A DNA stretch of 40,828 bases from Planctomycetaceae bacterium (GTDB taxonomy: Bacteria > Planctomycetota > Phycisphaerae > Phycisphaerales > SM1A02). Where the stretch lies: contig CANLHK010000018.1 of assembly GCA_947490615.1 (NCBI GenBank), positions 1-40,828 of the forward strand. The letters are read 5' to 3'. The translations under genes were made by a program, and so were the position numbers. The notes under the pieces were generated by a model. That model searched no databases. It had not been told where the DNA came from and saw only the letters and a program-made list of their open reading frames with translations. This document shows, one piece after another, positions 1 to 40,828 of the stretch (within the stretch, counting starts at the first letter, position 1; the number at the start of each line of letters is the position of its first letter).

Positions 1-3000
1 GCGAGGAAGCCAGCGTTGATCGTTCCCTCGCAGAAGCGCGCGGTCACGAGCGACGAGAAGGTGTCGAGATCGCTGTCCGCGAAGAAGTCGACCTTGTCAG
101 CCGCGTTGGCATCGACATCGGTCGTGTTGAGGTTGCAGTTGTTGTCGACCAAAGCGGTCGCGCAGAGTTCGACGGCGCCTGGGTAGGCGGCGCTGTTGCT
201 GTCGTCGCAATCGAGATCGTTGGTGACATAGCCGGCCATTGCCGTGCAGCTCTTGACGATCGCGCCCGCTCCAAAGCCGTCGCTGTCAAGGTCTGCGCAG
301 TAGTTCACGCTGTCGACGGACTCAGCGTCGGAGAGTGCTTCCCCGTCGCAGTTGTTGTCGATGCCGTCGTTGGCGCAGAGTTCAGTCGCACCTGGGTTGA
401 TGCCCGCAACGCCGTCGTTGCAGTCGATCTGCGCGGAAGCAGCGGCGAGGAAACCAACCGAGATGTCGCAGAAGCGCGAAGCCTCAGCAACCGAGTAGGT
501 GTCGAGGTCGCTGTCAGCAAAGAAGTCGCTCTTGCTTGCGGCGTCGACGCCAGCGTCGGCATCGTCGGAGAGCAGATTGCAGTTTTCGTCGACATCAGCG
601 ATGTCGCAGATTTCCGTGGCGCCTGGGTTGATGGCGTTCACGCCGTCGTTGCAGTCGATCTGTGCCGAGGCGGCCACCGCGTACAGGCTCACGATGTCGC
701 AGAAGCGCGTGGCTTCGGCAACGGTGTAGGTGTCGCTGTCAAGGTCAGCGTAGAAATCGGTCTTGCCAGCGTCGGCAGCGCCCGAATCAGCGTTGTCGGA
801 GAGGAGATTGCAGTTCTCGTCGACATCAGCGATGTCGCAGAGTTCCGTAGCGCCTGGGTTGATCGCGTTCACGGCATCGTTGCAGTCGATCTGCGCGGAA
901 GCAGCGGCGAGGAAACCAACCGAGATGTCGCAGAAGCGCGAAGCCTCGGCAACCGAGTAGGTGTCGAGGTCGCTGTCAGCAAAGAAGTCGCTCTTGCTTG
1001 CGGCATCGACGCCTGCGTCGGCATCGTCGGAGAGCAGGTTGCAGTTCTCGTCGGTGTTCGACGCGTCGCAGATTTCCGTGGCGCCTGGGTTGATGGCGTT
1101 CACGGCGTCGTTGCAGTCGATCTCTGCCGAGGCGGCCACCGCGTACAGGCTCACGATGTCGCAGAAGCGCGTGGCTTCAGCGACGGTGTAGGTGTCGGCA
1201 TCGAGGTCAGCGTAGAAGTCGGTCTTGCCAGCGTCGGCAGCGCCGAGGTCAGCGTTGTCGGCGAGAAGGTTGCAGTTCTCGTCGGTGTTCGACGCGTCGC
1301 AGATTTCCGTCGCAGCTGGGTTGATGGCGTTCACGGCATCGTTGCAGTCGATCTCTGCCGAGGCAACCACCGCGTACAGGCTCACGATGTCGCAGAAGCG
1401 CGTGGCTTCGGCAACGGTGTAGGTGTCGCTGTCAAGGTCAGCGTAGAAGTCGGTCTTTCCTGCGTCGGCAGCGCCCGAATCAGCGTTGTCGGAGAGGAGA
1501 TTGCAGTTCTCGTCGACATCAGCGGCGTCGCAGAGTTCCGTCGCGCCTGGGTTGATCGCCGTGACGCTGTCGTTGCAGTCGGTGTTGACCAGCGAACCGC
1601 AGGCAACGGGAAGCCCCGCGCCGTACGTGTCGCCGTCGGCGTCTGCGTAGAGCAGCGCGCCGTCGTTGCAGTCGCTGGAGTCGGTGACATAGCCCGTTGG
1701 TGGCACAATCGCGCACACCGAGATGGTGTCGAGTGCAGCACCGAAGGTGTCCGCGTCTGCGTCAGCGAAGTAGGTCACAGGAGCGGTGAGCTCAGGGACG
1801 CTCGGGCACAGGTCGTCGCAATCGAGGGTGCCATCGCCGTCGGTGTCGACATCAGGGATGCCGCAACCGCAGCCACCTGGGTGGCTCTTGAGCGGATCAC
1901 CAGGACACTCGTCGTACATCGCGAGCGAGAAGTTGTTGCCTGCCGCGATCGCTGCGACCGGTCCGATCCCGTTTGGAATCACAGTGTCGCCACGGAACAG
2001 GCCGTTCGAACCCCACGCGACGATGGTGCCGTCTGACTTCAGCGCGAGGGTGTGGGTGTTGCCTGCGGCAACATCGATCACGCCAGTGAGGTCGGCGGGA
2101 ACAGTGATTTGTCCGTTCGTGTTGATACCCCACGCGGCGACGGTCCCGTCGTCGCGGAGCGCGACAGTGAAGTTGCCCTGCGCGCCTGCTGCGATGTCGA
2201 GGGCGACGAGGCCAGCGGGGACCGTAGTCTGACCGCTGGTGTTGAGGCCCCACGCCGCGACGGCGCCGTTGGAACGACGGGCGATGCTGTGCGAGTTACC
2301 TGCGGCGACTTGCACCACGCCGGTGAGCCCAGCAGGAATTGTGATCTGACCGCTGGTGTTGCTGCCGAAGCCAAACACGGCTCCCGTGCTCAGCACAGCA
2401 AGCGAGTGCTGGTTGCCTGCAGCGATACCCACCGCGTTGGTGAGCGCGCGGCCACCCGTGGCGCGAGTGGTGGTGTCGAGGCCCCAGCCGTCGACCGATC
2501 CGTTGGACTTGAGCGCGAGCGAGTGCGATCCGCCTGCGGCGACATCGAGCACGGTGCCGAGTCCAGCAGGGACGGTGGAGCGTCCGTTGAGATTGCTGCC
2601 CCAAGCGAAGACGGCTCCCGCGCTATTGAGCGCCAAGGAGTGCGATGCGCCAGACGAGAGCTTCGTGGGCACGCCCAATCCGCTCGGCACTTCGAGCTGC
2701 AGTGTGTTGTCCACGCCGAAGCCAGCGACGCGGCTCATGCTCGCGGTGATGTGGCCGGTGAGCGTGGTCTGGAGGATCTCAGGGTTGTTGATGCTGCCGA
2801 CGCGAACGAAGTAGGTCGTTCCTGCCGTCACAGCGAAGTTGGCGATGCGAGCCGTCGTCGAGTTGCATCCCGCGTTCACCGAGTTCAGGCCGAAGTAGTC
2901 GCCGTCGCAGGCGACCTGCACCATGCTGCCGCAACCGCCGACATAGAGCGCCATCGAGAGGTCAGGGTGCGTGATGATGTCCGCTTCACAGGTGTCGAAG

Positions 3001-3308
3001 GTCACGAACCCATTCGACGGCGCGATGAAGCTGTACCAGAGGTCGCGCGTCGACGCGGTCCAGAGGAATGTGCCATCGCCGCACTGGGCGTCAGTCGGCG
3101 GATTGGCGCTCGCCGTCGGGAATGCCGGCGAAAAAGTGAACTGCGCTGGGGTGCCAGCGGTGAGCGGCACCGCGGAGGCGCACTCGTCCTGTGCCATTGC
3201 GGGCGCAGAAACAGCGGCAAGCGCCGCGATGAAGGCCGTTCCAACCAAGAGGCTAGAAAGGCAGGTGCTCACACCGAGCGACGAGGCGTTCTTCTTTTCG
3301 AGTGTCAT
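1..3308 (-). CDS. Secreted RCC1 / MopE-like repeat protein (3' end outside window)
   Basis: The start is inside the window, but the frame stays open through position 1, so the C-terminus is missing; about 1,102 codons are visible. AGGGAA lies 6 nt before the ATG. Residues 1-39 form a signal peptide ending APAMA. A pre-peptidase-like beta domain follows (about 41-190, with DLWYSF and TTYFVRVG). Next are about six RCC1-type blades of about 39 residues (220-466; cores such as GQTTVPAGL and AAGNTHTLALKSDG). Then comes a calcium-motif stretch, DTDGDGTLDCDDLCP, near 486. From about residue 500 to the edge there are cysteine- and Asp-rich repeats (ATEICDASNTDENCN, then IDCNDAVNAINP) that resemble the putative metal-binding repeat of MopE-like proteins. 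Probably a surface or secreted binding protein; ligand unknown. The domain assignments are by eye. Confidence 0.85.
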   Translation of the reverse strand, partial: MTLEKKNASSLGVSTCLSSLLVGTAFIAALAAVSAPAMAQDECASAVPLTAGTPAQFTFSPAFPTASANPPTDAQCGDGTFLWTASTRDLWYSFIAPSNGFVTFDTCEADIITHPDLSMALYVGGCGSMVQVACDGDYFGLNSVNAGCNSTTARIANFAVTAGTTYFVRVGSINNPEILQTTLTGHITASMSRVAGFGVDNTLQLEVPSGLGVPTKLSSGASHSLALNSAGAVFAWGSNLNGRSTVPAGLGTVLDVAAGGSHSLALKSNGSVDGWGLDTTTRATGGRALTNAVGIAAGNQHSLAVLSTGAVFGFGSNTSGQITIPAGLTGVVQVAAGNSHSIARRSNGAVAAWGLNTSGQTTVPAGLVALDIAAGAQGNFTVALRDDGTVAAWGINTNGQITVPADLTGVIDVAAGNTHTLALKSDGTIVAWGSNGLFRGDTVIPNGIGPVAAIAAGNNFSLAMYDECPGDPLKSHPGGCGCGIPDVDTDGDGTLDCDDLCPSVPELTAPVTYFADADADTFGAALDTISVCAIVPPTGYVTDSSDCNDGALLYADADGDTYGAGLPVACGSLVNTDCNDSVTAINPGATELCDAADVDENCNLLSDNADSGAADAGKTDFYADLDSDTYTVAEATRFCDIVSLYAVVASAEIDCNDAVNAINPAATEICDASNTDENCNLLADNADLGAADAGKTDFYADLDADTYTVAEATRFCDIVSLYAVAASAEIDCNDAVNAINPGATEICDASNTDENCNLLSDDADAGVDAASKSDFFADSDLDTYSVAEASRFCDISVGFLAAASAQIDCNDAVNAINPGATELCDIADVDENCNLLSDNADSGAADAGKTDFYADLDSDTYTVAEATRFCDIVSLYAVAASAQIDCNDGVNAINPGATEICDIADVDENCNLLSDDADAGVDAASKSDFFADSDLDTYSVAEASRFCDISVGFLAAASAQIDCNDGVAGINPGATELCANDGIDNNCDGEALSDAESVDSVNYCADLDSDGFGAGAIVKSCTAMAGYVTNDLDCDDSNSAAYPGAVELCATALVDNNCNLNTTDVDANAADKVDFFADSDLDTFSSLVTARFCEGTINAGFL
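499..1580. repeat. 231-bp in-frame tandem repeat (about 4.7 copies)
   Basis: Copies begin at 499, 730, 961, 1192 and 1423, exactly 231 bp (77 codons) apart. The last copy loses similarity after about 1580. Two more divergent units of about 216-222 bp lie to the left, near 61 and 277. Copies 499 and 961 share one variant (aagaagtcgctcttgcttgc). Copies 730, 1192 and 1423 share another (gtcttgccagcgtcggcagc, or a close match). The pattern in coordinate order is therefore A-B-A-B-B, with a partial 462-bp superperiod. The repeat encodes the MopE-like units of the surrounding gene. Confidence 0.9.
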
Positions 3309-3570
3309 GTGCGGTTCCCTGGGCGCGGTTCTTTGGACGACAAAAAACCATTTCTGCGCGGGCCTAAGGTGCCGCAGACGGGGGCGCGTGCGAGGGAAAC
3401 CCCACTCCCAACCGCGAAGTCTCGGCGGACTGTGCGGGCGATGGCGAATCGGAGTTGCGTCAGCCAGTATTCTTGGACTACTGAGCACAAACGCTATGTG
3501 TGAAAGATGTTACTGCGGTCAAGTCGTCGGCGATATCGCCGTAACTTGGAGCTGGTGGCTTGGCGAAAGG

Positions 3571-3586
3571 TGGTTGGATTCAACCA
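3571..3586 (-). terminator. Small hairpin after the protease gene
   Basis: tggttg / caacca form a perfect 6-bp stem with a 4-nt loop, starting 11 nt beyond the TAA of the minus-strand protease gene. Only a weak T-rich stretch (ctttc) follows on the minus strand, so intrinsic termination is possible but unproven. The rest of the 288-bp gap (3309-3596) shows no gene; it should hold the promoter of the left-edge gene, which I cannot place. Confidence 0.3.
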
Positions 3587-3596
3587 GCCATGCGGA

Positions 3597-6434
3597 TTAG
3601 CCCCAGTCGCCAAGGAGCAACGCGAGGTCGGCAGCCGTCACCGTGCCGTCACCGTTGATGTCGCTCGCTCCGCCGCTCGCTCCCCAGCTTCCAAGGAGAA
3701 GCGCGAGGTCGGTCGCATTGACGGAGCCGTCGCCATTGATGTCGGCAGCGCGAGCCTCACAGGCGTCAGGGATGCCGTTGTGGTTGGTGTCCGCAGCGCC
3801 CGCTTGGATTTCGCAGGGATCTGCGATGCCGTCCGAGTCGCAATCTTGGAACTGGGTCTGGCTTGCGACGCTCACGAGGTGATAGTTGCCACCTGCGACT
3901 TGGAACGGGCTCCCGAGATTCGCGGGGAGCGTTGCCTCACCGTGCTCGTTCATGCCCCAGACGCGGACCGAGCCATCGGTCAGGAGCGCGACGGTCACGA
4001 AGCCGCACGCGAAGACTTGCTGCACGGGACCGAGTCCCGCGGGAACCGTCGATTGTCCGAGGGAATTGTCGCCCCAACAGACGATGGTCGCGTTGGACTT
4101 GCGTGCGGCCGAGTGCGCGCCGCCGCTTGAAATCGCCACGACTCCCGTGAGTCCTGCGGGCGGAGTGTTCTGACCGTAGTTGTTCTGTCCCCAACCAATC
4201 ACTGTTCCGTTGCTCCTGAGCGCGAGCGTGTTGACGAGACCTGCGGAGATTCCCGTGACGCCCGTCAGATCAGTCGGCACCGTCGATTGCCCAAGGATGT
4301 CCGCGCCCCAGCAGACCACGAGTCCATTGCTCTTGAGCGCGACCGAGTGGGTGTTGCCCGCGGCGATGGCCGTCGCGATGCCGAGAGTCACTGGTGTGGA
4401 GCTCTGCCCATTGGTGTTGAGTCCCCAACAGATGACCGAACCGTTGGTGGTGAGAGCCATCGAGTGCGATCCACCGCCAGCCACCGCGATCACACCGTTC
4501 AATCCGGCAGGGACCGTCGCTTGGCCGTAGGTGTCCTGTCCCCACGCGACGACCGAGCCCGTCGATCGAACCGCCAAGGAGTGCATGCCGCCCGCGCCGA
4601 CCGCCTTGATCGAGCCGAGATTCGCTGGAACCGTGGATTGCCCGTAGTTCGGATGACCTGTGCTTCCAACCGTACCAGCTCCCCACGCGACAACAGGGGT
4701 GGTGACTTGGCAGGAGTCGGGCACTCCGTTCGCATCGCAATCAACAGCACCGCTGGCGATGGCGCACGAGTTGAGGATTCCGTCGCCGTTGCAATCGAGC
4801 GTCGGGTTGCCAGCGATTTCGGAGGCGTCGTTGGTGCCGTTGCCGTTGCAGTCGTAGAAGTTCGCCTGAGTGATGATGTAGGGGAGGTCACCGATCTGGA
4901 TCGTGAAGTTGCGCGCTTGCGGCGAGCTGTTAGACGCCACGGTGTACGCAAACGAACCGTTGCCCGAAGCGGGTCCTGGATTGGTCAGAGTGATCCACGA
5001 GGGAACCGACAGTGGAGTCCACGCGCAACCCGTCGCAATCGTGGTCACGGTGACGGTCGCGCTGCCGCCGCTGGCGCTGTAACTCGCCGCGGGTGACGAG
5101 ATCGTCATCACGCACGCTGGATTCGAGGAGCAGACGACATTCGGCGCGCAGGAGGTACTCGCGAGGTAGTTCACAATCGCGGTCGCACAGGTCGGGTGGA
5201 AGGCCAAGACGAAGTTCGCCATGCCGCCGCTGCACTGGTGGCAGTAGCTCATGAGCGTTCCGTTGGAGATGCAGACTTGTGAGGTCTGGCAGCTTCCGAA
5301 CGATCCCGACGGCGCGCAACGGTCGAGCGGTGGACAGAAGTCATGGGTGTGCGCGCTGCCCGCGTTGTGGCCGAGCTCGTGCGAGAAGACCATGATGTCC
5401 CAGTTCTGGCCGTTGTTGTTGGCCAGCGGAGTTGGGAAGCTGCCCGAGAGATTCGCCGAGACCGCGTAGCCGAAATCGGTGCAGATCGCGTTGAGCCACG
5501 CGATACCGCCGCCAAGCGAACGAGCGCTGAGCAAGTGGGCCACATCGCGCGAGACGCCCGCCATGTTGGACTGCCAATAGGCGCGGAATTCAGGCAATTG
5601 CGCGCTGGTCGAGGCGCCCGACCATGGATCGGTGGCGGCCCAGAAGCGGCTGTAAGAGATGCGCAATTGCACGGAAGCGTCGCGGCGATAGACCTCGTCT
5701 GCGCCCGCAACGAGGGTCTGCACATAGCCCAGCGCCGCGGCGGTGTCGCCACCAAAGCGATTGAGGAACTCTTGGTCGGTGTCGATGGCGATATCGACCG
5801 CGCGGCAATTCACGAGGAAGGACGAGCCCTCTTGGGGTGGGGCGCCTTCGCCGTCACCGATGGACTCGCCGTCGGGGATGATCAGTTCCTCACACTCAAA
5901 CGGCGTCCAAGCGATTTCGCCAAACGCGGCGCTTGAGACATCAAACACCGCGGGCGCGTGCGGATCGGTGAAGGGACCAGAGCTCACGACATAGTGCGCG
6001 TCGGACTCATCGAGCCCAGCATCGATCCAACCGAACACACCAGTGCCGGTGACGGAGAGGAACACGCGCGAGCCAGGCACGCCGAGGATTTCGCCTCCGA
6101 AGAAGTGGGTCTCAGGCTGTGCGACAGGAATCTCGCGACCAAACTTGTCGATCACGACGAAGCGGGTCTCCGTCGCGCGCGGATTGATGCGGTGCACCAG
6201 GAGATCAACCGACTGCTTCGCAGCGATCGGGAAGGAGGCAATGAGCGTTTCACCCTCGGCAGGCATCGCGCGCAGCGACTCTTGATCGATCGCGAGCGCC
6301 TGTCCGCCCGTCACAAAGACCGCCGCATCAAAGTCACGCGTGAAGGGCTCGAACACCGGGACCGCGGACTGCGCGAGCGCGGGACCTGCGGAAAGGAGAA
6401 GCACACTCAGCGTCGAGCGCAAGTTGGCAGCCAT
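3597..6434 (-). CDS. Secreted metzincin-type metalloprotease with RCC1 blades and C-terminal dockerin
   Basis: 945 residues with a signal peptide ending ALA-QS near residue 22. Zinc-protease signature HELGHNAGSAHTH lies at 352-364, followed by a Met-turn-like LMSYC at 394-398. Together these match reprolysin/M12B-like metzincins, with Glu353 as the predicted general base. Residues about 435-525 resemble a BACON-type Ig domain (CAWTPLSVPSWITLTN). Two DCNGNG-type calcium stretches come next, then six RCC1-type blades with a 39-residue period (about 580-846). The protein ends in a type-I dockerin (about 886-945) with two loops, DINGDGSVNATDLALLLGSW and DINGDGTVTAADLALLLGDW. GAGG lies about 7 nt before the ATG. 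Likely an exported protease attached to a partner through the dockerin. Substrate unknown. Confidence 0.9.
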   Translation of the reverse strand: MAANLRSTLSVLLLSAGPALAQSAVPVFEPFTRDFDAAVFVTGGQALAIDQESLRAMPAEGETLIASFPIAAKQSVDLLVHRINPRATETRFVVIDKFGREIPVAQPETHFFGGEILGVPGSRVFLSVTGTGVFGWIDAGLDESDAHYVVSSGPFTDPHAPAVFDVSSAAFGEIAWTPFECEELIIPDGESIGDGEGAPPQEGSSFLVNCRAVDIAIDTDQEFLNRFGGDTAAALGYVQTLVAGADEVYRRDASVQLRISYSRFWAATDPWSGASTSAQLPEFRAYWQSNMAGVSRDVAHLLSARSLGGGIAWLNAICTDFGYAVSANLSGSFPTPLANNNGQNWDIMVFSHELGHNAGSAHTHDFCPPLDRCAPSGSFGSCQTSQVCISNGTLMSYCHQCSGGMANFVLAFHPTCATAIVNYLASTSCAPNVVCSSNPACVMTISSPAASYSASGGSATVTVTTIATGCAWTPLSVPSWITLTNPGPASGNGSFAYTVASNSSPQARNFTIQIGDLPYIITQANFYDCNGNGTNDASEIAGNPTLDCNGDGILNSCAIASGAVDCDANGVPDSCQVTTPVVAWGAGTVGSTGHPNYGQSTVPANLGSIKAVGAGGMHSLAVRSTGSVVAWGQDTYGQATVPAGLNGVIAVAGGGSHSMALTTNGSVICWGLNTNGQSSTPVTLGIATAIAAGNTHSVALKSNGLVVCWGADILGQSTVPTDLTGVTGISAGLVNTLALRSNGTVIGWGQNNYGQNTPPAGLTGVVAISSGGAHSAARKSNATIVCWGDNSLGQSTVPAGLGPVQQVFACGFVTVALLTDGSVRVWGMNEHGEATLPANLGSPFQVAGGNYHLVSVASQTQFQDCDSDGIADPCEIQAGAADTNHNGIPDACEARAADINGDGSVNATDLALLLGSWGASGGASDINGDGTVTAADLALLLGDWG

Positions 6435-6695
6435 CGGGACCTCAAGAGCAGGCAGGGGGTTCGGGCAAGAGCAGACAGTTCTCAGCAGGCATCACGCTGT
6501 CGGGGAGTGAGCGCGTGGCGCGATATTCGCACGGAACCTCGCTTTCGCGGCAATGGAATCCACCAATTCGTCGGGGATTCGCCTGAGGAGGGTCCGCTAC
6601 ACGATGCGCGAAGCGCTCGGTGTTTCAGCAAGCGTGGGCTTGGGAGGCGCGAAGCCCTGTCTTTCGAGTTGGGTCGCAACCCGCGTGGCGTGCGC

Positions 6696-7739
6696 TCACC
6701 CTTGGGTGACACCCAAGAACTCCAAGGCCGTGCCGCGAAGGAGCCGAGCTCGCTCCGCCTCGGAAACTCCTTGCAGGCCGCGGATCAAGGTTCCAGGCAC
6801 GCGTTCACCAAGCGGAAACGGATAGTCGCTCCCCAGGGCGAGTCGGTCGGCTCCCACCGCGTTGACTAGGAAGCGCAACGCCTCTGCATCGTGCACGAGG
6901 CTGTCAAAGTAGAAGCGCTTCAATTGTTGGCGCGGATCGTCCTGACAGTCGACCGCGCATAAGTCGGGTCGCTCGCGAAATCCGTGAGCAATGCGGCCGA
7001 TTGTGAACGCAAGGCTGCCGCCACCATGGGCGAGGCAAACGCGCAAGTTGGGAAGGCGCGCCAGCACTCCGCCAAACATCAGCGCACAGGCTGCGCGGGT
7101 GGTTTCCGCGGGCATGCCGACAAGCCAAGGCATCCAGTACTTCGGAGTCACGCTCTGCCCCATCATGTTCCATGGATGAATGAAGACGGCGGCGTTGCGG
7201 CGCGCGCAGTGCTCAAAGAACGGGAACAACTCGGGCGAGTCGAGGTTCATCTCCACGATGCTCCCGCCGCGTAGCGCGTTGATGTTGGAGCCGATCTCGA
7301 CGCCGCGCAGGCCAAGCGTGTCCATCGCGCGGTCGAGTTCTCGGCAGGCAAGGTCGGTGTCTTGCATCGGGACGGTGGCGAGTCCCGCAAAGCGCGTCGG
7401 ATGCGCGCGCACGATGCCTGCGATGTGGTCGTTCAGGTAGCGGCCGAGTTCATGGGCTGCGTGCGCAGGTTGGTGATACGAGAACAAGACGGGCACAGTC
7501 GAGAGCACCTGCATCGCGACACCATGAGCATCACACTCGCGCAGCCGCACGGTGGGGTCCCAACAGTTCGCCTCGATGTCGCGAAACGGCTTGCCATCGA
7601 TCGACAGTCGAGCACAGGAACAACCCGACGCGTTGGTCGGAAGCGGTGAGATCGTCGGCCAGCCAGTCGTCCCCGCCTTCTTGGCAAGGTCGGGCCACGA
7701 GGGAGGCACGATGTGGGTGTGGAGGTCGATCGCGTGCAT
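6696..7739 (-). CDS. nbaD: 2-amino-3-carboxymuconate-6-semialdehyde decarboxylase (ACMSD)
   Basis: 347 residues, close to the usual length of about 335. An amidohydrolase-fold enzyme that removes CO2 from ACMS in the kynurenine / 3-hydroxyanthranilate pathway, diverting it from quinolinate and NAD. Metal and catalytic residues are present: H7 and H9 (DLHTH), H188 (HPWNMMGQ), H238 (LAHGGGS) and D305 ([10 protein letters not shown]). The frame is open to 7949, but the family begins at the MHAIDLHTH start, so I chose 7739. The dioxygenase that makes its substrate is encoded at 9856-10476 on the same strand, with kup lying between them. Other members of the same amidohydrolase family are a less likely alternative. 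The 261 bp between this stop and the protease start (6435-6695) hold no gene I can support. Confidence 0.88.
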
Positions 7740-7846
7740 GCGAGTTTCGGGGCTTTGAGCGATCGTCTCGTATCGACTCGTATCTATGCGAGTGCTTGTT
7801 TCAGAAGAACGCAGGCGTGCGGGCAGGTTATCCGCTGTGCTCCCTG

Positions 7847-9829
7847 ATGCCGCGCGCGATGGAGGCGGCGCAGCTTGCCTTGCCAAAGTTACACTCTCCG
7901 CTTCCACCCGTGTCGCACCTGCTGAAGCCGCATCTCTCGCCAAAGGCACTCGCCGCGCTCGCCATCGGAGCCCTCGGCATCGTGTTTGGCGATATCGGGA
8001 CCAGCCCGCTCTACGCGCTGAAGGAAGCGTTCCTCCACCTCCACCAGCACGAGCGCAATGTCGATGAGGAGATCGTCCGCGGGATGCTCTCGCTGGTCTT
8101 CTGGCTTCTCGTCTTCGTGGTGAATGTGAAGTACATCTTCACCATCACCCGCGCAGCCAACCGAGGCGAGGGCGGCATCTTCGCATTGCTCTCGTTGATT
8201 CCCCGCGGTCTCTCGGCCAGCGCGCGTCGGGGCCGATTCGTGATGTCGATGCTCGCCATTGGCGGCGCGGGCCTTCTCTTCGGCGACGGCATCATCACGC
8301 CATCGATCTCCGTGCTGTCGGCGGTCGAAGGTCTTGTGGTCTACAGCCACGCGCTCGAGCCCATCGTGGTCCCGAGCGTCGTGGTGATCCTGATCGGCAT
8401 CTTCTTCTTCCAGCAGTTTGGAACCGAGAAGATCGGCTTCGTCTTTGGACCAGTCATGGTCGTCTGGTTCGTCGCCATCGCGCTCCTCGGCCTCGGCGGG
8501 ATCATGCACATGCCCTCGATCCTGGAGTCGGCGAATCCGATCTACGCCATCGAGCTCACGCTGCATTCGCCGCGCGAGGTGTTCTTCCTGCTTGGCGCGA
8601 TCGTGCTGGTCGTGACGGGTGCGGAGGCGCTCTACGCCGACATGGGACACTTTGGAATCGCGCCGATTCGGATCGGCTGGTATCTCCTTGTCGCACCCGC
8701 GCTGATTCTGAACTACTTCGGGCAGGGCGCGGCGGTCCTTGTTGGATTGAACGACGGCACGATCGATCCCGCGGCCAAGGACTTCAATCCGTTCTACCTG
8801 CTGGTTCCTGAGCCCTTGCTGCTGCCTGCAGTGATTCTCTCGACTGTCGCCACGATCATCGCCAGCCAGGCCATGATCTCGGGTGTCTTCTCGATGACGC
8901 GTCAAGCCATTCGCTTGAACATGCTGCCGCGACTCGAAATCGTGCACACATCGGGGGATCAAGAAGGACAGATCTACATCCCATCGGTCAACGCGCTCAT
9001 GCTCGTGGGCTGTCTCTTTACGGTGCTGCTCTTCCCGACCTCGACCGAGCTCGCGAGCGCCTATGGCATCGCGGTCACGGCGCTCATGGCGATCACCACG
9101 GTGCTGTTCTCCGTCGTCGCGCGGCGGCTCTGGCGCTGGCGTCGTCGTTGGGTCATGGTGTTGGTTGGTGCGTTCTTGATCATCGACAGCGTGCTCTTCA
9201 TGGCAAACGCGCCGAAGATTCTCACGGGCGGTTGGTTTGCGCTGGCCATCGGCTTCTCCTGTTTCGTCGTGATGTCGACTTGGGTGCAAGGCTCGTACTT
9301 CATCGGGCGCAAGTTGATGGAGGAGAACCAGTCCATCCACGACTTCCTCGGCGAGCTCTGGACCGATGTCATTCCGCGTGTACCAGGGACGGCCGTCTTC
9401 CTGACCACGAACTACAACACACCACTCGCGCTCAAGCACTTCGTCGAACACGCGCATGTGCTCCACGAGCAGGTCGTGCTCATCACGATCGTCTCTTCGA
9501 ACCTCCCTGTGGTTCCCGCGGGGAGACAGATCCGCGTCGAGTGGCTTCCTGACGGCGTGTGGAAGATCACCGCGCTCTGCGGATTCATGGAGAGCCCGAA
9601 CATTCCGCGCTTCCTCGAGCGCGCGCGCGCGCACGGATTCAACTTTGACTCCGAGCACACGACCTATTTCGCGCGGCGGACCTCGGTGGTGCCGACGGGC
9701 ATGGCCAAGATGTCCTTCTGGCGCAAGCGGCTCTATGCAGCGCTCTCACGGAACTCCGTCGACGCGACGCGCTCGTTCAGTCTGCCACCCGACCGCGTGG
9801 TCGACTTCGGCGCGCAGGTCGAGCTCTAA
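7847..9829 (+). CDS. kup: Kup-type potassium uptake transporter
   Basis: 660 residues from the chosen ATG. A low-affinity K+/H+ symporter of the KUP/HAK family in the inner membrane. Diagnostic sequence includes [10 protein letters not shown] at 48-57 in the first membrane segment, [41 protein letters not shown] and NYFGQGA. About twelve hydrophobic segments are followed by a cytoplasmic tail with TAVFLTTN, as in E. coli Kup. The frame is open upstream to 7646, but that part overlaps nbaD on the other strand. ATG 7847 or ATG 7859 fit the family; neither has a clear Shine-Dalgarno. It starts 108 bp from the divergent nbaD start and ends 26 bp from the convergent nbaC stop. Confidence 0.95.
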
Positions 9830-9855
9830 AGCCGTCAAGCCAAAGTGCGCCACAC

Positions 9856-10476
9856 TTACGCGGTGTACTTGGGCACGGGCTTCCTGATGCGATGTCCGCA
9901 GCAGGTGCAGGTCGAGAGTTTCTCGTCGGCCCAGAACTCCTCCATGGCGCGGGCGAAGTGCTGCACGATGTCCTTGCAGTCGAAGACCTTGTCGTAGACC
10001 AAGGTGTTGCACTTCTCGCAGAAGAAGATGATGTGCTCCTTCTCGCCAACGGGTCGACGACGCTCCACAACAAGTCCAATGGTGTTGGGCCCGCGTTGCG
10101 GCGAGTGCGGCACATTGGGCGGAATGAAGAAGACCTCGCCCTCGCGAATCGGGTGCGTCTTGACCACGCCATCTTCAATCGTCTTGACCGCGATATCGCC
10201 CTGGATCTGGATGAAGAACTCCTCGCTGTCGACCTGGTGAAAGTCGTTGCGCGCGTTGGGGCCCTTGATGATCATCACGAAGAAGTCGCGACCTGAGTAG
10301 AGATACTTGTTGCCCACGGGCGGCGCGAAGTGCGCGCTGTTCGACGCCACCCAGTCAAGGAGATTGAACGGCGCCATGACTGCGCCGTCTTCCATGAATC
10401 CGTTGGGCTCGCCAGGGGTGTCGGCGATGGATTGGACGCGGGAGATGACGCCGGGCTTGGAAGGTGCGGTGGTCAT
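9856..10476 (-). CDS. nbaC: 3-hydroxyanthranilate 3,4-dioxygenase
   Basis: 206 residues. A cupin Fe(II) ring-cleavage enzyme that turns 3-hydroxyanthranilate into ACMS, the substrate of the neighbouring nbaD product. The expected iron ligands are H80 (NDFH), E86 (SEEFF) and H124 (VPHSPQR). The bacterial-type second iron site is present as CEKC (153-156) and CTCC (190-193), a rubredoxin-like pair that animal enzymes lack. It carries about 30 more N-terminal residues than the compact bacterial enzymes I know. I chose ATG 10476 because the upstream in-frame codons would run into the divergent chemoreceptor gene. The orientation matches nbaD, but kup separates them. Confidence 0.93.
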   Translation of the reverse strand: MTTAPSKPGVISRVQSIADTPGEPNGFMEDGAVMAPFNLLDWVASNSAHFAPPVGNKYLYSGRDFFVMIIKGPNARNDFHQVDSEEFFIQIQGDIAVKTIEDGVVKTHPIREGEVFFIPPNVPHSPQRGPNTIGLVVERRRPVGEKEHIIFFCEKCNTLVYDKVFDCKDIVQHFARAMEEFWADEKLSTCTCCGHRIRKPVPKYTA

Positions 10477-10517
10477 GATTCCATCGTACTGAAGTGGACT
10501 TCTATTACCATCCGTCG

Positions 10518-12611
10518 ATGGCCGCATCCTCGCCAAACGCTCGAACGATTCCTGCTTCGCGTTCCTTGGCGGGAAGATTGCTCCTTCTCGGCATCCTGCC
10601 TGCGGGCGTGATCATGGCGACGCTGCTCGCCAAGGACACGGGTTCGAAGTTCCAATCGCTGGAGTCGCTGGCTCAGGCGGAGCTTCAACGCGAAGCGCTG
10701 TATCTCTCCACCCAGATCGCCGAGTCGAGCGTCGACGCCATGCGATCCGCCGAAACCATCGCCGTGTCGCAGGAATCGGGCCTGTTTGGCCAGCGCGCGC
10801 TGACGGTGGAACTCCTAAAGGGCGTGCTGGCAAGCGATGAGAACATCACCGCGGCGTATGTGCTCTACGAACCAAACGCGGACAAGAAGGATGCGTTGTC
10901 GCTCACGACGGATCCGAAGGAGTGGATGGACGCAAGCGGTCGCTTCGTGCCGTACCCCTTTCGCGATTGGGCCAATGGCAACGCCATCGCCGTCAAGCCG
11001 AGCATCGATTACGAAACGAGTCTCTATTACGACGGCGTGCGCAAGGCCTTCGCAGACTCGGGCACTGGCAAGACGCTTGTGACTGAGCCCTATCTCTACG
11101 AGGGACAACTCATCGTCGAGCAGAGTCATCCCATCGTGATCGACGGGCGGTTTGTCGGCATCGGCGCGACGGACCGCGCGTTGGCCTCCCTAGAGCGACT
11201 GGTGCGCGAGCGAAGCAAGATGATCGGCGCGCAGGCGTTTCTGGTTTCGACGCGCGGCCGCTTCGTCGTGGCGACGGAAGATCCAGAAATGCGCGGTGAC
11301 GAGGGTGTCGTCGCCGAAACGCATCTTCGCACGCACGCTGTCCGCGAGACCGCGGTCGCTGCGTTGGTCGATCCGCTCTTGCGCGGCGCGACAGCCGCCG
11401 GAGTCGTCGGAGCGGCGCAGGACCCGCGAAACGACACGACGCTCTTGTACGCCGCGGTTCGCATTGAGACGGGTGGTTGGACACTGGTCTGCACCAAGCC
11501 GCGCGAAGTGGTGGTCGCGCCACTGCGCGCGGAAGTCTGGACCAGCGCGCTCGTGGCGTTTGGATTTCTCGGAGGCGCCGTGGGCTTGGTCTGGTGGATC
11601 GCCCTCGGCGCGGGTCGCCGCGTGCGCGGTGCTGCACTCATCGCCGACGCGATTGCCGACGGCAACCTCGGCGTGACGATCGCCGTGACGAAAGAACGCG
11701 ACGAGGTCGGTCTGCTCATGCAGAGTCTCCAACGGATGCAGACGAATCTCAACGCGCTGCTCCTCGGCGTGCAGAGCGCGGGCGTCACGCTCGATTCTTC
11801 GGCGCTGGAACTCACGGCGACAAGCCGCGAGCAGGAAAGCGTGGCGCATCGCTTTGGTGAGTCGTCGAGCCAGATCGCGGGTGCGACCAAGCAGATCAGC
11901 ACGACAGGCCTGGAGCTTTCGAAGACCATGCAAGAAGTGCATCACGCCGCCGAGCACTCGGCACGACTCGCCGATGGTGCGCGCGGCGATCTCGCGTCGG
12001 TGGACGGCACGATTCGCGAACTCTCCGACGCCACGGGTTCGATCGCTGCCAAGCTCGCGACCATCAGTGAGCGCGCGTCGAGTATCAACGGCGTGGTCAC
12101 CACGATTGCGAAAGTCGCCGACCAGACCAACTTGCTCTCGGTGAACGCTGCAATCGAAGCAGAGAAAGCAGGCGAGCGGGGACGAGGCTTCTTTGTTGTC
12201 GCCCGAGAGATTCGCCGACTCGCCGACCAAACCGCAGGCGCGACCGTCGACATCGAGTCGATGGTGCGCGAGATGCAGTCCGCCGTTGGTGCGGGCGTGA
12301 TGGAGATGGATCGTTTTGCAGAGAAGGTGCGTCGCGGCGTGGAGGAGGTCGTGGAGTCGAGTCGGCAGATGGCGGAGGTCATCGCGCAAGTCGAATCCAA
12401 CGCCGTGCGCTTTCGCACCGTGTCCGAAGGCATGGCCAGTCAGTCTCAAGGTGCGGCGACGATTTCGGAGTCGATGGGCACACTCGCCACCGCTGCCAAG
12501 CGCGCCATTGAAAGCGCCGAAGAGTTCGGACGCACGGCTTCGGAACTGCAGCGCGCGAGTCAAGTGTTGCGCACGAGTGTCGGCGCGTTCACGCTGTCCA
12601 AGGGTGCGTGA
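10518..12611 (+). CDS. Methyl-accepting chemotaxis protein with WspA-like signalling tip
   Basis: 697 residues. Membrane segment 1 (about 19-38), a periplasmic sensor of about 300 residues resembling a dCache domain (WMDASGRFVPYPF; TEPYLYEGQLIVEQSHPI), membrane segment 2 (about 341-366), HAMP, then a long coiled-coil signalling domain. The hairpin tip near 536-556 reads QTNLLSVNAAIEAEKAGERG, followed by FFVVAREIRRLADQTA. The EAEKAGE..GRGFFVV form, rather than EAARAGE, resembles WspA-type receptors that drive a diguanylate cyclase. No CheA, CheW, CheR, CheB or GGDEF gene is in the window. A GTG at 10494 is an alternative start. The 3' end overlaps the convergent zinc-ribbon gene by 52 bp. Confidence 0.93.
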   Translation: MAASSPNARTIPASRSLAGRLLLLGILPAGVIMATLLAKDTGSKFQSLESLAQAELQREALYLSTQIAESSVDAMRSAETIAVSQESGLFGQRALTVELLKGVLASDENITAAYVLYEPNADKKDALSLTTDPKEWMDASGRFVPYPFRDWANGNAIAVKPSIDYETSLYYDGVRKAFADSGTGKTLVTEPYLYEGQLIVEQSHPIVIDGRFVGIGATDRALASLERLVRERSKMIGAQAFLVSTRGRFVVATEDPEMRGDEGVVAETHLRTHAVRETAVAALVDPLLRGATAAGVVGAAQDPRNDTTLLYAAVRIETGGWTLVCTKPREVVVAPLRAEVWTSALVAFGFLGGAVGLVWWIALGAGRRVRGAALIADAIADGNLGVTIAVTKERDEVGLLMQSLQRMQTNLNALLLGVQSAGVTLDSSALELTATSREQESVAHRFGESSSQIAGATKQISTTGLELSKTMQEVHHAAEHSARLADGARGDLASVDGTIRELSDATGSIAAKLATISERASSINGVVTTIAKVADQTNLLSVNAAIEAEKAGERGRGFFVVAREIRRLADQTAGATVDIESMVREMQSAVGAGVMEMDRFAEKVRRGVEEVVESSRQMAEVIAQVESNAVRFRTVSEGMASQSQGAATISESMGTLATAAKRAIESAEEFGRTASELQRASQVLRTSVGAFTLSKGA

Positions 12612-13825
12612 GTCGCCGCGGGCGCGACGCCAGGCCACTGCCGCACGCGGCCACATTCAGGGCAATTCGTGGGACCCGCAGCAGTGCCTTGGAGGTCATA
12701 GCCGCATCCAGGGCAGCGGTCGTCACGAAAGTCGATGAGCACCGCGAGTCCGCAGCAGGTGCAGACACTTTCACCAAGTCCGATCGTCGACTTCTGCGCG
12801 CAACGGGGGCAGCGCATCTCAAGTTGCTCAATGGGCGTCGCACCCACGGGGCGCGCGCGATGGATGCGCATGAGAATGATCGCGCCGAGAAACGAGGTCG
12901 AGCCGAGGATGCAAAACGCCCAGAACCACTCACCGACGTAGTAGTAGTCGTGTGCGGGGTCCAGCGCTGCCACACTCAGGATGAATCCCGCAGCGAAGAC
13001 CGAGAGGACAGCGAGATGCCGCAGGTAGCAGAGTGGCGGTGCGGTGCGAGCCATGCCCAAGAGATTCCAGACGCCAATAGGAACTGCGAGCGTTGAGGAC
13101 CAGATCCAAAGCGTCCAGAATGTGGGGTCCACGGGCGAGAAAGTTGGTGGCTGCAAAGCGCGCGCGATGAAGGGGCCAATACTGCAGCCCGCCGCCAACA
13201 CTGCCGCAGCGATCCCGACATAGCCGAGCACTCGATCGAAGCGCGTGGCGTTGGGTGAGGGCGCGAATCGATCGGTGGAAGGACCTCGAAGTCCGATGGC
13301 CGCTGCTGCGGCCACAGCGCTGGCCCCGAGCAAGGTGAACCCAACCGTAAACCCGATATCAGTCCAGGTGCGTCCCTGTGTTGCAGTCCAGAGTGTCGCG
13401 CATCCGAGCGCTGCATACGCGCCCCAGATGGAGAGTCCTTCGGCCAACCAGAGTGAACGATCGGCCTGTTGCCGCTGCTTCAACGCGGGCAGTGCGATCA
13501 GCAAGCACGGAACGCCCACGCTGACCCAAATCCAACACAGCATGTTGAGGTCCTGCGCGTTTGCGTTGGTCCAGATCATCCCTGTCACGATCAGTGTGAG
13601 GATGCCGACATAGCCAAGGTAGGTTCGCTGCAGAAGCGGCAATCTTCGGCGCTCGTCACTCGGCATCGCAGGCAAAGTGATCGCCAAGGCCACAGCGATG
13701 GCGGTGGCGGTTCCAACCAATTGCCATGCGATCGTGGAGCGCGCGAAGATCGAAATGATGCTGAGGATCGCTGACGCTGCAAGCAGGATCAGCATGAGCT
13801 TCAACGCGGGAGCGCGGGTGAGCAT
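12560..13825 (-). CDS. Polytopic membrane protein with C-terminal double zinc ribbon
   Basis: 421 residues. About ten hydrophobic segments lie between residues 8 and 320 (for example 8-27, 35-53, 70-88, 157-178, 199-221, 268-288, 299-319). The cytoplasmic tail carries two zinc-ribbon-like units: CPRC (339-342) with CTCC (355-358), and CPGCGYDLQGT (371-381) with CPEC (388-391). The CPGCGYDL motif is common on planctomycete membrane proteins of unknown role. I do not recognise a specific family. The gene begins 35 bp after the stop of the small upstream gene, which suggests co-transcription. Its last 52 bp overlap the convergent chemoreceptor gene. Confidence 0.85.
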   Translation of the reverse strand: MLTRAPALKLMLILLAASAILSIISIFARSTIAWQLVGTATAIAVALAITLPAMPSDERRRLPLLQRTYLGYVGILTLIVTGMIWTNANAQDLNMLCWIWVSVGVPCLLIALPALKQRQQADRSLWLAEGLSIWGAYAALGCATLWTATQGRTWTDIGFTVGFTLLGASAVAAAAAIGLRGPSTDRFAPSPNATRFDRVLGYVGIAAAVLAAGCSIGPFIARALQPPTFSPVDPTFWTLWIWSSTLAVPIGVWNLLGMARTAPPLCYLRHLAVLSVFAAGFILSVAALDPAHDYYYVGEWFWAFCILGSTSFLGAIILMRIHRARPVGATPIEQLEMRCPRCAQKSTIGLGESVCTCCGLAVLIDFRDDRCPGCGYDLQGTAAGPTNCPECGRVRQWPGVAPAATHAPLDSVNAPTLVRNT

Positions 13826-13860
13826 GGAAGCAGCGTATCACTCGGCGCCGCGCCTCACGC

Positions 13861-14226
13861 TCAAGGGTCGCGCGGGTCCGGCGGTTTGCTCACTTGGGCG
13901 CGTTCGGCCTCTTCAACGATGGCGATCAAGAGTTCGACCGAGCCACGCTGTTCGAGAAACTCTGCAAAGCGCTTGAGCGCGACGGGGTCGGCCAGCGTCG
14001 AGGCGAGCGGCGTAAAGAAGTGCAGCGCCGCGGAGCCCAGCACATTGAGCGGGCGTGACATCTCAAGGAAAGTGAGTGCTGGTCCCGTCAAGCGTCGCCG
14101 CGCGAGTTCTGCGGCGAGCTTCTCAAGCATCGCGCGATCTTCGGCTGAAGGCGTGCATCGAGCCGCATCGTTCAGTGCGAAGGCATTACGAAACTGTGCG
14201 CGCCAGGAACGCAGACGAGAAGCCAT
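13861..14226 (-). CDS. Small hypothetical protein
   Basis: 121 residues, no signal peptide. Charged N-terminus (SRLRSWRAQFRNAFAL), a helix-rich middle, then PALTFLEMSRPLNVLGSAAL and a predicted amphipathic C-terminal half ending in a Glu-rich LLIAIVEEAE helix. The hydrophobic stretch LNVLGSAALHFFTPLASTLA could associate with a membrane. I recall similar short proteins in planctomycetes but no function. It is probably the first gene of a two-gene unit with the zinc-ribbon membrane protein. It starts 39 bp from the divergent formylglycine-generating enzyme. Confidence 0.7.
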   Translation of the reverse strand: MASRLRSWRAQFRNAFALNDAARCTPSAEDRAMLEKLAAELARRRLTGPALTFLEMSRPLNVLGSAALHFFTPLASTLADPVALKRFAEFLEQRGSVELLIAIVEEAERAQVSKPPDPRDP

Positions 14227-14242
14227 GCGGGAAGCGTACTAG

Positions 14243-14261
14243 CGCGAGCGGTACACTCGCG
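14243..14261. promoter_or_regulatory. Dyad in the 39-bp divergent gap
   Basis: cgcgag and ctcgcg form a perfect 6-bp inverted repeat with a 7-nt spacer. It sits between the divergent starts at 14226 and 14266, and ends 4 nt before the plus-strand ATG. It could be an operator or could act as a 5' RNA hairpin. In GC-rich DNA a 6-bp dyad may also be chance. Confidence 0.25.
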
Positions 14262-14265
14262 ATCT

Positions 14266-15342
14266 ATGAGCCTTGTTGCCGTTGCGATTCTTGTTGCTGC
14301 GTTCGCTCCGCCCACAATCGTTGCGCCGAGCGGCATGCAGTGGATTCCAGCGGGCGAGTTTGTGATGGGCTCCACCGATTCGCTCGCGCGGCCCGACGAG
14401 GCGCCGAAACACCGCGTGCGCGTCGATGGCTTCTGGATGGACACGACCGAAGTCACCAACGCGCAGTTCCGCGCCTTCGTGGAAGCGACGGGATACAAGA
14501 CCGTCGCGGAGCGTCCCGTCGATTGGGAGGAACTCAAGAAGCAAGTGCCAGAAGGAACGCCCAAGCCAGCCGACGATGTGCTGGTTCCTGGGTCACTCGT
14601 CTTCACGCCACCGCGCGCCGATGCTCCTGCGGGTGATCACTTTGATTGGTGGGCGTGGACACCTGGCGCCAACTGGCGTCATCCACAGGGCCCCGCGAGT
14701 TCGATCGAAGGGAAGGACTTGCTTCCCGTCGTGCAAGTCGCGCATGAAGACGCGCTGGCGTATTGCGTCTGGGCCAAGAAGCGACTTCCGACCGAGGCCG
14801 AGTGGGAATTCGCGGCGCGCGGAGGACTCGCGGAGAAGAAGAACTCGTGGGGCGACGAACCAGTCGATGCGAAACGCTGCAACACTTGGCAAGGCGCGTT
14901 TCCTCGCACCAACAGCAAAGACGACGGCTTTGAGCGCGCAGCGCCCGTCAAGAGTTTTCCTGCCAACGGCTACGGTCTCTTCGACATGGCAGGCAATGTG
15001 TGGGAGTGGTGTGCCGATCTCTACGCCCCCGACGCCTACGCCCAACGCCTCGAGGGACACAGCGCTGACGCAGCGTTTGTGGCGGTGAATCCGCGCGGGC
15101 CAACGAAGTCCAACGATCCGCGCAATCCTCATGCACCAGAGAGTCGAGTACATCGCGGCGGATCGTTTCTCTGCAACGACAGCTACTGCGCGAGCTACCG
15201 ACCAAGCGCGCGCATGGCCGCGCCACCCGACACGGGCTTGGAGCATCTTGGGTTTCGTTGCGCCAAAGATGGCGCGAAGGACGGCGCGAAGGACGGCGTG
15301 ACTCCAGCGGCGGTCGAGCCATCGCGACTTCCATCGCAGTGA
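14266..15342 (+). CDS. Formylglycine-generating enzyme (sulfatase-modifying factor family)
   Basis: 358 residues. FGE family: FVMGS (32-36), DTTEVTNAQFRAFV (59-72), LPTEAEWEFAARGG (174-187), GNVWEWC (243-249), GGSFLCNDSYCASYRPSAR (298-316) and HLGFRCA (327-333). The pair C303/C308 in the LCNDSYC context matches the copper-binding catalytic cysteines of true FGE (MCHRSYC in the human enzyme). Many family members lack this pair. It should therefore convert a sulfatase cysteine to formylglycine. The first 20 or so residues are hydrophobic and signal-like. If ATG 14335 were used instead, that segment would be absent; neither start has a clear Shine-Dalgarno. Three 12-bp repeats encode AKDGAKDGAKDG near the C-terminus. 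No sulfatase gene is in the window. Confidence 0.88.
   Translation: MSLVAVAILVAAFAPPTIVAPSGMQWIPAGEFVMGSTDSLARPDEAPKHRVRVDGFWMDTTEVTNAQFRAFVEATGYKTVAERPVDWEELKKQVPEGTPKPADDVLVPGSLVFTPPRADAPAGDHFDWWAWTPGANWRHPQGPASSIEGKDLLPVVQVAHEDALAYCVWAKKRLPTEAEWEFAARGGLAEKKNSWGDEPVDAKRCNTWQGAFPRTNSKDDGFERAAPVKSFPANGYGLFDMAGNVWEWCADLYAPDAYAQRLEGHSADAAFVAVNPRGPTKSNDPRNPHAPESRVHRGGSFLCNDSYCASYRPSARMAAPPDTGLEHLGFRCAKDGAKDGAKDGVTPAAVEPSRLPSQ
15262..15297. repeat. 12-bp tandem repeat, three copies
   Basis: gccaaagatggc, gcgaaggacggc, gcgaaggacggc. The last two copies are identical. In frame it encodes AKDG three times just after the conserved end of the FGE domain, so changes in copy number would only lengthen or shorten the tail. 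Confidence 0.85.
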
Positions 15343-15361
15343 CGCGTTACGCTGCGCGGCC

Positions 15362-17233
15362 ATGAGTTCGCCAGCGCACGCGGTTCCGTCCATGCTCGAA
15401 GTCTCCAAGCTGCGATACATCCTCGCGACCGACTGTGGTTCTACGACGACGAAGGCCATTCTTGTGGAGCGACGCGGCGAAGGCTCGGCTGCCGACGCGG
15501 GTTCCTGGCGTCAGACCCAGCGCGCCGAAGCGCCCACGACTGTGGAAGAACCGTTTGCGGATGTGACCATCGGCGTGTCCAACGCGCTGACGGAGATCGG
15601 TGAACTCGCGGGTCGACGCTTCATCGCCGACGATGGCACGATCATTCGTCGCAGCCACGAAGGTGATCCCAACGGCTGCGATCTCTACATCTCGACCTCG
15701 AGTGCGGGCGGCGGATTGCAGATGGTCGTCGCAGGTGTCGTCGCGCAGATGACCGCCGCGAGCGCCAAACGCGCCGCGCTTGGTGCGGGCGCGATCGTGA
15801 TGGACACCATTGCTGCCAACGACAAACGAAAGCCGCACGAGCGCATCCAGCGCATTCGCGAGTTGCGGCCTGACATGGTGTTGATTTCGGGCGGAACCGA
15901 TGGTGGCAATGTGCAGCAGGTCGTGCAGATCGCTGAGCAGATCGCGCCCGCCAAGCCGCGCCCGCGCTTTGGTGGCGAGTACGAGTTGCCCGTGATCTTT
16001 GCGGGAAACGCCGATGCTGCACCGCAGGTCCGCGCCATCTTTGGTGCGCGTGGAGAGAAGGGCTTTGACCTTGCGGTCGTCCAGAATCTCCGCCCCACGC
16101 TCGAGCAGGAGAACCTCGGGCCCGCGCGCGACAAGATCCACGATGTGTTCCTTGAACATGTCATGGCCCACGCGCCGGGCTACGACCGACTCATGTCATG
16201 GAGCGACGCGCCGATCATGCCCACGCCAGGTGCGGTTGGCGACATCCTCCAACGCATCGCGGCGCGCGACGGGCTCAACGCGGTCTGCGTCGACATCGGC
16301 GGCGCGACCACCGATGTCTTCAGCGTGTTTGGCGGCGTCTTCAATCGCACCGTGAGCGCCAACCTTGGCATGAGTTACTCCATCTCGAATGTTTGCGCCG
16401 AAGCGGGCATGGAGAATGTGCTGCGCTGGGTGCCCATCGAGATGGATGAGCGCGAGCTGCGCAATCGCGTCAAGAACAAGATGATCCGTCCGACGACGAT
16501 TCCGCAGACCGCAGAAGCGCTGGTGTTTGAGCAAGCGGTGGCGCGCGAGGCGCTGCGGTTGGCCTATGTGCAACACAAGGAGTTCGCGACCACGCTCAAG
16601 GGCGTGCAGCAGCAGCGCACGGTTGGTGATCTCTTCTCGCAGCAAGCGAGCGGACAGTCGATCGTCAACGACATGACGCTCGATCTCCTCGTGGCCTCAG
16701 GTGGTGTGCTCAGCCACGCGCCGCGCGTCGAGCAGACCGCGTCGATGCTCATCGATAGTTTCGAGCCGCAGGGATTCACGCAACTCGCCAAAGACTCCAT
16801 CTTCATGATGCCGCACCTCGGTGTGCTGGCGAGCGTGCACGCGCCCGCGGCGATGGAGGTCTTCGAACGCGACTGCCTCGTGCGTTTGGGATGGTGCGTC
16901 GCTGCGACCTCCGCAGCGGGAACGGCGTCGAGGCACTGGGGCAAAAAGTGCTTTACCTACCGCGTGTCGGGCGCAGTCTCTGCGTCCGGCGAACTGACCT
17001 GTGGTGAAGTCGCCCTCGTGCGTGTTGGCATCGACCAAGAGGTCGAGGTCGTCGTCGAGCCGACCAAAGAGTTCGATCTTGGCGCGGGCTTCGGGAAGTC
17101 GGTGGTCCGCCGACTCAAGGGTGGGAGCGCGGGGATCTTCTTCGATGCGCGCGGTCGCCCGCTCATGCTTCCTGAGAAAGAGGCGGATCGCAAAGCAGCC
17201 GTCGCGCGATGGGATGCGGTGTGGAGCACATGA
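15362..17233 (+). CDS. MutL/GlmL-family ASKHA ATPase
   Basis: 623 residues. Matches the family annotated as MutL or glutamate mutase accessory protein GlmL (unrelated to the mismatch-repair MutL). Actin-fold motifs: TDCGSTTTKAILVE (23-36, phosphate 1), STSSAGGGLQMVV (111-123), ISGGTDGGN (175-183), VDIGGATTDVFSVFGG (310-325, phosphate 2) and ASGGVLSHAPR (445-455). Classical GlmL is thought to act as a chaperone or reactivase for B12-dependent glutamate mutase, but no mutase gene is here. Instead it heads five co-oriented genes, mostly for membrane proteins. It begins 19 bp after the FGE stop. ATG 15392 is an alternative start nearer the conserved domain; neither has a good Shine-Dalgarno. Predicted cytoplasmic energiser of this operon. 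Confidence 0.85.
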   Translation: MSSPAHAVPSMLEVSKLRYILATDCGSTTTKAILVERRGEGSAADAGSWRQTQRAEAPTTVEEPFADVTIGVSNALTEIGELAGRRFIADDGTIIRRSHEGDPNGCDLYISTSSAGGGLQMVVAGVVAQMTAASAKRAALGAGAIVMDTIAANDKRKPHERIQRIRELRPDMVLISGGTDGGNVQQVVQIAEQIAPAKPRPRFGGEYELPVIFAGNADAAPQVRAIFGARGEKGFDLAVVQNLRPTLEQENLGPARDKIHDVFLEHVMAHAPGYDRLMSWSDAPIMPTPGAVGDILQRIAARDGLNAVCVDIGGATTDVFSVFGGVFNRTVSANLGMSYSISNVCAEAGMENVLRWVPIEMDERELRNRVKNKMIRPTTIPQTAEALVFEQAVAREALRLAYVQHKEFATTLKGVQQQRTVGDLFSQQASGQSIVNDMTLDLLVASGGVLSHAPRVEQTASMLIDSFEPQGFTQLAKDSIFMMPHLGVLASVHAPAAMEVFERDCLVRLGWCVAATSAAGTASRHWGKKCFTYRVSGAVSASGELTCGEVALVRVGIDQEVEVVVEPTKEFDLGAGFGKSVVRRLKGGSAGIFFDARGRPLMLPEKEADRKAAVARWDAVWST

Positions 17234-17253
17234 CTCTTTGTTAGGGTGCGCGA

Positions 17254-18381
17254 ATGGCGAAGGCTTACACGCCCGGACTCAAGGTTGCTGCGTGCACGAT
17301 GTTTCGCGCGCGGCGATTACTTCCCGTGCACGGTGAGGTGTTGGTCAAGGTCGGCGACCTCGTCAAGGCGCGCGATGTCATCGCGCGCACCTTCATCGAT
17401 GGCGATGTGACGCCTGTCGCGATTGCCTCGCAGCTCTCAGCGCCCGCGAGCGATGTCGCAGAACTCATGCTCGTGAAAGAAGGCGATGCGGTGGTGGCAG
17501 GGCAACCCATCGCGCGCTCGAAGGGGATCTTCGGCTTTGGAAAGCGTGAAGTCGTGTCGCCGAGCGCGGGTGTCATCGAATCGATCAGCGCGACAACAGG
17601 GCAGGTCATGCTCCGCGGCGCGCCTGTGGCCGTCGAGGTGCTTGCCTACATCGATGGACGCGTGACCGAGGTCTTTGCGGGTGAGGGCGCGCTGATTGAA
17701 ACCGACGCCGTGTTTGTGCAAGGGATCTTTGGTGTCGGCGGCGAGACGGTTGGACTACTGCGCATGGCCTGTGCGCGTCCCGATGCGCTCCTTGATGCCA
17801 CGCAGATCACTCCGTCCTTGAAAGGTTGCGTGGTCGTCGGTGGCGCGCGCGTGACGGCCGCTGCAGTGCGCGCCGCGCAAGCGGTGGGTGTTGCAGCGAT
17901 CGTCGCAGGCGGCATCGATGATGCGGACTTGAAGGCGATCCTTGGCTACGACCTCGGTGTGGCGATCACAGGAACTGAGCGACTCGGCTTGTCGATCGTC
18001 GTGACCGAAGGATTTGGCGACATCGCGATGGCCGAGCGCACTTTCGCGCTGTTGAAGAGTTTCGAAGGACGCGAGGCGAGCGTCAACGGCGCGACGCAAA
18101 TCCGCGCGGGTGTGACGAGACCCGAGATCGTCATCGCGCGGAGCGCTGGCGATGTCGCACCCGCACTCGCAGCGCCACGCGAGGCGGGATTGTTGGAGAT
18201 CGGAACGCCCGTGCGGCTTATTCGCGATCCGTACTTTGGCATGCTTGGAAATGTCACGGCCCTCCCGAGCGAGCCTGCGGTGCTGGGTTCAGGCTCGAAG
18301 GCACGCGTGTTGGAAGTCGCGTGCGCCAACGGCACGCGTGTCACAGTGCCGCGCGCGAACATCGAGTTGATCGAGACCTGA
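17254..18381 (+). CDS. Barrel-sandwich / KOW-like protein of the MutL operon
   Basis: 375 residues, no signal peptide. The N-terminal half has repeated lipoyl-like or RnfC-like barrel-sandwich elements: HGEVLVKVGDLVKARDVIAR (26-45), VKEGDAVVAGQPIARSKG (74-91) and SPSAGVIESISATTGQV (102-118). The lysine-bearing DKM-type lipoylation motif is absent. The middle (191-295) looks like an alpha/beta domain: GCVVVGGARVTAAAVRAA, then AAIVAGGI. The C-terminus (about 318-375) resembles a NusG-type KOW domain: PVRLIRDPYFGMLGNVTALP and VPRANIELIE. I know no function for this architecture. It starts 20 bp after the MutL-like gene, with AGGG before the ATG, and probably links the ATPase to the membrane proteins. 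That role is inference. Confidence 0.8.
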   Translation: MAKAYTPGLKVAACTMFRARRLLPVHGEVLVKVGDLVKARDVIARTFIDGDVTPVAIASQLSAPASDVAELMLVKEGDAVVAGQPIARSKGIFGFGKREVVSPSAGVIESISATTGQVMLRGAPVAVEVLAYIDGRVTEVFAGEGALIETDAVFVQGIFGVGGETVGLLRMACARPDALLDATQITPSLKGCVVVGGARVTAAAVRAAQAVGVAAIVAGGIDDADLKAILGYDLGVAITGTERLGLSIVVTEGFGDIAMAERTFALLKSFEGREASVNGATQIRAGVTRPEIVIARSAGDVAPALAAPREAGLLEIGTPVRLIRDPYFGMLGNVTALPSEPAVLGSGSKARVLEVACANGTRVTVPRANIELIET

Positions 18382-18438
18382 TCGAGAGCGACGGGCGTCC
18401 GAGCGACGACTCGTCACGAGACAGAGGAGCACTTCACG

Positions 18439-19350
18439 ATGGATCGACCACACCTGACTTGTTTGCGCCGAACCAGTACGCGGCTGTTCGTTGCGGCGAC
18501 GCCGATCTTGTTGTTGGCCACGACCGTGACTGCGGCCGCCGAAGAACAGAGCGGATGGATCAACACCGCGCGCGTGCCGTTGCTCATCGCGCTGGTGCTC
18601 ATCTGCGGCGCTGTGATCGCGGGTATCGCCATCGCGCGCACAGGGCGCCCGCTGCACATTCGAAAGCTTGCAGCGCTTGACGCGGTGGAAGAGGCGATCG
18701 GTCGTGCTACCGAGATGGGTCGCTCGGTGCTCTTTGTTCCGGGCATCCAGGACATGACCGACATCCAGACTGTCGCCGGTGTCACCGTGCTTGGACGCGT
18801 GGCCAAGATCGCAGCCGAGTACGACGCGCGTCTTGAAGTGCCGACGGCGCGCTCCATCGTCATGGCTGCCGCGCGCGAAACCGTGCGCGCAGCGCACTAC
18901 TCAGCGGGACGACCTGAGAGCTACAACGAAGCGAACATCTACTACATCACCGATGAGCAGTTTGGCTATGTCGCGGCGGTGACGGGCAAGATGGTGCGCG
19001 AGAAGCCCGCTGCGTGTTTCTACATGGGAGCGTTCTACGCCGAGAGTCTGCTCTTCGCGGAGAACGGCAACTCCATCGGTGCCATTCAGATTGCAGGGAC
19101 CGCAGAGCCTTCGCAGTTGCCGTTCTTCGTCGCGGCCTGCGACTACACCTTGATCGGTGAGGAGTTCTTCGCGGCAAGCGCGTACCTCTCGGGTGAACGC
19201 GACCAACTCGGCTCCGTGAAGGGGCAGGACTTTGGCAAGCTTCTCATTACTGCGGCGATCCTCATCGGCTGCGCGCTGGCGACCGCGGCCGTCTTCATGC
19301 CGTCACTCACCGACGCTGCGTCCACCTTCAAGGCCATTCTCGGAGGCTGA
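18439..19350 (+). CDS. DUF6754-like membrane protein
   Basis: 303 residues. N-terminal signal or anchor (about 15-33), a second hydrophobic helix (46-66), a soluble domain of about 200 residues (70-265), and a C-terminal helix (268-287). The soluble domain has GRSVLFVPGIQDMTDIQTVA (94-113), VPTARSIVMAAARE (134-147), YYITDEQFGYVAAVTG (168-183) and ACFYMGAFYAESLLFAENG (192-210). This resembles the family I recall as DUF6754. No enzymatic motif is obvious. GAGGAG lies about 10 nt before the ATG. It is only 3 bp from the next gene. Probably a bitopic subunit of a membrane complex with the other products of this operon. Confidence 0.78.
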   Translation: MDRPHLTCLRRTSTRLFVAATPILLLATTVTAAAEEQSGWINTARVPLLIALVLICGAVIAGIAIARTGRPLHIRKLAALDAVEEAIGRATEMGRSVLFVPGIQDMTDIQTVAGVTVLGRVAKIAAEYDARLEVPTARSIVMAAARETVRAAHYSAGRPESYNEANIYYITDEQFGYVAAVTGKMVREKPAACFYMGAFYAESLLFAENGNSIGAIQIAGTAEPSQLPFFVAACDYTLIGEEFFAASAYLSGERDQLGSVKGQDFGKLLITAAILIGCALATAAVFMPSLTDAASTFKAILGG

Positions 19351-19353
19351 TCC

Positions 19354-20055
19354 ATGCTGCAGCGAACCGTCCCCATGGCCATCCTCAGTCTGTCAGGGTT
19401 GATCCTGATGCTCGCCTACTTCTCGCCGATGACGACGAGTTGGGGCGAGACTGTGCTTGACTGGTTCAACATCCTCGCAGCCGTCGCCTTCGTGCTCGGT
19501 GCGGGCAATCTGCTTGCGGTGAACCTTGAGAAGATCTCTTCGCGACGCGCGGGTTGGGCCTACGCAGCGATCACGCTGATCGCGTTCTTCCTGATGCTCG
19601 GCTTTGGACTGCTCAAAGTTGGTGCAGTGCCCAACGCGGAGCATCCGACGGTCGCCTTCGCGGGCGGCTACGAAACGGCGGCCTCACCGTTTGGTTGGAC
19701 CTACGAGTACATCTTCTCGCCGCTCACGGCCACGATGTTCGCGATGCTGGCGTTCTATGTCGCAAGCGCTGCGTTCCGCGCGTTTCGCGCCAAGAACATC
19801 GAGTCGATCCTTCTGCTCGGCACCGCGTTCATCATCCTGCTCGCGCAAACCGCGGCGGGCATGTTCCTCACGGGTTGGATTCCTGAGGAGAGCGCGTTTG
19901 CCTTCCTGCGCCTCGACTGGATGAAGGTCGCCATCACTGAGCACATTCAAACCGCGGGCATGCGCGCGATCACCATCGGGATCGCGCTCGGCGTCGTGGC
20001 AACGAGTCTCCGACTCATTCTCGGTATCGATAAGAGCTACCTGTCCAAGAGCTGA
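19354..20055 (+). CDS. Six-TM membrane protein of the MutL operon
   Basis: 233 residues with about six membrane helices (6-24, 36-56, 67-88, 121-142, 150-170, 203-223). The longest loop (about 90-120) holds GAVPNAEHPTVAFAGGYETA. There are few charged residues within helices, apart from a Lys/Glu pair near 191-196. I do not recognise a family. GGAGG ends 8 nt before the ATG, inside the end of the DUF6754-like gene, so translation is probably coupled. It is likely a channel-like or scaffold subunit of the same complex. Confidence 0.78.
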   Translation: MLQRTVPMAILSLSGLILMLAYFSPMTTSWGETVLDWFNILAAVAFVLGAGNLLAVNLEKISSRRAGWAYAAITLIAFFLMLGFGLLKVGAVPNAEHPTVAFAGGYETAASPFGWTYEYIFSPLTATMFAMLAFYVASAAFRAFRAKNIESILLLGTAFIILLAQTAAGMFLTGWIPEESAFAFLRLDWMKVAITEHIQTAGMRAITIGIALGVVATSLRLILGIDKSYLSKS

Positions 20056-20067
20056 GCAGAGCAACAC

Positions 20068-21009
20068 ATGAACACGACTTCCAACAACAGTCACGGTCAT
20101 GGCCAACGCGGAGGCGGCGGAGGTATCGTCTCCATGCTCGCGCGGCTCGGTGGCATCGATCGGCGCTGGATCTTTCTGGCGATGGGTCTTTCCATCGCCG
20201 TGCCGATCTTGCTCAAGCTGCGCTTTCCTGAAGTGCCTGGTCCGATGGCCAAGGCGACCTTCAACGCGATCGAGTCGGTTCCTGAAGGCTCGCGCGTGCT
20301 GTTGTCCTTTGACTACGACCCAGGCAGCGCGGGCGAGTTGCAGCCGATGGCCAACGCGATCGTGCACCACTGCGCCGCGCGCGGGCACAAGATCGTGTTC
20401 ATGGCGCTCTGGCCGTTGGGTAAGCAGATGGCCGAGGGGACGATCAAGGATGTCCTGTTGGAGTTCCACCCGACCTACACCTACGGGAAGGACTATGTGC
20501 AGCTCGGCTACAAGGCGGGCAACGAGGCGGTCGTCAAGTTGATGGCGACCAATGTCCCGCAGCAGTACTCGACCGATGCAGCGGGCGCGGCACTCGCCAG
20601 CCTTCCGATCGTGGCCGATCTCGCCAAGCTCGCCGACTTCAAACTCATCGCGAGTTTGTCGGCGGGCTATCCGGGCGCCAAGGAATGGGTGCAGTACGCC
20701 AACAGCGCTGATCCCGAAGCGTTCAAGGTGATCTCGGGTTCGACAGGTGTGCAGGTGAGCCAACTGCTTCCGTACTACCCCGCCCAGATGGAAGGCATGT
20801 TGGTCGCGGTGAAGGGCGCTGCGGAGTACGAGATGCTTGTCACGGCGAAGTACCCATCGAGCGAGAAGCCAGCGCTGCTCGCTGAGCGACTCGGCCAAGG
20901 CCGCGTGCGCATGGGACCGCAGTTGGTCGCGCATCTCTTGATGATCGGGCTGATCATCCTTGGCAATGTCGCCATGGTCGCGGGTCGCGCGCGCGGAGGT
21001 GCACGATGA
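20068..21009 (+). CDS. Bitopic membrane protein of the MutL operon
   Basis: 313 residues. A Gly/His/Asn-rich N-terminus (HGHGQRGGGGG) comes first, then a membrane helix at 34-51. A soluble domain of about 230 residues follows: SRVLLSFDYDPGSAGELQPM (75-94), GHKIVFMALWPLG (106-118) and YGKDYVQLGYKAGNEAVV (139-156). A second helix is at 286-305. The first part, a Rossmann-like strand after EGSRVLLSFDYDP, resembles an alpha/beta domain, but I see no known catalytic motif. It lies 12 bp after the upstream gene and its TGA overlaps the next ATG (ATGA at 21006-21009). Confidence 0.78.
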   Translation: MNTTSNNSHGHGQRGGGGGIVSMLARLGGIDRRWIFLAMGLSIAVPILLKLRFPEVPGPMAKATFNAIESVPEGSRVLLSFDYDPGSAGELQPMANAIVHHCAARGHKIVFMALWPLGKQMAEGTIKDVLLEFHPTYTYGKDYVQLGYKAGNEAVVKLMATNVPQQYSTDAAGAALASLPIVADLAKLADFKLIASLSAGYPGAKEWVQYANSADPEAFKVISGSTGVQVSQLLPYYPAQMEGMLVAVKGAAEYEMLVTAKYPSSEKPALLAERLGQGRVRMGPQLVAHLLMIGLIILGNVAMVAGRARGGAR

Positions 21010-22001
21010 ATCCTCACCAGAAGAGCCACGAGCAGACGAGTTCCTTGCCTCCGTCGGCGACACCGTCGGCGCCACCGTCGGCGACACCCGCGGCGACACC
21101 GTCCGCGCCGACACCCGCGCGGCCGAACCACCGCTTCCTCTGGATTTCGCTCTCGGTCCTCGGCGCCTCGCTCACCGTTCTCGGGACGGCAATGGCAGCG
21201 CAACAGCAAGGCACCGATGTCGCCTTGGCAACCGTCGCGCTCTCGAAGTCGATCGGCACCTGGTGCGCAGCGCTGCTGACGATTGGCATCCTCACCTTTC
21301 TGTACAGGGACAACCCGTTCTACAAGGTGTGCGAAAGCATCCTCATCGGAGTGTCGGCCGCCTACTGGATGGTGAACGGCTTCTGGTCGACGCTGGTCCC
21401 CAATCTGTTCGGCAAGCTCATGCCCGGAGTGGTGCGCGATGTCGCGATCCCGTCGCTTCCTGTGTCGGCGACACCGGGCTTCGACATGGCACTTGCGTTC
21501 GTCCCGCTCCTCCTTGGACTGATGCTCCTGTGGCGGCTCTCCCCCAAGGGCGGTTGGATCTCGGTGTGGCCACTGGCGTTCATCATCGGAACGACAGCGG
21601 GCATTCGGCTCGTTGCCTCGATTGAAGCGGATCTCCTCGCGCAGGCGTCGGCGACGATTCGTCCGTTGGTCGTCTTCAAGGAGACGGTCCTTGTGGGCGG
21701 CATCGGCGCAGGCAGTACGACGACCTCTGACCCATCTGTGGCGATGGCAGCGTCGGTGCAGGCGCTCGACTTCTGGGGAACCGTTGGTGCTGTGACTGGT
21801 GTCGTGGGTGTTCTCTCAGTGCTCACCTACTTCTTCTTCTCACTTGAGCACAAGGGTGCGGTTGGAAAGTCCGCGCGCCTTGGCGTCTGGTTCTTGATGA
21901 TCACCTTCGGCTCTGCATTTGGACTCACCGTGATGGGACGCATCACGCTCCTCGCGCAACGGCTGGAGTTCCTGTTCAAGGACTGGATGGGAATCAGCTG
22001 A
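21006..22001 (+). CDS. Polytopic membrane protein, last gene of the MutL operon
   Basis: 331 residues. An N-terminal 40-residue Pro/Ser/Ala/Thr-rich segment is encoded by a 12-bp tandem repeat. About seven membrane helices follow (44-64, 82-100, 109-129, 159-176, 183-203, 256-279, 292-312). A conserved-looking loop, YRDNPFYKVCESILIGVSAA (100-119), lies between helices 2 and 3. GGAGGT sits 6 nt before the ATG, and the gene overlaps its upstream neighbour by 4 bp, so coupled translation is likely. Family not recognised. Another frame through the repeat also stays open, but lacks hydrophobic helices beyond it. Confidence 0.8.
   Translation: MNPHQKSHEQTSSLPPSATPSAPPSATPAATPSAPTPARPNHRFLWISLSVLGASLTVLGTAMAAQQQGTDVALATVALSKSIGTWCAALLTIGILTFLYRDNPFYKVCESILIGVSAAYWMVNGFWSTLVPNLFGKLMPGVVRDVAIPSLPVSATPGFDMALAFVPLLLGLMLLWRLSPKGGWISVWPLAFIIGTTAGIRLVASIEADLLAQASATIRPLVVFKETVLVGGIGAGSTTTSDPSVAMAASVQALDFWGTVGAVTGVVGVLSVLTYFFFSLEHKGAVGKSARLGVWFLMITFGSAFGLTVMGRITLLAQRLEFLFKDWMGIS
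21051..21110. repeat. 12-bp imperfect tandem repeat, five copies
   Basis: Units ccgtcggcgaca, ccgtcggcgcca, ccgtcggcgaca, cccgcggcgaca and ccgtccgcgccg. In frame they encode PSAT/PSAP-type tetrapeptides in the N-terminal tail of the last MutL-operon protein. Slippage would add or remove four residues without a frameshift. Confidence 0.8.
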
Positions 22002-22164
22002 GTTCATGCGGGGCTTGTCGGCTGCGCGTTGCATGCGACAGCCTTGGCAGCCCGCCGATGTTGTCGAGGCGCGTACGAGGCACCGTCGATGGGTGTGCCC
22101 GTGCGTCGACGCACATCGGTCGGGCCACCGTGGCCGCAACGCGAGTGGTTCTTGTGTTTCGGTT

Positions 22165-22191
22165 GGGCGCAGCGAACGGCACGCTGCGCCC
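22165..22191 (+). terminator. GC-rich hairpin after the MutL operon
   Basis: gggcgcagcg and cgctgcgccc form a perfect 10-bp stem around a 7-nt loop (aacggca). It lies 164 nt after the operon's last stop codon. Only a short T-poor tail (ttc) follows, so it may stop transcription with Rho or stabilise the mRNA end instead of being a classical intrinsic terminator. Confidence 0.6.
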
Positions 22192-22268
22192 TTCAGACAT
22201 CATCTTGATCCCCATGGTTGTCCCGATGGATGCCATGTCCCTTCACACGGCGTCCGTCATGCATGCCT

Positions 22269-22287
22269 CACGCATGGTTGATGCGTG
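22269..22287 (-). terminator. Hairpin downstream of the PEP-CTERM-like gene
   Basis: cacgcat and atgcgtg pair perfectly over 7 bp with a 5-nt loop. A further tcacgcatg copy at 22301-22309 could form an alternative pairing with 22281-22287. It lies 44 nt beyond the minus-strand stop codon, with no T tract after it. Confidence 0.35.
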
Positions 22288-22330
22288 CCCCACGCGAGCG
22301 TCACGCATGCTTCACTCCATCCGCCCGTTG

Positions 22331-22993
22331 TCAGCGGCGCCGTCGTGCAACACAACTGGCGAGTGCGATCAACGCGAGCGCGCCTGGCGCAGGGACTGCG
22401 TTCCCCGCGATGGTGAGGTTGTCGAAGCGGATGCTGCCCGTTGATCCCGTGGCGCCATCGACCACGATCCGCAGCGCCGCAAAGTCAGTCCCCATGAAAT
22501 CCGCAGGGTTGAGCTTGAGGGTCACGAGTTCCCACGCGGTCGTGTTCGAGGCGAAGTCGAGCACGGAGGTCCAGCCCAGTCCGTTCCAATACTCGAGGCG
22601 ATTGGCCGAGGCACCCGTCGACGAGCGCCGCGTCGCGAAGCTCACCACCAGATCGGTGTATCCCGTGGTCTCGAAATCCAGGCGCAGCGCAGTTCCGTTG
22701 GACACCGTGCCGATCGCAGCCAAGGCGTCCCCGGCGAGCTCCCCCGTTTGCCCGCCGAGCGTTGTTCCTTGCAGCACCGACGCTCCCGCGCCGATGGACG
22801 CGAAATCCAGCGTTCCAGTGCCAGTCGTCGCGGCGTAGGACATTCCTGCAGCGGGGTCAATCCCGTTCAGATTCCATGCCGCCACGATGGAGCCGTGCGC
22901 CGACGCAGCGGCCAACCCCATGACGATGACTCCCGTTCCGACGGCCCTCGCCGTCGCGTGCCCTTGGGGCAGACCGATATCGCAATGAGACAT
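22331..22993 (-). CDS. PEP-CTERM-like exported protein
   Basis: 220 residues. A signal-like N-terminus with hydrophobic core GTGVIVMGLAAASAHGS (19-35), then a beta-rich body: AAWNLNG, and TALRLDFETTGYTDLVVSFA. The tail is VPAPGALALIALA followed by ARRRR. That is the VPxPG / hydrophobic / Arg-cluster form of a PEP-CTERM sorting signal, normally cut and processed by an exosortase at the inner membrane. The body resembles a jelly-roll seen in many such proteins; ligand unknown. I chose ATG 22993 because a purine-rich AAGGAAAGGAAGAGAG lies directly before it. The open frame extends 13 codons further upstream. No exosortase gene is in the window. Confidence 0.85.
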   Translation of the reverse strand: MSHCDIGLPQGHATARAVGTGVIVMGLAAASAHGSIVAAWNLNGIDPAAGMSYAATTGTGTLDFASIGAGASVLQGTTLGGQTGELAGDALAAIGTVSNGTALRLDFETTGYTDLVVSFATRRSSTGASANRLEYWNGLGWTSVLDFASNTTAWELVTLKLNPADFMGTDFAALRIVVDGATGSTGSIRFDNLTIAGNAVPAPGALALIALASCVARRRR

Positions 22994-23359
22994 CTCTCTC
23001 TTCCTTTCCTTGCAATCCGAGCTTCGGTCCACGCTGCACGCAGGCTGCAGGCAAGAACCGAGACTTCAGAGTGCCGTGGGCTCTTGCCCGTGTGGGTGAG
23101 TGCTCCGCAGCGAACACCGCTGCGTTCAGCGAGCGCGAAGATACAGGCCGTGGCGCAGCCATCCGATGGCACTACACTTTTCCCTGCATGATTTTCACCG
23201 TTGCGCGAGAGAGTCCGTCGCGGGATGAAAGTCCTGCGAAACAGTTCGGAAGGAAGGCGCCCTTCGGCGTCGCGCCGGCAGCGTGAGACTTCTGCTCAGA
23301 TACGAGTCGACGCGAGTCGACGCGACAAGACTCAACTGGACACTGGAACACCCTCCGCC
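22994..23359. other. Divergent intergenic region, 366 bp
   Basis: It lies between the divergent starts of the PEP-CTERM-like gene and the GYF_2 gene. I see no supportable gene. Two tandem copies of the 10-mer cgagtcgacg occupy 23303-23322, each containing the palindrome gtcgac, 38 bp before the plus-strand ATG. They could be a regulator site. Confidence 0.45.
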
Positions 23360-24070
23360 ATGACGACTCACGACAACAACTGGTACTGGTCGCAAGGTGG
23401 TGCCACACTCGGCCCAGTCGATTTGCAGGAGATCAATCGCTTGGTGGCGGCCAACTCCATCACGCGTGAGACCTGGCTGTTCGATCCAGCGCAGGGCGCG
23501 TGGGTGGCGGCGGAATCGGTCGCAGGCCTTTTTCTTGCGGCGGGTTCAGCGGGCGCGGCAGCAGCGGTCCCTCCGTGCGCGCCGCCAGATTCGGCGCAGA
23601 CGACCGCTTCCTCACTCGTGTATTGCCGCTCCTGCGGCGCGTCGAACGATCAGTCCGCCGTGCGCTGCGTTTCGTGCGGATCCGCAGTGAGCGTCTCTGG
23701 CGGGATCGATCCGAAGGTCGCCGCGATCGTCTGCCGCGCCAGCGTGTTGGCGACACCGATGCTCTTAGCGATTCCCATCATCGGTCCGTTCATCGGACCC
23801 ACGATTGTCTGGGTCATCGGAGCGAAGGACCCACGCGTCGTCGCTGAAGCGAAGGAGACGATGAACTGTCTCATCACGCTCGCGATCGTGTTCGTGGCGG
23901 TCTGGCTCTTTGGCGCCCTCGGTCTGATCCTCATCTTCCCGACGGTGCTCGCTGCGATCGCGACAGCGGCCATGGCGATCTACTGCGTCGTGGTGGGAAT
24001 CCTCGGGCTCATCGCGGCGGCCGACGGAAAGCCGTATCGCTATCCAGGGATTCTGCGACTCATCAAGTAG
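23360..24070 (+). CDS. GYF_2 / zinc-ribbon / DUF4870-like membrane protein
   Basis: 236 residues. Residues 7-52 match a GYF_2-type domain: WYWSQGGATLGPVDLQEINR, then ITRETWLFDPAQGAWVAAE. A zinc ribbon follows (C89-C92 and C103-C106, CRSC / CVSC). A DUF4870-like membrane region with about three helices (133-155, 171-197, 199-221) ends in KPYRYPGILRLI. The chosen ATG is the first one directly before the GYF_2 domain; the longer open frame upstream is basic and low in family character. Likely a small inner-membrane protein with a protein-binding head. Its stop is 6 bp from the convergent pdxA stop. Confidence 0.85.
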   Translation: MTTHDNNWYWSQGGATLGPVDLQEINRLVAANSITRETWLFDPAQGAWVAAESVAGLFLAAGSAGAAAAVPPCAPPDSAQTTASSLVYCRSCGASNDQSAVRCVSCGSAVSVSGGIDPKVAAIVCRASVLATPMLLAIPIIGPFIGPTIVWVIGAKDPRVVAEAKETMNCLITLAIVFVAVWLFGALGLILIFPTVLAAIATAAMAIYCVVVGILGLIAAADGKPYRYPGILRLIK

Positions 24071-24076
24071 TCGCGA

Positions 24077-25135
24077 TCACTTGGCCAGCGGCGCGTGCGG
24101 ATTCGCGGTGGGCGTCGTCTGCGCCGGTTGATGCAGTGCGAGGCGGATCGCCAACTCAATCGCGGCGCGCATCGATCCTTCGCTGGCCTGGTTTTTCCCC
24201 GCGATATCAAACGCGGTTCCGTGATCGGGACTCGTGCGCACGATCGGGAGTCCGAGCGTGACATTCACAGCTTTGTCCCAACCGAGGAGCTTCACGGGGA
24301 TGAGCCCTTGATCGTGGTACATCGCCACCACGAGATCCCAGTTTCCTGCGGCAGCGCCAATGAAGATGGTGTCGCCAGGGAATGGTCCGTGGACATCAAT
24401 ACCCAGCGCGCGTGCCATATCGATGGCGGGCCTAATGACCCGCAGCTCCTCGTCACCGAAGAGTCCACTTTCACCGGCATGGGGGTTGAGTCCGCACACC
24501 GCGATGCGCGGCTTGGCGATTCCCAGTTGTTGGCAGAGCTCATGACCAAGCGTGATCGGCTCGTGCACGCGACCGATGGTGAGGAGGTTTCGAATCTCCA
24601 TGAGCGGCACATGCGTGGTCGCGAGCACCACCTTGAGGCGCGGACTGACGAACGCCATGGCTTGACGCTTAGCTTTCGTGCGCGCCGCGAGAAGTTCGGT
24701 GTGTCCAGGCCAGCGAAAGCCCGCGAGTGCCCACGATTCCTTGGAAATGGGCGCGGTCACGAGAGCATCGAGTCGTCGCGCGTCACCGATGGGGCGCAGT
24801 GCGTCCTGAATCGCATCTTCCACGAACGACTTGGACGCCACGCCGCTGGGCTTGCTTGGCTCGCGGTGCGGACCCAGCGCATGGGAGATCGCGTAGTCAA
24901 TGACCGTGCAATCGCCGAGCACCATGCTGCCGTCGCGCGCGTGCTCCACGCTGCCTCGAAACCAGTTGGGTCGAATGCGCGCGCACTCCGCCGCTGCGAG
25001 AAGCAACTCGTTGTCGCCGTACACCACAAAGCGCGCCGCGGCGCGCAAGGACGCATCGGCGAGTGCTTTGACGACAACCTCGGGGCCAATGCCCAGCGGG
25101 TCACCCATGGAGATGCCGACAAGCGGTCGGTGCAT
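24077..25135 (-). CDS. pdxA: 4-hydroxythreonine-4-phosphate dehydrogenase
   Basis: 352 residues. PdxA oxidises 4-phosphohydroxy-L-threonine in the DXP-dependent pyridoxal phosphate pathway. Seen: GISMGDPLGIGPEV (7-20), the divalent-metal histidines H175 (ATTHVPL), H219 (GLNPHAGESG) and H274 (MYHDQGL), and RTSPDHGTAFDIAG near the end. Normal length for the family, with a short Pro/Thr-rich tail after LALHQPA. A PdxA2-like paralogue acting on a different phosphorylated acid is possible. It lies 72 bp after the L,D-transpeptidase gene on the same strand. Confidence 0.93.
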   Translation of the reverse strand: MHRPLVGISMGDPLGIGPEVVVKALADASLRAAARFVVYGDNELLLAAAECARIRPNWFRGSVEHARDGSMVLGDCTVIDYAISHALGPHREPSKPSGVASKSFVEDAIQDALRPIGDARRLDALVTAPISKESWALAGFRWPGHTELLAARTKAKRQAMAFVSPRLKVVLATTHVPLMEIRNLLTIGRVHEPITLGHELCQQLGIAKPRIAVCGLNPHAGESGLFGDEELRVIRPAIDMARALGIDVHGPFPGDTIFIGAAAGNWDLVVAMYHDQGLIPVKLLGWDKAVNVTLGLPIVRTSPDHGTAFDIAGKNQASEGSMRAAIELAIRLALHQPAQTTPTANPHAPLAK

Positions 25136-25207
25136 GTGGACAGGATAATCGTCGGAAGCGCGGATCGCTTTCAGGAGTCGCGGGCGCGCAAGCGCGATGC
25201 ACCCTGC

Positions 25208-26614
25208 CTAGCGAATCTCAACCTCTGCGCCATCAGCCAGGGCGGCCCAAACCAAAGCGACATCGCTTGAGAGAAGTCGCACGCATCCGAGGCTGCGGTC
25301 GTGTCCGATCGAGTCGTTGTCGATCGTGCCGTGAATGCCGTAGCCAGCGAGCTTCGCGTTGGATTCGTCGATTCCTTCGAGCCCGAGCCAGTGCTCGCCG
25401 ATGGGATTCGCGGGATCGTCCGCCTCGAAGCGCTGCCCCGAAACGGGATGCGTCCACTCGGGGTTGATCAACTTCGAGCCTGCTCGCACGCGGAAGCGGC
25501 CATTGGGCGTTCCGTTGGCCTCACCGAGTCCGATGGGCATCGTCGCCACAATGATGCGATCGCTGCCGACACCCATGCAGATGTCCAAGCGGTAGTCGCG
25601 CTTCGAGATCACCGCGCTAAACGGCCCCTTCGGCATCTTGAGGCGCTTACCCACCTGGATGAGCTCGGGCTTCTTGATGTTGTTCATCAGCGCGACGAGC
25701 CGCCAATCGCAGCCGAGTTTTTGCTTGCGAACGATCCTCTCGAGCGAGTCGTTGGGCGCGACGGTGTATTGGAAACACGCGGCGTCGCTGGCATTGAAGA
25801 CCGGCGTCAGAAAGAGCTGCGCGCTGAGTCGGCTGAGTGCGTTGGCGGCGTGCTGTGCGTCGGACTCATCGAGTGCGCCTGAGAGCAGTGCTTGGGAGAG
25901 AAGCAACCGCGCCTTGACGGGTTCGGTCGCTGCCAATGCAAGACCTTCGCGCAGCGACGCGACAGGAGAACCCGCTGGTGGAGCTGCAACCGCGGGAGGT
26001 TGCGTGGTGCCCGATCCGTTGAAGCCGTTGCCGAAATACGGCGGCGTGCGCTTGTCAGGAGTTCCCTCGGTTGGCTTGGCCGTGTCGGGCGTCGTGGCGT
26101 CGGGCTTCAACGCTGGCTTCGCGTCTTGCTTCGACGCATCCGGATTCGCGCCATCCTTCGCGGGTTCGTCCTTCTTCGGATCGGGCGTCGATTCGGGCTT
26201 CGTCGGCGCGGGCGGCGTCGTGGTTGGAGGGACGGTTGGTGCTGCGGTAGGAGTCGCGGTCGGTGGGTCGACTTTCGCGGGTCCGGTCGGAGTCGGATCC
26301 GCGGGTTCGGCCTGAACAGGCTCGGTGCGCAGTGCAGTTCCTGCCAATGCCATCGCGTCGTCGAGCGCGCTGCGTCGCTCGCGCGTTTCTCCGTTGGACG
26401 CGAAGTTCGGTTCAGTAGGGACGGCCGCACTCGCGGTGCGCTGCAACGACATCGAGAAGGTCGAGCTCGAATCTGCCTGATCGTTGCGCATCCAGAGCAT
26501 CCACCCGATGGCGCCGAGCAAAAGCGGCGTGGCCAAGAGCACGCGCGCGCTGCTGCGGAACTTGGACTTGGAGGCGGCGCGTTCGGTGCGGGTGCTTTGA
26601 CTAGCGAGTGTCAT
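25208..26614 (-). CDS. Membrane-anchored L,D-transpeptidase (LysM + YkuD)
   Basis: 468 residues. Membrane anchor at 24-42, then a long Pro/Thr/Lys/Asp-rich linker (about 100-215) suited to spanning the periplasm. A helical segment follows, then LysM (about 282-330; YTVAPNDSLERIV and LIQVGKRLKMP), then the YkuD catalytic domain (333-468). The active-site block is YGIHGTIDNDSIGHDRSLGC at 425-444, with H428 and catalytic C444 of the HGT..S.GC motif. It should form 3-3 peptidoglycan crosslinks or attach proteins to the wall. The start was chosen for GAGGT 4 nt upstream. The frame is open further up but would overlap fau. Confidence 0.92.
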   Translation of the reverse strand: MTLASQSTRTERAASKSKFRSSARVLLATPLLLGAIGWMLWMRNDQADSSSTFSMSLQRTASAAVPTEPNFASNGETRERRSALDDAMALAGTALRTEPVQAEPADPTPTGPAKVDPPTATPTAAPTVPPTTTPPAPTKPESTPDPKKDEPAKDGANPDASKQDAKPALKPDATTPDTAKPTEGTPDKRTPPYFGNGFNGSGTTQPPAVAAPPAGSPVASLREGLALAATEPVKARLLLSQALLSGALDESDAQHAANALSRLSAQLFLTPVFNASDAACFQYTVAPNDSLERIVRKQKLGCDWRLVALMNNIKKPELIQVGKRLKMPKGPFSAVISKRDYRLDICMGVGSDRIIVATMPIGLGEANGTPNGRFRVRAGSKLINPEWTHPVSGQRFEADDPANPIGEHWLGLEGIDESNAKLAGYGIHGTIDNDSIGHDRSLGCVRLLSSDVALVWAALADGAEVEIR

Positions 26615-26699
26615 GGGGACCTCTAAAGGGTTCGGCTGCGGCGCTTGGACGAGAGTGGCCGCGGTGCTCGCAGCGTCCGCAGCGTACGCATTTTCCCGC

Positions 26700-27347
26700 C
26701 TATTGCACGGGTTTGCAGCGTACGAGCGCTCCATCGGTGGCGATGAAGGCGACGCGTTGATCAGGCCCACTCTCTGGAACACAATCGACAACTTGTTCAC
26801 GGAAGCAGACGCCGATCACCGCGCGTCGTGCGTCGGCGCGGATGCGTTTGAGCAAGCTGTCGTAGTAGCCCTTGCCGCGACCGAGTCTTGCGCCGCGCCG
26901 ATCGAACGCTCGACCTGGAACGAGGATCGCGTCGAGTTCACGCGCGCGCGCGAGGCGCACCAAAGCGTGGTCGGCGTTCGGTGCGGCGATGCCGTAACGG
27001 TCGCGCGTCCAATACGACCCGTCAAGGGGATCATGCGCTGCGATCTCGTACAGGCGCAAGAGTCGGTCCTCGCCAATGTGCGGAAACGCCACGCGCACGC
27101 GGCGAAGCGCCAGCGCGCGGATGATCGGGTCAACATCGATCTCATCATCCATCGCTCGATACGCGAGAACCAGACGCACACCCGCGAGTGCAGGTGAGCG
27201 CACGACCATCGCCGCCAGCGACTCGGCTCGACGCGCGCGTGACCAAGGCCGCACGCGACGGACGGTCTCGCGCATCGAGGCACGCAGCGATTCTTTCGCA
27301 CCACGAATGGCGATGCTCGCGGGATCGAAGTTGTCGGCGCTGCTCAT
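26700..27347 (-). CDS. fau: 5-formyltetrahydrofolate cyclo-ligase
   Basis: 215 residues. Converts 5-formyl-THF to 5,10-methenyl-THF using ATP. Family motifs: LAYRAMDDEIDVDPII (61-76), ILVPGRAFDRRGARLGRGKG (141-160) and YYDSLL (161-166). The GRGKGYYD loop matches the ATP/phosphate-binding signature. Its ATG overlaps the rarA stop codon by 4 bp (ATGA), so the two are probably translationally coupled. An 85-bp gap follows before the L,D-transpeptidase. Confidence 0.92.
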   Translation of the reverse strand: MSSADNFDPASIAIRGAKESLRASMRETVRRVRPWSRARRAESLAAMVVRSPALAGVRLVLAYRAMDDEIDVDPIIRALALRRVRVAFPHIGEDRLLRLYEIAAHDPLDGSYWTRDRYGIAAPNADHALVRLARARELDAILVPGRAFDRRGARLGRGKGYYDSLLKRIRADARRAVIGVCFREQVVDCVPESGPDQRVAFIATDGALVRCKPVQ

Positions 27348-28702
27348 CGCGATTCCTCTCGCGCACGCGTTCGCAGGGCACGGATCTGCGTGAGATGCTC
27401 GGCGATGGCGCGCTCGAGTCCACGATCAGTCGGTCGGTAGTAGCGCTTGGCCACGCCGAGATATTCCTGCATGCCGATGCCGTCGGCGCGGTCGTGCGGA
27501 TACTCGTACGCATGCGCGGACGCGTCGAGCGGCGTGCCATCGTCGGCGGTCTGAACCGCACGACGCTTCGTCTGATCCTGAATCGCATAGGGCACGGGCA
27601 CGGTGCGCGCTTCGCGGGCGTCGTCCATCGCTTCCCAAATCGCCGTCGCCGCCGCGTTGGACTTTGGTGCCACCGCAAGAAAGGTCACGCACTGCGCGAG
27701 GATCAACTGCGACTCAGGCATCCCCACGCGTTCAACGGCCTGCCAGCAACTCATCGCGACTTGAAGCGCGCGCGGGTCGGCGTTGCCGATGTCCTCCGCG
27801 CTGAAGATCGCGAGGCGTCGGCAAATGAAGCGGGGATCTTCCCCTGAGGTCAGCATGCGCGCGAGCCAGTAGACGGCAGCGTCGGGATCGCTTCCGCGCA
27901 TCGACTTGATGAGTGCGCTCGCGAGATCGAAATGCTCATCACCATTGCGGTCAAAGACGGGGATCTTGCCATCGAGCGCCGCGCGGGCGAGTGCGAGATC
28001 AACGCGTGGCCCGTCGGTGTCGCGCACCGCACTCGCTGCGGTTTCGAGGGCACTCAGCGCGCGGCGCACATCGCCATCACAGGCGCGAGCCAGATGCGCG
28101 CAGGCATCCTCGTCGAGTACGAGTCCTTCGATACCCACGCCGTCAGCGTGCGTGACGGCGCGACGCACGAGTGCCGCAATCTCGAGTTCGCCGACGGGCT
28201 GAAAGCGAAAGACCGTCGCGCGCGACAACAGCGCGGGTGCGACAGCCCAAGTTGGATTCTCCGTCGTGGCGCCGAAGAGGACGACGCTGCCCGACTCGAC
28301 ACCTTCTAGGAGCGCGTCCTGTTGATTGCGCGCGAGCCGATGGATCTCGTCAACAAAGAGCAGCGTGCGACGGTTGGACTCGCCGAGTCGCCGCGCGGCG
28401 GATTCAATCTTGTCGCGGAGTTCCTTCACGCCGGTCGTCGCGCCGTGCGCGCGATCGGTGAAGGCGTTGGTGCGCGCGGCGATGACTTCGGCAAGCGTCG
28501 TCTTTCCCGTTCCTGGTGGACCCGCGACGATCATCGATTGGAGCGCATCCTGCTCGATCAATCTCCGCAGAAGACTTCCCTGTGCCAAACAGTGTTGTTG
28601 CCCCGCGATTTCATCGAGCGTGCGCGGACGAACCCGCAGCGCCAGCGGCGCCGCTTTGGCGCGGCGCACAGTGCGAATCGGTGACCACAGATCCTCGGGC
28701 AT
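27344..28702 (-). CDS. rarA: Replication-associated recombination protein A (AAA+ ATPase)
   Basis: 452 residues from the chosen start. RarA/MgsA acts at stalled replication forks and belongs to the clamp-loader AAA+ group. Walker A GPPGTGKT (61-68), Walker B LLFVDEIH (114-121), sensor 1 GATTEN (144-149), arginine finger LSR (159-161), sensor 2 GDVRRALSALE, and the C-terminal tetramerisation region with FSAEDIGNADPRAL. ATG 28753 and GTG 28762 are alternative starts. None has a clear Shine-Dalgarno, and 28702 best fits the family length. It is divergent from the large fusion gene and overlaps fau by 4 bp. Confidence 0.93.
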   Translation of the reverse strand: MPEDLWSPIRTVRRAKAAPLALRVRPRTLDEIAGQQHCLAQGSLLRRLIEQDALQSMIVAGPPGTGKTTLAEVIAARTNAFTDRAHGATTGVKELRDKIESAARRLGESNRRTLLFVDEIHRLARNQQDALLEGVESGSVVLFGATTENPTWAVAPALLSRATVFRFQPVGELEIAALVRRAVTHADGVGIEGLVLDEDACAHLARACDGDVRRALSALETAASAVRDTDGPRVDLALARAALDGKIPVFDRNGDEHFDLASALIKSMRGSDPDAAVYWLARMLTSGEDPRFICRRLAIFSAEDIGNADPRALQVAMSCWQAVERVGMPESQLILAQCVTFLAVAPKSNAAATAIWEAMDDAREARTVPVPYAIQDQTKRRAVQTADDGTPLDASAHAYEYPHDRADGIGMQEYLGVAKRYYRPTDRGLERAIAEHLTQIRALRTRAREESR

Positions 28703-28791
28703 CGGTGCATGGTAGAGATGTTCGTGCGGAAATATGCCCAACTTCCGCGGCATGACCGACACACCAACGGCCTGCCAACGAAGATACCACG

Positions 28792-31700
28792 ATGGATCGC
28801 AAAGTCGCCCTCGGCATTCTCACCTGCACCTTTCTCTTCACGGCGCTCTTTCTCGCAACCGCGCTCTCGACGGTGCTCACGCGCGCGACACAGAGCGATG
28901 AAGCACTCGAAAGCGCGCACGCTTTGTCAAGTACCGCGCTCGACGCAGCGCGTCCTGAGGTCGCAGCCAACAACACCAAGCCTGCGACGGAGTCGACGGC
29001 CAAGCCCACGCCGACCACACCGACCACGCCGATGCCGATGCCCAACTGGATCTGGTCGCAGAAGTCCGCGACCGCCGACGAAGCGATCGTGCTCACCAAG
29101 GCATTCACGCTGGGCACATCGATTCGGGAAGCGCGATTTGCCATGAGCGTGGACAACCGCGCACGCGCGCTTCTCGATGGTCGTGAGATCGCCAAGAGTG
29201 ACGCGTGGGAAACTGGCGCCGAGGCCGAGATCGGCGAGCTCGCTGCAGGCGATCACACCTTGGTCATCGAGGCATCGAATGCGGGCGGTGTTGCAGCGGC
29301 CTGCGCCTACCTCGACTTTGTGCGCGCCGATGGCACGCGTGGTCGACTCATCACCGATTCCAATTGGGAGTGGAAGTCTGCTGCAAGCAGCGCGGCGCAA
29401 CCCGCGGTCGTCATCGCGCGCTACGGCGACGCGCCGTGGGGAGCCGTGCTCGGTGGTGTCGATGACACGCCACGCGCCGACATCGACCGCAGCATCACCG
29501 CGGCGCCAGGCTTCATCGTGGAGCCTGTGTTTGTCGCGACGGCCGCGCGCGGTTCGATTGTCTCGATGGCCGCCGATGGACGCGGCCGACTCATCGTGAG
29601 CCCGCAGTACGGCAAGGCTTTCGCCATCACGCCGTGCAAAGACGGCGCGCCTGCGGCGGAGTCCACGATCGATCCGATCAAGCCCGACATTGGTAACGCG
29701 CACGGATTGCTCGTCGTCGACAACGACCTCTTTGTCGTGGTGTCGCGCGGCGGACCCGACGAGCAAGGCATCTGGCGACTGCGCGATCTCAATCGCGACG
29801 GTCAGTACGACGAGAAGAAGTTGCTCTCGACGGTCGCGCGCGACGGAGGCGAACATGGTCCGCACCAGATCGTGCTCGCTCCCGATGGATCGCTGTGGAT
29901 CGTTGGTGGCAACCACTGCGCGCCGCCCGATGCAGCACTGAAACACTCACGCCTGCCGCGCATCTGGCAGGAAGACATCGCCGCTGATCGTCTGTGGGAT
30001 CCCAACGGTCACGCTGTTGGAGTGATGGCGCCTGGAGGCTGGGTAGTGCGCACCGACCGTGAAGGAGCGAAGTGGGAGCTGATGACCGCGGGCTTCCGCA
30101 ACTCCTACGACCTCGCCTTCGATGAGATTGGCCGAGCGTTCACCTTCGACAGCGACATGGAGTGGGACATGGGTCTCCCGTGGTATCGACCCACGCGCAT
30201 CTGCGAACTCGCGAGCGGCGTCGACTTTGGTTGGCGCTCTGGCAGCGGCAAGTGGCCCGCCTGGAGTCCCGACTCGATGACGGCCGCGGTCGATGTCGGT
30301 CCTGCATCACCGACGGGCATGCTCTCGACGGTTGGTTTGCCCTTTCCTGCGCCGTGGAATCGCGCGCTGCTCGCGTTGGATTGGACCTACGGCACGATCT
30401 GGGGCGCGTGGCCAACCGACGACTCGCTCGAGGCGTCGAGTCCGAAACTGCATCTGCAACCGTTTGTCGTGGGACGACCGCTTCCTGTGACTGACGCCGT
30501 CACCATGGGCGACGCGATCTACTTCGCGGTGGGTGGACGCAATCTTCCGAGCGCGATCTATCGCGTGCGCGCTGAACAGCCCGTCCTGATCAAGCGGCCT
30601 CCGATGGCGGTTCCTGCTGCGTTGGTCGAGCGTCGCGCGCTTGAAACTCTCCACGCGCCGCTGCAAGGTGCGCAAGCAACGCAGGCCGTCGGTCGCGCGT
30701 GGAAGGCACTCGCGTCAAATGACGAAGGTGTGCGCAGCGCCGCGCGCATCGCGCTCGAACACCAGTCGCCTGCGCTGTGGCGCGCACGCGCCATCGCACC
30801 CGCAGACCCTCGCGTTTCGATTCTCGGCTTGGTGGCACTCTGTCGCACCGGTGACGCGGCGGTTGACGCTGCGCCTGTCGCCGCGCGACTGGTCGCGTTG
30901 GAGCCAAGTGTGCGCGGCACGCCGCTCGAGAAGTCTTGGTTGCGCGCCTGCGAATTGTGGCTGTTGCGCTTCTCAAACAACAACACGCTGCCTGCGGGCG
31001 CCGACGCAGTGCGCGCTGCGGTGCTCGTGCATTTCCCAGCGAAAGAGGGCGATCTCGATCGCGTCGACATCGATCTCCATCGAGTCATGGTCCTCGCCAA
31101 GCTCGGTGCGCCTGAGGCGGTAGTCGGCGCGCTGGCGATTCTTGAGCGTCCTGATCTCGCCGCGCCACCGAAGATCGACGCAGCGCTCCTCGCGCGCGGC
31201 GGGCCGTACGGCAAGGCCGTGAGTGACATCATGGCCAACGCGCCAGCGACTGAACGCATTGGCATCGCCTATGCGTTACGCAACGCGACGCAAGGTTGGT
31301 CGAGCGACTCGCGTCAGCGATTCGCCCACGCGCTGAGTTCGCTCGGTCATGCGCAGGGAGGCAATTCGTTCCGCGGATTCCTTGCGCGCATCAATGAGGA
31401 GTTCCTCTCGCACGCGCCCGAAGCGGAGCGCGAAGCACTGGGATCCACCATCGCGGGTCGTGTGCGCGGAGAGGACGCTGTGGCGCCGCGCGGACCTGGT
31501 CGCGCGTGGACCACGGCGTCGATCTTGGCGCTGGCGCCCAAGCTCGCGGCGGGTCGCGATTTCAACGAAGGCTTGCGTGCCTATCGCGCGGCGCAATGCG
31601 CGCAGTGCCATCGCGCTGGCGGCATCGGACTGAGCGGAGGTCCTGATTTGTCGGGCGTTTCGCGGCGTTTCTCGGTGGAAGATCTGGCGACCGCCATCGC

Positions 31701-32607
31701 GGAGCCCAGTCGAACCGTGAGCGATCAGTACCAGAACACCGACATCGTGCTCAAAGACGGTCGCGTCCTTTCGGGTCGCATCGTCGGTGACAGCGCGGAC
31801 GCGATTGAACTTCGTCAGAGCTTGCTCTCTGACGCGCGCGACCGCATCGCCAAGTCCGACATCGCGTCGCGCCGACCGAGTCCGCTGAGTCCTATGCCTG
31901 CGCATGTCGTGGACGCACTCAGTGAAGGCGAGATGCTCGACCTTCTCGCGTTCTTGCGCGCTGGTGGCGATGCGGGAGATCCCGCGTTTCTTCGTGCCGA
32001 CGACGAGAACTACACCGTGCTCTTCAACGGCACTTCACTGGCGGGTTTCACCTTCGACCCGCGCTTCTGGGCGCTGGAGTCTGGGCAACTGGTTGGTCGC
32101 ACGACGGCGGCCGCTCCAGCGCCGCACAACACCTTCTTCGTCTGGGATGGCGAGGTCAGCGACTTTGAACTTGAGGTTGAGATGATGGTGGTCGGCAACA
32201 ACTCAGGCATCCAATATCGCAGCGCGGTCTATGACGGCGTGCGCATGCGCGGGCCGCAGATCGACGCACATCCTGCGCCAAACTACGCAGCGATGGTCTA
32301 TGAGGAAGGCGGCCGCGGCATCCTCGCCGAGCATGGCCATCGCACCGACATCAACGCTGCGGGGGCTCGCGTCGACAGCGCGCTCGCGGGTGCTGCGCCG
32401 TCACCTGACATTGCCCAGTGGCGCACCTACCGCGTCGTGGCCAAGGCGGGATTGATGGAGCATTTCCTTGATGGAACTCCGACGGCGACGCTCAACGATC
32501 TCTCGAACGAGACGCCGAGCGGCACGCGCATCGGAATTCAGATTCACGCGGGCGAACCCACGGAAGTGCGCGTGCGAAGCGTGCGGCTTCGTCGTCTCGA
32601 TCGATAG
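28792..32607 (+). CDS. Large exported fusion: sugar-binding-like domain, propeller, cytochrome c, DUF1080
   Basis: 1,271 residues with a single N-terminal membrane anchor or signal (7-30). A Pro/Thr-rich linker (60-85) leads to a jelly-roll-like domain (about 84-205; NWIWSQ, DNRARALLDGREIA). Next is a sugar-dehydrogenase-like propeller (about 235-600) with GEHGPHQIVLAPDGSLWIVG and GFRNSYDLAFDE. An alpha-helical, HEAT-like region follows (about 610-900). A cytochrome c domain has CAQCH at 936-940 and continues into a DGRVLSGRIVGD segment. The C-terminal domain from 1074 (YTVLFNGTSLAGF) is DUF1080-like, a 3-keto-glycoside-hydrolase-like family common in planctomycetes. Probably an envelope carbohydrate oxidation/cleavage protein; substrate unknown. 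Confidence 0.88.
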   Translation: MDRKVALGILTCTFLFTALFLATALSTVLTRATQSDEALESAHALSSTALDAARPEVAANNTKPATESTAKPTPTTPTTPMPMPNWIWSQKSATADEAIVLTKAFTLGTSIREARFAMSVDNRARALLDGREIAKSDAWETGAEAEIGELAAGDHTLVIEASNAGGVAAACAYLDFVRADGTRGRLITDSNWEWKSAASSAAQPAVVIARYGDAPWGAVLGGVDDTPRADIDRSITAAPGFIVEPVFVATAARGSIVSMAADGRGRLIVSPQYGKAFAITPCKDGAPAAESTIDPIKPDIGNAHGLLVVDNDLFVVVSRGGPDEQGIWRLRDLNRDGQYDEKKLLSTVARDGGEHGPHQIVLAPDGSLWIVGGNHCAPPDAALKHSRLPRIWQEDIAADRLWDPNGHAVGVMAPGGWVVRTDREGAKWELMTAGFRNSYDLAFDEIGRAFTFDSDMEWDMGLPWYRPTRICELASGVDFGWRSGSGKWPAWSPDSMTAAVDVGPASPTGMLSTVGLPFPAPWNRALLALDWTYGTIWGAWPTDDSLEASSPKLHLQPFVVGRPLPVTDAVTMGDAIYFAVGGRNLPSAIYRVRAEQPVLIKRPPMAVPAALVERRALETLHAPLQGAQATQAVGRAWKALASNDEGVRSAARIALEHQSPALWRARAIAPADPRVSILGLVALCRTGDAAVDAAPVAARLVALEPSVRGTPLEKSWLRACELWLLRFSNNNTLPAGADAVRAAVLVHFPAKEGDLDRVDIDLHRVMVLAKLGAPEAVVGALAILERPDLAAPPKIDAALLARGGPYGKAVSDIMANAPATERIGIAYALRNATQGWSSDSRQRFAHALSSLGHAQGGNSFRGFLARINEEFLSHAPEAEREALGSTIAGRVRGEDAVAPRGPGRAWTTASILALAPKLAAGRDFNEGLRAYRAAQCAQCHRAGGIGLSGGPDLSGVSRRFSVEDLATAIAEPSRTVSDQYQNTDIVLKDGRVLSGRIVGDSADAIELRQSLLSDARDRIAKSDIASRRPSPLSPMPAHVVDALSEGEMLDLLAFLRAGGDAGDPAFLRADDENYTVLFNGTSLAGFTFDPRFWALESGQLVGRTTAAAPAPHNTFFVWDGEVSDFELEVEMMVVGNNSGIQYRSAVYDGVRMRGPQIDAHPAPNYAAMVYEEGGRGILAEHGHRTDINAAGARVDSALAGAAPSPDIAQWRTYRVVAKAGLMEHFLDGTPTATLNDLSNETPSGTRIGIQIHAGEPTEVRVRSVRLRRLDR

Positions 32608-32721
32608 CGTTATGGGCCTACGAAGGCGCCGCGAGTTTCTCGGTACTTTGCCGAAGCGGTTGGAGCGATCGGACGATATTGAGCCGCGCGCTCGAATGGC
32701 GCATCCAAGGAACCAAGCTCT

Positions 32722-34557
32722 ATGTGCGGAATCGTCGCCTACATCGGACGCCGTCAGGCATCGGACATTCTTCTCGAAGGCCTGAAGCGGCTCGAGTATC
32801 GCGGCTACGACTCGGCAGGCGTGGCGATGATGAACGGCAAGCTTCATGTCGCGCGCGCGGTTGGTCGCGTGGCCAATGTTGAGAAGGCGATTCACGATCG
32901 CGGTGGCTTCAAGGGCACGCTCGGCATTGCGCACACTCGTTGGGCAACCCACGGTGGCGTGACGGAGCGCAACGCCCACCCGCACCGTGACGATCCCAAG
33001 CTCGGTCACGGCATCGCGATCATCCATAACGGCATCATCGAGAATTACGCGTCGATCAAGAAGTACCTCGCCGAGAAGGGTCACACCTTTGAGGGCGAGA
33101 CCGACACCGAAGTTCTCGCGCACCTCATCGGCGAGCTCTACCAGGGCGATCTTGAGAAGGCCGTGCAAGCGGCGCTGCGTGAGGTCACGGGCGCCTACGC
33201 CATCGCCGTCATTTGCGAGAAGGAACCCGATGTGCTCGTTGTGGCACGCAAGGGTTCGCCGCTCATGGTCGGCGTCGGGAACGGCGAGTATGTCGTCGCC
33301 TCGGATGCGAGCGCGATTGTCTCGCACACGACCCAAGCCATCGCGCTTGCCGATTACACCGTCGCGCGCATCACCCGCGAGGGATTCCGTACCACGACCG
33401 TCGACAACATCGAGCTCACCGCGGAAATCCGCGAGCTCGAGTTCGATCTCGAACAGATTGAACTCGGCCACTACGACCACTTCATGCTCAAGGAAATCTT
33501 TGAGCAGCCTGCGGCGTTGCGCCTCACGCTGAAGGGTCGCGTCGATTCGGGGAAGGGTCAGATCATTCTTGGCGGCGTCGGCGAGCACGCGCGACGACTC
33601 GCCACGGCCAAGCGCGTGGTGTTCGTTGGCCAAGGCACCGCGCTTCACGCGTGCATGATCGGCAAGTACCTCTTCGAGGATCTAGCCAAGGTGCACTCCG
33701 AACATGACTTCGCCAGCGAGTTTCGCTATCGCAATCCGATCGTGGAAGACGGCGCGGTCGTCATCGCCGTCAGTCAGTCGGGCGAGACCGCGGACACACT
33801 CGCGGCACTGCAAGAAGCCAAGCAACGCGGCGCACTCGCGCTCGGCGTGGTGAATGTTGTGGGTTCGTCGATCGCGCGCGAGACTGACGCGGGTGTCTAC
33901 TTGCGCGTTGGTCCCGAGATCGGCGTCGCGAGCACCAAGGCATTCACGGGGCAGGTCATGGTGAACGCGATGCTCGCGACGTTCATGGGTCGGCGTCGCT
34001 ATCTCTCGCAAGAGCATGTTTCGATGCTGCTGCGCGAGCTCGAGGCGATTCCCGCCAAGATCGAGCGCGCACTCGAGTGGAGCGGCCGCATTCGCACCGC
34101 GACGGCCAAGTACATCCATCGCGAGAACTGGCTCTTCCTCGGACGCGGCGTGAACTACCCCGTCGCCCTCGAAGGAGCGCTCAAGCTCAAGGAAATCTCC
34201 TACATCCACGCGGAGGGCATGCCCGCTGCCGAGATGAAGCACGGACCGATTGCGCTCATCGACAACGGCATGCCTGTCGTGTTTGTCGCCACGCGCAACT
34301 CGCAATACGAGAAGGTCCTCTCCAACATCGAAGAGGTTCGTTCGCGTGGCGGCCATGTGATCGCCGTCGCGACCGAAGGGGACGAGGACATCAAGCGCCT
34401 CGCGCAAGATGTCTTCTATGTCCCTGAGTGCATCGAGATGTTCCAGCCGCTCTTGACGGTGATTCCGCTGCAATTGCTCGCCTACCACGCCGCCGTCTTG
34501 CGCGGCAAGGATGTCGACAAGCCGAGAAATCTCGCCAAGTCGGTCACGGTCGAGTGA
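32722..34557 (+). CDS. glmS: Glutamine-fructose-6-phosphate aminotransferase (isomerizing)
   Basis: 611 residues, full family length. Makes glucosamine-6-phosphate for peptidoglycan and LPS precursors. The N-terminal glutaminase domain has the nucleophile Cys2 (MCGIVAYIG), with RLEYRGYDSAGVA, THTRWATHG-like AHTRWATHG, and HNGIIENY. Two SIS sugar-isomerase domains follow, with SQSGETADT and STKAFTGQ. The C-terminus ends in AKSVTVE, the usual family terminus. AAGGA lies about 11 nt upstream. The last 14 bp overlap the convergent DUF2238 gene. Confidence 0.97.
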   Translation: MCGIVAYIGRRQASDILLEGLKRLEYRGYDSAGVAMMNGKLHVARAVGRVANVEKAIHDRGGFKGTLGIAHTRWATHGGVTERNAHPHRDDPKLGHGIAIIHNGIIENYASIKKYLAEKGHTFEGETDTEVLAHLIGELYQGDLEKAVQAALREVTGAYAIAVICEKEPDVLVVARKGSPLMVGVGNGEYVVASDASAIVSHTTQAIALADYTVARITREGFRTTTVDNIELTAEIRELEFDLEQIELGHYDHFMLKEIFEQPAALRLTLKGRVDSGKGQIILGGVGEHARRLATAKRVVFVGQGTALHACMIGKYLFEDLAKVHSEHDFASEFRYRNPIVEDGAVVIAVSQSGETADTLAALQEAKQRGALALGVVNVVGSSIARETDAGVYLRVGPEIGVASTKAFTGQVMVNAMLATFMGRRRYLSQEHVSMLLRELEAIPAKIERALEWSGRIRTATAKYIHRENWLFLGRGVNYPVALEGALKLKEISYIHAEGMPAAEMKHGPIALIDNGMPVVFVATRNSQYEKVLSNIEEVRSRGGHVIAVATEGDEDIKRLAQDVFYVPECIEMFQPLLTVIPLQLLAYHAAVLRGKDVDKPRNLAKSVTVE

Positions 34558-35203
34558 GGCGCGTGGCCGCCGTGGTGGACATGGCGGACATGGCACGGTC
34601 CTGCAACGGCGCGAGCGTGAGCAGCGCCGCATTGGTGCCGATGGCGCAGAGCAGCATGTCCCATTGCGCGTCCCACACATCGCCTTGTTGGCCGAGGTAG
34701 GCCCACGACGCCTCGCCGAGCACCATGGCGACGGCGAACTCGATCAACTCAAACGCTGCGGCAAACGCAAGGCACATGCCGTTGACGATCACAAAGAGCC
34801 ACGCGCGTCCGCGCACGATCTCGTTGCGCAGGAAGACCTCGCGCCACAGCAACGCGGGCGCGAACCCTTGCATGAAATGACCGAGCCGGTCGTAGTCGTT
34901 GCGCGGTCGTCCGAGCCACTCCTGCACGACGATGCCAAACGGAACGCGCTCGTAGGTGTAGATGCCGCCGATGATCAAGATGACCGCGTGGAGCACAAGC
35001 AGCGTGAACAGCACGCGCGTCGCTGGAAGTCTGCGCAGCCAGAAGGGCCAGAGCGCAATCGCGGCGACGACCCAGGCCACTTCGAGCACGAAGGTCAGAA
35101 AGTCGTGCGGATCGATCGCGCTCACGACGAGAAACAGGGTGAGAAGAAGCACGATCCAATCACGATGTCGCAGGTCGCTCAGTGAGGGGATCGAAAGAGG
35201 CAT
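34544..35203 (-). CDS. DUF2238 (YjdF-like) membrane protein
   Basis: 219 residues with about six membrane helices. The family signature is HAVILIIGGIYTYERVPFG, YDRLGHFMQGFAPALLWREV, AFELIEFAVA and GQQGDVWDAQWDM. The function of this inner-membrane family is not established. I chose ATG 35203 because GAGGA lies 8 nt before it and the hydrophobic core begins soon after; the longer upstream frame is basic and unlike the family. It is 34 bp after the glutathione-peroxidase-like gene and probably co-transcribed with it. Confidence 0.88.
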   Translation of the reverse strand: MPLSIPSLSDLRHRDWIVLLLTLFLVVSAIDPHDFLTFVLEVAWVVAAIALWPFWLRRLPATRVLFTLLVLHAVILIIGGIYTYERVPFGIVVQEWLGRPRNDYDRLGHFMQGFAPALLWREVFLRNEIVRGRAWLFVIVNGMCLAFAAAFELIEFAVAMVLGEASWAYLGQQGDVWDAQWDMLLCAIGTNAALLTLAPLQDRAMSAMSTTAATRLTRP

Positions 35204-35237
35204 CGTGGAATTCCTCGCGTCCTTGGGGTGGCCCGTG

Positions 35238-35837
35238 CTACTGCGCGAGTGCCGCTTCGATCGCTTGCGCCAACGCGCTGCCCTCGGGATCGGTCGTCGA
35301 AGTGAAGAACTTCGCGGTGCGCCCATCACGCGACACCACATACTTTCCAAAGTTCCAGCCAGGAAGCTCGCCCGTCTTGGTGCCGAGGCACTCGAAGACC
35401 TTGGACTGGGTTGGTCCAGCCACGACGCCGCACTTCTCAAACAAAGGAAAGGTCACGCTGTACTTCGCGGTGCAGAAGTCGCGGATTTCGTTGGCGTCGT
35501 TGAACTCCTGCGAACCGAAATCACCGCTCGGGAATCCAAGCACGACGAGTCCGCGGTCGCGGTACTTGTCATAGACCCGCTGCAAGCCCGCATACTGCCC
35601 CGTGAGTCCGCACTGACTTGCGACATTCACGACGAGCGTGACTTTGCCCGCGTACTGCGACAAGCTGGTGTCGGCGCCCTCAAGAGTCTTGACCGTGATC
35701 GTGTGCATGCTGGAGTCCTTCCAAGTCTGGGTCAGCGCGGGCGTTTGCGGCGCGGACTGTGCGCACCCGAATCCTGTGAGCGCGGCGAGGGTTGGAGCGG
35801 CCCACGCACGAAAGGCGCGAGAGAGTCGATTGAGCAT
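35238..35837 (-). CDS. Glutathione-peroxidase-family lipoprotein
   Basis: 199 residues. The start is supported by GGAGA before the ATG. Residues 1-25 form a lipoprotein signal (LAALTGFGC), so the mature protein should be tethered to a membrane. The peroxidatic cysteine is in VNVASQCGLTGQYAGL, coded by an ordinary TGC, not selenocysteine. The usual FPCNQFG loop is GFPSGDFGSQE, so the resolving Cys and the conserved Gln are replaced by Ser and Asp. PGWNFGKYVV keeps the Trp-Asn pair. It is probably a thiol peroxidase reduced by a thioredoxin-like donor, but the electron donor is uncertain. A thioredoxin gene lies 3 kb away. Confidence 0.9.
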   Translation of the reverse strand: MLNRLSRAFRAWAAPTLAALTGFGCAQSAPQTPALTQTWKDSSMHTITVKTLEGADTSLSQYAGKVTLVVNVASQCGLTGQYAGLQRVYDKYRDRGLVVLGFPSGDFGSQEFNDANEIRDFCTAKYSVTFPLFEKCGVVAGPTQSKVFECLGTKTGELPGWNFGKYVVSRDGRTAKFFTSTTDPEGSALAQAIEAALAQ

Positions 35838-35904
35838 GGTTTCTCCGATGTTGGCGCTCGGTCGCGCTGCCCGCGATCGACGCTGAAACCGTAGAGTAGA
35901 GCCT

Positions 35905-37737
35905 ATGAATCGCTCGTGGTGCAGCACTGTGACCCGCGTCGCACTTTTGGCGACCGCCGTGACTCCGTTTGGTTTCGAGGTCGCCGCGCAGGAAGTCGCG
36001 CCGAACGCGGACTTGCCCATGAACCGCGCCTTGGCGCGGATCCCTGAGGACGCCGCTGCGTTTCTCGTTGTGCCGAGTCTCAAGGCGCTCAGCGACGATC
36101 TCGCGCAACTCGTCGAGGCCACGGGGCAGGGCGGCTTGCTTTCGATGGCGCGCCCGATCGACCTCTTGAAGGGGCAGCTCGGTGTGGGGGCCAATCTCGA
36201 CGAGAAGGGCCCGCTGGTCGCCTATTTCCCAGCGTCGATGTTGACGCCCACGCGTGCGGCGTGGCCTGTGATCGTCTTTCCAGTCACCGACGGCGCTGCG
36301 TTTCTCGCGGCGAATCTGATTCCTGCACCTGAGCAAGGCGAGACGGCTTACAAGTCTGCCGCGGGTCTCACGGTTTTTGCGCGTGCGCTCGAGGGTTGCG
36401 TCGTGCTCGCGCCCTCCGCCGAGACTTTGCCTGCCGCGGCGCCGACGCGTGGCATTGGCGATCGATTTCATGCGCGGCTCAAGCCCGCGGAGTCGGCGTG
36501 GCTCACGCGCGCGGACCTCGTGGGCTGGGCTTCGCGCGATGCGCTCCATGCCATGGTCGAGGGGGCCCGCGCCGAGCCCGCACCTCTCGAGGTCTTCGGC
36601 ATCCTCGCGGAGCAACAAGCCGCGATCCGCGCCAAGAGTTTCGAAGTCGCGGACATGCTCGCCGACGCCGTGTTCGTCGTCGATGTGGATCCGATGGGCT
36701 TGTTCTTTGCGACGGTCGCGGTGGCCGAACCGACCACACCACTGGCCAGCGCGATGGCGGGCGGCGAGGGAAAGCCCGCGCGTTTCGATCGTCTGCCCTC
36801 GAATCCGTTTTACTTTGCGCTCTCGGTTGATCTCGATGGTCTCGGTGGCGCGCCGCGTTTCGGTGAACTCCTCGACCTTTGCAGCATTCCGCGCACGCTC
36901 GTTCCCGAGTGGGTCTTTACGGAAGGAGCCGATCTGCAATCGCTGCAGTTCGCGGCCTACCCCTCGATTCTTGGCGTGGCCATCGGTGGCGTACTGAACG
37001 ACAGCGCGCTGTTCATCGGCTCGCGCAATCCAGCGCGGACCAAGGATCGCCTCCGTCAATCGATCGAATCGGCCGCAGGTGAGGCCGATGGTGTTCGACG
37101 CACGCCGTTGTGGACCGCGCAGCGCACGCTGAGTAACGGCGAAGTCGTCTCAGCCTTTGAGATCAAGGAGACCGTGTTCGACGCGACCAAGCGGCCAGGA
37201 CTCGATCTTTCGCGGCTCGCCAAGCAGTTCATCTTTGGCGCACGGGGTCTCGGTGGACTCGTGCAGCAGCGCGACGATGGTCTCGTGGTCACATTCAGCG
37301 CACGAACCGATGTCCTCGGCCGCGCCAAGGAAGCCGCTTCGGGAACCAAGTCGTTGGCGGGTGACGACACCGTGAAGTCCATTCAAGAGTGGCTTCCCGA
37401 GCAGCGCGATGTGGAAGTCATGGTGGGCGTCGGACCGCTGGTACACCTTGTCGCGCAGATCGCCTCGAGTTTCGTCGGCGCCGATCAAGTGAAGGCGTTC
37501 ATGCCCAAGATCGACAAGCAGGCGAGTCCTGTGGCTATGGCCGTTGAGGTTGGCCAGGGTCGCGCGGCGTCGGTGTTCGTACTTCCCGCGGAAGTCTTGA
37601 AGGCGATGGCGGATCTCGCGGCACGACAGAGCGCTGCGATGCAGGCTCCCGCCGCACCGCCAACTTTGATCAGTCGGACGCCAAGTCCGACGCAGGAACT
37701 CGCGCCAGCGCCGCCGACTGATCGAGGGTCGCCATGA
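35905..37737 (+). CDS. Secreted protein of unknown function
   Basis: 610 residues with a signal peptide (hydrophobic core VALLATAVTPFGFEVAA, then AQEV). The mature part has alternating strands and amphipathic helices: LARIPEDAAAFLVVPSLKAL (43-62), FYFALSVDLDGLGG, and LGVAIGGVLNDSALFIGSRN. It ends in a Pro/Ala-rich tail (about 575-610). I do not recognise the family; the style resembles DUF3352-like exported proteins. It overlaps folP by 4 bp (ATGA at 37734-37737), so the two are probably co-translated even though one is exported. It starts 67 bp from the divergent peroxidase gene. Confidence 0.75.
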   Translation: MNRSWCSTVTRVALLATAVTPFGFEVAAQEVAPNADLPMNRALARIPEDAAAFLVVPSLKALSDDLAQLVEATGQGGLLSMARPIDLLKGQLGVGANLDEKGPLVAYFPASMLTPTRAAWPVIVFPVTDGAAFLAANLIPAPEQGETAYKSAAGLTVFARALEGCVVLAPSAETLPAAAPTRGIGDRFHARLKPAESAWLTRADLVGWASRDALHAMVEGARAEPAPLEVFGILAEQQAAIRAKSFEVADMLADAVFVVDVDPMGLFFATVAVAEPTTPLASAMAGGEGKPARFDRLPSNPFYFALSVDLDGLGGAPRFGELLDLCSIPRTLVPEWVFTEGADLQSLQFAAYPSILGVAIGGVLNDSALFIGSRNPARTKDRLRQSIESAAGEADGVRRTPLWTAQRTLSNGEVVSAFEIKETVFDATKRPGLDLSRLAKQFIFGARGLGGLVQQRDDGLVVTFSARTDVLGRAKEAASGTKSLAGDDTVKSIQEWLPEQRDVEVMVGVGPLVHLVAQIASSFVGADQVKAFMPKIDKQASPVAMAVEVGQGRAASVFVLPAEVLKAMADLAARQSAAMQAPAAPPTLISRTPSPTQELAPAPPTDRGSP

Positions 37738-38633
37738 GCGAGCTTCCGCATGAGGGGCAGCATGAGGCGCGCTTCTGGACCGCAGGCCCCGACCGCGTCG
37801 TTTCGCTGCATCCCTTTGCGATCATGGGGATCGTGAATGTGACGCCTGACAGCTTCTCCGACGGTGGTCAGTTCACCAACGCAGAAGAAGCAGCGGAGTT
37901 TGCGCTGGCACTCGTCGACGAGGGCGCTGCGATTGTGGATGTGGGTGGCGAGAGCACGCGGCCTGGCGCGCGGCGCGTCGAGGTGGCTGAGCAGATTCGC
38001 CGCATCGTCCCAGTGATTGCGCGGGTTCGTTCGCGCACGAATGCTGCGATTTCCGTCGACACGACGCGCGCGGCCGTTGCGGCCGCTGCGATCGAGGCGG
38101 GCGCCGACATCGTGAACGATGTCAGCGCGGGAACGGAGGACGCTGCCATGCTCAGTCTGGTGGCGCGCAAGGGCGCGGGCCTGGTCTTGATGCACCGACT
38201 CGCTCCCCCGGGAGAGGATCACTACTCCCACCAGCACGCCGTGCCGCCTGTCTATGACGATGTGGTGCGCGCGGTGACGAACTACCTGCTCGAGCGGGCC
38301 GACATGGCCATCGCCGCTGGTGTTTCTCGTGAGTGCATCGCGCTCGATCCAGGTCTCGGCTTCGGCAAGACCGTCACCCAGAACTACGAGCTGCTCGCGC
38401 GCACCAGTGAGCTCGCGGCGCTGGGATATCCCGTTCTGGTCGGCGCCAGTCGCAAGAGCTTTCTTGGTGTCGTCAGTGGCCGCGCAGCGCCCGAGCAACG
38501 GATCGTTGGCTCGGTCGTCGCTGCTGTGGCGGCCTACGGCGGCGGTGCCCGCATCATTCGTGCGCACGATGTCGGTGCGCACCGTGAAGCGCTGCTCGTG
38601 GCGCACGCGGTCCTCAAGGGCGCAGGGATGTAG
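37734..38633 (+). CDS. folP: Dihydropteroate synthase
   Basis: 299 residues. Condenses p-aminobenzoate with 6-hydroxymethyl-dihydropterin diphosphate in folate synthesis. A TIM barrel with IMGIVNVTPDSFSDGG (30-45), VDVGGESTRPGA, ISVDTTRAAVA, ADIVNDVSAG, ALDPGLGFGKT and VGASRKSFLG. All main substrate-binding blocks are present. The N-terminal 25 residues are an extra, family-variable segment. Its ATG overlaps the previous gene's TGA. Together with fau it is one of two folate genes in the window. Confidence 0.96.
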   Translation: MSELPHEGQHEARFWTAGPDRVVSLHPFAIMGIVNVTPDSFSDGGQFTNAEEAAEFALALVDEGAAIVDVGGESTRPGARRVEVAEQIRRIVPVIARVRSRTNAAISVDTTRAAVAAAAIEAGADIVNDVSAGTEDAAMLSLVARKGAGLVLMHRLAPPGEDHYSHQHAVPPVYDDVVRAVTNYLLERADMAIAAGVSRECIALDPGLGFGKTVTQNYELLARTSELAALGYPVLVGASRKSFLGVVSGRAAPEQRIVGSVVAAVAAYGGGARIIRAHDVGAHREALLVAHAVLKGAGM

Positions 38634-38753
38634 GACGCGGGCAAGGAGCACTGCCTGGGTCGGAGCCGCGTGCTTTTGTCTGTTTTCAAGCATCCCCAAG
38701 CATCCGAGCACAGCTACCATGCGCCACTTCGCACGAGATCACAGGAGACTCCA

Positions 38754-39086
38754 ATGGCTGGCGCAGCGACTCTGACCTTTACCGATTCGAACTACCAGCA
38801 GGAAGTCGCCGAGAGCGCGGTTCCCGTGCTGATCGACTTCTGGGCCGAGTGGTGCCAGCCCTGCCGCATGATCGGCCCGACCATCGATCAACTCGCCACC
38901 GAGTACCAAGGCCGCGCCAAGGTCGGCAAGATCGATGTCGACAGCAACCGCGAATTGGCGCTCAAATTCAACATCCAGAGCATCCCGTGCGTCGTCGTCC
39001 TCAAGGGCGGACAGGTCGTGGGGCGCGCGATGGGGATCAAGCCGAAGGCTGAGTTCGCCAAGATGCTCGATGCGGCCATGATTTGA
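38754..39086 (+). CDS. trxA: Thioredoxin with WCQPC active site
   Basis: 110 residues, full thioredoxin length. FWAEWCQPCRMIGP (29-42) carries the redox pair C34/C37. The canonical Gly between them is Gln, which may shift the redox potential. A third cysteine, C79, directly follows the cis-proline position (SIPCVV). AGGAG lies 5 nt before the ATG. It sits 120 bp after folP, so it may have its own promoter; caagcatcc occurs twice in that gap (near 38690 and 38700). Two hairpins follow the gene. Confidence 0.95.
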   Translation: MAGAATLTFTDSNYQQEVAESAVPVLIDFWAEWCQPCRMIGPTIDQLATEYQGRAKVGKIDVDSNRELALKFNIQSIPCVVVLKGGQVVGRAMGIKPKAEFAKMLDAAMI

Positions 39087-39389
39087 TCATGATCTGACTG
39101 CGACTGGCTCATGGCCGGATCGCTGCTCGGTTGCAAGCGCTGAGCAATTCGATCGAATCAACCAACCTGGTTGAGATCTAGGACCAATCAAATTGGTCCG
39201 TGATGTCCGCTGAACCGCCGCGTCGGATCCTGCGACGCGAATTTCTCGGCGCCACCCTCGGCGGTGGCTCGCTTTTTCGCAATTCGTTTCTCTTTGTCCA
39301 TAAGGGAGTTACGTTCGACTGCCCTGCCCCGGGTGTAGACGCACATCGTCCGTGTGTCTGTACGCTCTTGATCATCATGGAGTCGCCCC
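39087..39389. other. Intergenic region, 303 bp
   Basis: It lies between trxA and the right-edge repeat protein. It contains two close hairpins (39158-39199). A short frame at 39203 encodes RREFLGATLGGGSL, which looks like a twin-arginine signal, but it has no ribosome binding site and stops after about 70 codons. Confidence 0.5.
39158..39199 (+). terminator. Double hairpin after trxA
   Basis: Hairpin 1: tcaacca / tggttga, a 7-bp stem with a 3-nt loop (39158-39174). Hairpin 2: ggaccaat / attggtcc, an 8-bp stem with a 3-nt loop (39181-39199). Both are perfect and 6 nt apart, 71 nt beyond the trxA stop. No T tract follows, so they may act with Rho or as mRNA-end structures. Confidence 0.5.
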
Positions 39390-40828
39390 ATGCTCTCGAA
39401 TCGCCACTTTGAAGACGTATTTTCCCATTTTGGCACCTTGCAATCGCCGTGTCGATTGCTTCGCGGTACGGCTCTCCTCGCCGTCGCGACCACCGTGCTC
39501 GCTGTCGGCAACGCATCCGCCCAATCGATGGTGGACCTGCGTCTCGTCGGACCAGCAGCGCCGATCATCCCTGGTCAGATCTTCGATGTGAAGCTCCGCG
39601 TCACCCGCCAGGATCTCGCCGCAACGGCGAGCCTCGTCGCCGTGGACTGCATCGTCGGTTGGAATCCGGCGCACCTGAGGTTTGTGAGCATCACGGGCGC
39701 AGGCTCGATTCCGCTCGCGAGCTCGTACCTGCCGACTCCCGCCGTGGACTACACGGGCATCAACGAGATCATCCCGCCCGCGGACGGCAATCTTCTCTAC
39801 TACGCCCTGACTCCGCTTGGCGCTCCGCGCGCTGTGCCTGAGGCAGGCGTGCAGATTGTCACCTTCCGTTTCGAGTCGATCGGTCTCTTCACGACCACCT
39901 CGATCGATGTCATCGACAACCTGAATATCTTGTATCCCACTGAAACCGTGGTCTACGACGGCGTGGTGCCTGGAGTGGACGACTTCGGCATCGGCTACTC
40001 GGCCACGATCACCCAGCTCGATTGCTCGACGATCTTCTGGTACCGCGATTCCGACGGCGACGGAGCAGGCGACCCCGACAGCTCGACCACGGGTTGCACG
40101 CAACCAGCGGGCTTTGTGAGCTCTTCGAATGACCGCTGCCCGACCAATGCGGCGCTGCTCGAGCCACTGACCTACTACGCGGATGCTGATCAAGACGGCT
40201 TCGGCGCCGTTGCGACGGCGACGCCGTTCTGCGAGACGAGCGCCCCAGCGGGTTATCTCGTCGACGCAAGCGACTGTGATGACGCCGCGGTGCAATACGC
40301 CGACGGCGACGGCGACGGCATCGGTGCTGGCGCGATGGTGGCGTGTGGCGGCGTGGCGCAGAACACCGACTGCAACGACGGCTCTGCTCTGGTCTACCCA
40401 GGAGCTGTTGAGAACTGCGCCAACCTCGCCGTCGACAACGACTGCGACAGTGTGGCGTCGGATGCAGAAGCGATCGACAGCCTCGACTACTTCGTCGACG
40501 GCGACTCGGACGGCTTCGGCTTCGGCGCTGCGACCAAGTCTTGCTCTGCGATCGTTGGCTCGGTGCTCAACAGCATCGACTGCAACGATGCCTCGGTGAT
40601 CTTTGCTGACCTTGACGGCGACAGCTTCGGTTCGACCACCATGGTCGCGTGCGACGGCGTGGCGCTGAGCACCGACTGCAACGACAGCTCTGCTCTGGTC
40701 TACCCAGGTGCCGTGGAGAACTGCGCCAACCTCGCCGTCGACAACGACTGCGACTCGGTGGCGACTGATGCGGAAGCGATCGACAGCCTCGACTACTTCG
40801 TCGACGGCGACTCGGACCTCTTCGGCGC
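39390..40828 (+). CDS. Secreted cohesin-like / MopE-like repeat protein (3' end outside window)
   Basis: Partial: the start is in the window, and 479 codons are open to the right edge. A signal peptide (hydrophobic core ALLAVATTVLAVG, ending NASA) is followed by a beta domain. That domain resembles a cohesin fold: MVDLRLVGP, GQIFDVKLRV, VDCIVGWNPAHLRFVSI. MopE-like, Asp- and Cys-rich repeats start near residue 225 (YRDSDGDGAGD; DCNDGSALVYPGAVENC). GGAG lies about 8 nt before the ATG. The same repeat class occurs in the left-edge gene, but its N-terminal domains differ. Likely exported and metal- or calcium-binding. The dockerin protein at the left end is a possible partner; that is inference. 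Confidence 0.85.
   Translation, partial: MLSNRHFEDVFSHFGTLQSPCRLLRGTALLAVATTVLAVGNASAQSMVDLRLVGPAAPIIPGQIFDVKLRVTRQDLAATASLVAVDCIVGWNPAHLRFVSITGAGSIPLASSYLPTPAVDYTGINEIIPPADGNLLYYALTPLGAPRAVPEAGVQIVTFRFESIGLFTTTSIDVIDNLNILYPTETVVYDGVVPGVDDFGIGYSATITQLDCSTIFWYRDSDGDGAGDPDSSTTGCTQPAGFVSSSNDRCPTNAALLEPLTYYADADQDGFGAVATATPFCETSAPAGYLVDASDCDDAAVQYADGDGDGIGAGAMVACGGVAQNTDCNDGSALVYPGAVENCANLAVDNDCDSVASDAEAIDSLDYFVDGDSDGFGFGAATKSCSAIVGSVLNSIDCNDASVIFADLDGDSFGSTTMVACDGVALSTDCNDSSALVYPGAVENCANLAVDNDCDSVATDAEAIDSLDYFVDGDSDLFG
40371..40828. repeat. 306-bp in-frame tandem repeat at the right edge
   Basis: A unit beginning tgcaacgac at 40371 recurs at 40677, 306 bp (102 codons) later. The second copy runs to the window end at about 150 bp. 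Both encode SALVYPGAVENCANLAVDND. The visible parts are nearly identical, including synonymous positions, so the duplication is recent or has been homogenised. Confidence 0.85.

Follow-up and report, generated by a model that had tools for sequence, protein, structure and literature searches.

We analysed a window of 40,828 nucleotides, the whole of a stretch of Planctomycetaceae bacterium DNA, for a group of membrane-associated genes and their neighbours. An ORF check of the window recovered six co-oriented plus-strand ORFs between positions 15362 and 22001, and these are listed below with the two genes that lie upstream of them.

Gene A, 13861..14226, minus strand: conserved protein of 121 aa with no known family; its own profile matches it in the window at 2.2e-39.
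Sulfatase-modifying-factor-like gene, 14266-15342, plus strand: ends 19 bp upstream of gene 1.
Gene 1, 15362..17233, plus strand: 623-aa ASKHA ATPase of the MutL family, extended at its C-terminus past the Pfam domain.
Gene 2, 17254..18381, plus strand: 375-aa protein, probably cytosolic, with a barrel-sandwich (biotinyl/RnfC-N-like) N-terminus.
Gene 3, 18439..19350, plus strand: DUF6754 protein (PF20539, 2e-118) with a signal-like segment, a membrane helix, an alpha/beta domain and a membrane helix.
Gene 4, 19354..20055, plus strand: 233-aa membrane protein of about 5 helices, without a family.
Gene 5, 20068..21009, plus strand: 313-aa protein without a family, with an alpha/beta domain, predicted periplasmic, between two membrane helices.
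Gene 6, 21006..22001, plus strand: 331-aa membrane protein of about 5 helices, without a family.

Recomputing the spacing of genes 1 to 6 gave the values of an earlier note on this DNA, namely gaps of 20, 57, 3 and 12 bp followed by a 4-bp overlap between genes 5 and 6, and the third-codon-position G+C was 0.73-0.80 across the six genes. The same note had drawn the cluster as six genes; these stood, whereas the linked gene A and the sulfatase-modifying-factor-like gene had been overlooked. Gene A is divergent in the window and in many relatives immediately precedes gene 1; its own profile yielded 46 ORF matches in the window and the compared loci, and no Pfam match was found for it. The cluster should include one more gene at the least, gene A. 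Neither a promoter scan, with 0 sites versus 1.0 expected, nor a terminator scan, with 6 terminator-like sites versus 6.1 expected, was informative.

Gene order was compared among 99 loci chosen by the presence of gene 3 (DUF6754). With gaps of at most 300 bp, the run 1-6 was found in 30/99 loci, the run 3-4-5-6 in 79/99 and gene A followed by 1-6 in 20/99, and without a gap limit these counts rose to 35, 83 (run 3-6) and 24, respectively. Co-occurrence was determined in a sample of 199 genomes of the window's phylum, and this revealed that the gene families co-occur almost perfectly even where they are scattered on the chromosome, by Fisher tests that ignore kinship. Gene 3 was present in 50 of the 199 genomes, gene 5 in 51 (50 in common with gene 3), gene 6 in 49 (48 in common), gene 2 in 48 (45 in common), the gene 1 family above its cut-off in 53 (45 in common) and gene A in 50 (46 in common). 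The dispersal of homologues across genomes that the earlier note had named as refuting its reading was therefore not what we found, given the kept runs and this co-occurrence. Scattering does occur, for example in G024, where A, 1, 2-3, 5 and 6 lie far apart from one another, and in G194, and genes A, 1, 2, 3, 5 and 6 are nevertheless all found in both; in G122 and G088, A-1-2 are separate from 3-6 (L131 and L133). Furthermore, genes 1 and 2 are fused in four Neomarinimicrobiota loci (L057, L058, L069 and L086), and genes 5 and 6 are fused in L111. An accidental neighbourhood of genes with no common function could draw on genomes such as G024, but it is already contradicted by the order kept across phyla, by the co-occurrence despite scatter and by the fusions, and we consider its probability virtually nil.

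The gene set is not always complete. At least one of genes 2, 3, 5 and 6 is present in 53 genomes, and 10 of these miss one or more of the set 1, 2, 3, 5 and 6: G037 (95% complete, 8% contaminated), G050 and G145 carry genes 3, 5 and 6 without 1 or 2, G153 (99% complete) carries A, 1 and 2 without 3, 5 and 6, and the others are G014, G041, G053, G067, G099 and G182. Genes A, 1, 2, 3, 5 and 6 are absent from the sampled relatives in the window's order (8 genomes) and class (a further 4), except for one faint MutL match below the cut-off, and the system is thus dispensable in close relatives. At the level of gene content and order, these data showed that A-1-2 form one conserved unit and 3-4-5-6 another, and that both occur together.

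The two units also differ in copy number. At least two complete 3-6 quartets were present in 17/99 loci, and all four quartet genes chose the same partner quartet in 384 of 672 quartet-versus-locus comparisons, where 56.6 were expected at random. The four membrane genes duplicate together and the ATPase genes usually stay single; as a rule, one ATPase unit is found with up to three membrane quartets. As judged from these partner choices, the four membrane genes were shown to be inherited and duplicated as a block. An origin of genes 3 and 5, or of genes 4 and 6, as ancient duplicates of each other found no support, the probabilities in a profile comparison being 2.1 and 1.4%, respectively.

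Next, we examined the family membership of gene 1, which is single copy in the genome of the window. Residues 20-505 matched the Pfam MutL family PF13941 with 418.8 bits (cut-off 27; 3.3e-125), and the protein carries the ATP-site motifs DCGSTTTK and DIGGATTD, which are intact in 57/59 and 58/59 gene 1 proteins of the system type. Against the NCBIfam models, in contrast, gene 1 scored below both the GlmL equivalog cut-off (222 versus 475) and the GlmL subfamily cut-off (159.7 versus 204.05), as did the system gene 1 proteins of L033, L057, L080 and L095. The equivalog cut-off is strict, as the mutase-linked protein of L148, a partial one, scored 430.5 and so fell below 475, and passed the subfamily cut-off with 341.5; another mutase-linked protein, that of L149, missed the subfamily cut-off too (57.1). 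In G197, three MutL proteins scored above the subfamily cut-off (273-339), and PF06368 was not found in that genome. Compared with GlmL/MutL (NF040745, TIGR01319 and PF13941), gene 1 thus shares the broad MutL family and both ATP-site motifs, but it misses the two GlmL cut-offs, is longer by its C-terminal extension, occupies its own tree branch, occurs without glutamate mutase and is joined to gene 2 and membrane genes by fusion or linkage. On these scores and this tree position, gene 1 is a member of a separate MutL-family branch and not a GlmL; of the term "GlmL-type" in the earlier note, only the broad family assignment holds. A phmmer search of PDB sequences yielded no relative for gene 1, and the neighbours of a second MutL subfamily offered no functional clue.

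MutL/GlmL is described, in passages of one paper, as a chaperone reactivating glutamate mutase (PMC4682846), and gene 1 might accordingly reactivate glutamate mutase or another B12 mutase, with the membrane genes as bystanders. A GlmL would be expected to have a glutamate mutase as its client, usually encoded next to it. We searched for the glutamate mutase E and methylmalonyl-CoA mutase families. Glutamate mutase E (PF06368) was above its cut-off in none of the 50 gene 3 genomes of the phylum sample and in none of 38 named genomes, which gave 4 weak matches below the cut-off and contained MutL in all 38 cases; in the genome of the window, PF06368 had no match. The absence of a mutase noted earlier at this locus thus extends, for glutamate mutase E, to these genomes, and a role of the gene 1 ATPase as glutamate mutase reactivase was rejected. 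By contrast, G010, G040 and G098, which do have glutamate mutase E above the cut-off, have a MutL match or a fragment of one immediately adjacent to it, and DUF6754 is absent from them. The genome of the window holds a methylmalonyl-CoA mutase homologue elsewhere, away from the cluster, as well as four B12-binding domain matches, three of them above the cut-off, which would favour another B12 client. However, methylmalonyl-CoA mutase, present in 145/199 genomes, had no match in 19/50 gene 3 genomes, and its presence in 34/53 MutL genomes amounted to no association (Fisher p 0.11), so methylmalonyl-CoA mutase was rejected as a client as well. Overall, a B12 mutase reactivase with bystander membrane genes appears highly improbable.

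Gene 2 matched Biotin_lipoyl above the Pfam cut-off (1.3e-07), whereas RnfC_N (21.9 bits, cut-off 25.6) and NQRA_N (18.7 bits, cut-off 25) remained below theirs. At E <= 0.1, RnfC_N was matched by 25/41 members of the gene 2 alignment, NQRA_N by 11/41 and KOW by 11/41, the window's own protein not being among the last. The earlier description of gene 2 as a barrel-sandwich/KOW protein is thus upheld for the N-terminus, and its KOW part applies to the C-terminus of some relatives but not to the window protein. Further weak matches (E >= 0.15), including the SPT5 KOW domain and RNA polymerase beta', are expected shapes and show nothing more. The barrel-sandwich N-terminus is also found in RnfC and NqrA of ion-pumping oxidoreductases; gene 2, however, matches in its N-terminal part only, the window protein does so below the cut-offs, and Pfam and NCBIfam scans detected no further Rnf/Nqr subunits among the cluster's six proteins.

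A crude hydropathy count gave 0, 1, 3, 5, 2 and 5 segments for genes 1 to 6, respectively, the one segment of gene 2 being absent from most of its relatives. Gene 3 proved to be a full member of DUF6754 (PF20539; 394.6 bits, cut-off 27), a family without a function in Pfam, and genes 4 to 6 matched no Pfam family, in agreement with the earlier account of a DUF6754 protein and three further membrane proteins. The first segment of gene 3 resembles a signal peptide, and in longer relatives a fibronectin type III-like domain precedes the first membrane helix. Around that helix, the mean number of K+R residues was 4.24 after versus 0.89 before, and around the first helix of gene 5 it was 2.59 before versus 1.33 after; the second helices of gene 3 (0.93 before, 0.71 after) and gene 5 (2.56 before, 3.79 after) say little on topology. 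From the sequences, the conserved alpha/beta domain of gene 3 is predicted to be cytosolic, with the FN3-type domain of longer relatives outside, that of gene 5 to be periplasmic, genes 4 and 6 to form the membrane core, and genes A, 1 and 2 to be cytosolic. Hydropathy and charge bias thus support the envelope part of the "ATP-driven envelope complex" proposed earlier; the ATP-driven part, suggested by the intact ATP-site motifs of gene 1, is putative.

Searches with whole alignments of genes 4, 5 and 6 against Pfam and PDB sequences gave nothing usable, with no convincing Pfam or PDB match for gene 4 (alignment A5) and no PDB match for gene 6 (alignment A6). The models of gene 3 (m97de7b7d6ad4, pLDDT 90.2) and gene 5 (m27f6dbe0cb7b, pLDDT 93.1) were compared with known folds. 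Gene 3 aligned best with Sir2 (1s7g_D; Z 12.0, rmsd 3.4, 140 aligned), and the same list contained phosphoglycerate kinase (2cun_A, Z 10.5), an RCK domain (2aej_A, Z 10.2), transhydrogenase domain III (2fsv_C; Z 9.9, rmsd 3.6, 140 aligned) and a CO dehydrogenase subunit (9c0r_C; Z 9.4, rmsd 3.2, 136 aligned). The best match of gene 5 was 1kjn_A (MT0777; Z 9.5, 139 aligned at rmsd 3.4). Behind it came many dehydrogenases with Z of about 8, a likeness that may reflect no more than a common arrangement. Foldseek returned no match at E <= 0.001 for gene 5 or gene 3 (best E 1.1e-02 for the latter). The Sir2, transhydrogenase and CO dehydrogenase alignments, together with densely placed conserved polar residues in gene 3, would suit a membrane enzyme with its own activase: an oxidoreductase or transferase made up of genes 3-6, with a nucleotide cofactor held in the gene 3 domain and with A-1-2 as reactivating unit. 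Yet Rossmann-like domains score widely, as phosphoglycerate kinase and RCK in this list illustrate, Foldseek did not second the alignments, and no redox cofactor site was identified. We consider a membrane enzyme of this kind doubtful.

The ratio of one ATPase unit to up to three quartets, the multi-helix genes 4 and 6 and the predicted periplasmic domain of gene 5 would also fit an ATP-powered transporter or exporter, with 4 and 6 as channel, 5 as periplasmic receptor or gate, 1 providing the power stroke and an ATPase unit shared as in ECF transporters. The latter have a shared energy-coupling module, and the combination of one cytosolic ATPase unit with several membrane units is an analogy to the present cluster. 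Their ATPase belongs to a superfamily other than that of gene 1, and Pfam and NCBIfam scans detected no sequence relation of the cluster proteins to them. Moreover, genes 4-6 of the window had no transporter family match in Pfam, those of relatives being stray weak matches in few members, and we know of no ASKHA ATPase that serves as a transport motor, which we count against a transporter. Such a function is conceivable but, in our judgement, unlikely.

It is nearly certain that the six neighbouring genes and the nearby seventh constitute a real, undescribed system that is widely inherited in bacteria, in which a putative cytosolic ATPase unit accompanies a four-part inner-membrane complex. 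Our preferred reading is a two-part envelope machine whose shared cytosolic ATPase unit would energise or maintain the trans-membrane complex, and to this we give slightly less than an even chance. In such a machine, the gene 1 ATPase would be held by gene 2, its fusion partner in one phylum, and would dock on the gene 3 domain in the cytosol, and its ATP cycle would load, reset or energise the membrane complex, by analogy with reactivase ATPases and their soluble clients. The complex could then hand a substrate to the gene 5 domain in the periplasm, or signal to it by a change of conformation, and one ATPase unit might serve several quartets. A bolder version holds that this is a new class, in which an ASKHA ATPase of the reactivase branch, rather than an ABC, AAA+ or rotary one, powers a four-subunit inner-membrane complex coupling the gene 3 cytosolic to the gene 5 periplasmic domain, with interchangeable quartets fed by one ATPase unit; this we regard as rather unlikely as it stands.

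None of the papers covered by our searches named DUF6754, PF20539 or PF13941, and searches combining glutamate mutase with Zixibacteria or with Planctomycetes returned nothing pertinent by title and abstract; "mutase" and "MutL" are absent from the main text of a paper on essential genes of Planctopirus limnophila (PMC10632474). The system of six to eight genes, most of whose members lack a family name, is common to bacterial phyla, many of them known mainly from metagenomes. Were the ATPase to power or maintain this complex, it would be an ASKHA ATPase acting on a membrane machine, for which we know of no precedent. The results also correct an annotation: "glutamate mutase accessory protein" names given by the MutL family alone are probably misplaced in these genomes, where the proteins so named would belong to something else. 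Thalassoglobus neptunius KOR42 (L072) has the gene set, its genome G205 sharing the MutL place with the sampled G194, in which genes A, 2, 3, 5 and 6 are present, and the question is therefore testable in culture.

The six co-oriented ORFs that the earlier note had claimed at 15362-22001 (+) were confirmed, with gaps of 20, 57, 3 and 12 bp followed by a 4-bp overlap. The window is an entire contig of a 3.26-Mb genome that is 96.9% complete and contains one gene 1 match. Of the seven genes considered in the window, four (A, 4, 5 and 6) matched no family in the Pfam scan, and gene 3 belongs to a family of unknown function. The genes are as follows.

Gene A, 13861-14226 (-): small conserved protein; L054 has it in the same minus-strand orientation, separated from gene 1 by 17 bp
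14266-15342 (+): gene resembling a sulfatase-modifying factor (FGE-sulfatase, 1.3e-77); it separates gene A from gene 1 and lies 19 bp before the latter
Gene 1, within 15362-22001 (+): MutL-family ATPase (PF13941 at 3.3e-125, Pfam); nearest named relative at locus L054 ("Phycisphaera sp."), 86% identity, which makes a planctomycete host probable
Gene 2, within 15362-22001 (+): N-terminus biotinyl/barrel-sandwich (Pfam)
Gene 3, within 15362-22001 (+): DUF6754 (2e-118, Pfam)
Genes 4-6, within 15362-22001 (+): membrane proteins

DUF6754 scored over the cut-off in 50 of 199 same-phylum genomes, across 25 family codes, and was absent from all 14 control genomes. A scan of named genomes yielded at least 575 DUF6754 relatives, and the 80 most similar to the window protein, representing 79 loci, were kept; their record titles, which may be wrong for metagenome bins, include planctomycetes, Zixibacteria, Neomarinimicrobiota, Gemmatimonadota, Acidobacteria, WOR-3, Stahlbacteria, Latescibacterota, Cloacimonadota, Coatesbacteria and further groups. 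Adding 20 stretches of the phylum sample brought the set to 99 loci, all picked via gene 3, in which the genes were mapped with profiles trained on the same loci. When gaps were limited to 300 bp, genes 1 to 6 formed a run in 30 of the 99 loci, genes 3 to 6 (the quartet) in 79 and genes 1-2 in 35; without a gap limit, where intervening genes are possible, the counts were 35, 83 and 41, respectively. Thus, the expectation that gene order is kept across phyla was borne out in these gene-3-selected loci. The outermost system gene lay less than 400 bp from the stretch end in 38 of the 99 loci, so that absence of a gene there proves nothing. The 30 loci with the complete run comprise planctomycetes plus records titled Zixibacteria (L080 and L107) and Gemmatimonadetes (L095). 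In Neomarinimicrobiota, genes 1 and 2 are one protein followed by genes 3-6 (L057, L058 and L069; in L086, a 6.8-kb gap separates genes 3 and 4), and genes 5 and 6 form a single ORF in L111. Rearranged orders were found in L049 (BA-3456-1-2, B being a two-helix protein of relatives), in L124, and in Zixibacteria with genes 2-1 divergent from the quartets.

MutL/GlmL is described in PMC4682846 as a chaperone for the reactivation of glutamate mutase. Among the 199 genomes, the glutamate mutase E family (PF06368) exceeded the cut-off in three (G010, G040 and G098) and gave matches below it in four more; a MutL match adjoins the mutase in G098 and G040, a fragment of MutL does so in G010, and DUF6754 is absent from all three. 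In 38 named genomes, chosen by hand among the 79 loci so as to be widely spread, MutL was over the cut-off in 38/38 versus 0/38 for PF06368, which gave four weak sub-cut-off matches. These counts, together with the DUF6754-free mutase genomes, ruled out a role for gene 1 as glutamate mutase reactivase and upheld the claim of the earlier note that the cluster comes with no such mutase. A tree built from 70 MutL proteins placed the 60 system or system-like members, among them the window protein, on one side of a branch with an SH-aLRT of 99, to be read with caution since this was a quick tree without bootstrap in which the GlmL rows form very long branches. The ATP-site motifs of the window protein, DCGSTTTK and DIGGATTD, were intact by pattern in 57/59 and 58/59 of the other system proteins. 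In genome G197, MutL proteins (L137, L138 and L139) pass the cut-off of the GlmL subfamily, and PF06368 has no match there; thus, GlmL relatives without a PF06368 mutase also exist outside the system, which speaks against a simple rule.

More distant MutL proteins, fused or paired with gene-2-like proteins, were found in four genomes (G011, G039, G124 and G169). A second, more distant MutL subfamily, fused to or paired with a gene-2-like protein, lies at L142 9391-12332, L143 2001-5017, L145 8275-10749 and L146 9310-11817; DUF6754 is absent from these stretches, and a Pfam scan of ten neighbours gave no functional clues.

The earlier note had described a six-gene unit; all six genes are present, but the unit is larger, as gene A, and gene B in relatives, are linked to it. 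Neighbor-ORF clustering recovered gene A in 37 loci including the window (median distance 18 bp; 46 ORF hits with its profile), and gene B, two helices with a weakly PH-like character, in 21 loci (22 ORF hits). Gene A lay upstream of gene 1, in the same direction and within 300 bp, in 32 of the 99 loci. Gene B, with weak bacterial PH similarity at L053 5232-5744, L073 5457-5897 and others, precedes gene A in many relatives; a profile search of the window did not find it. The sulfatase-modifying-factor-like gene had a single weak relative across the other loci and is therefore probably a local insertion, which may share a transcript with gene 1.

Across the 199 genomes, those shared with gene 3 (present in 50) numbered 50 of the 51 with gene 5, 48 of the 49 with gene 6, 45 of the 48 with gene 2, 45 of the 53 with MutL over the cut-off and 46 of the 50 with gene A; genes 1, 2, 3, 5 and 6 were all present in 43 (Fisher tests on this co-occurrence ignore kinship). 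Scattered homologues, which the earlier note had counted against the system, do not refute it, as the families co-occur; scattering is nevertheless real in G024 (one contig, 99% complete), with genes A, 2-3, 1, 6 and 5 located at 0.12, 0.29, 0.79, 2.30 and 3.53 Mb, respectively, yet all of these genes are present. In the planctomycete group represented by G024, G137 and G194, the gene set is fragmented and dispersed along the chromosome, which makes the group a natural test case for the break-up of operons. L072 (Thalassoglobus neptunius) belongs to G205, where the place of MutL is the same as in G194.

Among the 199 genomes, ten that have any of genes 2, 3, 5 and 6 miss at least one of genes 1, 2, 3, 5 and 6. 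Membrane genes were present and genes 1 and 2 absent in G037, G050 and G145; G153 (99% complete) has A-1-2 and no gene 3, 5 or 6; G053 (73% complete) has genes A and 1 plus a scrap of gene 2; G067 (72% complete) lacks gene 3; and one to three genes are missing from G014 (76% complete), G041 (83% complete), G099 and G182. Outside these ten, G073 (79% complete) has genes A and 1 alone. Genes A, 1, 2, 3, 5 and 6 were absent from eight same-order and four further same-class genomes (G127 gave a faint sub-cut-off MutL match), so the lineage of the window kept or gained a system that is absent from its sampled close relatives.

At L131 and L133 (G122 and G088, family code f48), A-1-2 occurs without the quartet, the genes of which lie elsewhere on the same contigs. 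At least two complete quartets, and at most three, were present in 17 of the 99 loci, for example in Zixibacteria, and usually a single set of genes 1 and 2 was in view; exceptions are L124 and L126, where the order is complex or genes 1 or 2 are present in several pieces, and G039, with two system-like gene 1 matches. When quartets were compared with other multi-quartet loci, all four genes chose the same partner in 384 of 672 comparisons, against a random expectation of 56.6, indicating that the quartet genes evolve as a unit. Sequence comparison thus showed A-1-2 and the quartet as units.

The positive-inside rule is the basis for reading topology from charge bias. In gene 3 (model pLDDT 90.2), the 15 residues after helix 1 held a mean of 4.24 K+R versus 0.89 before it, and the conserved domain is therefore predicted to be cytosolic; the helix 2 charges (0.93 and 0.71) were uninformative. 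In gene 5 (model pLDDT 93.1), the charge count falls from 2.59 to 1.33 across helix 1 and rises from 2.56 to 3.79 across helix 2, a pattern that indicates a periplasmic domain, though less sharply than in the gene 3 case. A predicted cytosolic A-1-2 unit would serve a membrane complex of four parts that faces both sides. The best-supported picture, though a tentative one, is that A-1-2 services or energises this complex; gene 1 or 2 may dock on gene 3, and we infer ATP use and a substrate. A straightforward transporter is a less likely reading of the same membrane system.

The closest structure to gene 3 was Sir2 (1s7g_D; Z 12.0, rmsd 3.4, 140 aligned), followed by phosphoglycerate kinase, RCK domains, transhydrogenase domain III and CO dehydrogenase subunits; Sir2, transhydrogenase domain III and the CO dehydrogenase subunit belong to one nucleotide-binding superfamily, which offers a lead for gene 3. 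Gene 3 is rich in polar residues with a conservation of at least 95%, including E92, E202, E208, Q217, C234, D235, E241, E242, D264 and K267, a density suggestive of a functional site. A membrane enzyme with an activase is slightly less probable still than a transporter, and servicing of the quartet complex by A-1-2 remains the preferred reading. For gene 5, the closest structure was 1kjn_A (Z 9.5, rmsd 3.4, 139 aligned); Foldseek on the gene 3 and gene 5 models never gave a best E of 0.001 or lower. Gene 3 ORFs exceeded 360 aa in 108 of 136 cases (starts not curated), and the additional N-terminal region of the profile aligns with fibronectin type III domains from solved structures; Pfam fn3 was matched individually by 9 of 68 members, and the window protein (303 aa) is without this part. 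In the literature searched, no paper names DUF6754, PF20539 or PF13941, and among the GlmL/MutL papers listed there, none describing such a cluster came up; an earlier description elsewhere is possible.

Right after gene 6, on the opposite strand, the gene at 22331-23032 (-) encodes a protein whose C-terminus weakly resembles PEP-CTERM (14.6 bits, below the 20.7 required), and the product of 23201-24070 (+) carries GYF_2 and DUF4870 domains together with a zinc-ribbon-like stretch that stays below its cut-off. The gene at 3597-6434 (-) encodes a protein of 945 aa in which a reprolysin-like metallopeptidase occurs together with RCC1 repeats and a dockerin domain.
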